From an uncultured Ectothiorhodospiraceae bacterium (GTDB lineage: Bacteria > Pseudomonadota > Gammaproteobacteria > Nitrococcales > Nitrococcaceae), in assembly GCA_913055565.1 (NCBI GenBank), contig CAJXKP010000001.1, positions 1-64,000 on the forward strand: 64,000 nt of DNA, read 5' to 3'. Of the stretch, positions 1 to 64,000 are shown one piece after another. The translations under genes and the position numbers were made by a program. Positions within the stretch are counted from its first letter, which is position 1; every line of letters begins with the position of its first letter. The notes under the pieces are model-generated. The model was not told the DNA's origin. It ran no database searches and worked only from the letters and a program-made list of their open reading frames with translations.

Positions 1-35
1 CGTTACGGTGATGCGCTGGCTGTACCCCCCCGCGG

Positions 36-180
36 CAGCAATTCTAATGATGTGATCCCCAGGAGGGCGCGTGGTCGCGTCACCCCCTGCCGAGGGACGC
101 CATCAACCTCCCCTGGAGGCTCGACGGCGGCCTCGGCAGGGGTGACGTGACCACCTCGACGGCCACAATGAGAATTCCTG
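36..180 (+). mobile_element. Family A MITE-like element, copy 1 (internally deleted)
   Basis: This is a 145-bp copy of the repeat found seven times in the window. It begins CAGCAATTCT and ends AGAATTCCTG. It lacks about 20 bp of the centre compared with the 165-bp copies. The flanks are cccccgcgg (27-35) and accccgcgg (181-189), a 9-bp target duplication with one mismatch. It lies downstream of the CDF transporter gene, which is read on the minus strand. It carries no coding capacity of its own. Confidence 0.85.
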
Positions 181-285
181 ACCCCGCGGCGCGGTGCTTG
201 AGAAACGCCACATGATAGCACCGCCTAGGCAAACGCCGAGCAATTCGCGCGAGCCCCTGGCCGCTGGGCGCGCCATGGCGGCGCC

Positions 286-1500
286 TCAGCGCAACCCGAC
301 GCTGCTACCATCGGAGCGCGTCACGCGGGCGTCCGTCGCCGAGGCCAGCAGGCAGCGCACGCGGCGCAGGTAGGGCAGGCCCGCCGCCGCGTCGTTCAAG
401 CGCGCCGCGATGGCATCGAGCTCCGCGGGCGCCACCTGGTCGGCCGGCAACTCCAGATCGACATCCACCCAATCGCCGTCGTAGTGGAGGGTCAGGTCGG
501 TCGCGGCTTCCGCCTCCGGATGGCCACGCCAAGCGACGCTGAGATCATCCAGCAGGCGCTGGCGCAGCGGTGGGCGGCGCCCCGTCGGCGCCGTATGGCT
601 ATCGACATCGATATGCACCACCACCTCGCCGGCCTCCTGGCACTCGCGCTTGAGCCGACGGCGCACCGCCTCGCCGATACGACGCGCCTCGGAGACCGTG
701 AGACGCGGGTCCACCTGGATATGGGCATCGATCATGACCTCGCCGGCCATAAAGCGCGAGCGCAAGCCCTGATCCGCCTCCACACCCTCAACCGAGGAGA
801 CCACTGAGGCGAGTTCCTGGACGCGCTCGGGCTCCAGGCCCGTATCGACGAGCTCGCGCATGGCGTTCCAGGCGAACTGCCAGCCCATCGCGCCCACCAT
901 GACCGCCACCAGGATGGCCGCTACGGCGTCCACCCACAGGTAGCCCGCTACCGTCCCGAACCAAGCACCAATGACGAGCAGCGAGGACAGCGCGTCCGAA
1001 CGGTGATGCCAGGCGTTGGCCTGGATCAGGCTGGAGCCCACCTCGCGACCGACGCGCACGGTGTAGCGGTAGACCGCCTCCTTGGCGGCCACTGATACCA
1101 CGGCCGCCACGAGCGCGATCCAGTGCGGCGTCCACAACCGCTCCTGCTCCATCAACCGCTGCGCGGCATCGTAGGCGAAACCACCCGCAACCATAATGAG
1201 CAAGACGCCGATGGCCACGGTGCCGGCCGTCTCGAAGCGGGCATGGCCGTAGGGGTGATCCTCGTCGGCCTCCTTGCCGCTGGAGTGGGCAGCCACTACC
1301 ACTAGGAAATCGCTTACCAGATCGGACAAGGAGTGGATGCCGTCGACGAGCAGCGCTTGGGACTGGCCGATGACGCCGAACACGACCTTACCGATGGCGA
1401 GGGCGAGATTCACCACCGCACCGACGAGCGTGATCCGCAGCTTGACGCCGCGATCAGCCGCCTTGCTGCTCACCCGATCCAGCGTCTGATCCGAGCTCAT
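286..1500 (-). CDS. Cation diffusion facilitator (CDF) metal transporter
   Basis: A 404-residue inner-membrane transporter of the CDF/FieF family, expected to export Zn2+ or Fe2+ in exchange for protons. Residues 20-200 hold the membrane segments. The second helix carries the metal-site motif DGIHSLSD (residues 53-60), followed by HPYGHARFE (82-90). The fifth carries HHRSD (165-169), the HxxxD half of the transport site. The C-terminal ~200 residues form the cytoplasmic dimerisation domain plus an extension, longer than the ~300 residues usual for FieF. A strong GGGGAGAGG ribosome site precedes the ATG. The gene is divergent from phaC. The metal is not decidable from sequence alone. Confidence 0.88.
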   Translation of the reverse strand: MSSDQTLDRVSSKAADRGVKLRITLVGAVVNLALAIGKVVFGVIGQSQALLVDGIHSLSDLVSDFLVVVAAHSSGKEADEDHPYGHARFETAGTVAIGVLLIMVAGGFAYDAAQRLMEQERLWTPHWIALVAAVVSVAAKEAVYRYTVRVGREVGSSLIQANAWHHRSDALSSLLVIGAWFGTVAGYLWVDAVAAILVAVMVGAMGWQFAWNAMRELVDTGLEPERVQELASVVSSVEGVEADQGLRSRFMAGEVMIDAHIQVDPRLTVSEARRIGEAVRRRLKRECQEAGEVVVHIDVDSHTAPTGRRPPLRQRLLDDLSVAWRGHPEAEAATDLTLHYDGDWVDVDLELPADQVAPAELDAIAARLNDAAAGLPYLRRVRCLLASATDARVTRSDGSSVGLR

Positions 1501-1729
1501 AGCCTCTCCCCATCGGGATAGCCCGTTATCCCCGCCAATGCCGACCTGATCACCTGCGGCGACACGACCCGGAGGCTGCCGGGTAGGACCACACCAGGCC
1601 GCGCGCCGCCATTATAAGGAAAAACATGTATCTTTCATGCCTTTTTTTGATCATTGGCCTCTGACGCCCACCTCCAGGCGGCCCAAAGGCGCTAGGATAG
1701 TGCTACACCCTATCGAGGCAGCGCGGACC

Positions 1730-3529
1730 ATGGCCGATCGCGACCACCCACTCGCTCCCGAGCGAGCACGCCGTGAGCTTACCCGCATCAGCGCGCTCAC
1801 GCCGATCACCATTAGCGACTGGCTCCATCGTCAGGCCCACGGGGACCGCTTCACCCTGCCGCATCCCGCGGTCATGCGCGACGCGTTCAACCAGCTCGGC
1901 TTGCAGATGCTACGGCACTGGGGCCGCGTCGCCGAGTCCCAGGCCCATCTTTGCCGCGACTGGACCCTGATCTGGCAGCGCAACTGGCTTGGTACCGGCG
2001 AACTGCCGGAAGCCGCAGCGGCGGCCTGCGAGGACCGGCGGTTCCAGGGCGAGCCCTGGCGCGCCAACCTCGCCTTCGACGTCCTCCGCCAGAGCTATCA
2101 CGCGGCCGCGCATCAGATCCGCGAGGCGACTCAAGATATCACCGCCGGCCTCGGGCCCCAGGAACGCGACCGCGTCCGCTTCTACACCGAGCGCACCGTC
2201 GAGGCCCTAGCGCCGACCAACCACGCCGCCACCAATCCGGAGGTCCTCCAGGAGACCCTGCGCACCGGTGGCGAGAACCTCCTCCGCGGTAGCCGCCACG
2301 CCCTCGAGGATCTCGCCCGCGGCCATGGCCAGCTGCGCATCAGCCAGACCCGAATCGACGACTTCGAGCTCGGCCGGGACATCGCCGCCACGCCCGGCAA
2401 GGTGGTCTACCAGAACGCGCTCATGCAGCTCATCCAGTACAGCCCGACCACCGAGACGGTGGCCCGGCACCCGCTGCTCATCGTGCCGCCCTGGATCAAT
2501 AAGTACTACATCCTCGACCTTGTACCGCGGAAGTCGTTCATCCAGTGGGCGGTCAACCAGGGCCTGACCGTGTTCCTGATCTCCTGGGTCAACCCGGACG
2601 CCAGCTACGCCGAGGTCACGTTCGAAGACTACATGCAGCGCGGCCCGCTGGCCGCCCTGGACGCGATCGAGCAGGCCACCGGCGAGCGCGAGATCAACAC
2701 CATCGGCTATTGCATCGGCGGCACCCTCCTGGCCTGCACCCTCGCCTGGCTGCGCGCACGTGACGACGAGCGCGTCCAGTCAGCGACCTTCTTCACCTCG
2801 CTACTGGACTTCAGCGACGTCGGCCCCTTATCGGTATTCATCGACGCCGAGCAGATCGAGTACATGGAGGCCGAGATGAGCCAGCGCGGCTATCTCGACG
2901 GCAGCCACCTGGCCAACGCCTTCAACCTCCTCCAGGCGCGCGACCTCATCTGGGGCGGCGTGGTCAATAACTACCTCATGGGCCGCGAGCCGAGCGCCTT
3001 CGATCTGCTCTACTGGAACGCCGACTCCACCCGCATGCCCTATCGCATGCAGAGCTTCTATCTGCGCAACATGTACCTGCACAACCGGCTGCGCGAGCCG
3101 GGCGGTATCACCCTGGCGGGCGAGGCCATCGATCTCGCCAGCATCGACATCCCAGCCTTCTTCCTGGCCACGCAGCGCGACCATATCGCGCCGTGGACCG
3201 GCTGCTACCGCAGCGCCCGGCTACCCGGCGGCGACAAGCGCTTCGTCCTCGGCGGCTCGGGCCACATCGCCGGCGTAATCAACCCCGAGGGCTCTCCGAA
3301 GTACGGCTATTGGACCAACGACGAGCAGCCCGACGAGCCCGAGCAGTGGCTCGCCGGGGCCACCGCCCACGAGGGCTCCTGGTGGCCGGCATGGCGCGAC
3401 TGGCTGGCCCCGCTACGCGGCGACGAGGTCAACACCCGCCAGCCCGGCGACGGCGCGCTGGACGTCATCGAGGACGCCCCGGGCACGTTCGTCCGCACGC
3501 GCGCGGATCGGTCCATGGGCGCCGACTGA
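1730..3529 (+). CDS. phaC: Class I poly(3-hydroxyalkanoate) synthase
   Basis: PhaC polymerises 3-hydroxyacyl-CoA into PHA storage granules. The protein is about 599 residues from this ATG, the normal class I length. The catalytic cysteine lies in the lipase-like box GYCIGG (cysteine codon at 2711). The supporting Asp is in TQRDHIAPW and the His in GSGHIAGV near the C-terminus. An ATG at 1637 is in frame, but the 93 bases between have codon use unlike the gene and hold promoter-like AT-rich sequence, so 1730 is preferred, although its ribosome site is weak. No phaA, phaB or phasin gene is adjacent, so precursors must come from elsewhere in the genome. Confidence 0.93.
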   Translation: MADRDHPLAPERARRELTRISALTPITISDWLHRQAHGDRFTLPHPAVMRDAFNQLGLQMLRHWGRVAESQAHLCRDWTLIWQRNWLGTGELPEAAAAACEDRRFQGEPWRANLAFDVLRQSYHAAAHQIREATQDITAGLGPQERDRVRFYTERTVEALAPTNHAATNPEVLQETLRTGGENLLRGSRHALEDLARGHGQLRISQTRIDDFELGRDIAATPGKVVYQNALMQLIQYSPTTETVARHPLLIVPPWINKYYILDLVPRKSFIQWAVNQGLTVFLISWVNPDASYAEVTFEDYMQRGPLAALDAIEQATGEREINTIGYCIGGTLLACTLAWLRARDDERVQSATFFTSLLDFSDVGPLSVFIDAEQIEYMEAEMSQRGYLDGSHLANAFNLLQARDLIWGGVVNNYLMGREPSAFDLLYWNADSTRMPYRMQSFYLRNMYLHNRLREPGGITLAGEAIDLASIDIPAFFLATQRDHIAPWTGCYRSARLPGGDKRFVLGGSGHIAGVINPEGSPKYGYWTNDEQPDEPEQWLAGATAHEGSWWPAWRDWLAPLRGDEVNTRQPGDGALDVIEDAPGTFVRTRADRSMGAD

Positions 3530-3745
3530 TTCGGTAGACGCGGGATCTGTCGCGACAGCCCCAGCGGGCAGCCGCGTTTTGACCTCTAGGGCGAACGACA
3601 TAGATCACACCGCGAGTTATTTCGACAAGGCACGATGCGTTTGATCGCCGACGCCGTCCGGCTAACGCGCGGATAACTTGAAGCCCGAAGGTCGCGACCC
3701 AACACCCACGTTATTAATCGATAACCAGCGAGGAGCACAAAAACC

Positions 3746-4411
3746 ATGACAGAGACGATCGTACTCACGGGCGCCAACCGGGGTATCGGCCTGGAGCTGG
3801 CACGGACCTGGCACCACCGCGGCGATACGGTCATCGCGGTCTGCCGTGAGGCCTCGCGCGAGCTGCGCGAGCTCGGCGTCCAGCTCATCGAGGGCATTGA
3901 TGTCTCGCGCGCCGAGGATGTCGAGACCCTGCGCCAGCGCCTGGCAGGCACGCGCATCGACGTGCTCTATAACAATGCGGGCATCATGCGCGACGAAAAC
4001 CTGTCGGCCATGGATTACGACACCATCCGCGAGCAGTTCGAGGTCAACACATTGGGCCCGCTACGGGTCACCGAGGCGTTGATACCTCAGATCCCTGAGG
4101 GCGGCAAGGTGGGACTGATGACCTCCCGGATGGGCTCCATTGAGGACAACGATTCGGGCGGGCGCTACGGCTATCGCATTACCAAAGCGGGGCTCAACGC
4201 CGCTGGACAGTCCCTGGCTGTGGATCTCAAGCCGCGCGGCATCGCGGTCGGCATCATGCACCCGGGCTTCGTGCGCACGGATATGACCCGCCAGCAGGGC
4301 CACATCACCCCCGATGAGGCCGCCGAGCGGCTGGTTGCGCGCATGGATGAGCTCGATCTGGCCACGAGCGGAACGTTCCGGCACTCCGACGGCTCGCAGC
4401 TGCCGTGGTAG
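3746..4411 (+). CDS. Short-chain dehydrogenase/reductase (SDR)
   Basis: A 221-residue NAD(P)-dependent oxidoreductase of the classical SDR fold. The nucleotide-binding TGANRGIG motif is at residues 8-15, NNAG is in the middle, and the catalytic Tyr/Lys pair is in YRITK, with a serine upstream in MTSRMGS. The closest style is the C-factor-like SDRs (about 220-230 residues). The substrate cannot be named. AGGAG sits 8 bases before the ATG. The gene stands alone and converges on the next minus-strand gene. Confidence 0.85.
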   Translation: MTETIVLTGANRGIGLELARTWHHRGDTVIAVCREASRELRELGVQLIEGIDVSRAEDVETLRQRLAGTRIDVLYNNAGIMRDENLSAMDYDTIREQFEVNTLGPLRVTEALIPQIPEGGKVGLMTSRMGSIEDNDSGGRYGYRITKAGLNAAGQSLAVDLKPRGIAVGIMHPGFVRTDMTRQQGHITPDEAAERLVARMDELDLATSGTFRHSDGSQLPW

Positions 4412-4417
4412 CGATTA

Positions 4418-4440
4418 CGGCCCTGCTCGCGGCGGGGCCG
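4418..4440. terminator. Hairpin between convergent genes
   Basis: CGGCCC (4418-4423) pairs with GGGCCG (4435-4440). It lies in the 34-bp gap between the SDR gene and the convergent Yip1-like gene, where a bidirectional terminator is expected. There is no T-run, so this is tentative. Confidence 0.35.
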
Positions 4441-4445
4441 CTTAC

Positions 4446-4988
4446 CTAGGCGACCGTACCAAGCAGGGCATGGAAGACGAACACACGCAGCAAGATGATC
4501 TGCGCGACCCAACCCACCCCGACGACGATGGCCGAGCGGATCAGATCGCCGTAGTAGAGGCTCTGGCGCACGGCGAGCGTCGTCGTTGCCAGCCACCAGC
4601 CACTCACGGCCAGGAACAGCAGGCCGCCCAACGCACCGGGCAGGATGGCAACGATCAATGCGGCACCCGGCACGGCGGCGCAGCCCACCGTCCGGGCGAA
4701 GCCCGCGTAGCTCGCCTGGGTTGTCGACTCCGTGAGGATATAGTTGGCAACCCCCCAGATGATCCCCATCCATAGGGCCCAGCCCAGCCCGGCCACCGCG
4801 AGCCCGACCAGGAACGTTAGTAGGGGCTGGCCACTGTGGATACTGCCGACGCCGGCGGCAGCAAGGGCCACCGCAACGATGAGGCCGGCTTGCAGGCTCG
4901 CGCCGGGGTCCTCCTCCACCGCCTCATAGATCTCGGTATCCAGACGGGCGACGCGAATGGCTTGCTCGATGGCCTTGCGCGGTTCCAT
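4446..4988 (-). CDS. Yip1-domain-like integral membrane protein, paralogue 1
   Basis: A 180-residue protein with a short N-terminal amphipathic part (ARLDTEIYEAVEEDP, about residues 13-28) followed by roughly five hydrophobic segments. This is the pattern of bacterial Yip1/YIP1-family proteins of unknown role. It is clearly paralogous to the next gene upstream (5262-5807): both start with an RxARLxxxxYExVExD block and keep the same membrane layout. The ribosome site is AAGGAGAT. The two were probably a tandem duplicate pair, and a family A repeat now lies between them. Confidence 0.7.
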   Translation of the reverse strand: MEPRKAIEQAIRVARLDTEIYEAVEEDPGASLQAGLIVAVALAAAGVGSIHSGQPLLTFLVGLAVAGLGWALWMGIIWGVANYILTESTTQASYAGFARTVGCAAVPGAALIVAILPGALGGLLFLAVSGWWLATTTLAVRQSLYYGDLIRSAIVVGVGWVAQIILLRVFVFHALLGTVA

Positions 4989-5084
4989 GGCTCGATCTCC
5001 TTGCCAGCGATTGACGCCCCGTCACCGCCACCCGCCATACAATCTCAGATCACCGCGAGCCGGTCGAGCCGTGGCGATAGCCCG

Positions 5085-5249
5085 CCGCAATTCTAATTAT
5101 GTGGTCCCCAGGAGGGCGCGTGCTCGCGTTACCCCCTGCCGAGGGACGCCATAAACCTTCCCTGGAGGCTCGACGGCGGCCTTCCCTGGTCGCAGACGCC
5201 CTCGGCAGGGGTGACGCCAGCACCTCGAAGGCCAAAATGAGAATTGCTG
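5085..5249 (+). mobile_element. Family A MITE-like element, copy 2
   Basis: A full-length 165-bp copy from CCGCAATTCT to AGAATTGCTG. The flanking 9-bp duplication gatagcccg is perfect (5076-5084 and 5250-5258). It contains the two long internal arms, each including GCTCGCGTTACCCC or a one-base variant, that would fold the element into one long hairpin. It sits 12 bp beyond the stop codon of the minus-strand gene ending at 5262 and separates two paralogous genes. Confidence 0.92.
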
Positions 5250-5261
5250 GATAGCCCGCCG

Positions 5262-5807
5262 CTAGCCCTGGGGCGCTGCTGCCCCGCCGCCGAAGAGGGT
5301 ATAGGCGAGCGACAGCAACACGACCTGAATGACCAGACCGACGAGGCAGACACCGACCGCCCGCCAGGTACTGCTGTAATCCAGGGCTTGTCGGACGCCG
5401 ACGACGAACGCCGCCATCATCCACAGCGTGGCCGCGATAACGATAATCGGCCCCAGCACGGGGATGACGCCAAAGATCCGCAGCACACCGGGGGCGGCGG
5501 CAAAGCCCAGGGTCCGCAGCAACTGACCGATGTCGGCCTCCGTGCTGGCCTCCGGGACGAGCTTGGTGCCGATGGCCCAACACAGCACCGACCAGATGAC
5601 CCAGCCACCCAGGCTAGCGAGTAAGCCGGTGATAAGGAGGCCAAATATATTGCCGTCCCATTGGATGGTGCCGATGCCGCCGGCCACACTGGCCAGCACG
5701 ACGACGATGGCGGCCTGCACAGTGGTCGTCTCGTCGTGCTCGACCTCCTCGTAGAGCTGAGGCTCGAGGCGGGCGGCACGGAGCATGCGGTTCGTGAGTT
5801 CGTTCAT
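5262..5807 (-). CDS. Yip1-domain-like integral membrane protein, paralogue 2
   Basis: A 181-residue membrane protein paralogous to the gene at 4446-4988. The N-terminus has ARLEPQLYEEVEHDE (about 12-26) and then five predicted transmembrane segments. GGAGGA lies 10 bases before the ATG. Its function is unknown; Yip1-family proteins in bacteria are uncharacterised membrane proteins. The gene is transcribed toward its paralogue, and the 273-bp gap holds the family A copy at 5085-5249. Co-transcription of the pair may therefore have been lost or attenuated by the hairpin. Confidence 0.7.
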   Translation of the reverse strand: MNELTNRMLRAARLEPQLYEEVEHDETTTVQAAIVVVLASVAGGIGTIQWDGNIFGLLITGLLASLGGWVIWSVLCWAIGTKLVPEASTEADIGQLLRTLGFAAAPGVLRIFGVIPVLGPIIVIAATLWMMAAFVVGVRQALDYSSTWRAVGVCLVGLVIQVVLLSLAYTLFGGGAAAPQG

Positions 5808-5943
5808 GACGGGCTGGTCCTCCGGCTTAGATTAATCGGGCCCATATGGTCTCACGAGTGGGGCGCGTCTGACCTGCGCGGCGAGGACGCGCGATTCGTG
5901 GCAGGCTGGTGACAACCCAGGCGACGGCACAGAGGGGTCCGGC

Positions 5944-6699
5944 ATGACCAGTCGCGACAAGGCCGATCAGTGGTCGCCGGCGAGCTACGCAGCCAACGCG
6001 CGCTTCGTCTCCGATCTCGGCGAGCCGGTGGTGGATTGGCTGGCCCCGGAAACCGGTGAAAACATCCTGGACTTAGGCTGCGGTGATGGCGCGCTGACCC
6101 GGCGCATCGCCGAGCGCGGCGCGGGGGTCGTCGGCGTGGACGCCAGTTCGAGCATGGTCGCTGCGGCCCGCGAGGCAGGAGTCGACGCCCGCGTCATGGA
6201 CGGCGAGGCGCTGTCGTTCGACGCGGCGTTCGACGGCGTCTTCTCCAACGCCGCCATGCACTGGATGATCGATCCGGGCGCTGTCTTGGACGGCGTCCGG
6301 CGCGCCCTGCGACGGGGCGGTCGCTTCGTGGGCGAGCTCGGGGCCGCCGGCAACGTCGCCACGATCACCCAGGCCATCGACTGCAGCCTTGCCGCGCGCG
6401 GCATCGAACGCCCGCATGCCTGGTTCTTCCCAACGCCCGCGCAATGGAGCAGCCTTCTGGAAGACAACGGGTTCATTATCGAGTGGCTACACCGCTTTCC
6501 GCGCCCCACGCCCGTGCCCAATGGGCTCGAGGGTTGGCTGCGCACCTTCGGGCATGACTGCTTCGATCAGGTCCCGCCGGGGCAACGCGATGCCGTCATC
6601 GCCGAGGTCATGGAGCGCGCTCGAGCGAGCCTCTGCGACGACGACGGCAACTGGACCCTGGACTATGTACGCCTGCGCTTCGCGGCACGACTTGCCTAG
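5944..6699 (+). CDS. Class I SAM-dependent methyltransferase
   Basis: A 251-residue methyltransferase of the Methyltransf_11/25 type. Motif I is [12 protein letters not shown] (about residues 40-51), the acidic residue after strand 2 is in VVGVDASS, and motif IV is FDGVFSNAAMHW. The general pattern resembles trans-aconitate 2-methyltransferase or UbiE/BioC-like enzymes, but no substrate can be assigned. It may be cotranscribed with the DUF4139 gene 52 bp downstream. Confidence 0.83.
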   Translation: MTSRDKADQWSPASYAANARFVSDLGEPVVDWLAPETGENILDLGCGDGALTRRIAERGAGVVGVDASSSMVAAAREAGVDARVMDGEALSFDAAFDGVFSNAAMHWMIDPGAVLDGVRRALRRGGRFVGELGAAGNVATITQAIDCSLAARGIERPHAWFFPTPAQWSSLLEDNGFIIEWLHRFPRPTPVPNGLEGWLRTFGHDCFDQVPPGQRDAVIAEVMERARASLCDDDGNWTLDYVRLRFAARLA

Positions 6700-6751
6700 C
6701 CCCGACGGTGGCAACGCCGCTGCGTAACCCCCAACCGAGAGGAGCAACGAC

Positions 6752-8374
6752 ATGCGATACCGATTGGCAGGGGGGCTCCTAGGCCTCGCCCTGAGCGCCG
6801 CGGTGGCGGCGGCGACCCCCATCGACTCGCGCGTGGATCGCGTGACCGTCTACCCGCAGTCGCTGGCGACGGTGGAGCGCGTGGCCAGCGTGGATCTGCC
6901 CGCGCAGCGCGGCACCCTGACCATCGACGGTCTGCCGACGGCGCTCAACCCCAGCAGCGTTCGCGTTGCCGTAACGAGCGGTGAGCTCACCCTGGGCGGC
7001 GTCGAGACGGCCACCGTTGCCATGGGCGAGCCGTCGCGCGAGCGCGAGCGCGCCCTGCGCGACCAGCTGGCGCAATTGCGCGAGGAGCGCCAACGCTGGG
7101 CCGACGAACAGGCCACCGCGCGGACCGAACTGGACTACATCAAGGGGCTTTCCCAGTTGCCCAGCGGCGAGGGGGCCGTGAAGGTCCTCAGCGAGGGGGA
7201 CGCCACTCAGCGCTGGCGCCAGCTCCAGGAGCTGATCGCCACGAGCTCGCAGAAGGCTCACCGCCAGCTCCGCAAGGCCGAGCGCGAGGTAAGCCGTCTC
7301 GATCAGGAAATCGAGACCGTTGAACGCCGCTTGGATCAGCTCGGCGACAGCGAGCGCGAGGCGGTGCGGGTCACCATGCCGTACGAGGCGCCGGCTGCGG
7401 GCAAAGTCGGGTTGCGGCTGTTGTATCGCGTCCAAGGCCCGAGCTGGCGCCCGCAGTATGAGGCACGCCTGGCTACCCAATCGGGTACCTTGCACCTAAT
7501 GCGATACGCCGAGGTCAGCCAGGCCACCGGCGAGGAATGGAACGACGTCAGGCTGCGTTTAGCTACCACCAGGCCGGTCACCGGCGAGCGGCCCGAGCCC
7601 GGGACATGGTGGCTGGATCTGCGCGAGCGCCCGGATGGGCGCACCGGTGCCGGCGCGGAACTCAAACGGCAACGCCTGCCGGAGCAGTCGGCTCTGACCT
7701 CAGCCGCCGATACGGCGGGCGCGGCCCGTCCCGAGGTCGAGACGGTTGACGCGGAGTTTGCGGCGACCTACGAGATCCCCGCACGCGTGACGATCCCAGC
7801 CGGCAATCAACCCCAGAGCCTACGTATCAACGAGCATACGATCGACGCCAAGGTCGGGGCGCAGGTTTATCCGCAGACCGACTCGCGCGCGTGGCTGGTG
7901 GCCCAAGCCACCTGGACCGGTGAGGGACCGTTACCCGCGGGGCGGGTTGCCCGCTTCCGGGACGGCGCCTATGTCGGTGAGGGCCAGCTGGCCACATGGT
8001 CCCCAGGCGAGGAGCGGACGTTGACGTTCGGCACCGACCCTAGCGTGACGGTCCGCTTCGAGGCTGCGCGTGACGAGGCCGGGGAATCGGGCTGGATCAC
8101 GACCCAATCAACGCGGCGGCGGCTCTACCAGCTCACCGTTCGTAACCGCCATAACGTCGAGTTGCCGGTGGCGATCTTCTTCCGCGTGCCAGTCGGGCGG
8201 GACGAAGGCATTGAGATTAGCGAGCAATTCTCTTACCAGCCTAGTACACGCAATTGGCAGGACAAGCAAGGCGTCCACGTCTGGCGGCTGCCGCTTGACT
8301 CTGGCGCAGAACACCAGCTGAGCCTGGGCTTTGAGGTCAGCCACCCCAAGGACAAGGACCTAAGCGGCCTCTAG
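6752..8374 (+). CDS. Exported DUF4140/DUF4139 (MuiA-like) protein
   Basis: A 540-residue secreted protein with an N-terminal signal peptide (hydrophobic stretch to AVAAATP near residue 23). It is followed by a DUF4140-type N-domain (VDRVTVYPQSLATVERV), a long coiled-coil segment around residues 95-200 rich in Arg/Glu, and the DUF4139 beta-rich C-terminal domain with the recurring pattern GLRLLYRVQGPSWRPQYEAR. Proteins of this kind have been called mucoidy inhibitor A homologues, but the molecular role is unknown. GAGAGGAGC precedes the ATG. Confidence 0.82.
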   Translation: MRYRLAGGLLGLALSAAVAAATPIDSRVDRVTVYPQSLATVERVASVDLPAQRGTLTIDGLPTALNPSSVRVAVTSGELTLGGVETATVAMGEPSRERERALRDQLAQLREERQRWADEQATARTELDYIKGLSQLPSGEGAVKVLSEGDATQRWRQLQELIATSSQKAHRQLRKAEREVSRLDQEIETVERRLDQLGDSEREAVRVTMPYEAPAAGKVGLRLLYRVQGPSWRPQYEARLATQSGTLHLMRYAEVSQATGEEWNDVRLRLATTRPVTGERPEPGTWWLDLRERPDGRTGAGAELKRQRLPEQSALTSAADTAGAARPEVETVDAEFAATYEIPARVTIPAGNQPQSLRINEHTIDAKVGAQVYPQTDSRAWLVAQATWTGEGPLPAGRVARFRDGAYVGEGQLATWSPGEERTLTFGTDPSVTVRFEAARDEAGESGWITTQSTRRRLYQLTVRNRHNVELPVAIFFRVPVGRDEGIEISEQFSYQPSTRNWQDKQGVHVWRLPLDSGAEHQLSLGFEVSHPKDKDLSGL

Positions 8375-8385
8375 GGAGACGCCGA

Positions 8386-8790
8386 TTACACACGCTCTGA
8401 TGCAGCGGAACCGGCGAGCGTTTCATCGCTCGCCGCCGTTAGGGCTCGTTCCAGGGCGCGCACATTGCGCTCATTGGTTCGAGAGAATACGTCGTAGACG
8501 TCGCCGACGACCGGAATGGCCCCGATTAGCGTATCGGCGATGGTGTGGCAAAGCATCCAGGCAAGCGTGCGAGCCCCGGCACCGAGCCGCCAGGCCGCAA
8601 CGATGATCAACAGCGCCAACGCCAGACCGGCCAGGTCACCCACAACGGGGATCACGCCCAGCACCGGATCCAGCCCGACGCGCCAGCGCGTGCCGGGCAC
8701 GCGCACGGCCGAGTCCAGCCAACGAGCTAGCGCGCGCAGCACGCGCAGGGAGCGAGCGGATCGATCCCTAGCCGGCGCTTGCGATGGCAT
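8386..8790 (-). CDS. DUF4112 membrane protein
   Basis: A 134-residue protein with the DUF4112 signature: an internal near-repeat of LxxVIPVVGDLAG (about residues 42-54) and IGAIPVVGDVYD (about 93-104), separated by hydrophobic helices. An Asn/Arg-rich amphipathic helix (TNERNVRALERAL) follows near the C-terminus. The function is unknown. It converges on the DUF4139 gene with 11 bp between their stops. The ribosome site is weak. Confidence 0.78.
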   Translation of the reverse strand: MPSQAPARDRSARSLRVLRALARWLDSAVRVPGTRWRVGLDPVLGVIPVVGDLAGLALALLIIVAAWRLGAGARTLAWMLCHTIADTLIGAIPVVGDVYDVFSRTNERNVRALERALTAASDETLAGSAASERV

Positions 8791-8934
8791 CGGCGAGGCC
8801 TGCTTCCGCCAATACTCTAATTCTGACTGCCGTAGCGCTCGCGTGCATCCAGCGGCCCGATCCGCTCATGCTACGCTCGGCCACCGATGATGACGTGAAT
8901 CAGCCGCAACGACGCGCACGGGAGGGCCACCACC

Positions 8935-10287
8935 ATGGAGCTGCTGACGCAGTGGTTAGGACGTATCGAAGGCTACCTGTGGATGCCGGTCATGCTGGTC
9001 ATGCTGCTGGGCACAGGTATCTTCCTAACGGCCGGGCTCAAGGCCATGCCCATACGCCGACTGGGATACGGCTTCCGCCAGCTCATGGCGGGCCGGGCAC
9101 AGACCCAGGAGGCCGGCGAGATCACGCCCTTCCAGGCGCTCGCCACGTCGCTATCGGCGACCATCGGGACCGGCAATATCGCCGGTGTCGCCACGGCCAT
9201 CGCCCTCGGCGGGCCCGGGGCCGTGTTCTGGATGTGGATCACGGCCCTAGTAGGCATGGCCACGAAATACAGCGAGGCGGTGTTGGCCGTTAGGTACCGC
9301 GAGGTCGACGAACGCGGTGCCTACGTCGGCGGCCCCATGTATTACATCCGTAAGGGCATGGGCAGCCAATGGGCCTGGATGGGGAGTACCTTCGCCTTCG
9401 TCGGCATGTTCGCGGCCCTCGGTATCGGCAATCTGGTCCAGTCCAACTCCGTCGCGGATGTCCTAAGCGCGGAGCTCGGGGCCTACGACTGGGCGACCGG
9501 TATCATCCTTACCGCGCTGGTCATGGCCGTCATCCTGGGCGGACTCAAGCGAATCGCCCGCGTCGCCGAGCGCATGGTCCCGTTCATGGCCATCCTCTAT
9601 GTCATCGTGGCCCTGCTCGTGATCCTGCTCAACATCGGCTCGGTGCCAGCTGCTGTGGCGACGATCTTCAGTGACGCCTTCACAGGCACGGCGGCAACGG
9701 GCGGTTTCGCCGGTGCCGGCGTGATCGCGGTCATCCAATACGGCGTCGCCCGCGGCATCTTCTCCAACGAGGCAGGCATCGGCTCGGCGCCCATCGCGCA
9801 CGCCGCCGCCCGCACCAGCGATCCGGTGCGCCAGGGCACGGTGGCCATGCTGGGAACCTTCATCGACACCATCATCGTCTGCACCATGACAGCCCTGGTT
9901 ATCGTCTTGACGGGCGCCTGGGAAACCGGGGAGTCATCGGCGGCACTATCGGCGGCGGCCTTCGGTAATGGCGTTCCGGGAGGCCAGTGGATCGTAACGG
10001 TCGCCACGCTGATCTTCGCGTTCACGACCACGCTGACATGGAGCTATTACGGCGAGCGTTGCGCCGAGTATCTCTTCGGGGTCGGCATCATTACACCGTA
10101 TCGCTGGTTCTGGGGCGTTGTCCTGTTCACGGGAGCGATGGTCAAGGTCGATGTCGTCTGGCACATCGCGGGCATCATGAACGGGCTCATGGCCCTGCCC
10201 AACCTCGTCGCGCTGCTCGCCCTCTCCGGGACGACGTTCGCCGTCACCAAGCAGTACTTCAAGGAGCACAGCGACCCGGCCTCGTAA
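8935..10287 (+). CDS. Sodium:alanine/glycine symporter (AGCS family)
   Basis: A 450-residue inner-membrane amino-acid carrier of the AGCS (AlsT/DagA) family, importing alanine or glycine with Na+. Family motifs seen are SATIGTGNIAGVATAIALGG (about 74-93), GGPMYYIRKGMG, SNEAGIGSAPIAHAAA and the hydrophobic helices throughout. A clear GGGAGGG site precedes the ATG by about 9 bases. The length is typical. Sodium-coupled uptake is consistent with a salty habitat but does not prove one. Confidence 0.9.
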   Translation: MELLTQWLGRIEGYLWMPVMLVMLLGTGIFLTAGLKAMPIRRLGYGFRQLMAGRAQTQEAGEITPFQALATSLSATIGTGNIAGVATAIALGGPGAVFWMWITALVGMATKYSEAVLAVRYREVDERGAYVGGPMYYIRKGMGSQWAWMGSTFAFVGMFAALGIGNLVQSNSVADVLSAELGAYDWATGIILTALVMAVILGGLKRIARVAERMVPFMAILYVIVALLVILLNIGSVPAAVATIFSDAFTGTAATGGFAGAGVIAVIQYGVARGIFSNEAGIGSAPIAHAAARTSDPVRQGTVAMLGTFIDTIIVCTMTALVIVLTGAWETGESSAALSAAAFGNGVPGGQWIVTVATLIFAFTTTLTWSYYGERCAEYLFGVGIITPYRWFWGVVLFTGAMVKVDVVWHIAGIMNGLMALPNLVALLALSGTTFAVTKQYFKEHSDPAS

Positions 10288-10378
10288 CGACGGCCGGCAT
10301 GGTCGGGACGGCGGGCATCGCGCGGCTAGCGCCGAACGCCTACCATAACGGTCATCGAGGGCAACCGAGGCCGATGGC

Positions 10379-11653
10379 GTGGGCACTAGCACAACGACGG
10401 ATGTAGCCGTAATCGGCGCTGGCGCGGCGGGCATAGCCGCCGCTCGCCGGCTCCAGGAGCTGGGGCTGAGCTGCCAGGTTCTGGAGGCGCGCAATCGACC
10501 CGGAGGACGTGCTTGGACGGAGACAGCCACCCTCGGCGTAGCGCTGGACCGCGGCTGCGCCTGGCTCCATGACGCCGAGCGCAACCCGTTGCGCGCCTGC
10601 GCCGAGGCGGCGGGCCTTGGCTGGCCGACGGCGGTACCGATAAGGGGCCATCGCCAGGGCGCGTTCGGATCGGCGGCGGCCAATGCGGCGCTCGAGGCCC
10701 GAGTGGACGAGGGCCTACGCGCCCTCGTCGAGCGCGCGGGCGCCGAGCCTGACCAGCCGACCGCGAGTCTACTCGCTGGCGACCCGGTGCATGGGGCATT
10801 CTTGCGTTACGTTGTCACGGCGATCTCGGGCGCTGAGCCGGAGACCTATTCCAGCGGTGACGCCGCCGAGGAGGACGCCTTCGAGTCCAACTGGCTGGTC
10901 ACCGGCGGTCTCGGCCGCCTGATCAGCGAGGACCTGGCGGCGGACCTGCCAATCCAGCTCGGCACCACGGTTCAGACGGTCGATTTCCGGCGGCGAGCGA
11001 TTCGCCTCGATACCTCGGCCGGCTGGATGCGCACGGACGCCGTGATCGTCACCGCCCCGGTGGGGGTTCTGGCCGATGGCCGACCGGGGTTCCGGCCGGC
11101 GTTACCCAGCTGGAAGACCGACGCATTCGAGGCGGTGGCGATGGGCCGCGCGGAGAAGGTGGCCCTGCGGTTCCGGGGCAGGCCGTTCGGTGACGACCTC
11201 CCCCATTTCCTAACCATCGAGCGGCCCACGGGACTGCTCGGTTTCCACATCGAGCCGGGCCCACCGGCGGTGGCCATCGCCTACGCGGGAGGCGAGTTGG
11301 CGGCTGCGATCGCCGACATGGGCGAGGACGAGGCCGTCGCCATGGCCATGGATTACCTTGCCCATGCCTACGGCGACGCCCTTCGCGATCAACTGGCAGC
11401 CAGCACCGCCACGGCATGGGCCCGCGATGCCTGGGCCTTGGGGAGCTACTCGGCCGCCCATCCCGGCGCCCATGGGCGACGTCGCGCCCTCGCGGCACCG
11501 GTGGCGGATCGCGTGCGCTTTGCTGGTGAGGCCACGCTACCGGATGCCTTCGCCACCGCCCACGGCGCCTGGCTATCGGGCCGCCGGGAGGCCGAGGCGG
11601 TGGCGGCAGTCCTCGGGGCAGCGACCCTGCCGACGCCCTTCGCTAGTGGCTAG
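10379..11653 (+). CDS. FAD-dependent amine oxidase/oxidoreductase
   Basis: A 424-residue flavoprotein of the monoamine oxidase-like superfamily. Residues 9-16 carry the dinucleotide motif VIGAGAAG, followed by the FAD-ribose Glu in VLEARNRPGGRAW. The C-terminal FAD-binding motif is RFAGEATLPDAFATAHGAW. The start is GTG, with CGAGG eight bases upstream. The substrate (amine, amino acid or a carotenoid/phytoene-like molecule) cannot be named. The gene stands alone, 91 bp after the symporter, and overlaps the convergent acyltransferase gene by a few bases. Confidence 0.82.
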   Translation: MGTSTTTDVAVIGAGAAGIAAARRLQELGLSCQVLEARNRPGGRAWTETATLGVALDRGCAWLHDAERNPLRACAEAAGLGWPTAVPIRGHRQGAFGSAAANAALEARVDEGLRALVERAGAEPDQPTASLLAGDPVHGAFLRYVVTAISGAEPETYSSGDAAEEDAFESNWLVTGGLGRLISEDLAADLPIQLGTTVQTVDFRRRAIRLDTSAGWMRTDAVIVTAPVGVLADGRPGFRPALPSWKTDAFEAVAMGRAEKVALRFRGRPFGDDLPHFLTIERPTGLLGFHIEPGPPAVAIAYAGGELAAAIADMGEDEAVAMAMDYLAHAYGDALRDQLAASTATAWARDAWALGSYSAAHPGAHGRRRALAAPVADRVRFAGEATLPDAFATAHGAWLSGRREAEAVAAVLGAATLPTPFASG

Positions 11654-12804
11654 CCTCGGCCGATGAGCTGTGGCACGTAGCGATGGATCGCCCAGGCGAC
11701 CGGGGTGGTCGCGGCGACGCTCGCGGCGGTCACAACGCTGGCCACCGCGAGTAGCGCCCATACCGGGCCGAGCCCGACACCCTGGGTGAGCCATTGCCCG
11801 ACACTGCCATCCAGGGGCGCTACGATGCGCGGGTTAACGAAGTGGTAGAACAACCCGTGGAGGCCGTAGATGGTGATGGTGATCTCGCCAAGGTACTGAA
11901 ACCAACGCCACTGCGGCACCAGCCGGGCGACGACCAGCACTAGGGCCGTTCCCATGAGTGCGGTAATGGGGAACCAGCCGATGTGCCCGACGGCACCGGC
12001 GACCACAATCACGGCATCGAAACCCATCGTGAAAGGCCCCTGGTTGAGATCATAGGTCAGCGTGACGCCGGCGAGCAGGACCAACGCCGCCAGGGCTAGC
12101 TGCCAGCGGGGGTAGGTACGCTCCAGAACACCACTGCCTCGAACCACGATCCCGGTCAGGTAGAAGGCGTAGCCTAGCGGCACGAGATTCAACAGCCAGA
12201 AGGTCCAGGTCGGGAAGAAGCTGATCCAGCGGTTGAGATAGACGCCTGCGATATAGGCGATGACGATGGCGATGAGCCGGCGGGGTGTCGTCGTGAGCCA
12301 GCGACCCACGAGGTAGTGAAACAACTCTACGCTGACCAGGGCCGCCAGGAACCATAGCGGGATGCTGAACGCGGGCAGCCCGCGCAGGGTATCCACGACG
12401 CCCCAGAAGTAGCTCTCCCCTGCCAGCGGCGCGACCGCGGTCGGGGCGCCCATGGTCGGAAACCAGCCGGCGACGACCAGCGACATCAGGGCGGCGACCG
12501 CACTAAACACCAGATAGGGCTGCACCCGTCCAGACCAGCGACGGCGCATATGAGCAGCGACGCCCTCGCTGAGATGGCGTCCGTTGAACACCATACCGGC
12601 GAGGAGGAAGAAAGCGGGCATATGGAACGAGTAGACCCACTTGTAGTGCACCTCACCGGCCATAGCGAGGTGCTCAATACCGCGCCCCCAGACGCTCTCC
12701 ATGAACTGCTCAACCAAATGCCCGTAGAAGACCAGCACGATGGCGAAAAAGCGGGCGATGTCGATACTCGGCAAGCGTTGGGTGGCCGTCGCGGTTGTCG
12801 TCAT
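11650..12804 (-). CDS. Acyltransferase family 3 membrane protein
   Basis: An integral-membrane O-acyltransferase (acyltransferase_3/OafA family) of about 384 residues with ten or so transmembrane helices. The conserved N-terminal helix reads RLPSIDIARFFAIVLVFYGH, with the family's Arg and His. The ATG at 12804 is chosen because it has a strong GGGGGGAG ribosome site and begins just before the first conserved helix; an 81-residue longer reading frame upstream looks like intergenic sequence. Such enzymes acetylate sugars of surface polysaccharides. The acceptor is unknown. Confidence 0.82.
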   Translation of the reverse strand: MTTTATATQRLPSIDIARFFAIVLVFYGHLVEQFMESVWGRGIEHLAMAGEVHYKWVYSFHMPAFFLLAGMVFNGRHLSEGVAAHMRRRWSGRVQPYLVFSAVAALMSLVVAGWFPTMGAPTAVAPLAGESYFWGVVDTLRGLPAFSIPLWFLAALVSVELFHYLVGRWLTTTPRRLIAIVIAYIAGVYLNRWISFFPTWTFWLLNLVPLGYAFYLTGIVVRGSGVLERTYPRWQLALAALVLLAGVTLTYDLNQGPFTMGFDAVIVVAGAVGHIGWFPITALMGTALVLVVARLVPQWRWFQYLGEITITIYGLHGLFYHFVNPRIVAPLDGSVGQWLTQGVGLGPVWALLAVASVVTAASVAATTPVAWAIHRYVPQLIGRG

Positions 12805-12984
12805 GCTCTCCCCCCTATTATTGCGGGCTGCAGTCAGCGGCGCCCGATCTCCGATTAGCCCTCGGATACTAGCAGCTAATGGCCTGGCCTCAATGGTCCA
12901 ATAGATGGCTGCATCCGCCGCAGCGACGCGGTATTCTCGGTACACGTTGGTAATCAGCCGTCGTGGAAGATAAGGGGCAGGGAC

Positions 12985-13194
12985 ATGAGTCAGTACGCCA
13001 GTGAGGCCGATCTGCGCGAGCGGCTCATCGAGCTCAAACAGGAGCATCGCGATCTCGATGCGGCCATCGACGACATGACGTCGCGTGGCACAACGGATCA
13101 GCTTCGCCTGGTGCGGCTTAAGAAGCGAAAGCTCCAGCTCAAAGACGCGATCACGCGCCTCGAGAGCGAGCTCATCCCGAATCTGGACGCCTGA
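12985..13194 (+). CDS. YdcH/DUF465 small coiled-coil protein
   Basis: A 69-residue cytoplasmic protein, nearly all helix, with heptad-like Leu/Ile spacing (LRERLIELKQEHRDLDAAID) and the typical central KKRKLQLKD of DUF465/YdcH. The function is unknown. These proteins are widespread in Proteobacteria and usually 60-80 residues. GGGGCAGGG precedes the ATG. It is followed 38 bp later by rsmE. Confidence 0.85.
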   Translation: MSQYASEADLRERLIELKQEHRDLDAAIDDMTSRGTTDQLRLVRLKKRKLQLKDAITRLESELIPNLDA

Positions 13195-13232
13195 GCGGAC
13201 GATTGGCCACGCCCGCTAACGATTAAGCCTAC

Positions 13233-13961
13233 ATGACGGCGACACGGATCTACGCACCCGCGAGCTACACCCCCGAAGCCACCCTCGCGCTACCCGACGC
13301 CGCGCGGGATCATCTACGCGCACGGCGCTTGCGTCCAGGCGATAGCCTAACGGTGTTCGACGGCGCGGGGGCCAGCGCCGAGGCGCGCCTGGAACACCTG
13401 GATAAGCGCGGCGCCCAAGCGCGCATCGTGCGCCTTGCTGAGGGTGATCCCGCGGCAGCGTTGCCGATCACACTGGTTCAGGGCATGGGCAAAGGCGATG
13501 CCATGGACATCGTCGTCCAGAAGGCCACGGAACTCGGTGTGGCAAGCGTACGCCCTGTTTACACGGATAATGCCGTGGTGCGCCTCAAAGGCGATCGGGC
13601 GGTTCGCAAGCAGGAACACTGGCAGCGCATTGCCATCAGCGCGTGCGAGCAGTGTGGCCGGAACACGCTGCCAAGCGTCGCCTCGCCTCAGACCTTGGCG
13701 GACGCCACAGCGGCGATGGCGACCGTCCAGGGGGTGGTCATTACAGCCGATGCCGCTCGAGGAATGGGGTCGCTAGCTCGGCCGGGCGGGCCGATGGTAC
13801 TGGCGGTGGGGCCCGAAGGAGGATTCAGTCACCGGGAGATCGAGCGCCTCACGGGCGCTGGTTGGCAGGCCTGCCGCCTCGGCCCCCGCGTATTGCGGAT
13901 GGAGACCGCGGCGATTGCCGGGCTTACTGCGATTGGCCTGCTCTTTGGCGATCTCGGCTAA
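13233..13961 (+). CDS. rsmE: 16S rRNA (uracil-1498-N3)-methyltransferase
   Basis: RsmE methylates U1498 of 16S rRNA in the assembled 30S subunit using SAM. The 242 residues have the N-terminal PUA-like domain and the C-terminal SPOUT knot, marked by VQGMGKGDAMDIVVQKATELG (about 85-105) and the knot loop AVGPEGGFSHREIE (about 191-204), ending RVLRMETA. In many Gammaproteobacteria rsmE neighbours gshB; here the Pil-Chp operon has come between them. Confidence 0.93.
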   Translation: MTATRIYAPASYTPEATLALPDAARDHLRARRLRPGDSLTVFDGAGASAEARLEHLDKRGAQARIVRLAEGDPAAALPITLVQGMGKGDAMDIVVQKATELGVASVRPVYTDNAVVRLKGDRAVRKQEHWQRIAISACEQCGRNTLPSVASPQTLADATAAMATVQGVVITADAARGMGSLARPGGPMVLAVGPEGGFSHREIERLTGAGWQACRLGPRVLRMETAAIAGLTAIGLLFGDLG

Positions 13962-13979
13962 AGGCAGCTTGGTGCCGGC

Positions 13980-14459
13980 TCAGCTGTAGAGCAGCTCGAT
14001 AAGCCGCTTCTCCACGTAATCCACATCCAGCATGATCGTCGCCTCGCTGGCGGCCAGCACGACCTCCCCCGGGGCGTTGGCCAACGCCTCGTCGTTGAGG
14101 GGTTCAATACCGTCAGCGGTCACATTGGCCAGGCGTGGGATCTGTTGGGCCAGGACCGCAAAGAAGGCGAGTTTCGGATGGCCGCTAAGCCCCTTGAGGA
14201 CCAACATCCGGGCGCGGCCACCGGGTACCGCGAAATCGGATTCGAAGAAGGCCTCCACGGAAACGAGCGGGATCTTCTGGCCACGCCAATTTACCCGCCC
14301 CTGCAGCCAGGGGACGTCGCCGGCACCGTAGACAGGGGTGGGCTCGCTATAGCTGGCCACCTCGACGACGAGGGAGCTGGGAAGCAGCATGCTGACGTTC
14401 GTCAGCGGAACGACGAGGCAGCGTATACCGCCTTCCTGTTGCTCATTTGCCTGGGCCAT
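13980..14459 (-). CDS. chpC: CheW-domain protein of the Pil-Chp system (ChpC)
   Basis: A 159-residue single CheW-like adaptor. It is the last gene of the minus-strand pil-chp operon, which matches chpC in Pseudomonas. Visible CheW features are the early VPLTNVSMLLPSSLV strand, the VYGAGDVPWLQGRVNWRGQ loop and the following IPLVSVE strand. It would link additional receptors or regulators to ChpA. GGAGTAG precedes the ATG, 18 bp after chpB. It converges on rsmE. Confidence 0.83.
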   Translation of the reverse strand: MAQANEQQEGGIRCLVVPLTNVSMLLPSSLVVEVASYSEPTPVYGAGDVPWLQGRVNWRGQKIPLVSVEAFFESDFAVPGGRARMLVLKGLSGHPKLAFFAVLAQQIPRLANVTADGIEPLNDEALANAPGEVVLAASEATIMLDVDYVEKRLIELLYS

Positions 14460-14477
14460 ATCGCTACTCCGCTCGGG

Positions 14478-15470
14478 TCAGGCCGTCTGTTCAGGCCGAT
14501 ATCGTTTGATTAGGTTGTTGATATGCCGAGGCAGCTCGCTAGCGAGCCGCTCTGGCGGGCCACGCCTGGTAACGGCCCCGGTCGCAGACGCGGTCTCGGG
14601 CATGCTCGCGACCGTGCAGCTGGCCTCATCCTGGGCCCAAACGCAACCCCCGGCGTCCTGGATGGCGCGCGCGCCCTGGGCGCCGTCCGAGGCCATGCCC
14701 GAGAAGACGATAGCACCGCTGAGCTGCCGGTAGCGGGCCGCTATGGTCGCCATGATCTCATCGATGTTCGGTGTATATAGGGCATCAGCGCTGTGATCGC
14801 CGTAGAGCTGGAATCGGCCTCGCTCATCGATGGCCAGGCGCGACCGGATCGGGGCCACGTACACCCGGCCCGGATGCAACAGCATCCCCGGAGCGGCGCA
14901 GGTGACGTTCAGCTGCGTCACACGATGGAGCTGCTGGGCGAGGACCTCAGCGAAATCGTCACCGATGTGCTGGGCAACAATGAACGCAGCCGGCGGGGGC
15001 TCAGTGAGCGCACCGAGGAAGGCAGTCAAGGCTTGCGGCCCCCCGAACGAGGCGCCGAGCACCCATACCGGTAGGGCCTCCGCCGAATCCGGCTCGACGA
15101 CGGGGTCGTAGGCTGGCTGGGGAACGGCCGTCTCGGCGCGGCGGCTCTCGTTGGCCGCCGCCCGCAGCTTCTGCGAAACGCGGGCGATCATCTTGTCGTC
15201 GAGATGGTCGGACTCGAAGAAGACCATCGGCTCGGCGCGCTCACCAGAGACGCGGTCCAGGGCGTCCAATTCGGCGTCGTCGGCACCCTCAAGGCAGACT
15301 AGCAGCGCATCCGCGCCGTGCGCGAGGGAGCGGCTAAACGCCGCGATACTGGACTCGCCAACGATCTCGATGCCACATATCGTCAGCCGCTGCCGCAGCC
15401 GACGGCGCAGATCGAGGTCGGGGCCGAGCAGAACGACCCGTGTCGGCCCCTGCTCGTTAACGGGCGTCAC
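14478..15470 (-). CDS. chpB: CheB-like methylesterase of the Pil-Chp system (ChpB)
   Basis: About 330 residues. The C-terminal half is a CheB methylesterase domain that removes methyl groups from the receptor PilJ. The nucleophile serine is in GASFGG, the histidine in VAQHIGDDF and the aspartate in GMASDGAQGA. The N-terminal half has the size and first strand of a receiver (VVLLGPDLDLRRRLRQRL), but the phosphoacceptor region reads LLVCLEGADD without the normal aspartate context, so it is probably a pseudo-receiver. The GTG start at 15470 overlaps the chpA stop by 14 bp, indicating translational coupling. Confidence 0.85.
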   Translation of the reverse strand: MTPVNEQGPTRVVLLGPDLDLRRRLRQRLTICGIEIVGESSIAAFSRSLAHGADALLVCLEGADDAELDALDRVSGERAEPMVFFESDHLDDKMIARVSQKLRAAANESRRAETAVPQPAYDPVVEPDSAEALPVWVLGASFGGPQALTAFLGALTEPPPAAFIVAQHIGDDFAEVLAQQLHRVTQLNVTCAAPGMLLHPGRVYVAPIRSRLAIDERGRFQLYGDHSADALYTPNIDEIMATIAARYRQLSGAIVFSGMASDGAQGARAIQDAGGCVWAQDEASCTVASMPETASATGAVTRRGPPERLASELPRHINNLIKRYRPEQTA

Positions 15471-18400
15471 GGCCGCCCTCAAGCAGCGCGTTGAGCGTGC
15501 CGAGCAGGTCGCTCTCCTGATAGGGCTTACCGAGGTAACGATCAACGCCGATGTCCATGGCTCGCTCGCGATGCTTGTCACCCGTGCGTGAGGTGATCAT
15601 GACGATCGGAACCGCGCGCAGGCGTTCATCGTTGCGCATATGGGTCGCTAGCTCGTAGCCGTCCATGCGCGGCATTTCGATGTCCAGGAGCATGGCGTCG
15701 GGCACTGTCTCCTGGAGCTGGGAGACGGCATCGACGCCGTCCTTGGCGGTAAGGACCTCGAGGTTGTTGCGCTCAAGCAGCCGCGAGGCCACTTTCCGCA
15801 TCGTGATGGAGTCATCGACAACCATAACGGTCTGTGGCCCGGCACCGGCGGTAGACGCGGACTCGGTATCGATCGTCGTGGCTCCCTCAACCGCCTTGAC
15901 GCGCTTCTCGCGCGCGCCCAGTCCGAGGCGAACCATGGCGCTGACGTCAAGGATGAGCACGACGCGGCCATCGGCCAGAATCGTGGCGCCGAAGATGCCC
16001 TGCACGGTCGAGATCTGCGAGCCAACCGACTTGACGACGATGTCCCGGCTGCCCAGTAGGCTATCCACCTGGAGAGCGATGCGATGCTCACCCGCCTGGA
16101 CAAGGATGAGCGGGGTCTGGCGATCATCGTCCGGGAGTTCGGGGTCATCGCCGCCGAGGATAGCGGCGAGGCTGCGCACCTCGTAGTAGGCGCCCGCGTA
16201 CTCATAGACCGGCTCGCCGGGCCGCGCCAGGTAATCGCGTAGGGTCGGATGGTCGAGCCGTGTGACGCCCTCAATACTGGACAGGGGAATGGCGTACGTC
16301 TCGTCACCGGACTTGCAGAGGATGGCCTGGTTGAGCGCTAGCGTGAATGGCAGACGGACCGTTAGACGAGTCCCCTCGCCCGGGGTGGAATCGATTTCCA
16401 AGTTGCCGCCGAGCTGCTTGATCTCGGCATTAACGACGTCCATGCCCACGCCGCGACCGGCGATCTGGCTAACCTGGGTGGCGGTACTAAAGCCGGACTC
16501 AAGGACGAACTGCATCACCTCGCGCTCAGTGAGCTCGGCGTCCTCGCGCATGAAGCCCTGAGCGATCGCCTTATGCCGAATGGCCTCCAGGTCCATGCCG
16601 CCACCGTCGTCGATAACGCGGATGACGACATCGGCCCCCTCGCGATCAAGCGAGACGCTAATACTGCCGTCTTCGGGCTTACCACGCTGCGCTCGCGTCT
16701 GCGCCTCCTCGATACCGTGGGCGACGGAGTTGCGCAGCATATGCTCGAGCGGCGACACCACACGCTCGAGCACGGTTCGGTCCATCTCGCCCTCGGCGCC
16801 GAGCACCTGCAGACTCGCGCGCTTGCCCATGTCCTGGGAGGCCTGGCGGACGATGCGCCGCAGGCGCGGCACGAGGTTGGCGAACGGCACCATGCGCGTG
16901 CGCATCAGGCCGTCCTGCAGGTCGGTATTCACCCGCGATTGCTGGAGCAGCAGCGTCTCGCTCTCGCGGTTGAGATTATTAATGGTCTGCTCGATGGAAG
17001 ACAGGTCGTTGACCGATTCCGAGAGCGCCCGGGAGAGTTCCTGAACGCGGGAGAAGCGGTCCATCTCGAGGGGATCGAAGGATTCATCGCCGCCGTCGCC
17101 CGCGCCCTCAGCATCGCTGCCAACAGCCACGGGGTTGCTGCCGCTGCGGGAATGCATCTGGCTCTCGGTCTCGATCTCAAGCGAGCGTAGCTGCTCGCGC
17201 AACCGCTGGACGGTCTGATCGAACTCCTCGAGGTTGAAATTGATCGCCCCCGTCTGCTGCTCGAGTCGAGCGCGGTAGATACTGACCTCGCCGGCGTAGT
17301 TAACGAGGTTATCCAGTAGGTCGGCACGTACGCGGACCGTGTCCGACTGTGTGCGAGCCTGCTCACCGCCGGCTTGAGGCGCTTCCGCAGTGGCCTCGGT
17401 GGCCTCGTTGGTGGCGGGCTGTGTCGGCGCCGCATCGCCCGACGGGGCCGGTGTCGCAGCCCCCGCGCTATGCTCGCCACGCCCCATACCCTCGGGCGTC
17501 TCGCCGCGCTGTAGGGCCTCCACGGCGTTCAGCAGATCCCGAGGGTAGCTAAGTCGTTGCCCGGCCCCGGCGGCATCGCGTAGTTGTACGAGCCGATCAT
17601 TGGCCTTATCTAGGAGGTCGAATGTGACCTCCGTGGGGCTGAGCTCACCGCCACGGATCTGCTTGAGCAATGTCTCCAGGGAGTGGCTCAGATCGGCCAC
17701 CGATTGGAGGCCCGCCATGCGTGCACCGCCCTTGAGGGTATGCAGGGAGCGCTCCAGCCCGGTAATCATCTCGCTCGAGGACGGCGCCTGGCGCCACGAC
17801 TGGAGGAGGTTCTCGGACTGGTCGAGGATGTCGGACGCCTCTTCCAAAAAGACCTCGAGTAGCTCCTGGTCGGGTGGGGCATCGTCAGAGCCCGCGTTGT
17901 CGGAGCCGGCCGCCTCGCTGCCGCGTACGCGCTCGATGCGCTCGACCAATGCCTGGCTTGGTTCGGGGGTATCACCCTGACGCGCAACATCCACGACACG
18001 TACCAGTTCATCGACGCAGTCGCGTAGCAGGTCGAAGACGGCATCGTCGGGCGAGACCTGATGGGCCGCGATATCCGCCGCCAGGGTCTCCAGGGCATGG
18101 CAGAAATCACCGACGGATTCTAAGCCAGCTAGCCGGGCACCGCCTTTGAGGGTGTGGAGCGAGCGCTGAAGCTCGGCAACCTCGACATCCGGCTCGGTTG
18201 AGCCTTGCCAGCGAGTGAGCAGGTCATCGAAGGAGTCGAGGATATCCTGGGCCTCTTCCAGGAAGATGCCGGTGAGGTCGCCCTCATCGTCAAGGTCGGC
18301 CTCAGAGCCCGAGGCAGTGGTCTCAACAGCCGGCGCCGACTCGCCCGGCGCAGGCCCCGCCGTGGCCTCAGCGGGCGGCACACTCTCGGCGACGGCACCG

Positions 18401-21400
18401 GCGTCCGGCTCGGGAGCCGCTGCCACCGAGCCATCCGCCATCGCCACCGGGTAGGGCGCCGGCTGGGGATCAAAGGGCTTGAGGGATTCGACGCGGCTCG
18501 CCGACTGACCAGCAACCTCATTCCAGGGGGATGCCTGCGCCTCGGCGATCAGCGCGTCGGGCGCGGGCGCGGCGGCGCCCGGCGGCGGCGTGAACGCGGC
18601 TACCACGAGCGTCTCGTGCATGGCAGCCGGCCGTTCGAAAGGCATTAGTGGGCCGGCCTCAGGCGCCGCCGTAATGGCTTCCAACGTCGGACCGACCTCG
18701 GTGGCCTGACGGCCCTGGGCCTCCGCGATGAGCGCCTCGACATCGGGCTGGGATCGCCCTTGCCCGCCCAGTGCATCAACGAGTTCGCGAATAGCCACCG
18801 CGCCGCGCTGCAGGCAATCCTGGTCATCGGTATCCAGTGGTGCGCCATTGTTCTGACGCGCTCGAGCCAGCTCCTCAAGGGCCCGACCAAGGCGTGAGAT
18901 GGCGTCCACTTGCGCCATGCGGGCGCTGCCCGTGAGCGTATGCAACGCACGCAGCAAATCGGAGTCCGGCTCGCAGGCGGCGGCATCGCAGCCCGCTAGG
19001 AAGTCCTCGACGATTGCCAGATGATCGAGGGTCTCCTTGCTGAAGATCTCGTAGAGCGTAGGGTCCATCGCGGGCCCGGTCGCGGGGCCCTCGGCACGAG
19101 GCGATTGGTCGCCGACCTCAGGCTCCACCGGCGGCGCATCGACTAGCTCCGCGCCCGGATCGCTGAGCCACTCCGTATGCCCCACCTCAGCGGTGTCGGT
19201 CGGCGTGGTATCGCTGGCCGCGTCCTCTTGCTGGCCCGGAGCCGGCGGCGGTTCACCGATCGCGCTGGGGTCAACGCTCGCTTCCGGCTCCGGGCCCGTG
19301 GCTTTTCCCGCCTCATCCTCCTCTTCAGGTGCGCTGTCGCTCTCTGGCGCCGAGGCACCACTGGCGACGTCCGCGACCGCCCCGTCAACGGCTGACCCTG
19401 ACGGTTGGTCATCGTCTCGCTCCTGGGGGCGGTCTGAGTCACTGGCCGCGCTGGCCGCCGCCTGGCTTGGATCACTCCAAACGGCAGCCCGGCGCATGAG
19501 CTCACGAACGTCCGCCTCCGGGGCCGTGCCGCCCCGAAGCTGGTCAACCAGGGGGCGGACGTAGCCAATGGCCTCATCGACCATCGCCGGGATCTCGGGA
19601 TCGGCGCTGAGCGTTTGATCCAGAACCCGATTGAGGAGGTTCTCGATGGCCCAGGCGAGCTCACCCAGCAACAGGCCACCCGCCATACGCCCACTACCCT
19701 TGAGGGTATGGAACATCCGGCGGGTGGTGACCAGCGCGTCACGATCTTCCGGGTTATCTCGCCAGCGGGGGAAACACTCATTGAGCGTCTCCAGGACCTC
19801 TTCGGCCTCATCGACGAAGATATCGAGGATCTCCTCGTCGAACTCGTCGCTACAGACGGCCACCTCAAGGTTCACACGGCCACGCTTTTTGGCGAACTCA
19901 ACGCCCGCATCATCGGTCGCGGGCGCCGACTCGACGGCCGCCGCGCTGGGCTCTGCCTCAGCAGGCGGCTCCGCCTCGGCAACCTCATCCGAGGCGCCCT
20001 CGGCTTCGGCCTCAACCTCGGCCTCTGGCTCGGCGCGTTCGTCGTCGGAGGTTGCCGAGACCGGCGTCTCCTCGGCCCCAGCCACCGGCGCAGCGTGCGG
20101 CTGCTCTTGGTCACCGTAGCCCAGACGATCGAGGCTTTCGGCGGCAACATCGAGGATCTGGTCGGTACCGCTGCGCACGTCACGAATCGCCTCGAGGTAG
20201 TACTCGATACTGGTTACCGCGTCGGCCAGATCATCCAGTGCTTGTGTATCAGGGACGTGGCCGGGCCTCAGAACGGCATCAACATAGCGCTCCGCGCCGA
20301 GGATCAGTTGCGAGGCTCGGGTTAGTTCGATGACCGATAGGGCGCCCCGCACGCCCTCGAACGAGGTGGCCAGGCCGTCGAGGTGGGCCGTATCGCCGTT
20401 CTCGAGGAACTGGACAAGGCCTTCCTTGATACGTCCCACTTCGGTAATGGCGTGGCCAACCGTGGAGCCTAGGACCTCGCGGTATTCGCGGTCGAACAGG
20501 GCATCGCCGGCGTCACCGCCGGCCGTATGACTCTCATCAACCCGCCCGCTTTCGACCAGATCGGCGAGCGTCGACTCGACGTAGAGCAGCGCCTCCGCGG
20601 CCTTCTCGATGGCAACGGTACTCCGGCCGCTGCTCGGACCCAGCTCAGCGAGGATGTCGGCCTGCTCCGAGACGATGCGTCGCGAGTCAGCAAGGCCGAG
20701 AACTCCCAGTGTATCGGCGATACGCCGCATGGACTCGGCGGCCTCGGGCAACGACTGCGCCGATTCCTCATTGCCGCGCGTGTACAGGTCCAGGGTGTCC
20801 TTAACGGTCGCCAGATCCTCGCGAATCGCGTCGGCAACCCCGCTGAACGCCTCCACACCGGGACCGAAGAACCCTTCGCGAGCCTCCTCGAGCCGCCGCT
20901 CCTCGGCGAGGAGATCAGCCAGCGCGAAGGTCTCGTGGAGCGCCTGAAGTCGCTCGCTCGTTGGTTCCGTCCGCGCGATATAGTAGAGCATCCCGCGCAG
21001 AAGCTCGCCGGACATCCCCGAGGCACTACCCTGATCGATGACTGCCTTCATGCGGCGTTCGACCTGGCCTAGCAGGTAGCGAACGGTGGGGCTGTAGTCG
21101 TCGAGCTGGCCCTCCCGCAGCGCCTCCACCAAGCCCGCGGCGATCCACCAGACATTGCCGCTAGCCTCGTCGGGGCTCGCACCATCCAGGGCGTCCAACG
21201 CGGCCGTCATGCGCTCGGCACTGCGCTGCTCGGAGACGCCCTTCAACACCCCGAGTAAGCCGCGCAGATAGTCACTGCGCACCCGGGCGGCTGTCTCGGC
21301 AACGGTATCCCCGCCGTTACGCTCATGGCGCGGGGTCTCGGGCAAGGCGTTGAGGTCGGGCGAGAACAGGGCGCTCGCGGCGATGATGGGTTGGCCGCGA

Positions 21401-21789
21401 GTCGCGCGGAGGTCGTTAATCAGCGGCAAGATAAGCAGCGCGGAATCCTGCTCACCAGCACCAACACGCTCAAGATAATCGCGCAGCCGCAGGATGCCCC
21501 GCATGAGGGCCTCACAGGCCTGCTCATGATTGCCCACATTGTCGCTCAAGAGGGCGTTACCAACGCCCTCCATCTCCTCGGTGAGCATCACGGCGCCGTG
21601 CAGCTCAAGCATCTGGAGGATGCCGCGAACCTGATGCAGGTGCGTGACGCAGAACTGTAGCTGCGTGCGGTCGTTAGCATCCTCCGAGAACTGTTGCAGC
21701 GCATCAGCCGACTGACTCAACGTATCGTCGAGCTCACGCCTCACCCACTGGAGGGTACTGTGGTCGAAATGGCTCTGTTGTTCGGTCAT
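15457..21789 (-). CDS. chpA: Giant hybrid chemotaxis histidine kinase ChpA
   Basis: A 2110-residue CheA-type kinase controlling type IV pilus function and cAMP in Pseudomonas. Four canonical Hpt modules are visible: HTLKGSGRMAG (about residue 693), HTLTGSARMAQ (951), HTLKGGARLAGL (1210) and HTLKGGARMAGL (1348). Two degenerate modules lie further N-terminal (HLHQVRGIL near 60, and SFEGVRGAL without His). Long Ala/Glu/Pro linkers separate them. Then come the dimerisation and HATPase domain (SVAHGIEE about 1685, DDGGGMD about 1725), a CheW domain and a C-terminal receiver with LDIEMPRMDG (Asp about 2031). The ATG at 21789 follows GGGTGG and lies 5 bp beyond pilK. Confidence 0.93.
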   Translation of the reverse strand: MTEQQSHFDHSTLQWVRRELDDTLSQSADALQQFSEDANDRTQLQFCVTHLHQVRGILQMLELHGAVMLTEEMEGVGNALLSDNVGNHEQACEALMRGILRLRDYLERVGAGEQDSALLILPLINDLRATRGQPIIAASALFSPDLNALPETPRHERNGGDTVAETAARVRSDYLRGLLGVLKGVSEQRSAERMTAALDALDGASPDEASGNVWWIAAGLVEALREGQLDDYSPTVRYLLGQVERRMKAVIDQGSASGMSGELLRGMLYYIARTEPTSERLQALHETFALADLLAEERRLEEAREGFFGPGVEAFSGVADAIREDLATVKDTLDLYTRGNEESAQSLPEAAESMRRIADTLGVLGLADSRRIVSEQADILAELGPSSGRSTVAIEKAAEALLYVESTLADLVESGRVDESHTAGGDAGDALFDREYREVLGSTVGHAITEVGRIKEGLVQFLENGDTAHLDGLATSFEGVRGALSVIELTRASQLILGAERYVDAVLRPGHVPDTQALDDLADAVTSIEYYLEAIRDVRSGTDQILDVAAESLDRLGYGDQEQPHAAPVAGAEETPVSATSDDERAEPEAEVEAEAEGASDEVAEAEPPAEAEPSAAAVESAPATDDAGVEFAKKRGRVNLEVAVCSDEFDEEILDIFVDEAEEVLETLNECFPRWRDNPEDRDALVTTRRMFHTLKGSGRMAGGLLLGELAWAIENLLNRVLDQTLSADPEIPAMVDEAIGYVRPLVDQLRGGTAPEADVRELMRRAAVWSDPSQAAASAASDSDRPQERDDDQPSGSAVDGAVADVASGASAPESDSAPEEEDEAGKATGPEPEASVDPSAIGEPPPAPGQQEDAASDTTPTDTAEVGHTEWLSDPGAELVDAPPVEPEVGDQSPRAEGPATGPAMDPTLYEIFSKETLDHLAIVEDFLAGCDAAACEPDSDLLRALHTLTGSARMAQVDAISRLGRALEELARARQNNGAPLDTDDQDCLQRGAVAIRELVDALGGQGRSQPDVEALIAEAQGRQATEVGPTLEAITAAPEAGPLMPFERPAAMHETLVVAAFTPPPGAAAPAPDALIAEAQASPWNEVAGQSASRVESLKPFDPQPAPYPVAMADGSVAAAPEPDAGAVAESVPPAEATAGPAPGESAPAVETTASGSEADLDDEGDLTGIFLEEAQDILDSFDDLLTRWQGSTEPDVEVAELQRSLHTLKGGARLAGLESVGDFCHALETLAADIAAHQVSPDDAVFDLLRDCVDELVRVVDVARQGDTPEPSQALVERIERVRGSEAAGSDNAGSDDAPPDQELLEVFLEEASDILDQSENLLQSWRQAPSSSEMITGLERSLHTLKGGARMAGLQSVADLSHSLETLLKQIRGGELSPTEVTFDLLDKANDRLVQLRDAAGAGQRLSYPRDLLNAVEALQRGETPEGMGRGEHSAGAATPAPSGDAAPTQPATNEATEATAEAPQAGGEQARTQSDTVRVRADLLDNLVNYAGEVSIYRARLEQQTGAINFNLEEFDQTVQRLREQLRSLEIETESQMHSRSGSNPVAVGSDAEGAGDGGDESFDPLEMDRFSRVQELSRALSESVNDLSSIEQTINNLNRESETLLLQQSRVNTDLQDGLMRTRMVPFANLVPRLRRIVRQASQDMGKRASLQVLGAEGEMDRTVLERVVSPLEHMLRNSVAHGIEEAQTRAQRGKPEDGSISVSLDREGADVVIRVIDDGGGMDLEAIRHKAIAQGFMREDAELTEREVMQFVLESGFSTATQVSQIAGRGVGMDVVNAEIKQLGGNLEIDSTPGEGTRLTVRLPFTLALNQAILCKSGDETYAIPLSSIEGVTRLDHPTLRDYLARPGEPVYEYAGAYYEVRSLAAILGGDDPELPDDDRQTPLILVQAGEHRIALQVDSLLGSRDIVVKSVGSQISTVQGIFGATILADGRVVLILDVSAMVRLGLGAREKRVKAVEGATTIDTESASTAGAGPQTVMVVDDSITMRKVASRLLERNNLEVLTAKDGVDAVSQLQETVPDAMLLDIEMPRMDGYELATHMRNDERLRAVPIVMITSRTGDKHRERAMDIGVDRYLGKPYQESDLLGTLNALLEGGRDAR

Positions 21790-21793
21790 GGTC

Positions 21794-22672
21794 TTACCAC
21801 CCCTCCTCGGCCTCCAAGCGCCTGAAGGCCAGCACATTCGGTCCCCCGATACGCTCAACGCCGGGCGCCGACCATCCCATCGCCTCACCCGGTCCAAGGA
21901 TCATGAGCCCACCGGGCCGCAGCCGAGCCATCAGATTAGACAGGATGCGAACTCGACGCGCCTGATCGAAATAGATCAGCACATTCTGACAATAGACCAA
22001 GTCCATGCCCGGCAGGACTGCTGCCACGTCGTCGAGTAGGTTGAGCTGCGTAAAACAGGAACGACGCCGCAACGACTCAACCACCTCGAAGCGTAACGAG
22101 CCAGCCGGCTGACAATAAAGTGAGGCGTAACGCGACGGCACCGAGCCAAGCCGGCCGTTACTGTAGCGACCCTGACGCGCTCTCGACAGCGCTTGCAGAC
22201 TGATGTCGCTTCCCGTAATGCCGTAATACCGCGGCAGCCCCTCATTACTGAGGTGCTCATCCAACATCATGCCCAGGGTGTACGCCTCCTCGCCCGTCGC
22301 GCAGCCAGCACTCCAGACATGGACTGAATTGCCAGCGGCCACTCGGGCGGCTGCGCGCGGTAGAAAATGCGCCTCGATGAGAGCGAGCGCCTTGGGATCG
22401 CGGAAGAAGCGCGTCTCCTGAACGGTGAGATGATCGACGAGGGCTGCCCATTCGACCCGCCCAGCCCGCCCGGAGGCCAGGTACTCGTAGTAGGCATCGA
22501 AGTCGGTGAAGCCGACCTCGCGCATCCGCAAACCAACTCCGGTAACCAGGAACGAGCGCCGCTCCTCGGGAAGCACCATCCCTGTGCGCTCCTCAAGCAA
22601 CTCGGCCCAACTTCGGAACTGCCGATCATCCATCCAGGACTTGCCGTACTTGCTCGCCGGAAGCGCGCCCAT
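21794..22672 (-). CDS. pilK: CheR-like chemoreceptor methyltransferase PilK
   Basis: A CheR-family SAM-dependent methyltransferase that methylates glutamates on PilJ. The N-terminal all-alpha domain includes RSFLVTGVGLRMRE, and RFFRDPKALALIE matches the CheR recognition segment. The SAM site is VHVWSAGCATGEEAYTLGM, and LVYCQNVLIYFD is the conserved late motif. The ATG at 22672 with AGGAA upstream is preferred to an in-frame TTG at 22699. It lies between pilJ and chpA, the same order as in Pseudomonas. Confidence 0.9.
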   Translation of the reverse strand: MGALPASKYGKSWMDDRQFRSWAELLEERTGMVLPEERRSFLVTGVGLRMREVGFTDFDAYYEYLASGRAGRVEWAALVDHLTVQETRFFRDPKALALIEAHFLPRAAARVAAGNSVHVWSAGCATGEEAYTLGMMLDEHLSNEGLPRYYGITGSDISLQALSRARQGRYSNGRLGSVPSRYASLYCQPAGSLRFEVVESLRRRSCFTQLNLLDDVAAVLPGMDLVYCQNVLIYFDQARRVRILSNLMARLRPGGLMILGPGEAMGWSAPGVERIGGPNVLAFRRLEAEEGW

Positions 22673-22705
22673 GGGATGGGTTCCTGCTACGACCGCCAAG
22701 GCGGC

Positions 22706-24829
22706 TTATTCTTCTTGCTCGGGCAACCGGAAACCTTCAACGGAGTCACGGAGCTGGTTCGCCAGGTCCGCGAGATTGCCGATGGATGTCGCCGTCTCGT
22801 TAGTACCCGCTGACGTCTGCGAGGTGATCTCCTGGATGACGTTCATGGTGTCCGAGATGTTGGACGCCGAGGTCGCCTGCTGCCGGGATTCTTCCGAGAT
22901 GTTCTGGATCAGGCCCGCCAGCTGCTTGGAGACGTTCTCGATCTCGCGAAGCGCCTCGCCAGCCTCCTCAGCCTGGCGGGCACCAGCGACCACGCCCGAC
23001 GTGCTCTGCTCCATCGAGATGACGGCCTCGTTGGTATCCGTCTGGATGGTCTTAACCAAGGCCTCGATCTGCTTGGTGGCATTACCGGAGCGCTCCGCGA
23101 GGCGCTGGACCTCGTCGGCAACAACAGCGAAACCGCGACCCGATTCACCGGCCATCGCCGCCTGTATAGAGGCGTTCAGCGCCAGGATATTGGTCTGGTC
23201 GGCGATGTCATTGATGAGCTCAACAATATTACCGATCTCTTGGGACGACTCGCCGAGACGCTTGATGCGTTTCGAGGTCTCCTGGATCTGCTCGCGGATC
23301 GAGTCCATCTGCTCGATGGTGGCGTTAACCGTCTCAGCGCCCTTGACCGCGAGATCCACGGCTTGTTGGGCGACGTTGGCGGATTCCTCGGCGTTGCGCG
23401 AGACCTGCTCGATGGAGACGGCCATCTCGTTCACGGCAGCGGAAGCCGCGGTGATTTGGTGCGCCTGATGATCCGATGCCTCGGCGAGATGACGCGCCGT
23501 GGCCTGAGTCTCCTGGGCGGCCGAGGAGACCTGGACCGACGTCTCGTTAATGGTCCGCGCCAGATTACGCAGGGCATCGATGGAGTCGTTAAAGGCGTCG
23601 GCGATGGCGCCGGTAATCTCCTCGCCCACGGTCGCCTGAACGGAGAGATCACCTTCACGCAGCCCCTCGATCTCGTCGAGCAGGTTCAGGATCGCCTGTT
23701 GGTTTCGCTCACGCTGAGAATCCGCCTCGGCGCGCTCGGCCTCGGCCGCGGCAACCGCGATCTGGTTGATCTGCCGCGCGACAAGCCCACGGGCGATAAG
23801 CAGCAGGACCGCTAGACCGCCCAGAACAAAACCGTACCACTCCTGGATAATCCGCTGACCCGCGAGACCACGGTAGGTGGTAGCAAGTTGATTGGCCTCT
23901 TGCTCCAGCCGATCCGAGGCGATGAAGATCTCGTCGGCCGCATCGCGCACTCGGAACAACTGCTGCGCGGTGTTCTGGACCTGCTCCAGGGCCGGAGCCA
24001 TGCCCCGCCGCTGTTGCGAACCCCGAAAGATGGTCACCATCGAGTTCAGCTGGGCACGTGCCGCCTGATCCGTGATCGCAGCCACGCCCAGATCGGTGCT
24101 ACCCCGACGCAGGGCCTCGAGGGTGGTCGCCAGATCCCGGGTAGCTCGTTGCAGCCGCCCCTGGGCCGTCCGGTTGCCGAGGCCGCCGCGCAGCATCTCG
24201 TCGAGGTTCCGGGCGATGCGCTCGCCGAGCAACTGGATACTAGCGGCCTGCTCGATCTTGGCGGGCGCGGCGTCCACCGCCTTGAGGCGCTCCACCAGCG
24301 CTTGTGCGCGCCGCTGGAGTTGCGGCACCGTCTGATCGAACTGATCGGCGACGCTGTTAACGGCCAGGATCTGGCTCCGGCGCTCGATGATGGCGCGAAC
24401 ATTGGCCCGTACGCCCGCCTCACCGCGCATCTCCCCGGAACCCAGCCACTCGGACTCCACATCCCTTAGCCGATCGAGCACGCCGCTCGACCCCGCCGTC
24501 GGCAGCGACTCCGTGGGCGGCAAACCGGTATCCGGATTGCCGTTATTGAGTATCTTCAGACTGTCCTGGAGATCGTTGCGCGCGACCTCGAGCAGGTTGA
24601 ACGCATCCTGCTGGCCGTTAGCCGCCTCCGAGGCATTCTTCGCGATGGTCTGCGACAGCAACCGAATGTCCTCGGCGCGCCGCGTGAGCTCGCGATCGTA
24701 ATCGGCGTACCACCAAACGTAGGCAAAACTGGCGCCCGTTAGTAGTAGCAATACGACGACGGCCACCGTGATGCCCGTCGTCATACGCCGCAGCAAGGGC
24801 AGCTGCCCGGACCTGTCTGACGCACTCAT
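22706..24829 (-). CDS. pilJ: Type IV pilus chemoreceptor PilJ
   Basis: A 707-residue methyl-accepting chemotaxis protein, the receptor of the Pil-Chp array. It has an N-terminal transmembrane helix (about residues 16-38), a large periplasmic region with two PilJ-type helical modules, a second transmembrane helix (about 330-350, [20 protein letters not shown]), a HAMP segment and the cytoplasmic signalling hairpin. The hairpin tip reads [20 protein letters not shown], the conserved kinase-contacting region. The ribosome site is GGAGGGG. There is no obvious C-terminal CheR-tethering pentapeptide (it ends LPEQEE). Confidence 0.93.
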
Positions 24830-24917
24830 TATCTTATCCCCTCCTCAAAAACACGAGACAGGGACCCGGGTCGGCCACCTGTCCGTCTATCTCCCTCGGG
24901 AGCCGCTGCGGCGCCCT

Positions 24918-25463
24918 CTATTCGGATACCTTGAAAAATGCCGTATCCCTTGCCAGGGCGACCATGCTAAACACGGGCCATACCCCATCCTCGTGGCGAA
25001 ATACGCCGCTGATATACGGGTGCGCGGCGTCGTCACCGCCGGCCTCGCCGGAGCGCCACTGCTCCTGGTAGAAGCGGCGCATGCCTAGCACTTCCTCGAC
25101 CAACAGCCCTGCCACCACGCCTTCCTGATCAATCACGAGCACCCGGGCCTGAGTGCTATTAGCGATGTCGCCCTGGCCCAGATACCCGGCAAGGTCCATG
25201 ACGGGGAGCAGATTACCCCGAACGTTGGCCATACCGCGCACCCAGTTCTTGGTATGGGGGATGCGCGCCATCTCGGGCGGCTGCAGGATCTCCGTTACCT
25301 CGCCCATAGCGGCGAGGTATTGATGGCCCCCGATACGGAAACCGATACCGGACCACTCCTCGCGCGTCTCCCGCTGGGCGGGAAGATCCCGCCAAACATC
25401 CTGGCCCCGCTGGTCAAGGCGGCGCAGATGCTCGTAGGGGCCGTTATTCATCACCGCAGCCAT
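24918..25463 (-). CDS. pilI: CheW-like coupling protein PilI
   Basis: A 181-residue CheW adaptor that couples PilJ to ChpA. The CheW core begins GIGFRIGGHQYLAAMGEVTE and continues with WVRGMANVRGNLLPVMDLAG, the standard ligand-like loop of CheW proteins. GGGGAG precedes the ATG. It is followed by pilJ after an 88-bp gap, and preceded by pilH. Confidence 0.9.
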   Translation of the reverse strand: MAAVMNNGPYEHLRRLDQRGQDVWRDLPAQRETREEWSGIGFRIGGHQYLAAMGEVTEILQPPEMARIPHTKNWVRGMANVRGNLLPVMDLAGYLGQGDIANSTQARVLVIDQEGVVAGLLVEEVLGMRRFYQEQWRSGEAGGDDAAHPYISGVFRHEDGVWPVFSMVALARDTAFFKVSE

Positions 25464-25483
25464 GGTGGCTCCCCATCAGCTAC

Positions 25484-25849
25484 TCAGGCGCTCAAGGCTG
25501 CCTTGACCTTCTCCAACAACTGCTCTTCAGTAACCGGCTTGCTGATGTAATCGGTCGCCCCCTGCCGCTTGGCCCAGATGCGGTCCGTGTCCTGATCCTT
25601 GGTGCTTATCATCACGATCGGGATGCCGGCGGTCTCAGGGTCCTTGGAGAGCTTGCGCGTGGCCTGGAATCCGTTAACCCCAGGCATCACGATATCCATG
25701 AGCACCACATCCGGCTTGTTCTTGCGCGCGAGCTCCAAGCCACCTTCGCCGTCTTCGGCGACATCGACGACGTAGCCATGCTGCTCGAGCATGGACTTGA
25801 GGACGTGGGTCTCGGTTGGCGAGTCGTCGACAACGAGTACGCGAGTCAT
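25484..25849 (-). CDS. pilH: Single-domain response regulator PilH
   Basis: A 121-residue CheY-like receiver. The acidic pocket is VVDDSPTE (about 5-12), the phosphoacceptor aspartate is in VVLMDIVMPG (about residue 52), the switch Thr/Ser is in VMISTKD and the conserved lysine is in YISKPVT. In Pseudomonas PilH is linked to PilT-driven retraction. The ribosome site is GAGGG. It is separated from pilG by 64 bp. Confidence 0.92.
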   Translation of the reverse strand: MTRVLVVDDSPTETHVLKSMLEQHGYVVDVAEDGEGGLELARKNKPDVVLMDIVMPGVNGFQATRKLSKDPETAGIPIVMISTKDQDTDRIWAKRQGATDYISKPVTEEQLLEKVKAALSA

Positions 25850-25913
25850 GCTTTTACCCTCAGTTGATGTATGCCATTGACGGGCCCGCTGGCGCTAGCG
25901 CGAGCGACGCCGC

Positions 25914-26318
25914 TTATGCTGCCTGCTCGCGGTGGCGCTTGATCGCATCCAGCAGCTCTTCGCGCGTGAAGGGCTTCGTCAAATACTGCTCCGAGCCAAC
26001 GATACGTCCGCGAGCCCGGTCGAACAGGCCATCCTTGCTAGAAAGCATAATGACCGGCACATCGCGAAACTCTTGGTTATGCTTAATCAGGGCACAGGTC
26101 TGATAACCGTCGAGTCGCGGCATCATGATATCGATGAAGATGACCTCGGGCTTTTTCTCGGCGATAACGGCAAGCGCCTCGAAGCCGTCCGTCGCCGTGA
26201 AGACCTCGCAGCCCTCTTTCTTGAGCAGCGTCTCAGCGGTTCGACGGATCGTCTTGCTGTCATCAACGACCATCACCTTCAAGCCCGCGAGCCCTTTAGC
26301 GGTGCTTTCTTCGTCCAC
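25914..26318 (-). CDS. pilG: Single-domain response regulator PilG
   Basis: A 134-residue CheY-like receiver and the first gene of the pil-chp operon. VVDDSKTIRR gives the acidic pocket, FIDIMMPRLDG the phosphoacceptor (about residue 61), VIMLSSKD the switch residue and YLTKPF the conserved lysine. In Pseudomonas PilG promotes pilus extension and adenylate cyclase activation through FimV. The start codon is GTG, with GGGGGC upstream. The operon promoter must lie in the 315-bp gap shared with the divergent gshB. Confidence 0.92.
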   Translation of the reverse strand: MDEESTAKGLAGLKVMVVDDSKTIRRTAETLLKKEGCEVFTATDGFEALAVIAEKKPEVIFIDIMMPRLDGYQTCALIKHNQEFRDVPVIMLSSKDGLFDRARGRIVGSEQYLTKPFTREELLDAIKRHREQAA

Positions 26319-26633
26319 GGACGCCCCCTAAACTATGCCGTCGCCGGTGCCCGCTGACACCGGGTTTGTGGCCTCTGCTCATGAAGCGTACTTAACACGC
26401 CACCGGAGCACAATCCAACGCCAGGCTATATGCCGCTTAGCTGCCTCATCAGGCGGGCCCCTCAGACCCCAACCGCGACCCGCGCGGCGGTTGCCGCCCA
26501 GCAGTTTGCGAATCGCCTTTCAGTTTTACGATACACCATATAAAGCGATGAACGTAGCCATCCTCGGGGGGCGACCCTTCGCCTATAGAGCCTTAGACTG
26601 TTGCGAGGCCTGTCAAAACCCGAGGAGGTCGGA
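26319..26633. promoter_or_regulatory. Divergent promoter region of the pil-chp operon and gshB
   Basis: This 315-bp stretch has no gene and lies between the starts of pilG (minus strand) and gshB (plus strand). Two things stand out. An inverted repeat CCGGTG...CACCGG lies at 26344-26363 in the pilG leader. An AT-rich block at 26505-26545 (TTGCGA at 26506, TACGAT at 26527, TATAAA at 26539) is the most promoter-like sequence for gshB. A confident -35/-10 pair for pilG was not found. Confidence 0.5.
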
Positions 26634-27596
26634 GTGAACCGAAGCCTAGGTGTCGTTATGGACCCGATAGAGGCCATCACGCCTTACAAGGACACCACGT
26701 TGGCATTGCTGCTAGAGGCCCAGCAGCGGGGTTGGGATCTGTACTACATGGCGCTGCCCGATTTAGGCCTCACCAACGGTGTCGCGGCAGCGCGGGCGCG
26801 AGCGCTATCGGTGCGTGACGATCCGGCGAACCATTACCACCTCGGCGAGGCAAGGCCCATTGAGCTCGCGGACCTCGATGCGGTACTCATGCGCAAGGAT
26901 CCACCTGTCGATAGCGCCTACATCTACGCCACGCATATCCTTGAGGCCGCCGAGCGCGCAGGCACCGTCGTCGCCAACAGGCCAGCTGGCCTGCGCGATG
27001 CCCAGGAGAAGCTCTTCACCGCGCATTTCCCCCAATGCTGCGTAGCGACACGCGTGAGCGCGGATCCTGCAGCATTACGCGCTTTCGTCCGCGAACAAGG
27101 GGCCGCCGCGCTCAAGCCCCTGGACGGCATGGGGGGCGAGTCGGTCTTCGTTATACGCGATGGCGACCCGAACACCAGCGTCATCTTGGAGACACTCACG
27201 GGCGGTGGGCGGCGCTACGCCATGGCCCAGCGCTACATCACGCAAATCAGCTCTGGCGATAAGCGGATCCTCATCATCGACGGTGAGCCCGTCTCCTACG
27301 CCCTGGCAAGGATCCCCGCCGAGGGCGAGACCCGCGGCAACCTCGCCGCCGGCGGCCAAGGCCATGCCGTGGAACTGACCGCCCGGGATCGCTGGATTAG
27401 TCAGCAGGTGATCCCCGAACTGACCCGCCGGGGACTGTGGTTCGCTGGCCTTGACGTCATCGGCGACTACCTAACCGAAATCAACTTCACCAGCCCCACC
27501 TGTGTGCGTGAGCTCACCCAAGCCACGGGCATCGCCATAGCGGGTCGCCTATTGGATGGCCTGGAGGCCCGGGTCGCGGCACGAGCCGAGCGCTAG
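26634..27596 (+). CDS. gshB: Glutathione synthetase
   Basis: GshB joins gamma-glutamylcysteine and glycine with ATP, the last step of glutathione synthesis. The protein is 320 residues, as in E. coli, and opens with the family signature LGVVMDPIEAITPYKDTT. The ATP-grasp domain shows LKPLDGMGGESVF and, near the end, GLDVIGDYLTEINFTSPTC with the metal-binding Asp/Glu/Asn. The GTG at 26634 is chosen because GAGGAGG lies 5-10 bases upstream; the 11-codon TTG extension is unlikely. Its position between pilG and the TonB gene is conserved in Pseudomonas. Confidence 0.94.
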   Translation: MNRSLGVVMDPIEAITPYKDTTLALLLEAQQRGWDLYYMALPDLGLTNGVAAARARALSVRDDPANHYHLGEARPIELADLDAVLMRKDPPVDSAYIYATHILEAAERAGTVVANRPAGLRDAQEKLFTAHFPQCCVATRVSADPAALRAFVREQGAAALKPLDGMGGESVFVIRDGDPNTSVILETLTGGGRRYAMAQRYITQISSGDKRILIIDGEPVSYALARIPAEGETRGNLAAGGQGHAVELTARDRWISQQVIPELTRRGLWFAGLDVIGDYLTEINFTSPTCVRELTQATGIAIAGRLLDGLEARVAARAER

Positions 27597-27646
27597 GCAA
27601 TCGCGTCACCAATCAGTCAGTGGATTCGTGCAGGCGAAAAGGGCCG

Positions 27647-27663
27647 ATGGCCAATAAGGCCAT
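27647..27663. terminator. Hairpin downstream of gshB
   Basis: ATGGCC (27647-27652) and GGCCAT (27658-27663) enclose the 5-base loop AATAA, 50 bp after the gshB stop and 90 bp before the TonB gene. It may terminate gshB or attenuate into tonB. It has no T-run. Confidence 0.35.
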
Positions 27664-27707
27664 CAGGCGGGCTACACTGGCACGCGGTTGATAAGGAGGC
27701 AGTAATA

Positions 27708-27740
27708 GTGGTCAGCAAGCGAGGTCATGGGCACCAATGA
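27708..27740 (+). CDS. Possible 10-codon leader peptide coupled to the TonB gene
   Basis: A GTG-started mini-frame, VVSKRGHGHQ, follows a strong AAGGAGG (27693-27699) at ideal spacing. Its TGA stop (27738-27740) overlaps the ATG of the TonB-family gene (27737) as ATGA. The TonB ATG itself has no comparable ribosome site. This suggests that ribosomes enter at the mini-frame and reinitiate at tonB. Its expression is inferred only. Confidence 0.35.
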   Translation: MVSKRGHGHQ

Positions 27741-28612
27741 GAGGCTGGCTCCAGCGCGCCGGAGTCGGCGACGGCGACCGGCTAGCCGTAACGTTCGCGG
27801 CTTCCCTGGGCTTCCATGCCTTCGTCGTCTTTGGGGTTGGCTTCGTGTGGACCCCGCCGGCAAGCAACCAGACCCCGCCCATGCTTGAGGTCACCCTGGC
27901 GCAAGAGCCGCAGGAGAAGGCACCCGACGAGGCCGACTTCATGGCCTCGAAGAATCAGACCGGCGGCGGTGAGGCAGAACAGGCGAACAAACCGCAAGAG
28001 GCCAGCCCACAGACCTCGACCGCGGATAACCAAGGTGAACAGTCCGTGAACGCCGCGCCCCGGGCCAGCGACGCCGACCCCGCGAAGCGCGACAAGCAGA
28101 TCACCGGTAACCAGGAAACAGAGACGGCGCCCAAGGAGCCCGCCCGCCAGGAGACCAAAGAGGTCTCGCCTGCCGAGGTCATCGATGACACGCGCCAGGT
28201 CGCTTCCGAGGAAGCGCTACAGCGGGCACGCGAGGCGGTGGATGCGCGCTACCCCAGTAAACGCTACGTGCGCGCCCGCACGTCATCCCACGCAGCGGCC
28301 TCCTATATGCGCCAATGGGTCAACAAGGTGGAGAGGATCGGCAACCTCAACTACCCGGAGGAGGCGCGTGAGCGCAACCTGACCGGGAGACTGACGCTCG
28401 AGGTCACAGTCCGGCCCGACGGCAGCGTGCGCGAGATCAAGACCCTGAAATCGTCACGCCATGCGGCGCTGGACCAAGCGGCCGAACGCATCGTCGATCT
28501 CGCGGCGCCGTTCTCGGATGTGCCCAAGGAGGTGCTTCAAGGCGATGACCTCCTAGTAATCACACGTACCTGGGCGTTCGACAATGGCCTCAACACGAGA
28601 GGTAGCCGTTAG
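27737..28612 (+). CDS. TonB-family energy transducer (TonB3-like)
   Basis: A 291-residue periplasm-spanning protein. The N-terminal transmembrane anchor is at about residues 17-37 (LAVTFAASLGFHAFVVFGVG, with the TonB-type helix His). A long Gln/Glu/Ala/Pro-rich spacer follows (about 45-150). The C-terminal TonB domain is YPEEARERNLTGRLTLEVTV (about 213-232) with DGSVREIKTLKSS. TonB proteins pass proton-motive energy to outer-membrane receptors. In Pseudomonas the gene in this position is tonB3, reported to affect twitching motility, which fits the neighbouring pil-chp genes. Confidence 0.85.
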   Translation: MRGWLQRAGVGDGDRLAVTFAASLGFHAFVVFGVGFVWTPPASNQTPPMLEVTLAQEPQEKAPDEADFMASKNQTGGGEAEQANKPQEASPQTSTADNQGEQSVNAAPRASDADPAKRDKQITGNQETETAPKEPARQETKEVSPAEVIDDTRQVASEEALQRAREAVDARYPSKRYVRARTSSHAAASYMRQWVNKVERIGNLNYPEEARERNLTGRLTLEVTVRPDGSVREIKTLKSSRHAALDQAAERIVDLAAPFSDVPKEVLQGDDLLVITRTWAFDNGLNTRGSR

Positions 28613-28655
28613 GGCCCTGGTAGCACCCAGCGGGCATTATCGACTCGTTACACAG

Positions 28656-28807
28656 CAGCAATTCCCATTGAGGCCTTCGAGGTGGCCGCGTTAGCCCCTG
28701 TCGAGGGCGTCTGCGGCCACGGAAGGCGCCGTCGAGCCTTTAGGGACGTCCCTCGGTAGGGCTAACGCGACCACGCCCTGCTGGGGATCGCAGAATCAGA
28801 ATTGCGG
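28656..28807 (-). mobile_element. Family A MITE-like element, copy 3 (opposite orientation)
   Basis: A 152-bp copy in the reverse orientation to copies 1, 2, 6 and 7. The ends are CAGCAATTCC and AGAATTGCGG. The 9-bp flanks gttacacag (28647-28655) and gttacacac (28808-28816) match at 8 positions. It lies 43 bp after the TonB stop and before yqgE. It is more diverged, with small internal losses in the central part. Confidence 0.88.
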
Positions 28808-28860
28808 GTTACACACGACGGCGGTTGAGCCGAGCCATACCGGTGACGGATACTAGCGGC

Positions 28861-29424
28861 ATGGGTGAAACGCAGAGCCTAGCGAACCATTTCCTCATCG
28901 CCATGCCGACGCTCGAGGACCCCAACTTCTCGCAGACGGTGACCTATATCTGCGAGCACAAGGACGACGGCGCGCTCGGCATCGTGATCAATCGCCCGTC
29001 GGATCTGACAGTCGCGGAACTGTTCGACCACATGGCCATTGAGGCCAGCGGCGATGTGAATACCGCGGCCCCGGTCTACATCGGCGGCCCGGTACAACGC
29101 GAGCGCGGCTTTGTTATCCACAGCCCACCGGGCGATTGGGATGCCTGCATGGCCGTGGACGAACGGATCGCTATCACCACCTCCCAGGACATTTTGGAGG
29201 CGGCAGCGCGCGGCGAAGGCCCGGAGGACTACCTCGTGGCGCTGGGATATGCGGGCTGGAGCGCAGGCCAGCTCGAGGCGGAGATGGCGAGCAACGCCTG
29301 GCTCAGCGGCCCCGCCGATCCCGAGGTCATCTTCCAACGAGACAACAGCGAGCGCTGGCAGGCCGCAGCGGCTCTGCTCGGTGTCGATCTATCACTGTTA
29401 TCAACCCAGGGCGGCCATGCCTGA
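28861..29424 (+). CDS. yqgE: YqgE/AlgH family (UPF0301) protein
   Basis: A 187-residue cytoplasmic protein of the UPF0301/AlgH family. It opens with the family hallmark LANHFLIAMPTLEDPNF and continues CEHKDDGALGIVINRPS and YIGGPVQRERGFVIH. The biochemical role is unsettled. AlgH has been tied to regulation of virulence and alginate, and the gene almost always precedes ruvX. The ATG at 28861 fits the family N-terminus; an in-frame TTG at 28825 would add 12 residues. It overlaps ruvX by 8 bp. Confidence 0.9.
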   Translation: MGETQSLANHFLIAMPTLEDPNFSQTVTYICEHKDDGALGIVINRPSDLTVAELFDHMAIEASGDVNTAAPVYIGGPVQRERGFVIHSPPGDWDACMAVDERIAITTSQDILEAAARGEGPEDYLVALGYAGWSAGQLEAEMASNAWLSGPADPEVIFQRDNSERWQAAAALLGVDLSLLSTQGGHA

Positions 29425-29860
29425 GAACATCGAAACCGGAACCTATCTCGGCTTTGATTATGGCGCGCGCCGGCTCGGCGTCGCCGTGGGGGAGTCCATC
29501 ACCGGGTCGGCACGATCACTGACGACACTGGACTGCGCAGACGGCGAGCCCGATTGGCATGCCGTCTCCGCGCTGATCGGTGAGTGGCAACCCGTCGCTC
29601 TGGTCGTCGGGCGACCTAGTCACGCCGACGACAGCGCCTCGGAAAGCACGCGCGGTGCGGAGCAGCTGGCCCAGGCGCTCGCCGTGCATACGGGATTGCG
29701 CGTGGCCATGATCGATGAGCGCCTGAGCTCCCACGAGGCCTCGGAGCGGCTGCGCGAGCGCGGCTACACCACGGGGCGCGCGAGCGACCGGCGCGCCCTC
29801 GACGCCGTGGCTGCCGAGGTTATTCTGGAGAGCTGGTTCGCGAGCCGGAGCACGCCATGA
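29417..29860 (+). CDS. ruvX: Holliday junction resolvase-like RuvX (YqgF)
   Basis: A 147-residue RNase H-fold nuclease involved in 16S/pre-rRNA 5' processing and annotated as a putative Holliday junction resolvase. The first strand holds the catalytic Asp in LGFDYGARRLGVAVG, the Glu region is in MIDERLSSHEA, and the last Asp is in DRRALDAVAAEVILE. The start overlaps the yqgE stop, and the stop overlaps the pyrR ATG as ATGA, so yqgE-ruvX-pyrR-pyrB-pyrC' read as one tightly coupled operon. Confidence 0.92.
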   Translation: MPENIETGTYLGFDYGARRLGVAVGESITGSARSLTTLDCADGEPDWHAVSALIGEWQPVALVVGRPSHADDSASESTRGAEQLAQALAVHTGLRVAMIDERLSSHEASERLRERGYTTGRASDRRALDAVAAEVILESWFASRSTP

Positions 29861-30366
29861 CGGCCATACCGGACGTCGAGAGCCTCCTGGCTCGCATGAC
29901 CGCCGGACTAAGCCAGCTACTCGCGGACGGGAGCAACGAGGACGCCCTGTTAGTGGGTATCCACACGGGCGGGGCCTGGCTGGCTGAACGGCTCCACGAG
30001 CGCCTGGGCCTACGAACACCGCTCGGAACGCTCGATATCAGCTTCTATCGGGACGATTTCAGCCGCAAGGGCATGCACCCGGAAGTGCGACCCTCACGGC
30101 TGCCGTTATCCATCGAGGGGCGCCCCGTGATCCTCGTCGATGACGTCCTGTATACCGGGCGAACGGTGCGCGCCGCCCTGAATGAGCTGTTCGACTACGG
30201 CCGTCCCGCGAGCGTTCGATTGGCCGTACTAATCGAGCGGGACGGTCGCGAGCTCCCCGTCGCGGCGGATGTCGCGGGGCATACCCTGACCCTGGGCCGG
30301 GCCGAGCGGATCAAGCTGCGCGGCCCCGACCCGCTACGTATTGAACGAAGCCACGTGGACCCATGA
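29857..30366 (+). CDS. pyrR: PyrR-like uracil phosphoribosyltransferase/regulator
   Basis: A 169-residue type I phosphoribosyltransferase of the PyrR family. The PRPP loop is [17 protein letters not shown] (about 92-108), and an early [13 protein letters not shown] gives the second substrate loop. In Gram-positive bacteria PyrR binds pyr mRNA. In pseudomonads the gene is kept upstream of pyrB, but its regulatory part is less clear. I see no obvious PyrR-type RNA attenuator here. The start overlaps ruvX, and the stop overlaps pyrB by ATGA. Confidence 0.9.
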
Positions 30367-31331
30367 GTCAGCAAATCGACGCCAACGGCCAGCTTCGCCA
30401 CTTCCTGACCACCGAAGGACTGCCCCCCGATCTGCTGAACCGGCTGCTCGATACAGCAGACTCGTTCACCGGCGTTATCGACAAGTCGGTCAAGAAGGTA
30501 CCGCTGCTGCGCGGCCGCACGGTCGTCAACCTGTTCTTCGAGCCCAGCACCCGGACGCGCACCACCTTCGAGCTGGCCGCCAAGCGGCTCTCGGCGGACG
30601 TGCTCAACGTGGACATGGGGACCACCAGCGTGAAAGGTGAGAGCCTCGCCGACATGCTGCATAACTTGGAGGCGATGCAGGCCGACCTGTTCGTGGTCCG
30701 TCATGCCGACAGTGGCGCGGCCAACTACATCGCCGACCGTGTCGATGACTCGGTCGCCATCCTCAACGCCGGCGACGGCCGCCATGCCCACCCCACTCAG
30801 GCCATGCTCGACGCGCTGACGATCCGTCGGCACAAGGGTCGCTTTGAGCCGCTCACCGTCGCCATCGTTGGCGACATCCTGCACTCCCGCGTGGCGCGCT
30901 CGCAGATACACGCGCTCAACGGGCTCGCTACCGGCGAGGTTCGGGTCATCGCGCCGCGGACACTACTGCCCGAGGACATCGAGTCCCTCGGGGTCAAGGT
31001 TTATTACGACCCGGATGAGGGGCTCAAGGACGCGGACGTGGTGATCATGCTGCGGCTCCAGCGCGAGCGCATGCAGGGCGCCTTGCTGCCGAGCGAGGGC
31101 GAGTACTTCAAGCGCTACGGCCTGACGCGCGAACGCCTCGCTCGTGCCCATCCCGAGGCGATCGTCATGCACCCCGGCCCCATCAACCGCGGCGTGGAGA
31201 TCGAATCCAGCGTGGCCGATGGCCGCCAGTCGGTGATCCTGGAACAGGTAACGAATGGCATCGCCATCCGGATGGCGGTTATGTCCACGGTCTTGGGCGC
31301 CTACCATGACGCCGGGAGGGAAGCCGAATGA
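30363..31331 (+). CDS. pyrB: Aspartate carbamoyltransferase catalytic subunit
   Basis: PyrB joins carbamoyl phosphate and aspartate in the first committed step of pyrimidine synthesis. The 322 residues show the carbamoyl-phosphate loop [17 protein letters not shown] (about 59-75), the 80s-loop [15 protein letters not shown] (about 141-148) and the late [13 protein letters not shown]. The enzyme is of the Pseudomonas type, in which PyrB assembles with an inactive dihydroorotase rather than with PyrI. The next gene is exactly such a partner, and the stop overlaps its ATG. Confidence 0.95.
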
Positions 31332-32614
31332 GTCGGCTTCGGATCACCGGCGGTCGTATCATCGACCCGGCCTCCGGGCGCGATGAACACGGCGACGTCC
31401 TCATTTGCCAGGGCGTCATCGAGTCGATCGGCGGCCAAAGCGACGGCGATCAGGCCGAAACCATCATCGACGCCTGTGGCCAAATCGTCTGCCCCGGTCT
31501 GATCGACCTCGCAGCGCGCCTAGGCGAGCCGGGCTCCGAGAACAAGGCCACCATTGCGAGTGAGTCGGCGGCGGCCGTCGCAGGCGGTATTACAACACTG
31601 GCACTGCCGCCGGACACCAGCCCCGCGATCGACGCCCCCTCGGTGGTCGAGCTCATCCGCCGACGCGCTAGTGATGCCGATGCCGCCCGGGTCCTGCCGC
31701 TGGGAGCGCTCACGCGCGGCCTCGAGGGCGAATTGCTGGCCGATATGGCGGGATTGCAGCGCGCCGGCTGCCCCGCGGTCAGCGATGGCGGCCACGCCAT
31801 ACCGGATAGCCTCGTCCTCCAGCGCGCCCTGGCCTATGCGGCCACGTTCGCTATCCCGACGCTACTCAGCGCCACCGATCCCGATCTCGACGATGGCTGT
31901 CTCCATGACGGCCCCGTCGCCACACGCCTGGGCCTGCCCACGATTCCGGCGGCAGCCGAGACCGCCGGGCTGGGGCGTACGCTGGCGATAGCCGCCGGCC
32001 TGGAGGTGCCTATCCATGTCGGCCATCTCTCGGCCCGCGCTAGCCTGCCAGTACTCCGCCAGGCACGAGCCGGGGGCGGCCGCGTCACCGCCGATGTCGC
32101 CATCCACCAACTCTTCTTTACCCAACAGGATGCGGCAGGCTTCGACGCCAACTTCCACCTCCGGCCACCCCTTCGCACCACCAGCGATCGCGAGGCGCTG
32201 CGTCGCGCCGTCGCCGACGGCGAGATCCAGGTCGTCTGCTCTGACCATACGCCCCAAGATGCCGACGCCAAGGAGGGGCCCTTCGGCCGCACCCAACCCG
32301 GCGCCAGCGGGCTCGACACGCTACTGCCCATGGTCCTGCGGTTGGTCGAAGAGGGGGTTACCGACCTCTTAACCGCACTCGGCACCGTTACCAGTGCGCC
32401 TGCCCAGGTGCTCGGCCTATCCACGGGTCGGCTAGCGCCCGGCGCACCGGCCGACGTCTGCGTCCTCGATCCCGAGGGGCTGGGCTGGTGCCGCACCGAG
32501 CGACTGCGCAGCCAGGGACTCAACGCACCCTTCCTGGGCTGGGAGATGACGGGCCTCGTTAACGCAACCGTGGTTGGCGGACGCGTCGTCTACCGCCGTC
32601 ATGAGCACGCCTGA
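31328..32614 (+). CDS. pyrC': Non-catalytic dihydroorotase-like subunit (PyrC', PyrX)
   Basis: A 428-residue amidohydrolase-fold protein next to pyrB. Active dihydroorotases carry an HxH metal motif after PGLID; here the stretch reads [15 protein letters not shown], with both histidines gone. LALPPDT replaces the usual ...MPNT motif. The late [15 protein letters not shown] segment is kept. In Pseudomonas an equivalent inactive PyrC' is structurally needed to assemble the aspartate carbamoyltransferase dodecamer. The same role is inferred here, so a real dihydroorotase gene should exist elsewhere in the genome. Confidence 0.9.
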
Positions 32615-33311
32615 AGCACGCATCGCGGACAACACCCCGGCGCAAGACGGCTGGCGCCTGCTGCGCGTTCACAGCAGCCCATCCCATCCCCTCGAACCCG
32701 GGCAATGGCTGGAGCTAGCGGCAGGCGACAAAGCCGCCGCGGTCGCTGTCTACCGCTTCCACGCCGGCGAGGGATGGTGGGCGGGCCTGTTGTCCCCCGA
32801 ACACCGCCTGGCCGAACTGCGGCCGGGCGACACCGTCAGCGTGGCAGGCCTCCATGGCCAGCCTTTGCCTCGTCCAGACAGCGCCACCGTCATGCTGGGC
32901 GTCGGCGAAGGTGTGGGACCGGTCTTGGCGCGTGCCGAGGAGGCCGACCAACCCCCGGAGTTGGTCCTGATGGGCGACACCTCAGGGCTGCCAGTGCGCC
33001 TCTGCCCCTCGCGCTTCGTCGTCAACGACCTCCCCGGCGAGGTAATGGCCGGCGTGGCCCCCCTGGAGGCCGCCGGCGTCGTGGCCCGCGTTGCCATACC
33101 GGGCAACCGCCCCGGTTGCTACGACGGCGACGCCTTTGAGCTGCTACGCCACTACCTGGCTAGCCGCCAGATAGCGGGCCACGCCCCACCGCGCCGACTC
33201 ATCGCCGCGGCCCCCTGGCGCCTTCTGGCCCCGTGGCATAGCGCACTCGCGCAGCGCTTCGATGCCGTGCATTGCCTCGAGCTACCCGCTAGCGACGCTC
33301 ATCCTCGCTGA
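32601..33311 (+). CDS. Ferredoxin-reductase-fold protein, PyrK-like but without cysteine cluster
   Basis: A 236-residue protein at the end of the pyr operon, starting 14 bp inside pyrC'. The pattern fits the ferredoxin-NADP reductase superfamily: HPLEPGQWLELAAG (compare PGQF of the flavin domain), VMLGVGEGVGPVLARAE (a GxGxGxxP-like nucleotide loop), then LVLMGDTSGLPVR and IAAAPWRLLAPW in the place of the terminal AxGP motif. The C-terminal 2Fe-2S cysteines of PyrK are absent. It may serve dihydroorotate oxidation or be an uncharacterised partner. It overlaps convergent pilU by 23 bp. Confidence 0.5.
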   Translation: MSTPEARIADNTPAQDGWRLLRVHSSPSHPLEPGQWLELAAGDKAAAVAVYRFHAGEGWWAGLLSPEHRLAELRPGDTVSVAGLHGQPLPRPDSATVMLGVGEGVGPVLARAEEADQPPELVLMGDTSGLPVRLCPSRFVVNDLPGEVMAGVAPLEAAGVVARVAIPGNRPGCYDGDAFELLRHYLASRQIAGHAPPRRLIAAAPWRLLAPWHSALAQRFDAVHCLELPASDAHPR

Positions 33312-34419
33312 GCAGGCTCATGTTCTGCGCCGCTTGGTCCATCTTCTCGCTGGCGCCGGTATCCTGGAGCTTGGCCATCAGACGGACCTCGTTGGCGGAA
33401 TCGGCGTGGCGCAACGCGTCCTCATAGGTGATCCGGCCCTGCTGGTATAGCGAGTACAGGTGCTGGTCGAAGGTCTGCATGCCGATCTCACCGGAGCGCT
33501 TCATGATCTCCTTGAGCTCATGGACCTCGCCCTTGGCGATCTTGTCCGACACCAGCGGGCTCCCGAGCAGGACCTCAATGGCGGCCACGCGCCCCGCGCC
33601 ATCCGGCATCGGGATCAGTTGCTGCGCCAAAACCCCCTTGAGATTCAGCGACAGATCGGTGAACAGCTGCTCGTGCATCTCACTAGGGAAGAAGTTCACG
33701 ATCCGATCCATGGCCTGGTTGGCATTATTCGCGTGCAGCGTCGCCAGGCAGAAATGCCCTGTCTCGGCGAACGCGATCGCCTGTTCCATGGTCTCGCGCG
33801 TACGGATCTCGCCGATCAAAATCACATCGGGCGCCTGGCGCAGGGTATTCTGCAGCGCCACCTCGAAGGACGCCGTATCCATGCCCACCTCGCGCTGGCT
33901 AACGATGCAGCCCTGGTGGGCATGCATGTACTCGATGGGATCCTCGATGGTGATGATATGGCCAGTACTATTAGCGTTGCGGTAGCCGATCATCGAGGCC
34001 AGCGAGGTCGACTTACCCGTGCCGGTACCACCGACGAAGATACACAGCCCCCGCTTGGTCATCGCCAGCTCCTGTATGATCGGCGGCAGCCCAAGCTCCT
34101 CGACGGTCGGGATCTCGGTCTCGATGCGGCGTAGGACCATCGACGCCTGGCTGCGCTGATAGAACGCGCTCACGCGGAAGCGGCCGAGCCCGGCGGCACT
34201 GATGGCGAAATTGCATTCGAACGATTCCTCGAACTGGGCCTTCTGGCGCTCGGTCATGATCGAGGTCACGGCCTGATAGGCCTGCTCGGGGCTGAGCTTG
34301 CTCTTGGTAACCGGTGCGATGCGACCGGCAACCTTCATACACGGCGGCATACCCGGCGTGATGAACAGATCCGAGCCCTTCTTGGAGACCATCATCTCCA
34401 GTAGCGCATTGAAATCCAT
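33289..34419 (-). CDS. pilU: Type IV pilus retraction ATPase PilU
   Basis: A 376-residue hexameric secretion-type ATPase, the PilT paralogue that assists pilus retraction. Visible are Walker A FVGGTGTGKSTSLASMIGY (about 127-145), the Asp box (ITIEDPIEYMH) with the following QREVGMDTASFE, Walker B-type RQAPDVILIGEIR and the His box ATLHANNANQAMDRI. The C-terminal tail (KLQDTGASEKMDQAAQNM) is longer than in PilT, as usual for PilU. GGAGGAGAG precedes the ATG. It lies 203 bp downstream of pilT, with a hairpin in the gap. Confidence 0.94.
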   Translation of the reverse strand: MDFNALLEMMVSKKGSDLFITPGMPPCMKVAGRIAPVTKSKLSPEQAYQAVTSIMTERQKAQFEESFECNFAISAAGLGRFRVSAFYQRSQASMVLRRIETEIPTVEELGLPPIIQELAMTKRGLCIFVGGTGTGKSTSLASMIGYRNANSTGHIITIEDPIEYMHAHQGCIVSQREVGMDTASFEVALQNTLRQAPDVILIGEIRTRETMEQAIAFAETGHFCLATLHANNANQAMDRIVNFFPSEMHEQLFTDLSLNLKGVLAQQLIPMPDGAGRVAAIEVLLGSPLVSDKIAKGEVHELKEIMKRSGEIGMQTFDQHLYSLYQQGRITYEDALRHADSANEVRLMAKLQDTGASEKMDQAAQNMSLLSEDERR

Positions 34420-34552
34420 AAGATTGTCTCTCCTCCCGACTCACTATCGGGCTTTTGTTGAGCACAGGGTTACGAATGCAGCCGCCGGTCCTAGCGCGCA
34501 CCGCCCCGGCGTGGCCTCGGCACTCGCCCCCGCGTCGGCTGTCGCCGCCGTA

Positions 34553-34589
34553 CCGCACGGCGCGGGCCTGCTCGCGGCCTGCCGTGCGG
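34553..34589. terminator. Strong hairpin between pilT and pilU
   Basis: CCGCACGGC (34553-34561) and GCCGTGCGG (34581-34589) form a perfect 9-bp stem with a 19-base GC-rich loop. It lies in the 203-bp gap between pilT (upstream on the minus strand) and pilU. It could end or reduce read-through from pilT, or act as an mRNA-processing stem. Confidence 0.45.
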
Positions 34590-34622
34590 CGTTAGGCGGG
34601 TATCGCCCACCGCATTCGCCGG

Positions 34623-35660
34623 TTAGTTCAAGGATTCCTTGTCGTTGGCCTTGAGGCGGGCCTCCGCCTTGGTCACGAACCCTTCCCTCACCAGCTTTTG
34701 CAAATGCTGGTCCAGGGTCTGCATGCCCGACGACTGGCCGGTCTGGATGGCGGAATACATCTGGGCCACCTTGTCCTCACGAATGAGGTTCCGAATGGCC
34801 GCGGTGCCGACCATGATCTCGTGCGCCGCTACGCGACCGCCGCCTACCTTCTTCAACAGGCTCTGGGAGATAACGGCACGCAACGACTCCGAGAGCATAG
34901 AGCGCACCATCGATTTCTCCGCTGCCGGGAAGACGTCGATGATGCGATCGATGGTCTTCGCTGCCGAGCTCGTATGCAGGGTACCGAAGACGAGATGACC
35001 GGTCTCCGCCGCCGTTAGGGCCAAGCGAATGGTCTCGAGGTCGCGCAGCTCGCCGACCAGAACGACATCCGGATCCTCGCGCAGCGCCGAGCGCAACGCC
35101 TCCGCGAACCCGAGGGTATCGCGATGGAGCTCGCGCTGATTGATCAAGCTCTTCTTCGAGTCGTGCACGAACTCGATGGGATCCTCGATGGTGAGGATAT
35201 GCTCATAGGAATTCTCGTTCTTGTAGTCGACCATCGCGGCCAGCGTCGTCGACTTACCCGAGCCCGTCGGCCCCGTGACCAGGACGATCCCGCGCGGGTT
35301 GTCCGAGATGTCCTTAAAGATCTTCGGCGCCCCCAGATCCTCCAGCGACAGGACGGTTGACGGGATGGTTCGGAAGACCGCGCTGGCGCCGCGGTTCTGG
35401 TTGTAGGCGTTGACACGAAAGCGTGCGACGCCCTTGATCTCGAACGAGAAGTCGACCTCCAGGAACTCATCGTAATCCCGGCGCTGCTTGTCGTTCATAA
35501 TGTCGTAGATCAGGCCATGGACCTCCTGGTGCTCCATGGCCGGGAGGTTGATTCGACGGATATCGCCGTCGACGCGTATCATCGGCGGTAATCCCGACGA
35601 CAAGTGCAGATCCGAGGCGTCGTTCTTCACCGCAAAGGCGAGGAGATCCGCAATATCCAT
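34623..35660 (-). CDS. pilT: Type IV pilus retraction ATPase PilT
   Basis: A 345-residue ATPase that powers pilus retraction and twitching motility. The N-terminal PAS-like domain has DLLAFAVKNDASDLHLSSGL. Walker A is LVTGPTGSGKSTTLAAMVDY (about 127-146), the Asp box ILTIEDPIEFVH, Walker B SALREDPDVVLVGELRD and the His box FGTLHTSSAAKTIDRIID. The family AIRNLIRE motif is present (AAIRNLIREDKVAQM). GAGGGAT precedes the ATG. It is divergent from yggS with about 90 bp of shared upstream DNA. Confidence 0.96.
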   Translation of the reverse strand: MDIADLLAFAVKNDASDLHLSSGLPPMIRVDGDIRRINLPAMEHQEVHGLIYDIMNDKQRRDYDEFLEVDFSFEIKGVARFRVNAYNQNRGASAVFRTIPSTVLSLEDLGAPKIFKDISDNPRGIVLVTGPTGSGKSTTLAAMVDYKNENSYEHILTIEDPIEFVHDSKKSLINQRELHRDTLGFAEALRSALREDPDVVLVGELRDLETIRLALTAAETGHLVFGTLHTSSAAKTIDRIIDVFPAAEKSMVRSMLSESLRAVISQSLLKKVGGGRVAAHEIMVGTAAIRNLIREDKVAQMYSAIQTGQSSGMQTLDQHLQKLVREGFVTKAEARLKANDKESLN

Positions 35661-35749
35661 CCATATCCCTCATCGGGTCTGTGTTTGGCCGTGCTGCCAC
35701 TATCGGCAGCGCCCGAATCAACCTACAGGCCTTCCCGGGACCAGGCAAT

Positions 35750-36439
35750 ATGACTGACACCGACGGTCACCTCGCAGCGGTCCACGAACGCCTCCGAAAT
35801 GCCTGTCGGCGCGCCGGCCGTAACCCCGAGGATGTGGGTCTGATCGCCGTCAGCAAGCGTCAGACGGTGGCCGCCATCCGCGACGCCTATGCAGCCGGCC
35901 AGAGGGCGTTTGGCGAGAACTACCTCCAGGAGGGGCTGGACAAGCAGCAGGCCCTGGCCGAGCTGGCCATTAGCTGGCATTTCGTCGGGCCACTGCAGTC
36001 CAATAAGACCAAGGCGGCCGCGGAGCACTTCGACTGGGTTCACACAGTCGACCGACTCAAGATCGCTCAGCGCCTGGCACAGCACCGCCACGCATCCGCG
36101 ACCGACGCCCCCCTGGATTGCTGCATTCAGGTCAACCTAAGCGGTGAGACGAGCAAATCGGGCGCCACCGCGGCCGAACTGCCCGAGCTCGCGCATGCCG
36201 TGGCTCGCCTGCCCGGCCTACGGCTGCGCGGGCTGATGACGCTGCCGGAACCGGCCGACAACGAAGCGGACCAACGTGCCCCGTTCGCCGAGTTGCGTCG
36301 GCTGCTCGAAGAGCTGCGCAGCGAGGGCCTCGCTCTCGACACCTTGTCCATGGGGATGAGCGCTGACCTTGAGGCGGCCATACTGGAGGGCGCGACCCTG
36401 GTGCGCATCGGCACAGCGGTCTTCGGGCCGCGCGACTAG
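35750..36439 (+). CDS. yggS: Pyridoxal-phosphate homeostasis protein YggS
   Basis: A 229-residue TIM-barrel PLP-binding protein (COG0325). The Schiff-base lysine is in LIAVSKRQ (about residue 36), and further family motifs are FGENYLQEG, WHFVGPLQSNK and the late LSMGMSADLEAAI that holds the phosphate. It buffers free PLP and affects amino-acid pools. The ATG at 35750 is preferred to an upstream in-frame start because it begins at the conserved N-terminal helix. The order yggS-proC-yggT after pilT is standard in Gammaproteobacteria. Confidence 0.92.
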   Translation: MTDTDGHLAAVHERLRNACRRAGRNPEDVGLIAVSKRQTVAAIRDAYAAGQRAFGENYLQEGLDKQQALAELAISWHFVGPLQSNKTKAAAEHFDWVHTVDRLKIAQRLAQHRHASATDAPLDCCIQVNLSGETSKSGATAAELPELAHAVARLPGLRLRGLMTLPEPADNEADQRAPFAELRRLLEELRSEGLALDTLSMGMSADLEAAILEGATLVRIGTAVFGPRD

Positions 36440-36472
36440 CCCGACAACGGGAACGGATCAGAGAGGACAACC

Positions 36473-37300
36473 ATGAGCGACAGCACGATCGCTTTCATCG
36501 GCGGCGGCAACATGGCGCGTAGCCTGATCGGCGGACTAATCGCCCACGGCACCCCGCCGGCCCGTATTCGCGTCGCGGATCCGGACGCCGACCAGCGCGA
36601 GACCCTGGCCGCACGGCTGGGCGTGACGGTCACCGCCAGCAACAGCGAGGCCGTTACGGGCGCGGACGTTGTGGTTCTGGCCGTCAAACCCGCTCATATC
36701 AAGACGGTCGCGGACGAGCTGGCCAGCCAGCTCCGCGCCCAGGCGAGCCTGACCATCTCGATCGCCGCCGGGGTGCGCGAGACGGACATCAGCCGCTGGC
36801 TCGGCGGCGGCGTGCCCGTTGTCCGTTGTATGCCGAACACGCCGTCACTGCTGCAATCCGGCATGACGGCGCTGTACGCGAATGAGCATGTCTCGCAAGC
36901 ACACCGGTCACTGAGCGAAACGATGCTTCAGGCGGTGGGCGAGATCGAGTGGATCGCGGACGAGGGACTCATGGACGCGGTAACGGCCGTTTCCGGCAGC
37001 GGCCCCGCCTACTTCTTCCTGGTCATGGAGGCCATGGAGGCGGCTGGCGCCGAACTGGGGCTGGATCCGGCGAGCGCGCGGCGGCTGACCCTGGCGACAG
37101 CACTAGGCGCGGCCCGTATGGCCAATGACAGCGACGAGGATCCAGCCACGCTCCGTCAGCGCGTCACCTCGCCCGGCGGGACCACCGAGGCCGCCACCAA
37201 GGCCCTGGAGACCGGCGATATCCACGCCGTTTTCCAGCGCGCGCTGGCCACGGCAACCGAGCGGGCTCGCGAGCTCGGGGATCAACTGGGGAACCAATAA
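36473..37300 (+). CDS. proC: Pyrroline-5-carboxylate reductase
   Basis: ProC reduces P5C to proline with NAD(P)H. The 275 residues start with the Rossmann motif IAFIGGGNMARSLIGGL (about 6-22). They contain VRCMPNTPSLLQSGMTALY and the signature SGSGPAYFFLVMEAMEAAG (about 171-189), ending RVTSPGGTTEAA. The ribosome site is AGAGGACAACC. The stop overlaps the yggT ATG by one base. Proline is also a compatible solute, which would suit a halophile, although biosynthesis is the basic role. Confidence 0.95.
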   Translation: MSDSTIAFIGGGNMARSLIGGLIAHGTPPARIRVADPDADQRETLAARLGVTVTASNSEAVTGADVVVLAVKPAHIKTVADELASQLRAQASLTISIAAGVRETDISRWLGGGVPVVRCMPNTPSLLQSGMTALYANEHVSQAHRSLSETMLQAVGEIEWIADEGLMDAVTAVSGSGPAYFFLVMEAMEAAGAELGLDPASARRLTLATALGAARMANDSDEDPATLRQRVTSPGGTTEAATKALETGDIHAVFQRALATATERARELGDQLGNQ

Positions 37301-37872
37301 TGGAAGGCTACCTGACCCGGCCTCTCGAATTCGTTGTCGAGACGGTCTTCTTCCTCTACATCCTAGCCGTCATGCTGCGCTTTCTGCTGCAGTGGGTGCG
37401 CGCCGATTTCTTTAACGAGTTCTCCCAATTCTTGGTGCGCGTCACCCAGCCGGTTCTTCGGCCCATGCGCCGCTTCATCCCGGGGATCGGCGGTATCGAC
37501 GTATCCTCTCTGGTGCTCGCCATCCTCCTGCAGGCGCTGCTACTGACCCTGCTTTCGCTGCTCAACGGCCGCGTTCCCGACCCCGTCGCCATCGCTGTTA
37601 TCACCCCGATCGAGCTGGTGCAGCTGGTGTTCTACATCTACATCGGCGCGATCCTGATCCAAGCGGTACTGAGCTGGGTCAACCCGTATCAGCACCACCC
37701 CCTGCAAACGGTGCTCTACAGCCTCACGGAACCCATCATCCGGCCGACCCGACAACTCGTGCCGCCCATCGGCGGCCTCGATCTCTCGCCGCTGGCGGCG
37801 ATCGTACTCCTGTACGTCCTAATGATGCTGGTCATGCCGCCGCTGCGCGCTGTAGCGAGCGCTGTTGTCTAG
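37300..37872 (+). CDS. yggT: YggT family membrane protein
   Basis: A 190-residue inner-membrane protein made of two copies of the YggT domain: FFLYILAVMLRFLLQWVRAD...PVLRPMRRFIPGIGGIDVS (residues about 13-70) and a second with FYIYIGAILIQAVLSWVNPY...PIIRPTRQLVPPIGGLDLS (about 108-166). The repeated P(V/I)xRPxR..(V/I)P.IGG pattern is the family mark. Its function is debated (osmotic or potassium-related tolerance has been proposed). It is translationally linked to proC. A family A repeat begins 9 bp after its stop. Confidence 0.9.
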   Translation: MEGYLTRPLEFVVETVFFLYILAVMLRFLLQWVRADFFNEFSQFLVRVTQPVLRPMRRFIPGIGGIDVSSLVLAILLQALLLTLLSLLNGRVPDPVAIAVITPIELVQLVFYIYIGAILIQAVLSWVNPYQHHPLQTVLYSLTEPIIRPTRQLVPPIGGLDLSPLAAIVLLYVLMMLVMPPLRAVASAVV

Positions 37873-37880
37873 CCAGCGGC

Positions 37881-38046
37881 CAGCAACTCTCATTCTGGCC
37901 TTCGAGGTGGTCGCGTTAGCCCCTGCCGAGGGCCTCTGCGGCCAGGGAGGGCCGCCGTCTAGCCTCCAGGGAAGGTGTATGGAGGTCCTCGGGAAGGGGT
38001 AACGCGACCACGCGCCCTCCTAAGGATCACATCATTAGAATTGCTG
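37881..38046 (-). mobile_element. Family A MITE-like element, copy 4 (opposite orientation)
   Basis: A 166-bp copy with ends CAGCAACTCT and AGAATTGCTG. The 9-bp flanks gccagcggc (37872-37880) and gccagccgc (38047-38055) match at 8 of 9 positions. The left flank includes the final base of the yggT TAG stop. It lies between yggT and metX, and so between two transcription units. Confidence 0.9.
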
Positions 38047-38125
38047 GCCAGCCGCCGGACGCCTTGTCCATTCGCAGAGGCGTCCGTATCTTGTAACGCC
38101 TGCGGGAAGCTTGGAAACGTCACTG

Positions 38126-39280
38126 ATGCCCGAGTCTATCCCCGCCGATTCGGTGGGTCTGGTAGCACCCAAGTGCGAGCACTTCGACGAGCCGATCGAG
38201 CTTGAGTGCGGTCGGCAACTGGCGAGCTATGACCTCGTTTATGAGGCCTACGGCGAGCTCAATGCCGACGCCACGAACGCCGTACTGGTCTGCCACGCCC
38301 TCTCGGGGACGCACCACGCGGCGGGCTATCACGACATGACTGAGCGCAAGCCGGGCTGGTGGGATAACTGCATTGGCCCCGGCAAGCCCATCGATACCAA
38401 TCGCTTCTTCGTGGTCTGCTGCAACAACCTCGGTGGTTGCCATGGCTCGACTGGCCCTATGAGCCCTAACCCGGAGACCGGCGAGCCCTACGGGCCAGCC
38501 TTCCCGATGGTCACGGTGCGCGACTGGGTAGTGAGCCAGGCGCGGCTCGCCGACCGCCTGGGCATCCAGCGCTGGGCGGCGGTCGTCGGCGGCAGCCTCG
38601 GCGGCATGCAGGCCATGCAGTGGTCCACCGACTACCCGGACCGTCTCGCCCACGCCGTTGTCATTGCGGGGGCGCCGCGTCTATCGGCGCAGAACATCGC
38701 CTTTAACGAGGTCGCTCGCCAGGCCATCCGCTCGGACCCCGAATTCCACGGCGGCAACTACCTGGCAGCCAACACGGTGCCGCGCCGCGGGCTGATGCTC
38801 GCGCGCATGCTCGGCCACATCACCTACCTCTCCGAGGAGGCCATGCGGGCCAAGTTCGGCCGTGATCTGCGTGAGGGTAAAGACGAGTACGACTTCCACT
38901 ACGAGGTCGAGTTCGAGGTCGAGAGCTATCTGCGCTATCAAGGCAAGTCCTTCGTTAACCGCTTCGACGCCAACACCTATCTGCTGATGACCAAGGCGCT
39001 GGACTACTTCGATCCGGCCGCGCCGTATGGGCACGATCTCGCCAAGGCCCTGGAGCCGGCCCAGGTGCCATTCCTGATCCTGTCGTTCACCAGTGACTGG
39101 CGCTTCGCGCCGAGCCGCTCGCGCGAGATCGTGCGCGCGCTACTGGAATGCAAGAAGGATGTCTGCTACGCCGAGATCGAAGCGGATCACGGGCACGACG
39201 CCTTCCTCATGCCCATCCCGCAGTACCTCGCCGTATTGGGGACGTACATGCAACGCGTCGCCAACGAGGTGGGGGCATGA
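38126..39280 (+). CDS. metX: Homoserine O-acyltransferase MetX
   Basis: An alpha/beta-hydrolase-fold acyltransferase that activates homoserine for methionine synthesis. From this ATG it has 384 residues. The nucleophile serine is in [14 protein letters not shown] (about 155-168), and the Asp and His are in [10 protein letters not shown] and [12 protein letters not shown]. Early motifs [14 protein letters not shown] and [12 protein letters not shown] are typical. Proteobacterial MetX paired with MetW is commonly a succinyltransferase, but the acyl donor cannot be read from motifs with certainty. The TTG at 38111 is an alternative start. The stop overlaps metW as ATGA. Confidence 0.92.
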
Positions 39281-39882
39281 GCGAGCTGCGGACCGATCTG
39301 CAGATGGTCGCGGACTGGATCCATCCCGGCGCGCGCGTGCTGGATTTGGGATGCGGCGATGGCAGCCTACTGGCCTACCTCCACGCTCAGCGCCAAGTCA
39401 CCGGCTACGGTCTCGAGATCGATCCGGACAAGATCGTCAGCTGCATCGCCAGCGGTCTCAACGTCCTGCAAACCGACCTCGACGAGGGGCTGTCCGACTT
39501 CGAGGCCGACAGCTTTGACCAGGTCATCATGACCCAAACGCTGCAAGCGGTGCGTCGTCCGGACAAGCTACTCGACGAGATGCTTCGCGTCGCCGAGGAG
39601 GGCATCGTTACCTTCCCCAACTTCGCGCACTGGCGTCTGCGCTACGATCACTCAGTACGCGGGCGCATGCCGCGCAGCGAGGCCCTTAGCTACCGCTGGT
39701 ACGAGACGCCCAACATCCATCTCTGCACGCTCCGGGACTTCGAGGAGCTGTGCCATACGATGAACATTCGGCTGATCCAACGTCAGGTCATGTCCCATGA
39801 CCTCAAACGCTTGCGCATGGCTCAATGGCGGCCCAACCTCTTTGGGGAGGTCGCCATGTACCGTTTCCGGCGCGCCGACTAA
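39277..39882 (+). CDS. metW: Methionine biosynthesis protein MetW
   Basis: A 201-residue methyltransferase-like protein always found beside metX in this lineage. Motif I is [15 protein letters not shown] (about 20-34), followed by [20 protein letters not shown] and [18 protein letters not shown]. The conserved [23 protein letters not shown] segment is also present. MetW supports MetX activity. Reports describe it as a required partner in homoserine succinylation rather than a classical methyltransferase. The ATGA overlap with metX indicates coupled translation. Confidence 0.92.
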
Positions 39883-39921
39883 GCCCGGCAGTCGCCGGAG
39901 GCCAACCCGCGGAGGTCCGAG

Positions 39922-40383
39922 ATGAGCCACTCCCGATCCACCAACCGTCTTGCCGGCTTGCTCGCCCTAGCGGCTTTACTCCTCGCCCTATCGCTGTCGG
40001 CCCAAGAGCGCTCGCAACAGTTCGGCGAATTTACGCTCCACTACAATGCCGTGCCGACCGTCGATCTGGAGCCCGAGATCGCCCGGCGCTACGAGATCCC
40101 GCGTAGCCAGCGCCGCGGCCTGTTGACGGTGAGCCTAGTTCGCGATGGTGCGCCCGTGGCGGCGACTGTCAATGCGCGCAGCGAGAACCTGGCAGGTCAG
40201 ATCCAGACCCTGCGGATGCGCGAGATCAGCGAGGGCGAGGCCGTGTACTACATCGGGACCTACCGCGCCACCGAGAAAGAGGAGCTGGCATTCACCATCT
40301 CCGCGCAACCCGAGGGAGCCGAGGCGGGACCATTCGAGGTCGTCTTCGAGCACACCTTCTTCGGGCGGGATCAGGCCCAGTAG
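39922..40383 (+). CDS. Exported DUF4426 protein
   Basis: A 153-residue periplasmic protein. A signal peptide covers about residues 1-27 (RLAGLLALAALLLALSLSAQ, cleavage near SAQ-E). The mature part is beta-rich, with FGEFTLHYNAVPTVDLEPEI and the C-terminal FEVVFEHTFF typical of DUF4426. The function is unknown. It follows metX-metW in Pseudomonas too (PA0388 position). CGGAGG precedes the ATG. Confidence 0.82.
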   Translation: MSHSRSTNRLAGLLALAALLLALSLSAQERSQQFGEFTLHYNAVPTVDLEPEIARRYEIPRSQRRGLLTVSLVRDGAPVAATVNARSENLAGQIQTLRMREISEGEAVYYIGTYRATEKEELAFTISAQPEGAEAGPFEVVFEHTFFGRDQAQ

Positions 40384-40413
40384 AGGCGATAGCCGACGAG
40401 CGGGGGAACCAGG

Positions 40414-41331
40414 ATGTGGCTGATTACGCATGCCTCGGGCCTGGCACACGATACCGGCCAGATGCACCCGGAGAACATCCAGCGCCTGCGGGCCATTGAA
40501 CGCGCCTTGGCAGCGCCCGAGTTCAACGGGCTTACCCGCGTGGATGCCGAGCGTGCCGACCAGAGTGCGATCGCGCGGGTTCACGATGGCGACTACATCG
40601 AGCGCATCCTGGCAGCCGTTCCCTCGAGCGGGCAGACCCACATCGACGGCGACACCGCAGTATCGCCCGGCTCCGGCGAGGCCGCTCTGCGCGCGGCCGG
40701 AGCGGCCTGCCAGGCGGTGGACGCCGTTATCAGCGGCGCCACCAACCGAGCCTTCTGCGCCATGCGGCCGCCGGGCCATCACGCGGAGCCCAACCGGGCC
40801 ATGGGCTTTTGCCTGTTCAACAACATCGCCGTCGGGGCCGCGCACGCGCGCGCGGCCCACGCCCTTGAGCGCGTCGCGATCGTCGACTTCGACGTCCACC
40901 ACGGCAACGGCACCCAGGCCATGGTCGCGGGACAATCGGGCTACTTCTACGGCTCCAGCCACCAGTCCCCGTTATTCCCGGGTACAGGCCAGCGCCGCGA
41001 GGGCATCCCCGGCAACCTCTGCAATGTACCGCTCGCCGACGGCACGGGCTCCGACGAGTTCCGGCAACGCTTCCGCGACGAGATCATGGCCGAGGTCGAT
41101 GCCTTTGAGCCGCAACTCATCCTGATCTCAGCCGGCTTCGATGCCCATCGCCGTGATCCGCTCGCGGGTCTCGAACTCGACGAAGCCGACTTTACGTGGG
41201 TGACCGAGGAGATCGTCGCCGCCGCGAAACGCCACTGTAACGGCCGAGTCGTAGCCACCCTCGAAGGCGGCTACGACCTGGAGGCGCTCGCGGCCAGCGC
41301 CGCCGCGCACGTACGCGCCCTGATGAGCTGA
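40414..41331 (+). CDS. Histone deacetylase-like zinc amidohydrolase
   Basis: A 305-residue enzyme of the HDAC/AcuC/acetylpolyamine amidohydrolase superfamily. The catalytic His pair is in MRPPGHHAEPNRAMGFCLFN (about 115-134). Zinc ligands are DFDVHHGNGTQ (Asp and His, about 152-162) and a later Asp in ISAGFDAHRRDPL. The transition-state tyrosine is in LEGGYDLEAL near the C-terminus. All core residues are present, so it should be active. Bacterial members remove acyl groups from polyamines or proteins; the substrate here is unknown. Confidence 0.88.
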   Translation: MWLITHASGLAHDTGQMHPENIQRLRAIERALAAPEFNGLTRVDAERADQSAIARVHDGDYIERILAAVPSSGQTHIDGDTAVSPGSGEAALRAAGAACQAVDAVISGATNRAFCAMRPPGHHAEPNRAMGFCLFNNIAVGAAHARAAHALERVAIVDFDVHHGNGTQAMVAGQSGYFYGSSHQSPLFPGTGQRREGIPGNLCNVPLADGTGSDEFRQRFRDEIMAEVDAFEPQLILISAGFDAHRRDPLAGLELDEADFTWVTEEIVAAAKRHCNGRVVATLEGGYDLEALAASAAAHVRALMS

Positions 41332-41592
41332 CCAATAAGTGGAACTTGTTCACACGCTGACCCTCTCATGGGCAGCGTGATGCCAGTGTCACCCCAAAGC
41401 CGGCAAGAAATTCTCAACCCATTGTTTTTTCTGGAAATAGACACGCTGTTCAATCGTTCCGCAGGGAGGACAAACTGCCGCGTTGACGCTAAGTTAGGGA
41501 CGTCCGCAACGGGGATTCCACAGATTTATCCACAAGTTCTGTGGATAGTCCGCGACAGCGACAGCAACCGGCCGCTGGCTACGGCCGAACTC
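41332..41592. other. AT-rich intergenic region with inverted DnaA-box-like sites
   Basis: This 261-bp gap between convergent genes is markedly AT-richer than its surroundings, especially 41405-41455. It contains a perfect consensus DnaA box TTATCCACA at 41526-41534. In opposite orientation, 5 bases further on, TGTGGATAG lies at 41540-41548 (reverse complement CTATCCACA). A weaker TTGTTCACA is at 41346-41354. The pair also forms an 8-bp hairpin, so a terminator is an alternative reading. None of the usual oriC neighbours (dnaA, dnaN, mnmG) is nearby. Confidence 0.4.
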
Positions 41593-42318
41593 CTAGCGGT
41601 AGGCGACCATGGGGTCAGCGAGGGTTAACCAGAGGAAGCGGTTGGCACGCCAGAGCTGATTATTGATGAGACAGGGGTAGAGGGTCTGTTCCGTCGGGAT
41701 AACCACGCCATCGACCGCCTCGAAACCCGACAAGACCTGACCGACCCGCAACCAGCCCCCGTAGGCGCTGGGCACGAAATCCATTCGTCGGATCAGCCCC
41801 GTACTATCGGCGTACAGCGTTTGGCTTTGAGACGGCAGCATGGCAGCCGTGGGAAATCCCACCTCCAGCCGTGCTAAGCGGCCACTGCCCGGCATACTCA
41901 GCGCGCCCATCGGCTCATCCTCGATGCCATCCTGGGCGAGCAGCCAGGGGAAAAGCAGCGCATGCCAGACCGTTAGCGCAACCACGTAGAGGCGATCCAG
42001 CTCGTCCCAGAACGACCAATAGCGAAGCGTCCGTGCGGACGAGCCCGAGACAGGCCGGGAACTGACCACCTCGCGGTCCTCGCTCTCGATCCAGAGCGTA
42101 TGCCCATCGAAAGACCCCGTCTGGCCTGGGCCGGGAAAGGGCGCAAGCGTGACTAGGCCCCGGTTCGGCGTCACCGAGACCTCGACATCGCGAAAGGGAT
42201 GGATATAGGGCATGAACGCTACACCGCCCATGGCCAGCGATGTGATCACCCGTTCCACGCCATACCAGCGGTTGCGCCCGCCGTGGGCCGCAATAATGCG
42301 CTCGCGGAGCTGGCCCAT
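41593..42318 (-). CDS. Uncharacterised 241-residue protein
   Basis: I do not recognise a firm family. The N-terminus RERIIAAHGGRNRWYGVERV resembles proteins with an AHGG..RW start that are thought to have a LolA-like beta fold. The rest is strand-rich with regular aromatic residues (TLWIESEDREVV, RLYVVALTVWHALLFPWLL). The central hydrophobic stretch is near 118-132. No signal peptide is seen. A strong AAGGAG site supports expression. It ends beside the DnaA-box-like region and is followed upstream by zapE on the same strand. Confidence 0.7.
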   Translation of the reverse strand: MGQLRERIIAAHGGRNRWYGVERVITSLAMGGVAFMPYIHPFRDVEVSVTPNRGLVTLAPFPGPGQTGSFDGHTLWIESEDREVVSSRPVSGSSARTLRYWSFWDELDRLYVVALTVWHALLFPWLLAQDGIEDEPMGALSMPGSGRLARLEVGFPTAAMLPSQSQTLYADSTGLIRRMDFVPSAYGGWLRVGQVLSGFEAVDGVVIPTEQTLYPCLINNQLWRANRFLWLTLADPMVAYR

Positions 42319-42396
42319 GGGTGACTCCTTAGCTTTGAGCCGGACGGCTACCGAGATCTCATTGGAGACTAGCAGCTCTCGATGGTGTTCACACGC

Positions 42397-43503
42397 TCAT
42401 GGTTGATGCGGCGCCGCGAGGTACTCGTGCGAGCGCATGGCAGTCAGGCGCGAGACGGTGCGCTCGAACTCAAAGGCGAGCCGTTCGCCCTGATACAGCT
42501 GGTCCACCGGGGCATCGGCAGCGAGGATGAGCTTCACGCCGCGGTCATAGAACTCATCGACCAGGCTAATAAAGCGCCGCGCCTGATTCTCGCGCTGCCA
42601 ATCGAGGACCGGCACACCATCGATGATGACGGTGTGGAAGCAACGCGCGATCTCGATGTAGTCCGCCTGGCCCCGCGGGCCGTCACAGATGGCGTCGAAG
42701 TGCAACCAGACGACGCCCTCGGCCACCCGGCGAACCGGAATCTCGCGGCCCTCGATGCTAAGCGAACCGCTATCACGGGCGGCGCTGGCGTCGGTCGTTA
42801 GACGATCGAAGTCCGCGGCAAGGGCCTCCTCGACGCCCGAGGCATGAGCGTCATAGAAGATCTCGGCGGCCTCGAGCGAGCGCAACCGGTAATCCGTGCC
42901 GCCGTCGACGTTGACGACCTCGCAATGGCGCTGGATGAGCTCGATGGCGGGCCGGAAACGCTCACGCTGGAGGCCATCCTGGTAGAGCCGCTGGGGCGGG
43001 ATATTGGAGGTGGCAACGAGGGTCACGCCGCGCGCGAACAGACCACGCAGGAGATTACCCAGGATCATGGCGTCGGCTATGTCCGAGACGTAGAACTCGT
43101 CGAAGCACAGCACGCGGGTCTCGTCGGCCCATTCGGCCGCCACGCTATCGAGTGGATCCGACTGGTCACGCAGGCGACCCAGGCGGCCGTGGACCTCGCG
43201 CATAAAACGATGGAAATGCAGGCGCCGCTTGGCCTCCACGGGCAGACAATCGAAGAAGTTATCCATGAGCCAAGTCTTGCCGCGCCCGACACCACCCCAG
43301 AGATAGAGCCCCGTCTGGGGTTCCGGCGCCCTACCTCTAAACCGATTCAGGAGACCGCGGACACCACCTCGAGCGGGCTGCTCGGCGGCGGCCAGGCGCT
43401 CATACAGAGACTGGAGATGCTCGACGGCCTCTGCCTGGGCAGCATCCTCGACAAAACCCGATCGGACCAGATCGGCCTCATAGCGTTCCCGGGGCGTCGG
43501 CAT
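42397..43503 (-). CDS. zapE: Cell division protein ZapE (AFG1-family ATPase)
   Basis: A 368-residue P-loop ATPase of the AFG1/LACE1 family. In E. coli, ZapE associates with the Z-ring. Walker A is YLWGGVGRGKTWLMDNFFD (about 67-85), and Walker B is VLCFDEFYVSDIADAMIL (about 132-149), with sensor motif TLVATSNIPP. GGGGAAG precedes the ATG. The family is usually about 370 residues, so this is full length. The upstream flank is the family A copy at 43624. Confidence 0.92.
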   Translation of the reverse strand: MPTPRERYEADLVRSGFVEDAAQAEAVEHLQSLYERLAAAEQPARGGVRGLLNRFRGRAPEPQTGLYLWGGVGRGKTWLMDNFFDCLPVEAKRRLHFHRFMREVHGRLGRLRDQSDPLDSVAAEWADETRVLCFDEFYVSDIADAMILGNLLRGLFARGVTLVATSNIPPQRLYQDGLQRERFRPAIELIQRHCEVVNVDGGTDYRLRSLEAAEIFYDAHASGVEEALAADFDRLTTDASAARDSGSLSIEGREIPVRRVAEGVVWLHFDAICDGPRGQADYIEIARCFHTVIIDGVPVLDWQRENQARRFISLVDEFYDRGVKLILAADAPVDQLYQGERLAFEFERTVSRLTAMRSHEYLAAPHQP

Positions 43504-43623
43504 ACGCTTCCCCCTTGGATGATCGAACCATCCCGGCGGTCACTGATTACCAGCGCCAGCCGGGCGAGCGGGCGCGAGTATGCCACGCCTGTTGCCGCAG
43601 GCGATGCCGGCTCAGGGATGGCC

Positions 43624-43788
43624 TAGCAATTCTCATTTTGGCCTTCGAGGTGCTCGCGTTAGCCCCTGCCGAGGGCGTCTGCGGCCACGCAAGGCCGCCG
43701 TCGAGCCTCCAGGGAAGGTTTATGGCGTCCCTCGGCAGGGGTGACGCGAGCACGCGCCCTCCTGCGGATTACATCATTGGAATTGCTG
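43624..43788 (-). mobile_element. Family A MITE-like element, copy 5, inserted into a gene end
   Basis: A 165-bp copy in the orientation of copies 3 and 4. The 9-bp duplication gggatggcc is perfect (43615-43623 and 43789-43797). The insertion point lies between the last sense codon and the stop codon of the minus-strand phosphoesterase-like gene. Read across, the element now supplies CAG CAA TTC CAA TGA. The original stop (tca at 43612-43614) is still next to the outer duplication. Confidence 0.95.
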
Positions 43789-44772
43789 GGGATGGCCCAG
43801 CCAACATGCGCTGCCGCGGACGGCCTGCTCCGGGCGATAGGCGACGTCGCCGGCGAGCCGTTGGGCGTAGGATTGATAGGCCGCCGAACCCGGTGGCCAC
43901 CAGTCACGAAAGCGTTGCCACCAGGCATCGGTATCGACGCACAGCGGCATGAGCTCGAGATAGAGGTCGCCGACGCTAAGGCGGGCGACGGCGCTGCTGT
44001 GGGGCGTCGTCGCGATGCGCGAGGCCAATCCATACGCCGTACCGCAGAAATTCGGCATCCCCGCGGAGCCATTATTGATCACCGCCCGGCGCGCGCCGCC
44101 CAAGGCGTAATCGGTCAGCACGGGCAGGCAGGTGTGGCTGGAGGCAAAGATCGACACCTCGGCCTCACGGAACCAGTCCGATAGCGTCTCGCGCGCCGTC
44201 AGGGCGCCATCACCGCAGCCCAGGGCGCGGTGGAGCTCGCCATCGGCGGGCGGTAGGGCTTCCGCGGCCAGGCCCCAGCCGGCAAGGGCGCTGGGATCGC
44301 CGTGCACGACGCCAACCCGCTGGTCACCAACGGCCACGGTCAGCGTGCGATCAAGACCTTCAAGCTCGCGGGCGCGCGACCACGGGCAGGCCGCCTTGAG
44401 GGCGGCCATGATGGCGTTGGAGCGAGCCACCGCCGCATCCGAGACGTAATCGGGGTAGGCACAGCCGCAGCCGGCGTCGCTAGGCTCTGCCAGCTCGGCC
44501 TCGACGTTGCCGGCTGTGAGCCGATGCGCCAGGACCCGATCCTGGATCGCCCCAAAGCTCGCCACCTCATGATCGAAGAAATGGCAATCGCCGTTGACCA
44601 CGACGCGCGCCTCGGGCTCACGGGCCGTTATGGCCTCGAGCGCATCCAGCGCCTCGGGATTGCCGTAGAGCCCACCCACCACGTAGAGACTCGAGGTCTC
44701 GAGGGCCGGGGCCGCCGCCATTGTTCGCGGTGAGTAGCGGTAATGCAGCGGACACACACGCCCGGCGGTCAT
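43774..44772 (-). CDS. Degenerate metallophosphoesterase-like protein with MITE-derived C-terminus
   Basis: About 332 residues resembling calcineurin-like phosphoesterases (diadenosine tetraphosphatase or YfcE style), but with changed metal motifs. SDxHGN is replaced by GGLYGNPEALDAL, GNHE by AGNVEAEL, and the GD motif reads VVNGDCHFFD. The HGDP and SSHTCLP histidines remain. It is probably a pseudo-phosphatase or has altered metal use. The ATG at 44772 overlaps the symporter stop as ATGA, so the two genes are coupled. The final residues QQFQ and the stop come from the family A repeat; before insertion the protein would have ended LGHP. Confidence 0.75.
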   Translation of the reverse strand: MTAGRVCPLHYRYSPRTMAAAPALETSSLYVVGGLYGNPEALDALEAITAREPEARVVVNGDCHFFDHEVASFGAIQDRVLAHRLTAGNVEAELAEPSDAGCGCAYPDYVSDAAVARSNAIMAALKAACPWSRARELEGLDRTLTVAVGDQRVGVVHGDPSALAGWGLAAEALPPADGELHRALGCGDGALTARETLSDWFREAEVSIFASSHTCLPVLTDYALGGARRAVINNGSAGMPNFCGTAYGLASRIATTPHSSAVARLSVGDLYLELMPLCVDTDAWWQRFRDWWPPGSAAYQSYAQRLAGDVAYRPEQAVRGSACWLGHPQQFQ

Positions 44773-46163
44773 GGCCACACCCGATGAACCAGCAGGGGAA
44801 GGAGGTAGAGCAGCGAGCACAACACCAGGCCCCAGGCATTGGCACCCAGGAGATGGGCATAGCCGCCAGCGCCGATGGCGAGGGCGTCGGGCCACCAGCC
44901 GAGGGTATGGACAACACCCAGGGCCAAGCCAGTCCAGAAGCTTAAATGGAAGCTTACCGGGGCATAGCCGCTCCAGGGATAGAGCAGGAAGGCTGGGGCT
45001 AGCCCCATCACCATGGTACCGCTGAGCGTAGTGGCCTTGAGGATGTCGGTGCCCAGCAGCATCGGGAGGTTCCCCAACAGCGCGAAGGCGATCATAACGC
45101 CGATACCACTACGCCGACTGGCGCTCGATGACGCGCCGCCCCATAGGCGCGGCAGATCCCAGGCGAGTCCCTTGGACAGCGAGCTAAGAGTCGAGTCGAG
45201 TGTCGAGCCGGCCGAGCTCATCATGACCACGCTCAGGAAGAACAGCGTTGCCACACCCATGGAGCGCCCCACCGCCGCCGGCACGTTACCACCGCCATCG
45301 AGGCCTGCCAGCTGGGCATGGACGCCGACGAGGCCGAACAGGGCAATAGCCACAAAGCCCAGGACGCCGGCGACTATAAACGCGGTCAACATCGATCGCT
45401 CGCGATTGATGAACGCCCGATCGGTGAGCACCGGATCGTGGAAGGGATAGCTCACGAGTTGCAGGCCAGCGACCAACAATAGGTCAACGCCGCCGTTGAG
45501 CTGCCACACCCCCGTTGTCGCCAGGCGGCTGACGCCGTAGTCCGGCAGCACCAGGAACAGCGCGAGAACCAAGAAGAACACGAACAGCACGGCCTGGACG
45601 GCGTCGGTCATCAACGAGCTGCGCAAGCCGCCCTTGGCGCTGTAGGCGAGCGTAATCCCAGTGAACACCAGGGCGGCCGTGATGTAGCCCCTGCTACCGG
45701 GATCGCCGAAATAGCCGCCCACGACGGCCGTATTCGACCAGATCTCGTTGTACAGACGTATCAGGATGGCGAGCGTAAACGCCCCGCCGGCGGCATGCCC
45801 ATAGCGCTGGATGAGGAACCCGACCATGCTCGTGGCCTGCAAGCGCCGGCGGATACTGAAGATCACCAGCCCAGCAACGGGGATGCCCAACCAGTACGTG
45901 GCGTACGCCAGCGCACCGACCACGCCATGCTCGGCGCCCAGATTGGCCGCGTTGGTGACCGATTTGGCGAAGATCCAGCTAATAAACACGGACAGGGTCA
46001 ACGGCACGGTGGCCACCGGACGCCCAGCAGCGTCGACCCCTTGGAAGAAGCTGCGCAGCGTAACCGCGCGTGGCGAGACGGCGTACAGGACCACGCCGTA
46101 GACCAGTAGGAAGCCCCAGAACGCCGTGGGTAGGCCCCAGGCCGGCGTCCACCACTCCGGCAT
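44769..46163 (-). CDS. Sodium:solute symporter (SSS family)
   Basis: A 464-residue inner-membrane transporter with about 13 helices, of the SSS family. It starts with a hydrophobic helix (TAFWGFLLVYGVVLYAVSPR) and shows the family features SWIFAKSVTNAANLGAEHG in an early helix and SSAGSTLDSTLSSLSKGLAWD in the sodium-site region. The closest style is the proline/pantothenate-like transporters, but the solute is unknown. CAGGAGAC precedes the ATG. A family A copy is inserted only 22 bp upstream of its start codon, which probably displaced its original promoter. Confidence 0.85.
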   Translation of the reverse strand: MPEWWTPAWGLPTAFWGFLLVYGVVLYAVSPRAVTLRSFFQGVDAAGRPVATVPLTLSVFISWIFAKSVTNAANLGAEHGVVGALAYATYWLGIPVAGLVIFSIRRRLQATSMVGFLIQRYGHAAGGAFTLAILIRLYNEIWSNTAVVGGYFGDPGSRGYITAALVFTGITLAYSAKGGLRSSLMTDAVQAVLFVFFLVLALFLVLPDYGVSRLATTGVWQLNGGVDLLLVAGLQLVSYPFHDPVLTDRAFINRERSMLTAFIVAGVLGFVAIALFGLVGVHAQLAGLDGGGNVPAAVGRSMGVATLFFLSVVMMSSAGSTLDSTLSSLSKGLAWDLPRLWGGASSSASRRSGIGVMIAFALLGNLPMLLGTDILKATTLSGTMVMGLAPAFLLYPWSGYAPVSFHLSFWTGLALGVVHTLGWWPDALAIGAGGYAHLLGANAWGLVLCSLLYLLPLLVHRVWP

Positions 46164-46194
46164 TATTCGTCTCCTGTCGATCGCGCCCTAACTG

Positions 46195-46358
46195 CAGCAA
46201 TTCTAATGATGTGATCCCCAGGAAGGGCGCGCTCGCGTTACCCCTACCTAGGGACGCCATAAACCTTCCCTGGAGGCTCGACGGCGGCCGCCCCTGGCCG
46301 CCGACGCCCTCGGCAGGGGCTAACGCGAGCACCTCGAAGGCCAAAATGAGAATTGCTG
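46195..46358 (+). mobile_element. Family A MITE-like element, copy 6
   Basis: A 164-bp copy with perfect termini CAGCAATTCT/AGAATTGCTG and a perfect 9-bp duplication ccctaactg (46186-46194 and 46359-46367). It occupies most of the divergent intergenic region between the symporter and ilvD, with the symporter ATG 22 bp beyond the left duplication. Confidence 0.95.
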
Positions 46359-46398
46359 CCCTAACTGAGGCGCTCAAGATACCGCTATAGCAGCCTGC

Positions 46399-46404
46399 TA
46401 CAAT
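46399..46404 (+). promoter_or_regulatory. Possible ilvD -10 element
   Basis: TACAAT at 46399-46404, 46 bp before the ilvD ATG, matches the sigma70 -10 hexamer at five of six positions. The position 17 bp upstream has no good -35 hexamer. The repeat ends 40 bp upstream, so the promoter core would be outside the insertion. Confidence 0.35.
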
Positions 46405-46449
46405 ACGCGTGTTCACGTAGGGCAATGGTCGCCGGGAGGATGACAAGCA

Positions 46450-48141
46450 ATGGCCGACAATCGCCGTAGCCGAGTGGTAACCCAGGGGCTCGCGCGAACC
46501 CCGAATCGCGCCATGTTGCGCGCTGTGGGGTTCGGCGGTGCCGACTTCGATAAGCCCATCGTCGGCGTCGGCAACGCCCACAGCACCATCACCCCTTGCA
46601 ATATCGGCATCGGGGATCAGGCCGCTCGCGCCGAGACGGCGCTGCGCGAGGCGGGCGCGATGCCCGTATCGTTCGGCACCATCACCATCTCCGACGGCAT
46701 CTCCATGGGCACCGAAGGGATGAAGTACTCCCTCGTCTCGCGCGAGGTGATCGCCGATTCCATTGAGACCGTCTGCAACGGCCAGAGCCTCGACGGCATC
46801 CTCGCCACCGGCGGCTGCGATAAGAACATGCCGGGTGCCATGATCGGCATCGCGCGGCTCAACATCCCGGCGATCTTCGTCTACGGCGGCACCATCAAGC
46901 CCGGCCGCTACAAGGGCGAGGACCTCACCATCGTCTCGGCCTTCGAGGCCGTTGGCAAGGCCTCGGCGGGCAACTTGAGTGACGAGGACGTCCAGGGCAT
47001 CGAGCGCAACGCCTGCCCCGGCGCCGGCTCCTGCGGCGGCATGTTTACGGCCAACACCATGTCGTCGGCGTTCGAGGCCATGGGCATGAGTCTCATGGGC
47101 TCCTCCACGGTCTCGGCCGAGGATGACGAGTCGAATGAGGTCGCTGCCCGTGCAGGCACGGTCCTCATGGACGCCATCCGCCATCAACGCCTGCCACGGG
47201 ACATCATGACGCGCCAGGCATTCGAGAACGCCTTCGCGGTCACCATGGCCCTGGGTGGCTCGACCAACGCCGTGCTGCACCTGCTCGGTATCGCCAATGC
47301 CTGCAATGTGGATCTCAGCATCGACGATGTCGAGCGCATCCGCCAGCAGGTCCCCGTTCTCTGTGACCTCAAGCCCTCGGGGCGCTTCGTGACCAGCCAG
47401 TTCCACGCCGTCGGCGGCACGCCGCAGGTCATGAAGATCCTGTTGGCCAACGGCATGCTCCACGGCGACTGTCTGACGATTACTGGCGATACCATCGCCG
47501 AGCAGGTCGCCCATCTACCCGGCCACCCACCCGCCGACCAGGAGATCATCTGGCCTGTGGACAATCCCCTCTATAGTGCGGGGCACCTGGCGATCCTGCG
47601 CGGCAACCTCGCCGGGGAGGGCGCCGTTGCCAAGGTCACGGGCATTAAGAGGCGCCAGATCACCGGCCCGGCTCGGGTGTTCGATTCCGAGGAGCAGGCC
47701 ATGGAGGCCATCCTGGACGATCAGATCCAGGCCGGTGACGTGGTGGTCATTCGCTACGAGGGGCCCAAGGGCGGACCCGGCATGCGCGAGATGCTCGCCC
47801 CCACATCGGCGATTATCGGCCGTGGCCTGGGGGATCAGGTGGGGCTGATTACCGACGGGCGCTTCTCCGGCGGCACCTACGGCATGGTGGTCGGCCACGT
47901 CGCCCCCGAGGCCGCCGCTGGCGGCACCATCGGACTGGTCGCCGAGGGCGACCCCGTGACCATCGACGCTGACCGTAACCTGCTCCAGCTCGACGTCGAC
48001 GACACCACCCTCGCCAAGCGCCGCCAGGCCTGGAAGCCTCGGCCACCGAACTACCGACGCGGTGTGCTGGGCAAGTACGCCAAGCTCGTTAGCTCCGCGT
48101 GCTACGGCGCCGTTACCGACAAGGACCTGTTCGAGGACTAG
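46450..48141 (+). CDS. ilvD: Dihydroxy-acid dehydratase
   Basis: IlvD dehydrates dihydroxy acids in valine, isoleucine and leucine/pantothenate synthesis, using an Fe-S cluster. The 563 residues carry cluster cysteines Cys50 (TITPCNIG), Cys123 (GGCDKNMPG) and Cys195 ([15 protein letters not shown]), and the C-terminal [12 protein letters not shown] signature. This is the three-cysteine pattern of the family's shorter (non-E. coli) type. GGGAGGAT precedes the ATG. Its TAG stop forms part of a CTAG site that borders a family B repeat. Confidence 0.96.
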
Positions 48142-48301
48142 GCGTCGAGGGGACGCTGAATAACCCTCGCGGGTCCCTGCGCGCCGAGCCGCTGGGCAGA
48201 CGCCCAGCCGGCGTTGCAACGTCTGACCCTACTGCCAGTACAGTGTGGCGCGCCGCTGGCGTCCAGCTGCCAGAGACTGGTGCGAACTGTTCGCTGTGTG
48301 C
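48142..48301 (-). mobile_element. Family B inverted-repeat element, diverged copy after ilvD
   Basis: About 160 bp starting directly after the CTAG containing the ilvD stop (48138-48141) and ending before CTAA (48302-48305). Internal GGGACGCTGAATAA (48154-48167) matches the right end of the copy at 53647. The reverse complement of 48266-48292 matches 53656-53682 at 23 of 27 positions. It is therefore in opposite orientation to the lipA copy and more decayed. Confidence 0.6.
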
Positions 48302-48303
48302 CT

Positions 48304-48322
48304 AATCCCGCGCCGCGGGATT
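48304..48322. terminator. Palindromic hairpin between ilvD and the Sco1 gene
   Basis: AATCCCGCG and CGCGGGATT are perfect arms around a single central C, effectively a 7-bp stem with a 5-base loop. It ends on the stop codon of the convergent Sco1-like gene and probably acts as a two-way terminator, although only short A/T runs follow. Confidence 0.5.
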
Positions 48323-48905
48323 ATAACTGGGTGAGCTGTTTGAGATCGGCCGCTATGGCCTCGACGCTGTCATCCTGGCGGAGCATCAGCCGCACCTGGC
48401 CCTGGTCGTCGAATACGAATACGGCGGATGAGTGCGACACCAGGTAGTTTTCGGCCTCGCCCTTCTTGGAGCCGTAGCTGTAGGTGACGCGATAGCGCTT
48501 GCTTAGCGCCCCGAGCTGTTCCTGGGTGCCCGTCGCACCGATAAAGCGCGCACCGAAGGCGTCGGTGTACTGCCGGAGCTGTTTCGGGCTGTCCCGATCC
48601 GGATCGACGGACACGAACAGGATCCGTACCTGCTCGGCCACGGAGGTCGGTAGCCTCTGCATCACGGCCGCCAGCTTGCCCATCATGACCGGGCAGATAT
48701 CGGGACAACTGGTGTAACCGAAGAACAGCAGCGTCGTATGGCCCTCGACTCGGGAGGCGGTGATCGTTTCGCCGGACTCGCCCGTAAGCTCAAACGCCAG
48801 ATCCGGCATCAGCCCGCTTATGTCTTTGGTCCGCCAGGATACGTCACCGCAAGCGACGAGCAGCGCCACGGCGACGAACACCCCGGCCAACGATCCTGCT
48901 CTCAT
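48321..48905 (-). CDS. SCO1/SenC-family copper chaperone lipoprotein
   Basis: A 194-residue thioredoxin-fold protein that delivers copper to the CuA site of cytochrome oxidase. The lipobox LVAC places the lipidated cysteine at residue 19. The copper motif is CPDIC (Cys67 and Cys71 in TSCPDICP), with the distal histidine His158 in LVSHSSAV, so all ligands are present. The start overlaps the stop of the Caa3_CtaG gene as ATGA. It is a logical partner of the ctaCDE oxidase 12 kb away in this window. Confidence 0.92.
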   Translation of the reverse strand: MRAGSLAGVFVAVALLVACGDVSWRTKDISGLMPDLAFELTGESGETITASRVEGHTTLLFFGYTSCPDICPVMMGKLAAVMQRLPTSVAEQVRILFVSVDPDRDSPKQLRQYTDAFGARFIGATGTQEQLGALSKRYRVTYSYGSKKGEAENYLVSHSSAVFVFDDQGQVRLMLRQDDSVEAIAADLKQLTQL

Positions 48906-49762
48906 GCGACCTCCAAGGTTTTCGGACGCCGCGCTGCCTCACCACCCAACTCATTGAGTCGCATGGCTAACAGCACCAACACGCCAATGACGCTCATCAT
49001 AGCAGCGGGTATCCAGGTCAGCACGCCGCCTAGCTGTTGGTCGGTCATGGGATTGATGGGGAAGGCCCGACCGCAGACGGAGTAGACATCGAATAGGTTG
49101 GTCTCGCTAAACACCATGATCGCCCCAACCAGGATCTGCGGCGGCACGACCGCCACCAGCAACGCCACGCGTTTACCAAAGGACAGACACGGCGTCAGTC
49201 CGGCGGCATCGCGGGCGAATATCAGCCACCAAAACAGCAACCCATCCAGCGCCATGGACGCATTCATGAGCCAGTACAGCTGGGCGCTAAGCATGGCATC
49301 GAAATGCACGCTGGGAATAAGCCAGAGATAGATCAGCCCCACGAACAGCACGCCCGCGATGATGGGGTGCTGGAGCAGGCGGTAAGGCAACGAAAGCACC
49401 GTGAGCCAGCGCGAACGGCGCCACCGACGCCATGGTTCGTTCACCACCCTCGGCAGGCCAGCGGCCAACACCGGCGCCGGCGCCGATAGCGCCACCAGAA
49501 ACGGGGCCAAGTGATGGAGTACCAAATGCTGGCCGCGATGGGCGTAGAACAAGTATTGGGCGTAGTAGTCTAGCCGTGTCTGAGTCACGACGTAAAAACC
49601 GACCAATCCGATAGCAAAGGCCGCGACCCGCGGGATACCGGGCCATGCGCCGCGCCAGCAGCCGCTGAGGTAGAGGACGGCAGCGCCCCAGATAGCGGCC
49701 TGTACCAGGGGCGCGAACTCCCAAGGGGTGAGAAACCAGCGCACGCCGGCGATGACTTCCAC
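48902..49762 (-). CDS. Caa3_CtaG-family cytochrome oxidase assembly membrane protein
   Basis: A 286-residue integral membrane protein with about seven helices, matching the Caa3_CtaG (Bacillus CtaG-type) family rather than Cox11. Key features are the His-rich YAHRGQHLVLHHLAPFLVAL (about 73-92), WLIPSVHFDAML and MNASMALDGLLFWWLI. Such proteins support copper insertion into caa3/aa3 oxidases. It is translationally coupled to the Sco1 gene. It may replace the Cox11 protein missing from the oxidase cluster; that link is inference. Confidence 0.83.
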   Translation of the reverse strand: MEVIAGVRWFLTPWEFAPLVQAAIWGAAVLYLSGCWRGAWPGIPRVAAFAIGLVGFYVVTQTRLDYYAQYLFYAHRGQHLVLHHLAPFLVALSAPAPVLAAGLPRVVNEPWRRWRRSRWLTVLSLPYRLLQHPIIAGVLFVGLIYLWLIPSVHFDAMLSAQLYWLMNASMALDGLLFWWLIFARDAAGLTPCLSFGKRVALLVAVVPPQILVGAIMVFSETNLFDVYSVCGRAFPINPMTDQQLGGVLTWIPAAMMSVIGVLVLLAMRLNELGGEAARRPKTLEVA

Positions 49763-49886
49763 GGTCTCGTTGCCTCCAGCTGGCGGTCAGCGCCCCGTCG
49801 GCGATACGGGGCTGTAGCGACGGACCGGGCAACCCGGCACGTGTTCCCGAACTCGCCGCCAGCGTCCATCTAGCCGCCCGCGGCAG

Positions 49887-50522
49887 CTACTTGTTGGGCT
49901 GCGGTGTCATCCGGAGATAGGGGCGCAGCTCGTTCCAGCCCTTCGGGAACTGGGAGGCCGCATCCTCATTGGATATCGTGGGTAGGATAACGCAATCCTG
50001 ACCCTCGACCCAGTCCACCGGGGTAGCGACCCGATGATTGTCGGTGAGCTGGAGCGAATCAATCACCCGCAGGATCTCGCCGAAGTTGCGGCCGGTGCTC
50101 GCCGGATAGGTCAACGTGGTGCGGATCTTGTTCGCGGCATCGATGATGAACACCGAGCGTACCGTCCCCGGTGAATCGGAGTTGGGATGGATCATGTCGT
50201 AGAGCTCGGAGATGTGCCGATCCTCGTCCGCGATGATCGGGAAGTTGACCTCGGCATTCTGGGTGTCATTGATATCGCCGATCCAGTGGTTGTGGTGCTC
50301 GGTGGAGTCAACGGACAGCGCGATGGCCTTAACGCCGCGCTTATCGAACTCCTCCTTGAGCTTGGCCGCTTGCCCCAGTTCGGTGGTGCACACGGGGGTG
50401 AAGTCGGCCGGATGGCTGTACAGCACGACCCAGTTGTCGCCCGCCCACTCGTGGAAGTTGATCTTGCCCACGGAGGTATTCGCCGTGAAATCCGGGGCCG
50501 TATCGCCGAGACGCAAACTCAT
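49887..50522 (-). CDS. Peroxiredoxin of the 1-Cys (Prx6) type
   Basis: A 211-residue peroxidase. The peroxidatic Cys45 is in PADFTPVCTTELG with the PxxxTxxC motif, and the conserved Arg lies later, in SVFIIDAANKIRTTLTYP. The long C-terminal domain (RVIDSLQLTDNHRVATPVDW, then DCVILPTIS) marks the Prx6 subfamily. It reduces hydrogen peroxide or alkyl peroxides in the cytoplasm. AGAGGTGAG precedes the ATG. No OxyR-like operator was recognised upstream. Confidence 0.93.
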   Translation of the reverse strand: MSLRLGDTAPDFTANTSVGKINFHEWAGDNWVVLYSHPADFTPVCTTELGQAAKLKEEFDKRGVKAIALSVDSTEHHNHWIGDINDTQNAEVNFPIIADEDRHISELYDMIHPNSDSPGTVRSVFIIDAANKIRTTLTYPASTGRNFGEILRVIDSLQLTDNHRVATPVDWVEGQDCVILPTISNEDAASQFPKGWNELRPYLRMTPQPNK

Positions 50523-50610
50523 AACTCACCTCTTGCTCGATGGACTTATACCAATGACGACAGTAGCAAGCGGCGTTTATGCTCACAAAGAATGGATGGT
50601 TTTATTGTTA

Positions 50611-50904
50611 CTACTCTGCGCTATAACGCCGCATGTGCCGGTACGCCGTGTGAGTGAGCAGAACACAGTGGATGGTGGACTCATAGATCAATCCCTGACG
50701 CCGCAACGCCTCGATATAACGACCGTGCTCGCTGGCGTCGAGCCGAAAGAAGTCGCGCTCCTCGATCAGCTGGTCTCGGACGCGCTTAAAGGCGCGAAAG
50801 CTCGTGCCCTTGGCGACACCGTTCAAACGATCGACCTGGCGCAGCGTCAGAACGTCCCGGCCGGCATGCTGCAATGGCGTCTCGCTCATGGCTGGGGTAC
50901 TCAC
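50611..50904 (-). CDS. Small protein with ORF6N-like features
   Basis: A 97-residue basic protein of unknown role. LTLRQVDRLNGVAKGTSFRAF, then RDQLIEERDFFRLDA, and the closing IHCVLLTHTAYRHM resemble the ORF6N/KilA-N-type DNA-binding modules common in phages and regulators (the VLLT..GY ending is typical). It would be a single small domain. It is upstream of the peroxiredoxin on the same strand, 88 bp away, so a regulatory link is possible but unproven. The start codon could also be Met6. Confidence 0.5.
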   Translation of the reverse strand: MSTPAMSETPLQHAGRDVLTLRQVDRLNGVAKGTSFRAFKRVRDQLIEERDFFRLDASEHGRYIEALRRQGLIYESTIHCVLLTHTAYRHMRRYSAE

Positions 50905-50924
50905 CTAGACCGCGCATCGTGCGG

Positions 50925-50953
50925 GTGACCGCCACCCGTAAGGCGATTATAGT
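50925..50953 (+). promoter_or_regulatory. Sigma70-like promoter of the SohB gene
   Basis: GTGACC (50925-50930) and TATAGT (50948-50953) are separated by exactly 17 bp and match the -35 and -10 consensus at four and five of six positions. The downstream ATG is at 50989, with AAGGAG at 50977-50982. Confidence 0.5.
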
Positions 50954-50988
50954 CGGTAGCCTCGCGCTAGCGGTATAAGGAGTCATTG

Positions 50989-51993
50989 ATGGACGTCGTT
51001 GCCGACTACGGGCTGTTCCTAGCCAAGACGGCTACCCTGCTGGTGGCCCTCGCGATCGCGCTGGGCTTGGTAGCGGCAGCCATCGCACGGGGGCGAAGCG
51101 GCACGCGCCGCGAGTATCTTGAGTTGACGCGACTCAACGACCATTTCCGCGAGATGTCGCGCCGCATCGAGGATGATCGCACGCGGACGGCGCGCCTGAA
51201 GCGACGTGCCCTGCGCGGGCAACGCCGCCAGCAGCGCGCCGAACGCCGGCGTGAGGGCCGCCTGCCGCGGCTGTTTGTGCTGGACTTCCACGGCGACATG
51301 CGGGCGAGCGCGACGGACAGCCTGCGCCAGGAGGTCAGCGCCATCATCGCTAGCGCACATGATAGCGATGAGGTGCTGCTGCGGCTGGAGAGCCCGGGCG
51401 GGCTGGTTCACGCCTACGGCCTGGCAGCCTCCGAGCTGGCGCGGCTAAGATCCCGCGGCATCCGGCTTACGGTCAGCGTCGATCGGGTCGCGGCGAGCGG
51501 CGGCTACCTTATGGCGGGCGTCGCGGACCTGATCATTGCCGCGCCGTTCGCTATCGTCGGCTCCATCGGCGTGGTCGCCCAGCTGCCCAATTTCCATCGC
51601 CTGCTCCAACGCAATGATATCGACTTCGAGTTGCATACCGCCGGCGAGCATAAGCGCACCTTAACCATGTTCGGCGAGAACACCGATGACGCGCGGAACA
51701 AATTCCGCGATGAGCTCGAGCAGATCCACGACCAGTTCAAGGCCCACCTGGCACGCTATCGGCCACGCCTGGACATCGACAGCGTCGCGACCGGGGAGTA
51801 CTGGCTCGGCGAGCAGGCGCGCGATATGGGCCTTGTCGATGACGTGCAGACCAGCGATGACTTCCTGCTTGAGCGCCGTGAACGCATGGAGCTTGTCGGC
51901 CTTAAATGGCACCGCAAGGATGGGCTCGGCCGGCGGGTGACCCTAGCCATGGAGAGCCTGGTGGCGCGCGCGGATCAGCGGCTAGGCACCTAG
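50989..51993 (+). CDS. sohB: SohB-like inner-membrane serine protease (S49 family)
   Basis: A 334-residue membrane-anchored peptidase related to SppA. Residues 8-32 form a transmembrane anchor. A basic Arg-rich coiled segment (about 60-90) precedes the protease domain. The catalytic serine is in VAASGGYLMAGVAD (about 171-184), and the general-base lysine is in TAGEHKRTLTMFGEN. The SohB N-terminal domain is present in LPRLFVLDFHGDMRAS. It is thought to degrade periplasmic or membrane peptides. The ATG at 50989 has AAGGAG upstream. Its TAG stop is inside the CTAG that borders a family B element. Confidence 0.88.
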   Translation: MDVVADYGLFLAKTATLLVALAIALGLVAAAIARGRSGTRREYLELTRLNDHFREMSRRIEDDRTRTARLKRRALRGQRRQQRAERRREGRLPRLFVLDFHGDMRASATDSLRQEVSAIIASAHDSDEVLLRLESPGGLVHAYGLAASELARLRSRGIRLTVSVDRVAASGGYLMAGVADLIIAAPFAIVGSIGVVAQLPNFHRLLQRNDIDFELHTAGEHKRTLTMFGENTDDARNKFRDELEQIHDQFKAHLARYRPRLDIDSVATGEYWLGEQARDMGLVDDVQTSDDFLLERRERMELVGLKWHRKDGLGRRVTLAMESLVARADQRLGT

Positions 51994-52049
51994 CAAACGC
52001 TGAACCGCTCGCGTGAGCCTCTGGCTCACGGGCCTCGTTCAGCGTTCCC
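51994..52049. mobile_element. Family B element, short 56-bp copy, between two stop codons
   Basis: An inverted repeat flanked by CTAG on both sides (51990-51993 and 52050-52053). The outer arms are AACGCTGAAC and GTTCAGCGTT. The inner stem CGTGAGCC/GGCTCACG encloses TCT. The left CTAG includes the sohB stop and the right CTAG includes the stop of the convergent TusA-like gene. It probably works as a bidirectional terminator today. Confidence 0.7.
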
Positions 52050-52283
52050 CTAGCCGCGTCGCAGGACGAAGATGTAGACACCATCGTCTTGGGTATGAGT
52101 CACTAGCTCATGCTCGGTTTTATCGCAGAACGCCGTAAAATCAATGACGGCGTGCGGGTCGGTCGCCTCCACACGGAGCAGCGATCCCCGCGGCAGCGTA
52201 ACCAGCTGCTTCTTGGTCTTGAGGATGGGGAGCGGGCAGTTATAGCCCTTAACGTCCAGCTCAGCGTCACACTCGGCGGTCAT
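52050..52283 (-). CDS. TusA-family sulfur carrier protein
   Basis: A 77-residue SirA/TusA-like protein. The sulfur-accepting cysteine is in the CPxP motif GYNCPLPILKTKK (about residues 13-25), with the typical LLRVEATDPHAVIDFTAFC following. TusA proteins relay persulfide sulfur for tRNA thiolation, molybdenum cofactor or, in sulfur oxidisers, dissimilatory sulfur metabolism. No dsr/hdr genes are in the window, so its pathway is undecided. The stop lies in the CTAG of the family B element. Confidence 0.88.
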   Translation of the reverse strand: MTAECDAELDVKGYNCPLPILKTKKQLVTLPRGSLLRVEATDPHAVIDFTAFCDKTEHELVTHTQDDGVYIFVLRRG

Positions 52284-52339
52284 GGCTCAATCAGGTATAC
52301 TATGTACATGTTATTGTACGACGCGAGGGGCGCGAAATC

Positions 52340-52546
52340 ATGAATCCAGACTACGATAAGCCTACGCAGCATGATAATACGGAGCCGACGAAGGAGGGTC
52401 ATGAGCCCTATGACCCACGCCCGGTGAGTGACGCCGAGCTACGCGAAGAGTACACCCAGGAGGAGGTAGAACGCTGGCGCCAAGAGGCCGACGAGCATCA
52501 TACCCAGTGGTTCTCGGTCATGGAGAACGATTACGGTAGGGACTGA
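52340..52546 (+). CDS. Small acidic protein of unknown function
   Basis: A 68-residue, strongly acidic, hydrophilic protein rich in Glu, Asp, His and Pro, with no cysteine and no hydrophobic segment. The core is VSDAELREEYTQEEVERWRQ, predicted helical. A TATACT sequence at 52293-52298, upstream of the ATG, could be a -10 box. I recognise no family. The composition fits a soluble protein from a salt-adapted cytoplasm. It precedes lipA by 95 bp. Confidence 0.6.
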   Translation: MNPDYDKPTQHDNTEPTKEGHEPYDPRPVSDAELREEYTQEEVERWRQEADEHHTQWFSVMENDYGRD

Positions 52547-52641
52547 TGGCCGGCCCCGGAACTCGGTGCCCGGCTAACCAGTCCTAGCATCAACGGGTCA
52601 AAGCGGCCCATCGCGATGAGCAAAGCGCAGGATAATCAGTC

Positions 52642-53646
52642 ATGAGTGCATTCAAGGATATCGAGATTGCGGTCACTAGCGGTTCCAAGTATGAAAAGCC
52701 CACGGGCGTGCGCGCCATCAAGGACGGCGTCAAGACGCAACGCCAATACCAGCCGGTAACCAAAGGCAATAAACCAAGCTGGCTCAAGGTCCAGGTACCG
52801 ACCGGCGCGGGCTATCAGCGCACTAAACAAGCCGTACGGGATCACAACCTGTCAACGGTGTGTGAGGAGTCGATGTGCCCGAACATCGGCGAATGCTGGA
52901 GCGCGGGCACAGCGACCATCATGCTTATGGGCGATGTCTGCACGCGCGCCTGCCGCTTTTGCGCGGTGGACACGGGCAACCCCAAGGGCTGGCTGGATAC
53001 GGACGAGCCCCGCCAGACCGCGGAGACCGTGCGCCTGATGGGGCTGAGGTACGTCGTACTAACCTCGGTCGACCGCGACGACCTGGAGGACGCGGGTGCC
53101 GGCCACTACGCTGCCTGTATTAACAAGATTAAGGAGGACAATCCTGATACGGCCGTGGAGGCTCTGACGCCCGACTTTGGGGGGGTACACCAGTGGGTCG
53201 ATCGGGTCATCGACACCGGCCTCGAGGTCTTCGCGCAGAACGTCGAGACCGTGCGTCGGCTAACCCATCCGGTTCGCGATCCGCGCGCCGGGTATGATCG
53301 CACGCTCGATGTCCTGGCCCACGCTAAGGAGCGCAACCCCAAGGTACTGACCAAGACCAGCCTAATGCTGGGCCTCGGTGAGACCGAGGATGAGATCGAT
53401 GAGACGATGGACGATCTGCGCGCTATCGGCGTCGATGTCGTGACCTTCGGGCAATATCTGCGCCCGACCGTTAATCATCTACCCGTCGAGCGGTTCGTGC
53501 CGCCGGAGGACTTCGCCAAATATCGCCAGTGGGGCCTGGATAAGGGGTTCCTAGAGGTGGTCTCGGGCCCGTTGGTGCGCTCGAGCTATCGCGCCGAGCG
53601 GGTGCTGGAGAAGAACAACTGCGGCATCGACGTCGAGTCGGCCTAG
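52642..53646 (+). CDS. lipA: Lipoyl synthase
   Basis: A radical-SAM enzyme that inserts two sulfurs into octanoyl groups on 2-oxoacid dehydrogenases and GcvH. The 334 residues have the auxiliary-cluster cysteines Cys74, Cys79 and Cys85 ([12 protein letters not shown]), the radical-SAM triad Cys100, Cys104 and Cys107 (CTRACRFC), and the C-terminal RSSYRAE serine motif. An N-terminal extension of some 20-30 residues precedes the usual LKV start. No lipB is adjacent. The TAG stop (53644-53646) forms part of the CTAG bordering a family B element. Confidence 0.96.
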
Positions 53647-53807
53647 GGAAACGCTGAACAATTCGCACGAGGCTCTGGCCGCTGAGCGTGCGCTCTGGCT
53701 GAGCACGGTGCGCCACGCATCACGGGTAGTTCAGTCAAATTCTGCGGGGTCGGCGGCCCGCGCGCTCAACGGCCCCGGCGGGCGCGCGGGAATTATTCAG
53801 CGTCTCC
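53647..53807 (+). mobile_element. Family B inverted-repeat element, best copy, after lipA
   Basis: A 161-bp element flanked by CTAG at both ends (53643-53646, containing the lipA stop, and 53808-53811). Its ends are GGAAACGCTGAACAATTCGC and, reverse complemented, GGAGACGCTGAATAATTCCC: 20 bases with three differences. GG ends with a CTAG-type target resemble the IS5 group. It has no coding capacity. Confidence 0.8.
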
Positions 53808-53840
53808 CTAGCGGGGCGGCCCATCGCTCCCCTGCCGCCG

Positions 53841-55607
53841 TCAGTCCGGCCCCGCTGCCCGGCTGCGGCGGCGCTGCCACCAACGCAAGAGCGCTCCATC
53901 GGCGGGCCGATGGCCCGTAATGATATAGCGTAAATCATTATCGTGGGCAGCAACCCATCGAACGCGCGCGATAGCGGCTCTTGGGCCGATCAGTAGGATC
54001 TCGTCACCGTCTTCCAGGGCCATATCCCTGTCCGGAAACAGGATATCCTCACCGCCACGACGGATCATAGCGATCGAGACCGGCAAGCGAGCGCCGGGGT
54101 CGGCGGCGGTGTAGCAAAGATGGCTCACGCAGACGGTCCGCCCTTCGGCGAGCGCGTCCACCACGGCTGGCATGTCGCCGGTATCAACCTGCAGGGTCCA
54201 GCTCGCCGCGCGCTCAACCCGGCATAATGACTGCACCTCGCTCAAATGCTGAGCCACGGTTGCATCAGGCAATTGGCGAACGCGGCGCAGGAACGGCGGC
54301 AACAACGGCGTCGTCAGCAACCGTATGATGCGCAGCGCCAGGATGCTACTAGGCTCCATGATCATATCCAGGTGAGCCGCGAGGAAGATCCGCCCGTTAG
54401 CCGGGTCATTTTGGCGCCCGACCAGGAAGATGGACGGGTTCAACGAGCGTGCCGTGAGCAGGATAGAGAGATTGTCGGCGTCGTCGTCGTTGGCAGCAAT
54501 GACGCCGGCGGCATGCTCGACGTCCGCCTGTGTAAGGGTCGCCGGCTCGGTTCCCTTGCCCTCAATATAGGCGGAGCCGTGAATGCCCGAGGGACGTTCT
54601 GGTGCGACCACGGCGATGTCATCGACGCCAATGTTCTCCAGGCGATCTTGTATGGCATGCGCGAGGCGCCCGTAGCCGCAAACGATCCAGCGCCCGCGCG
54701 GCGGCAGGGTGCCACTAGTCAACGGGATCACGGGCTTGGCGCTAAGCCATTCGTAGAGGCGGTGCGTCATCGGTGTCTGGATAGCCATTGCCAGGCCACC
54801 GGCGAACGTATCGAACGGATTGACGATGTGATCCGTGTCAAACGACGCCATGTTGTCACGCGTGGCGTGGTTGTCGGCGCGTGTCACGACCGTCAAGACG
54901 GGGTTTAGAAGCTTGGCACTGATCGCGATCTGGAGGTTAGTGTGATCATCGCCAGTGACCGCGAGTAAGGCGCGGCAGTAGGGATGGTCGAGGCCAGCGG
55001 CGAGGAGTTGCTCCGAGAGGTTGGCGTCGGCACATAGAATGGGGACGTGGGAGCGCAGATCGGCCATGCTGAGCTCACTCGTGCGCGCCTCGTCGGCGTC
55101 CACGACGACCGCTCGGCTGCCACGCTCGGTGAGCTCAGCGACGAGTTGAGTACCCGTATCGCCGCAGCCGCAGACCAGATAGAACGGCTCCGTGAGCCGG
55201 CGAACGCGGCGTCGGAAGGCGTTGCGCGCCACCGCGCGTTGGAAGCGCTCGTCACGCACTAGTCCCACGATGGTACCGATGGCATAGAACCACGCGATCA
55301 CCACGAGGTAGATGCAGACCGTGACCCAGAGGCGTTGGGCGTCGTTGAAACCATAGGGGAGTTCACCAAAGCCGATCGTCGTCGCGGTGTAGCTAACGAA
55401 ATAGAAGGCGTCAAAGAAGCTGAGATGGTAGGGCTCGCCCAGGGGGGTGCGACCCGGGATAGCAACCAGGCCTATGATGGCGATGGCATAGGTCGCAACC
55501 AGCGTTAGCAACGGCGCCCGCATGCGGCGCAGGACATGCGGAATGACGCTGCGCTCGGTAGTCACTGCGGCGGCGCCTTGCTGGGATGAGACCACGGGAT
55601 CCGCCAT
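53841..55607 (-). CDS. RCK-domain potassium channel (two TrkA_N domains)
   Basis: A 588-residue ion channel protein. Residues 33-52 are the first transmembrane helix. The pore loop carries the selectivity filter TTIGFGE (76-82), and the second helix is about 93-115. The cytoplasmic part has two Rossmann RCK/TrkA_N domains, starting VCGCGDTGTQLVAEL and IVCGYGRLAHAIQDRL, and a TrkA_C domain ending GDEILLIGPRAAIAR. It is expected to conduct K+ under ligand or nucleotide control. It is coupled to the small membrane gene 2 bp upstream. K+ handling suits a halophile. Confidence 0.9.
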   Translation of the reverse strand: MADPVVSSQQGAAAVTTERSVIPHVLRRMRAPLLTLVATYAIAIIGLVAIPGRTPLGEPYHLSFFDAFYFVSYTATTIGFGELPYGFNDAQRLWVTVCIYLVVIAWFYAIGTIVGLVRDERFQRAVARNAFRRRVRRLTEPFYLVCGCGDTGTQLVAELTERGSRAVVVDADEARTSELSMADLRSHVPILCADANLSEQLLAAGLDHPYCRALLAVTGDDHTNLQIAISAKLLNPVLTVVTRADNHATRDNMASFDTDHIVNPFDTFAGGLAMAIQTPMTHRLYEWLSAKPVIPLTSGTLPPRGRWIVCGYGRLAHAIQDRLENIGVDDIAVVAPERPSGIHGSAYIEGKGTEPATLTQADVEHAAGVIAANDDDADNLSILLTARSLNPSIFLVGRQNDPANGRIFLAAHLDMIMEPSSILALRIIRLLTTPLLPPFLRRVRQLPDATVAQHLSEVQSLCRVERAASWTLQVDTGDMPAVVDALAEGRTVCVSHLCYTAADPGARLPVSIAMIRRGGEDILFPDRDMALEDGDEILLIGPRAAIARVRWVAAHDNDLRYIITGHRPADGALLRWWQRRRSRAAGPD

Positions 55608-55609
55608 GG

Positions 55610-55993
55610 TCAGCGATGCAGGCCGACGGTTTCGAGCACCAGAATGGTCACCGACACGATATTGGCCAGCAGAGCGCCGCCCGAGAGCGAGACGATGCTC
55701 GCCAGCACGCTGGGCGTTAGCCCCAACTCAAGGGCGTGGCTCGCTAACGTCCACACCACGGCCGCCGCGATGAGCTGGAGGTCCGCGACCAGGCTCGCCG
55801 CTAGCAGCACCGCCCCGATCTGGGTGCGCTCGCCGAACTTCAGCGCCGTGGCGATCAGGCTGACCACGATGGCGGCGAACAGCTCGTAGACGTTGTGATG
55901 CGCGACGTCAGTTATATCGCCGAGAAAGAATCCAAAATTCAATGTCAGCGCGAGCAGGATAAAGAAGCCGAAGACCACCTTTTCGAGGTTCAT
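55610..55993 (-). CDS. DUF6394-like small membrane protein, partner of the K+ channel gene
   Basis: A 127-residue protein with three or four hydrophobic helices (VVFGFFILLALTLNFGFFLG at 6-25, LFAAIVVSLIATALKF, IVSLSGGALLANIVSVTILV). It resembles the small DUF6394 proteins that accompany RCK potassium channels. The stop is 2 bp before the channel ATG, so the two are one transcription and translation unit. It may be an auxiliary channel subunit. The ribosome site is AAGGGGAA. Confidence 0.6.
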   Translation of the reverse strand: MNLEKVVFGFFILLALTLNFGFFLGDITDVAHHNVYELFAAIVVSLIATALKFGERTQIGAVLLAASLVADLQLIAAAVVWTLASHALELGLTPSVLASIVSLSGGALLANIVSVTILVLETVGLHR

Positions 55994-56307
55994 GGGTGAT
56001 TCCCCTTGTTGTCAGTGCGTGAAGGCGGTGACTGACACGATAAGCCGGTTGGCATGATGCTGCGCGCGCCGCGAACCGGGGTCAATCCGGGTGACACGAG
56101 CCCAGCAAGTCTATCTATGCGATCCCCAGGAGGGCGCGTGCTCGCGTTCCCCCCGCCGAGGGACGCCATAAACCTTCCCTGGAGGCTCGACGGCGGCCTT
56201 CCCTGGCCGCAGACGCCCTCGGCAGGGGGTAGCGCGACCACCTCGAAGGCCAGAATGGGAATTGCTGAGACGAGTCAAGATGCGTAGCGATGGGAATAGC
56301 GCGAACG
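55994..56307. other. Divergent intergenic region containing family A copy 7
   Basis: This 314-bp stretch without a gene separates the DUF6394/channel pair (minus strand) from the gamma-glutamylcyclotransferase-like gene (plus strand). More than half is the family A element at 56103-56267. I see no confident promoter hexamers in the remainder. Confidence 0.6.
56103..56267 (+). mobile_element. Family A MITE-like element, copy 7
   Basis: A 165-bp copy in the orientation of copies 1, 2 and 6. The ends are CAGCAAGTCT and GGAATTGCTG. The flanks acacgagcc (56094-56102) and agacgagtc (56268-56276) match at 7 of 9 positions, suggesting an older insertion. It lies in a divergent promoter region. Confidence 0.88.
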
Positions 56308-56724
56308 ATGCGGACACTGACGATCTTCGCCTACGGCACACTCATAACGGGGGCGCGCTCATCGGCGATCCGGGCGCTGTTGGACGCTTGCCTTATCAGG
56401 CGCCGCGAGGGCTGGATTCGGGGGCGGCTCTACGACCTCGGCCCCTACCCGGGACTGGTAGCGGCGCCGCGGCGCCGTGAGCGCGTCCGTGGCGAGGTCC
56501 TGGAGCTGCGCTCGCCTGGGCGCTGCCTCGGCCCGCTCGATGAGTACGAGGACTATGACGTGCGCCAGCCGCACACCAGCCCCTATCGCCGCGTGTGGAG
56601 CCGCGTCGGCCTGCAGGGCGGCGGCGACGTCTGGGCATGGGTCTACTGGTACCAGGGGCATCGGCACCGCGCCCACCACATCCCCAACGGGGACTGGCGG
56701 CACTGGATCGGTCAAGGCGGTTGA
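56308..56724 (+). CDS. Gamma-glutamylcyclotransferase (AIG2-like) family protein
   Basis: A 138-residue small enzyme-fold protein. The N-terminal substrate loop is FAYGTLITG (about 6-14), and the catalytic-type glutamate is in LDEYEDYD (about 76-83). The YGxL...E pattern defines the GGCT/AIG2/YtfP family, which forms 5-oxoproline from gamma-glutamyl groups. ATG codons at 56290 and 56308 are both possible; the second fits the family N-terminus. It converges on ctaB. The substrate is unknown. Confidence 0.78.
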   Translation: MRTLTIFAYGTLITGARSSAIRALLDACLIRRREGWIRGRLYDLGPYPGLVAAPRRRERVRGEVLELRSPGRCLGPLDEYEDYDVRQPHTSPYRRVWSRVGLQGGGDVWAWVYWYQGHRHRAHHIPNGDWRHWIGQGG

Positions 56725-56749
56725 CCGCCAACACCGCTCGGCGGTGCGA

Positions 56750-57682
56750 CTAGGTGATCAGCTCCAGCATGTGCGGCAGGTACCGGTCGAAGAGCATGAT
56801 CGCGAACAACGCCATCAGATAGACGATGGAGTAGCCAAACGCCTTCATTGGGCGCGCCGGGTCGTCCGATACCAGCAAGCCCACGGCGTGCACCAGATAC
56901 TGGACGCCCAGAGCCATGGCCCCGATAAAGTAGACCCAGCCACTCATCCCGGTCACGAACGGCAGCGCCGTCACCGACACCATGAGAATCGTGTAGAACA
57001 GGATCTGCCAGCATGTGAAACGATTGCCGTGGGTGACCGGAAGCATCGGGATATCCACCTGCGCGTACTCCTCGCGGCGATGGATCGCCAGCGCCCAGAA
57101 GTGAGGCGGCGTCCAGGTAAATATGATGAGGAACAGTACCAGGGCATCCGCCTCAACCGCCCCAGTTACCGCCGTCCAGCCCAGCAACGGTGGGGCAGCG
57201 CCGGCGGCGCCGCCGATGACGATGTTCTGCGGCGTGGCGCGTTTGAGATAGAGCGTATAGATAAAGGCGTAGCCGATCAGGGAGCAGCCGGTCAGCACGG
57301 CCGTGAGCGGATTGACCAGGGTGTAGAGCAGCCCCAGCCCCAGCGAGCCCAGCGCGGCCGCGAATACGATGGCATGGCTGGTGCGAATCGTCCCGGACGC
57401 CACAGGGCGCCCTTGGGTCCGCTTCATGCGGGCGTCCACGCGCCGGTCGACCAGGTGATTGATGGTAGCCGCGGAGGCGGCGGCGAGAGCGATCCCGAGG
57501 TTACCCACCGTCAACGCCATCCACGGCATCGTGCCGGGGCGGGCAAGCAGCATGCCGACGAGGGCAGTAAAGGCCATCAGGGCCACCACCCCCGGCTTAC
57601 ACAGCTCGTAGTAATCGCGCCAATGCTGGCGCAGGTGCTGCAGTGCTGGCAGCTGATCGGTCTGAACGGCGGATTGGCTCAT
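56750..57682 (-). CDS. ctaB: Protoheme IX farnesyltransferase (heme O synthase)
   Basis: CtaB/CyoE attaches farnesyl diphosphate to heme b, giving heme O for the aa3 oxidase. It is a 310-residue UbiA-type membrane prenyltransferase with about nine helices. The first Asp-rich motif is NHLVDRRVDARMKRTQGRP (about 82-100), and the second is in the later loop IHRREEYAQVDIPMLPV. The start overlaps the ctaA stop by ATGA. It is the last gene of the minus-strand oxidase assembly operon. Confidence 0.95.
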   Translation of the reverse strand: MSQSAVQTDQLPALQHLRQHWRDYYELCKPGVVALMAFTALVGMLLARPGTMPWMALTVGNLGIALAAASAATINHLVDRRVDARMKRTQGRPVASGTIRTSHAIVFAAALGSLGLGLLYTLVNPLTAVLTGCSLIGYAFIYTLYLKRATPQNIVIGGAAGAAPPLLGWTAVTGAVEADALVLFLIIFTWTPPHFWALAIHRREEYAQVDIPMLPVTHGNRFTCWQILFYTILMVSVTALPFVTGMSGWVYFIGAMALGVQYLVHAVGLLVSDDPARPMKAFGYSIVYLMALFAIMLFDRYLPHMLELIT

Positions 57683-58695
57683 CGACGCAGCCCGGGCGAT
57701 GCGAGATGGATCAGGGTGACGAGTAGCAGGAGCAACCCTGCTGCGCCGGCATTATGGGCGACCGCGAGCCACAGTGGCAAGTCGAAGACAACGTTGCCGA
57801 CGCCAAGGCCGAGCTGGACGGTCAGCCCAGCCGCGACCGCGAGCGCACCGCGCCGAGCCGCACGGCCGGGTGTTCGCCAAAGCACAGCAACCAGGCCTAG
57901 TAAGACGCCCGTCAGGACCAGCGCCCCGAGCCGGTGGACGAGATGGATCGCCACCTTGGCGTCGTGACCGATATGGGTGGCGTACTCGTAATCACGCCCG
58001 AGGCCGTGCCACGGCTTGAAGCCGGTTGCAAAATCAGCATCGGGCCAGAGATCACCCTGCTTACAGCTCGGGAACTCATTACAGGCGAGCGCGGCGTAGT
58101 TAGCGCTCGTCCACCCTCCGAGGGCGATCTGAGAGGCCAGGGCCACCAGTGCCAGACTCAACGACCATCGGACGCGACGGTACGCCAGGAGACCGGCGCG
58201 GAACCGCGTCGCCTGCGTTCGCAGGGTCTGCCACCAGAGCAGGCCAAGAACGGCCATGCCGCCGAGCAGATGGGCCATAACGACCAGCGGTTTGAGGTTC
58301 CAGGTTACGGTCCACATACCGAGGATGGCCTGCCCCGTAACGACCGCCAGTATCGCTATGGCGAGACGATGAGGCCGGCTGGCGTCACCGCGCAGTCGCC
58401 AGGCGATCGCCGCGAGCGCCGCCGCCAGGAGACCGAGAATCCCGGCCGCATACCGGTGAACCATCTCCTTCCACCCCTTGGCGACATCGACCGGTCGCTG
58501 CGGGTACTCGACGTTGGCATCGGCCACGGCTTGCGGGTCCGAAGGGACGGTGAGCCGGTCGTAGCAGCCCGGCCAATCCGGGCAGCCCAAGCCCGCGTCC
58601 GAGAGGCGCACATAAGCACCCAGCACGACCACGACCAAGGCCAGCAGGGTCGCCGTTAGCGACATCATACTAAAGGCTCGGTGGGCGCGCCTCAT
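57679..58695 (-). CDS. ctaA: Heme A synthase (COX15/CtaA)
   Basis: A 338-residue, eight-helix membrane protein that oxidises heme O to heme A. Family features are YVRLSDAGLGCPDWPGCYD (about 27-45), EMVHRYAAGILG (heme-ligand His), MAHLLGGMAVLGLLWW and VHRLGALVLTGVLLGLVA (late His pair). The cysteine pairs CPDWPGC and CNEFPSC are kept. It is coupled by ATGA overlaps to the gene before it and to ctaB after it. Confidence 0.95.
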   Translation of the reverse strand: MRRAHRAFSMMSLTATLLALVVVVLGAYVRLSDAGLGCPDWPGCYDRLTVPSDPQAVADANVEYPQRPVDVAKGWKEMVHRYAAGILGLLAAALAAIAWRLRGDASRPHRLAIAILAVVTGQAILGMWTVTWNLKPLVVMAHLLGGMAVLGLLWWQTLRTQATRFRAGLLAYRRVRWSLSLALVALASQIALGGWTSANYAALACNEFPSCKQGDLWPDADFATGFKPWHGLGRDYEYATHIGHDAKVAIHLVHRLGALVLTGVLLGLVAVLWRTPGRAARRGALAVAAGLTVQLGLGVGNVVFDLPLWLAVAHNAGAAGLLLLLVTLIHLASPGLRR

Positions 58696-59312
58696 GAGCC
58701 ATCAGCCTCGTGGCGCAAGCGCTGGATTCGCTCAACATCCTTGTCGGCATTCTCGAGGAGCTGTTCCAGATCTTCGACGAGCCCCTCCGTTTCCAGAGGT
58801 AGCGGGTAGCTCATCATGACGAAACCGTCGCTATCCACCACGTACACAGCCCGGTCGGCATCGCCCGCCGGCGCCGACCGGATGAGGCGCCGCAATGGCT
58901 GCGCTGGCAGGCGCAAGACTCGCACGGGCACACCAGCCGGCTGCGTGCCTTCGCCCCCCATGCCGAGCAGCAGATCAACGCGGGTCATGTCCTTATCCAA
59001 CGCCAGCCGCGCACGGGCAAGCTTATCCAGCAAGGCACGACAATCCTCGGCGCAGTCGCCACGCTGCAGGAACAGTACACTCCAGCGACCTTGGAACCAC
59101 TCGGCCTCAAAACGTGCGCCGTCCCCCCAGCGCCAACCATCGGCTTGGAGTCGCTTCGGCGGCTCGACGAGGCGGCCGTTATTCGTGGTCCGTTCGGGAT
59201 ACCACCCTAGCGCGACCAGCACCCAGGCTAGGATAACGGGCCCGAAGAACAGTACCGCCAGTGCCGGCACCTGCCATCGACCCGTCCTACCGCGCGGTTG
59301 CTCAGGCGCCAT
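58692..59312 (-). CDS. Membrane-anchored thioredoxin-like oxidase assembly protein
   Basis: A 206-residue protein in the ctaA/surf1 operon. One transmembrane helix (about 15-37) anchors a periplasmic thioredoxin-like domain with the Sco-like cysteine pair CAEDC (about 106-110, in RGDCAEDCRALL). The C-terminal strand YVVDSDGFVMMSYPL is a typical thioredoxin-fold end. It is the counterpart of the unnamed gene between surf1 and ctaA in Pseudomonas. It could act in copper or thiol handling for CuA; this is inferred from fold and position. It overlaps surf1 by 11 bp. Confidence 0.75.
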   Translation of the reverse strand: MAPEQPRGRTGRWQVPALAVLFFGPVILAWVLVALGWYPERTTNNGRLVEPPKRLQADGWRWGDGARFEAEWFQGRWSVLFLQRGDCAEDCRALLDKLARARLALDKDMTRVDLLLGMGGEGTQPAGVPVRVLRLPAQPLRRLIRSAPAGDADRAVYVVDSDGFVMMSYPLPLETEGLVEDLEQLLENADKDVERIQRLRHEADGS

Positions 59313-60033
59313 TACCGCCCTCCCTTCGAAGATTGACCACGATATAGATCACCACTAACGCCGCAGCGAGCGCGAACCACTGGACGGCGTAGCCCGTATG
59401 ACGCGTGGGTGTGACACCCCCCATGAGCCGCGCCAGGCGCTCGTCGCGCGAGACATCCGGCTCGATAACCAGCGGCGCTAGGCGATAGGGCAACGCCTCG
59501 TCCATCGCCTCGAAGTCGAGATACGTCACCTGCCGCGGCCAATCACCGTCACCAACATAGGCTGAGCCCATCCGGTAGCCAACCGACGGGCCGTCCGTGG
59601 CAATGCCGGCGATGGTACGCTCGCCCGACGGCGCCGGATCCAGGTCCGGGAGCTCCCGCCGATCGCCACTAGCTGCCACCCATGCCCGGGCCATCAGAAC
59701 GGCCGTGTCCGAACCCCTGAACCGGAACGGTGTCAGGATACGATAACCACTCACGCCGTCCCTGGCCTGATTGGCCAGCAGATACTGGCGCTCGGTATCG
59801 AACGACCCGGTGGCTCGCACCGGCTTAAGCAACAGCGCGTCCAGTGGCCGCAATGGTACGCTTAGTGTGATCGGTTGAGCCTCTGCCGCCGCATCCCGCC
59901 GCTCCCGCAGCGTGCGCTTGGTCTCGGCGCGATCGAGCTGCCAGAAGCCAAGCGCCAAAAGCCCAGGCAGGAGTAGAAGGGTGAGGATTGTCGGCACCCA
60001 GTGAGGGCGAAAGCGGTAGCGCGACCCGGTCAT
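59302..60033 (-). CDS. surf1: SURF1-family cytochrome oxidase assembly protein
   Basis: A 243-residue protein with one helix near each end (about 13-30 and 212-232) and a periplasmic domain between, the SURF1 layout. Recognisable parts are LPGLLALGFWQLDRAETKR, GYRILTPFRFRGSDTAVLMARAW and the C-terminal TRHTGYAVQWFALAAALVVIY. SURF1 helps place heme A in subunit I. It heads the surf1-trx-ctaA-ctaB operon. Confidence 0.93.
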   Translation of the reverse strand: MTGSRYRFRPHWVPTILTLLLLPGLLALGFWQLDRAETKRTLRERRDAAAEAQPITLSVPLRPLDALLLKPVRATGSFDTERQYLLANQARDGVSGYRILTPFRFRGSDTAVLMARAWVAASGDRRELPDLDPAPSGERTIAGIATDGPSVGYRMGSAYVGDGDWPRQVTYLDFEAMDEALPYRLAPLVIEPDVSRDERLARLMGGVTPTRHTGYAVQWFALAAALVVIYIVVNLRREGGNGA

Positions 60034-60138
60034 TAACCTAGCACTAGCGCCACGAGGGCATCAGCGACGCCGCCGCCAGCTGTGGCAGCGGAGGTAGCCG
60101 GCCGCTCAGGGCGCGAGCACTTAGCATCGGAGGTCAGC

Positions 60139-60372
60139 ATGGTTCTGCTCGCAAAGATCGCCATCGTGGTGGTTATGCTCGGAATAATCGCCAGCCTGGG
60201 TTCAGGATTGGTCTTTCTCATGCGCGATCGCAGTCAGTCGCGACGCACCCTGAACGCCCTGACTGTGCGCATCGGCCTATCCGTGACCCTGTTCCTGCTC
60301 ATCCTGCTCGGGCTGGCCACGGGCTTCATCGAGCCTAATGGCAGTCCCCTGGGCGCCGGCCCGGCGGGTTAG
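60139..60372 (+). CDS. DUF2909 twin-transmembrane protein
   Basis: A 77-residue protein with two transmembrane helices (about 4-28 and 46-68) joined by a basic loop LMRDRSQSRRTLNALTVRIG, the DUF2909 pattern. It is regularly found between surf1 and coxC in Gammaproteobacteria and is transcribed against them. The function is unknown but probably tied to the oxidase. CGGAGGTC precedes the ATG at 60139. The stop is 9 bp from the convergent ctaE stop. Confidence 0.85.
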   Translation: MVLLAKIAIVVVMLGIIASLGSGLVFLMRDRSQSRRTLNALTVRIGLSVTLFLLILLGLATGFIEPNGSPLGAGPAG

Positions 60373-60381
60373 TCGCCTCGG

Positions 60382-61242
60382 CTACAGGATATAGACGAAC
60401 ACGTAGAGGCCGAGCCACACGACGTCCACGAAGTGCCAGTACCAGGCGACGCCCTCAAAGCCGAAGTGCCCGTCCGGGGTGAAATGGCCCCACATACAGC
60501 GCAGCGCGATCACCAGCAGCATGATGGTGCCGATAACCACGTGGAGACCGTGGAAGCCGGTGAGCATGAAGAACGTGGAGCCATACATGCCGGTCGATAA
60601 CTTGAGATTGAGATGGGTCCACGCCTCGTAGTACTCGTAGGCCTGGAAGCCGATGAACACCGTCCCCAAGGCCACCGTCGCCCACATGAAGCCGATCAGC
60701 GCAAGGCGGCGATTCTCCTTAAGAGCATGATGGGCCCAAGTGAGCGTCACACCCGAGGTCAACAGGATCAAGGTATTAATGGTCGGCAGCGGCCAAGGCC
60801 CCATGGGCGTGAACTCCTCGGCTCGCTGTGACGGACCGGCAGTCGGCCAACCCAGCGACACCCCATCCCACAGGACCTGGTTGGTCGCCACATCGGCGCC
60901 CGAGAGCCACGGAATCGACAAGGTCCGCGCATATAACAGGGCTCCGAAGAAGGCCCCAAAGAACATCACCTCGGAGAAGATGAACCAGATCATGCCCCAG
61001 CGGAATGAGGCGTCCACCTGGTTGTTGTAGTAGCCCTGGACACCCTCTTTGATGACATCAGTAAACCAGCCGAAGACCATGTAGAGCAGGACAAGCGCAC
61101 CGATGAGGCTGGCCCACATCCCCCAATCGGCCCCCTGGAGATACCCGGAGACACCGACGAGCATGGTAGTGAGCCCAATGCTACCGATGATCGGCCAGTG
61201 GCTGCCGTGTGGGACGTAGTAGCCACCGCTGGCTTCGGACAT
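60382..61242 (-). CDS. ctaE: Cytochrome c oxidase subunit III
   Basis: A 286-residue, seven-helix subunit III of the aa3-type oxidase. Motifs seen are YYVPHGSHWPIIGSIGL at the N-terminus, RWGMIWFIFSEVMFFGAFFG (with the conserved Glu), LILLTSGVTLTWAHHAL, and the closing GFHGLHVVIGTIM...GVAWYWHFVDVVWLGLYVFVY. GAGGGAGAA precedes the ATG. It is separated from ctaD by a gap holding only a tiny open frame. Confidence 0.96.
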   Translation of the reverse strand: MSEASGGYYVPHGSHWPIIGSIGLTTMLVGVSGYLQGADWGMWASLIGALVLLYMVFGWFTDVIKEGVQGYYNNQVDASFRWGMIWFIFSEVMFFGAFFGALLYARTLSIPWLSGADVATNQVLWDGVSLGWPTAGPSQRAEEFTPMGPWPLPTINTLILLTSGVTLTWAHHALKENRRLALIGFMWATVALGTVFIGFQAYEYYEAWTHLNLKLSTGMYGSTFFMLTGFHGLHVVIGTIMLLVIALRCMWGHFTPDGHFGFEGVAWYWHFVDVVWLGLYVFVYIL

Positions 61243-61285
61243 GATCCGTTCTCCCTCGTCGTCTATCTACTAACCCGGTGCCGCC

Positions 61286-61405
61286 CTACAGCTGCCCCAG
61301 GATAAAAATCGCATAAACGCCCACCACCGCAAGCACACACAATACGACGGTGCGGCGAATGCGGCGGTGGGTATGCTGATCGTTAGTCGACCGTTGCGTT
61401 GTCAT
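61286..61405 (-). CDS. 39-residue single-helix peptide between ctaD and ctaE
   Basis: An ATG-started frame of 39 codons. It has a polar N-terminus (MTTQRSTNDQHTHRRIRR) and one transmembrane helix (TVVLCVLAVVGVYAIFILGQ). It lies 23 bp after ctaD and 43 bp before ctaE on the same strand. Cox11/CtaG, normally encoded at this spot, is absent, and the peptide resembles the N-terminal anchor part of such assembly proteins or the tiny oxidase-associated proteins of other lineages. The ribosome site is weak. It is real by position and hydrophobic pattern, though not proven. Confidence 0.6.
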   Translation of the reverse strand: MTTQRSTNDQHTHRRIRRTVVLCVLAVVGVYAIFILGQL

Positions 61406-61428
61406 CGTTACCGGTTGGCGCGGGGCAG

Positions 61429-63018
61429 TTAATGCCCCGCCGTCTCAATGCGTGGTGGTGTATCGAAGGTGTGATGCGGCGCCGGTGAAGGCACCTCCCA
61501 CTCCAGGCCTTTCGCGCCCTCCCAAGCGCGAGCCTCGGCACGCTTACCGCCGCGCATGCAGCGAATAATCACGTACAGGAACAACAGCTGCGAAACGCCG
61601 AAGCCGAAGCCACCCAAGCTGGAGACCATATTCCAGTCTGCAAACTGAACCGCGTAGTCGGGGATACGGCGATTCATACCCGCCAGTCCGAGGAAATGCT
61701 GCGGGAAGAACAGCACGTTGAGGAAGATCACGGACAGCCAGAAGTGGGTCTTGCCAACGCTCTCGTTGTACATGTGACCGGTCCACTTGGGCAGCCAGTA
61801 ATAGACCGCCGCGATAATGGAGAACACCGCCCCCGAGACCAGGACATAGTGGAAGTGCGCGACCACGAAGTAGGTATCGTGATACTGGAAGTCCGCCGGG
61901 GCGATAGCCAGCATGACCCCGGAGAATCCGCCGATGGTGAACAGGATGACGTTGCCCACGGCGAACAGCATGGGCGTCTCAAAGGTCATCGCGCCGCGCC
62001 ACATGGTCGCGACCCAATTGAACACCTTTACCCCGGTCGGCACCGCAATGAGCATCGTGGCGTACATAAAGAACAGCTCGCCCGCCAGCGGCATGCCCGC
62101 CGTAAACATGTGATGGGCCCAGACGATGAACGACAGGAACGCGATGGAGGCCGTGGCGTACACCATGGAGCTGTAGCCGAACAACGGCTTACGGGCGAAG
62201 GTCGGGATGATCTCCGAGAGAATGCCGAACGCCGGCAGGATCATGATGTAGACCTCGGGGTGGCCGAAGAACCAGAAGATGTGCTGGAACAGCACGGGGT
62301 CACCCCCACCGGCGGCACTAAAGAAGGTCGTACCGAAGTACTGATCCGTCAGCAGCATGGTAATGCCGCCCGCTAACACCGGCATCACGGCGATAAGCAG
62401 GTAGGCGGTAATCAGCCAGGTCCAGACGAACAGCGGCATGCGCATGAGGCTCATGCCAGGGGCGCGCATATTGAGAACCGTAGCAATCACGTTGATCGCG
62501 CCCATGATGGAGCTAATGCCCAGGATATGGATCGAGAAGATCAAGAACGGGAAGGCATCACCCATCTGCAGGGATAGCGGCGGGTAGAGCGTCCAACCGC
62601 CCGAGGGCCCGCCGCCCGGCAGAAAGACGGTTGACAGCAACATCAGGGAGGCGAACGGGAGCAGCCAGAAGCTCCAGTTGTTCATGCGCGGCAGCGCCAT
62701 ATCGGGAGCGCCGATCATTAAGGGCACCATCCAGTTCGCCAACCCGACGAAGGCCGGCATCACCGCGCCAAAGATCATTACCAGCGCATGCATAGTGATC
62801 ATCTGGTTGTAGAAATAGGGGTCCACAACCTGCATGCCAGGCTGGAAGAGCTCGGCCCGGATGAGCATGGCCATGGCGCCACCGACGAAGAACATCAGCA
62901 GCGACCACAGCAGGTACAGCGTGCCGATATCCTTGTGATTGGTGGTAAACAGCCAACGCGCCGCGAACCCCCGCAGCCCGCTGTATTCCTCGCTCTCGTG
63001 CTCAGTCGTTGCAGTCAT
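61429..63018 (-). CDS. ctaD: Cytochrome c oxidase subunit I
   Basis: A 529-residue catalytic subunit of an aa3-type heme-copper oxidase that reduces oxygen to water and pumps protons. The low-spin heme ligand is His77 (MITMHALVM). The CuB/Tyr motif is WFFGHPEVYIMILPAFG with the A1-type Glu. HHMFTAG carries the two further CuB histidines, and HFHYVLVSG the later heme histidines. AGAGGTAG precedes the ATG. It follows ctaC by 24 bp in one operon. Confidence 0.97.
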   Translation of the reverse strand: MTATTEHESEEYSGLRGFAARWLFTTNHKDIGTLYLLWSLLMFFVGGAMAMLIRAELFQPGMQVVDPYFYNQMITMHALVMIFGAVMPAFVGLANWMVPLMIGAPDMALPRMNNWSFWLLPFASLMLLSTVFLPGGGPSGGWTLYPPLSLQMGDAFPFLIFSIHILGISSIMGAINVIATVLNMRAPGMSLMRMPLFVWTWLITAYLLIAVMPVLAGGITMLLTDQYFGTTFFSAAGGGDPVLFQHIFWFFGHPEVYIMILPAFGILSEIIPTFARKPLFGYSSMVYATASIAFLSFIVWAHHMFTAGMPLAGELFFMYATMLIAVPTGVKVFNWVATMWRGAMTFETPMLFAVGNVILFTIGGFSGVMLAIAPADFQYHDTYFVVAHFHYVLVSGAVFSIIAAVYYWLPKWTGHMYNESVGKTHFWLSVIFLNVLFFPQHFLGLAGMNRRIPDYAVQFADWNMVSSLGGFGFGVSQLLFLYVIIRCMRGGKRAEARAWEGAKGLEWEVPSPAPHHTFDTPPRIETAGH

Positions 63019-63042
63019 CGCAGCTACCTCTTGGTTGATCCG

Positions 63043-63903
63043 CTAGCGGCGGGCTACCGCGTCGCCGCTCGCTCGATCTAGCGCCGCCTTCGCGGCCGCC
63101 GTATCACCCTCTTTCTTGGCCGCCAACCACTCCTGGAAGCGCTCGGGCTCGACCGCTTCCACGACCACCGGCATAAAGCCGTGGCCACGACCACAGAGTT
63201 CCGCGCACTTGCCACGATACACGCCGGGCTCCTGGATCTCCGTCCAGGTCTCGTTGATGTAGCCTGGCACGGTATCCTTCTTCCAGCCGAGCTCCGGCAC
63301 CCACCAGGAATGGATGACGTCGTTCGAGGTCATCAGGAACTTGATCCGTGTGTTGGTCGGTAGGATAAGGCGATTGTCAACCTCACGCAGGTAATTCTCC
63401 ACGCTAGTGGGATCGACGCCAGAGCCGAGCCGTCGGGCGTAATTACTGTCAGTGGCGAGGGTGCTATAGAAGGCGACATCCTCGTCCATGTACTTGTAGT
63501 GCCACTTCCATTGATAGCCCGTGACCTTGACGCGCATGTCTGCGCCACTGGTGTCGTACATGTCGATGAGCGTCGTCGATGCTGGTACCGCCATGCTTAC
63601 CAGGATAAGGAAAGGGATAATCGTCCAGACGATTTCAACGCCGGTGCTGTGATGGAATTGCGCGGGCTTGACGCCGCGCGCCTTACGGTGCCGCACGATG
63701 GAGAAGATCATCGCGCCAAACACCAGGACCCCGATGACGACCACGATATAGAAGATCTGCATGTGCAGGCTGTAGACCTCGCGGCTCGTCGAGGTCACGC
63801 CTTCGGGCATATTCAGTACCCACTCCGCCAGCGCAGGCGAGGCTATCACCAGTAGCGCGAGCGCTATTGCGCCTCGCCCCGCTAGCCGTTTAATCCGATT
63901 CAT
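63043..63903 (-). CDS. ctaC: Cytochrome c oxidase subunit II
   Basis: A 286-residue subunit II from the ATG at 63903. That ATG starts a clean signal peptide (RGAIALALLVIASPALA) and is preferred to an upstream in-frame start. Two transmembrane helices (about 47-69 and 91-110) precede the periplasmic cupredoxin domain. The CuA ligands are all present: His198, Cys233, Glu235, Cys237, His241 and Met244. There is no C-terminal cytochrome c domain, so this is an aa3 not a caa3 type. It is the first gene of the ctaCDE operon. Confidence 0.96.
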   Translation of the reverse strand: MNRIKRLAGRGAIALALLVIASPALAEWVLNMPEGVTSTSREVYSLHMQIFYIVVVIGVLVFGAMIFSIVRHRKARGVKPAQFHHSTGVEIVWTIIPFLILVSMAVPASTTLIDMYDTSGADMRVKVTGYQWKWHYKYMDEDVAFYSTLATDSNYARRLGSGVDPTSVENYLREVDNRLILPTNTRIKFLMTSNDVIHSWWVPELGWKKDTVPGYINETWTEIQEPGVYRGKCAELCGRGHGFMPVVVEAVEPERFQEWLAAKKEGDTAAAKAALDRASGDAVARR

Positions 63904-64000
63904 CGCAGCTTGGCTCCCCCCAATACATTGGATTAGCCGGCAGCGGCGACGCCATGCCATTAGCCACCGCTCCCCCTATTCTACCGGTCAGCGGCCAGCG

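Follow-up and report, generated by a model that had tools for sequence, protein, structure and literature searches.

The 3' end of a metallophosphoesterase-like gene lies inside a mobile repeat in the 64-kb stretch of DNA analysed here (the window). Judging from the sequence, we consider it very likely that a MITE inserted into a gene that formerly ended ...ACWLGHP-TGA, and that the element now extends the protein tail to QQFQ-stop. The features concerned are the following.

43774 to 44772, minus strand: metallophosphoesterase-like gene, 332 aa in its present frame, with the last 4 codons and TGA inside the MITE.
43624 to 43788, minus strand: MITE copy of 165 bp, with ends CAGCAATTC.../...GAATTGCTA and 93% identity to the family consensus.
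43668 to 43736, minus strand: three-way-junction apex of the MITE, covarying and also present in unrelated hairpins of other genera.
43615 to 43623, no strand assigned: outer (distal) 9-bp copy of the target-site duplication GGGATGGCC.
43789 to 43797: inner (gene-proximal) 9-bp copy of GGGATGGCC, encoding GHP on the minus strand.
43774 to 43788, minus strand: MITE-supplied CAG CAA TTC CAA TGA (4 residues and stop).
43612 to 43614, minus strand: putative pre-insertion stop TGA, as read from the joined flanks.

The 9-mer GGGATGGCC occurred exactly twice in the window, and the two occurrences, identical at 9/9 positions, stood on either side of the 165-bp element. On the minus strand, the gene-proximal duplicate read GGC CAT CCC and continued into the element as CAG CAA TTC CAA TGA, giving the protein end GHPQQFQ-stop with its last base at 43774. 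The distal duplicate read GGC CAT CCC and then TGA (43614-43612). As insert plus duplication amounted to 174 nt, or 58 codons, the old TGA stands in the same frame as the present gene, and in-frame stops within the MITE intervene before it. When the flanks were joined by script at one duplicate, the rebuilt empty site read ...RPEQAVRGSACWLGHP followed by the stop, i.e. ...RGSACWLGHP-stop. The original prediction had described a 9-bp duplication around a MITE, a GHP-QQFQ-stop ending with the last four codons and stop inside the element, an old stop (tca, TGA on the minus strand) still in frame past the outer duplicate, and an empty site that could be rebuilt exactly as ...GGC CAT CCC TGA. Its coordinates and codons were all correct, direct reading confirmed the old stop, and the flank join reproduced the empty site.

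At element position 10 the family consensus carries T (CAG CAA TTC TAA), so the focal copy owes its fourth added residue (Q) and its TGA to its own departure from the consensus. A consensus copy at the same site would have added only QQF, three residues.

In the history that we propose, a staggered 9-bp cut would have been made across the last three codons of the gene, GGC CAT CCC; the MITE, a non-autonomous DNA transposon, would have inserted at the cut, and repair would have duplicated the 9-mer. Ribosomes would now read the four terminal-repeat codons CAG CAA TTC CAA and stop at the TGA inside the MITE, leaving the old TGA unused 174 nt downstream. A strong hairpin would also have been left in the 3' untranslated region, between the metallophosphoesterase-like gene and its downstream neighbour, a zapE-like gene. 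On the evidence of the flanks, the TGA beside the outer duplicate is probably the ancestral stop.

The identity of the element as a MITE was borne out by its family. A sequence search of the window's own genome (2.7 Mb) returned about 50 dispersed copies, 48 of them scorable and most 164–168 bp long once oriented and trimmed. Nearly all shared the ends CAGCAATTC.../...GAATTGCTG, which form a terminal inverted repeat, and the arms pair along much of the element length. The element is well within the short range (below about 500 bp) and too short for a transposase gene. Duplications were scored on flanking 9-mers, allowing ≤2 mismatches and a boundary tolerance of 1 base, with control flank pairs for comparison. 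They were found in 44/48 copies versus 2% of control 9-mer pairs, so that chance is no reasonable explanation, and their length was constant at 9 bp. Identity to the consensus was 86–98% among the 39 copies of standard arrangement, with the focal copy at 93%. In the nine other copies listed here, the core was inverted relative to both ends, as would be expected if two inverted arms recombine.

Inverted-core copies: L110:2155, L112:3046, L113:2652, L117:811, L118:1053, L119:978, L125:948, L126:834 and L127:1590.

A search of the same assembly for an autonomous partner, using paired end sequences, found no transposase bearing the MITE ends. Solitary ends on four contigs (C13, C37, C28 and C63) were rejected as such a partner, being remnants, a chance match or a contig end. 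DDE_Tnp_1 matches were present in this genome, and no link between them and the MITE ends was made. Presumably, a transposase supplied in trans moved the MITE. Rfam gave no credible match for the MITE, and a literature search found no paper on the family or on the core sequence; the family tentatively looks new.

Elements with the same ends were also present in other, related genomes. Exact matches to the end CAGCAATTCNNATNNTG numbered 15 in G029, 14 in G013, 3 in G002, 2 in G003 and 1 in G007, with zero control matches in these five genomes. The same-ended elements were 381 and 409 bp in G029, 300 bp in G003 and 164 bp in G007, and the 9-bp duplications around them were perfect or near-perfect. 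In G013, a same-ended repetitive element breaks contigs: most of the 14 end matches lay at contig edges (L267–L280), and three contig-split insertions had matching 9-mers. The body of the G013 element is missing from the assembly; the element is probably a transposon that was active recently and is possibly autonomous. The core of the window MITE was absent from all six same-ended elements examined in other genomes.

Conversely, the three-way-junction core was found without the ends. It showed compensatory changes at 12/22 pairs across 11 sequences and was present in 28/58 genomes searched, the window's own and 27 related ones, with up to 87 scored copies per genome. At loci in other genomes (L183–L222), the stems differed between genomes and often between copies, and MITE ends surrounded the core in 0/40 fetched loci of six other genomes. 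With ends elsewhere lacking the core and the core elsewhere lacking the ends, the MITE looks like a chimera, in which the ends of one mobile family would enclose an independently existing, conserved and covarying three-way-junction hairpin; we hold this reading only tentatively, as a possibility somewhat short of even.

The core also resembles REP elements associated with RAYT (Y1_Tnp) proteins in having a tetranucleotide of the GTAG/GGAG/GGGG type 5' of its hairpin. Y1_Tnp proteins were commoner in genomes with the core (21/28 versus 10/29; Fisher p = 0.003, uncorrected for phylogeny). However, a search for Y1_Tnp (PF01797) gave no match in the window's genome, which has about 50 cores, and movement of the focal unit involves inverted ends and target-site duplications. 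REPs are not known to have either. The occurrence of the core as hairpins without MITE ends might suggest that the repeat is a fixed structured, REP-like element flanked by coincidental 9-mers. The chance of this is practically nil, as the genome-wide duplication statistics refute it, and same-ended elements with another interior show 9-bp duplications in other genomes as well.

The long ORF of the host gene begins at 44895, and ATG 44772 is the preferred start. It is the likelier of the two because the orthologues share a GRxCPL motif near the N-terminus; it also shares an ATGA overlap with the stop codon of the symporter ORF upstream. Pfam and NCBIfam sequence models gave no match for the protein. 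Its AlphaFold2 model had a pLDDT of 94, and confidence dropped nowhere but at the very end of the C-terminus, where the final residues scored ~49. Foldseek matched this model to metallophosphoesterases, the best being 3qfm, an asymmetric Ap4A hydrolase/phosphodiesterase (E 1.1e-11, prob 1.00). The predicted structure thus supports a calcineurin-like metallophosphoesterase fold for the gene product, in keeping with the earlier label "phosphoesterase-like". The family conserves the motifs GD, GN-V-E, HGD and SHT and an invariant CGC motif, and has GGLYGN in place of the usual DxH.

We compared the C-terminal tail with those of orthologues. No congeneric genome with the empty site was found among those searched, and the best orthologues were ~50% identical to the host protein (about 40–51% across the set), and the homologues found by a contig scan of genomes were just 38–45% identical. 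In 30 orthologues, the tail after the last invariant Arg was 15–43 residues long, with a median of 23; the focal tail has 23 residues to the rebuilt LGHP and 27 with QQFQ. A QQFQ ending in orthologues would have spoken against the original prediction, and none of the 30 ended in this way. Because the orthologue tails vary in length and sequence and do not align with one another, their lengths agree with LGHP as the old end without proving it. Given these tail lengths before and after insertion, the four-residue change was probably neutral, and we infer that the extra residues have no functional effect. To speak of a rewritten protein end is fair, if modest: the change concerns four residues of a variable, non-conserved tail.

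The gene may formerly have been longer and truncated by the insertion, with the TGA beside the outer duplicate a later mutation in unselected sequence. Some orthologue tails do reach 43 residues, and the flank past the MITE has been free of coding selection since insertion. Nevertheless, we regard this history as very unlikely: the duplication is perfect, so little mutation has accumulated, the TGA comes immediately after the duplicate and in frame, the rebuilt tail equals the orthologue median, and the long orthologue tails cannot be aligned with each other.

Another reading is that QQFQ was selected as a functional C-terminal extension, or that the MITE was kept because it stabilises the 3' end of the mRNA or serves there as a processing site. 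The minus-strand RNA of the element is predicted to form one long hairpin of great stability (−81.6 kcal/mol, z = −5.3), and in other bacteria RNase III is known to act on MITE hairpins within transcripts (PMC2229807). However, the tail varies both in length and in sequence and falls at the low-confidence end of the AlphaFold2 model, and the same hairpin stands at about 48 other sites without a common gene context, which makes selection or retention highly improbable.

A scan of all MITE copies for genes ending within them gave 35 candidate frames. Of these, just two, the focal gene and one other, were accepted as real genes on coding score and homology; the rest were taken for antisense or shadow frames, in most cases without testing for homology. 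The second gene, on contig C18 of the same genome (L111:3255-3400), is haloalkane dehalogenase-like: phmmer matched it to an ancestral haloalkane dehalogenase at E 1e-92. It ends ...TDGRD-QGS-stop inside a MITE copy. The duplication there, GGCCGGGAC/GGCGGCGAC, has two mismatches, and the joined flanks gave an empty site of ...TDGGD-ALD-stop. By a rough estimate, two gene ends in ~50 insertions would be unsurprising if the insertions that survive are mostly those outside coding sequence.

A MITE supplying the last residues and stop of a gene is a kind of event already documented (PMC5896051, PMC2229807). In Coxiella burnetii, QMITE1 and QMITE2 lie across gene 3' ends and supply the last residues and the stop, conferring 0–16 residues on eleven genes, including ubiB, mutT, recN and ruvB, and a 33-residue extension of EnhC also comes from a QMITE (Table 2 for the eleven genes; PMC5896051). 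The likeness to the focal MITE is one of outcome at the gene end; no QMITE-listed gene matches the focal or the C18 gene, and the focal site differs in that its perfect 9-bp duplication gives the empty site directly. Delihas (2007) reviewed Rickettsia palindromic elements, Yersinia ERIC/YPAL and Neisseria Correia elements, which like the focal MITE are small, non-autonomous and palindromic and can be fused in frame to protein genes (PMC2229807). The typical elements in that review are A+T-rich with TA ends, whereas the focal MITE is rich in G+C and combines CAGCAATTC ends with a 9-bp duplication.

The focal site provides a base-exact record of a mobile repeat changing the end of a protein. Since the duplication has preserved the former codons along with the former stop, no relative is needed to read the ancestral C-terminus. 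The focal site, the C18 gene and the Coxiella cases together support the view that MITE insertions are tolerated in variable C-terminal tails. If the MITE is indeed a chimera, it would bring in a structured 3'-UTR ready-made, together with a stop codon, whenever it inserts behind a gene.
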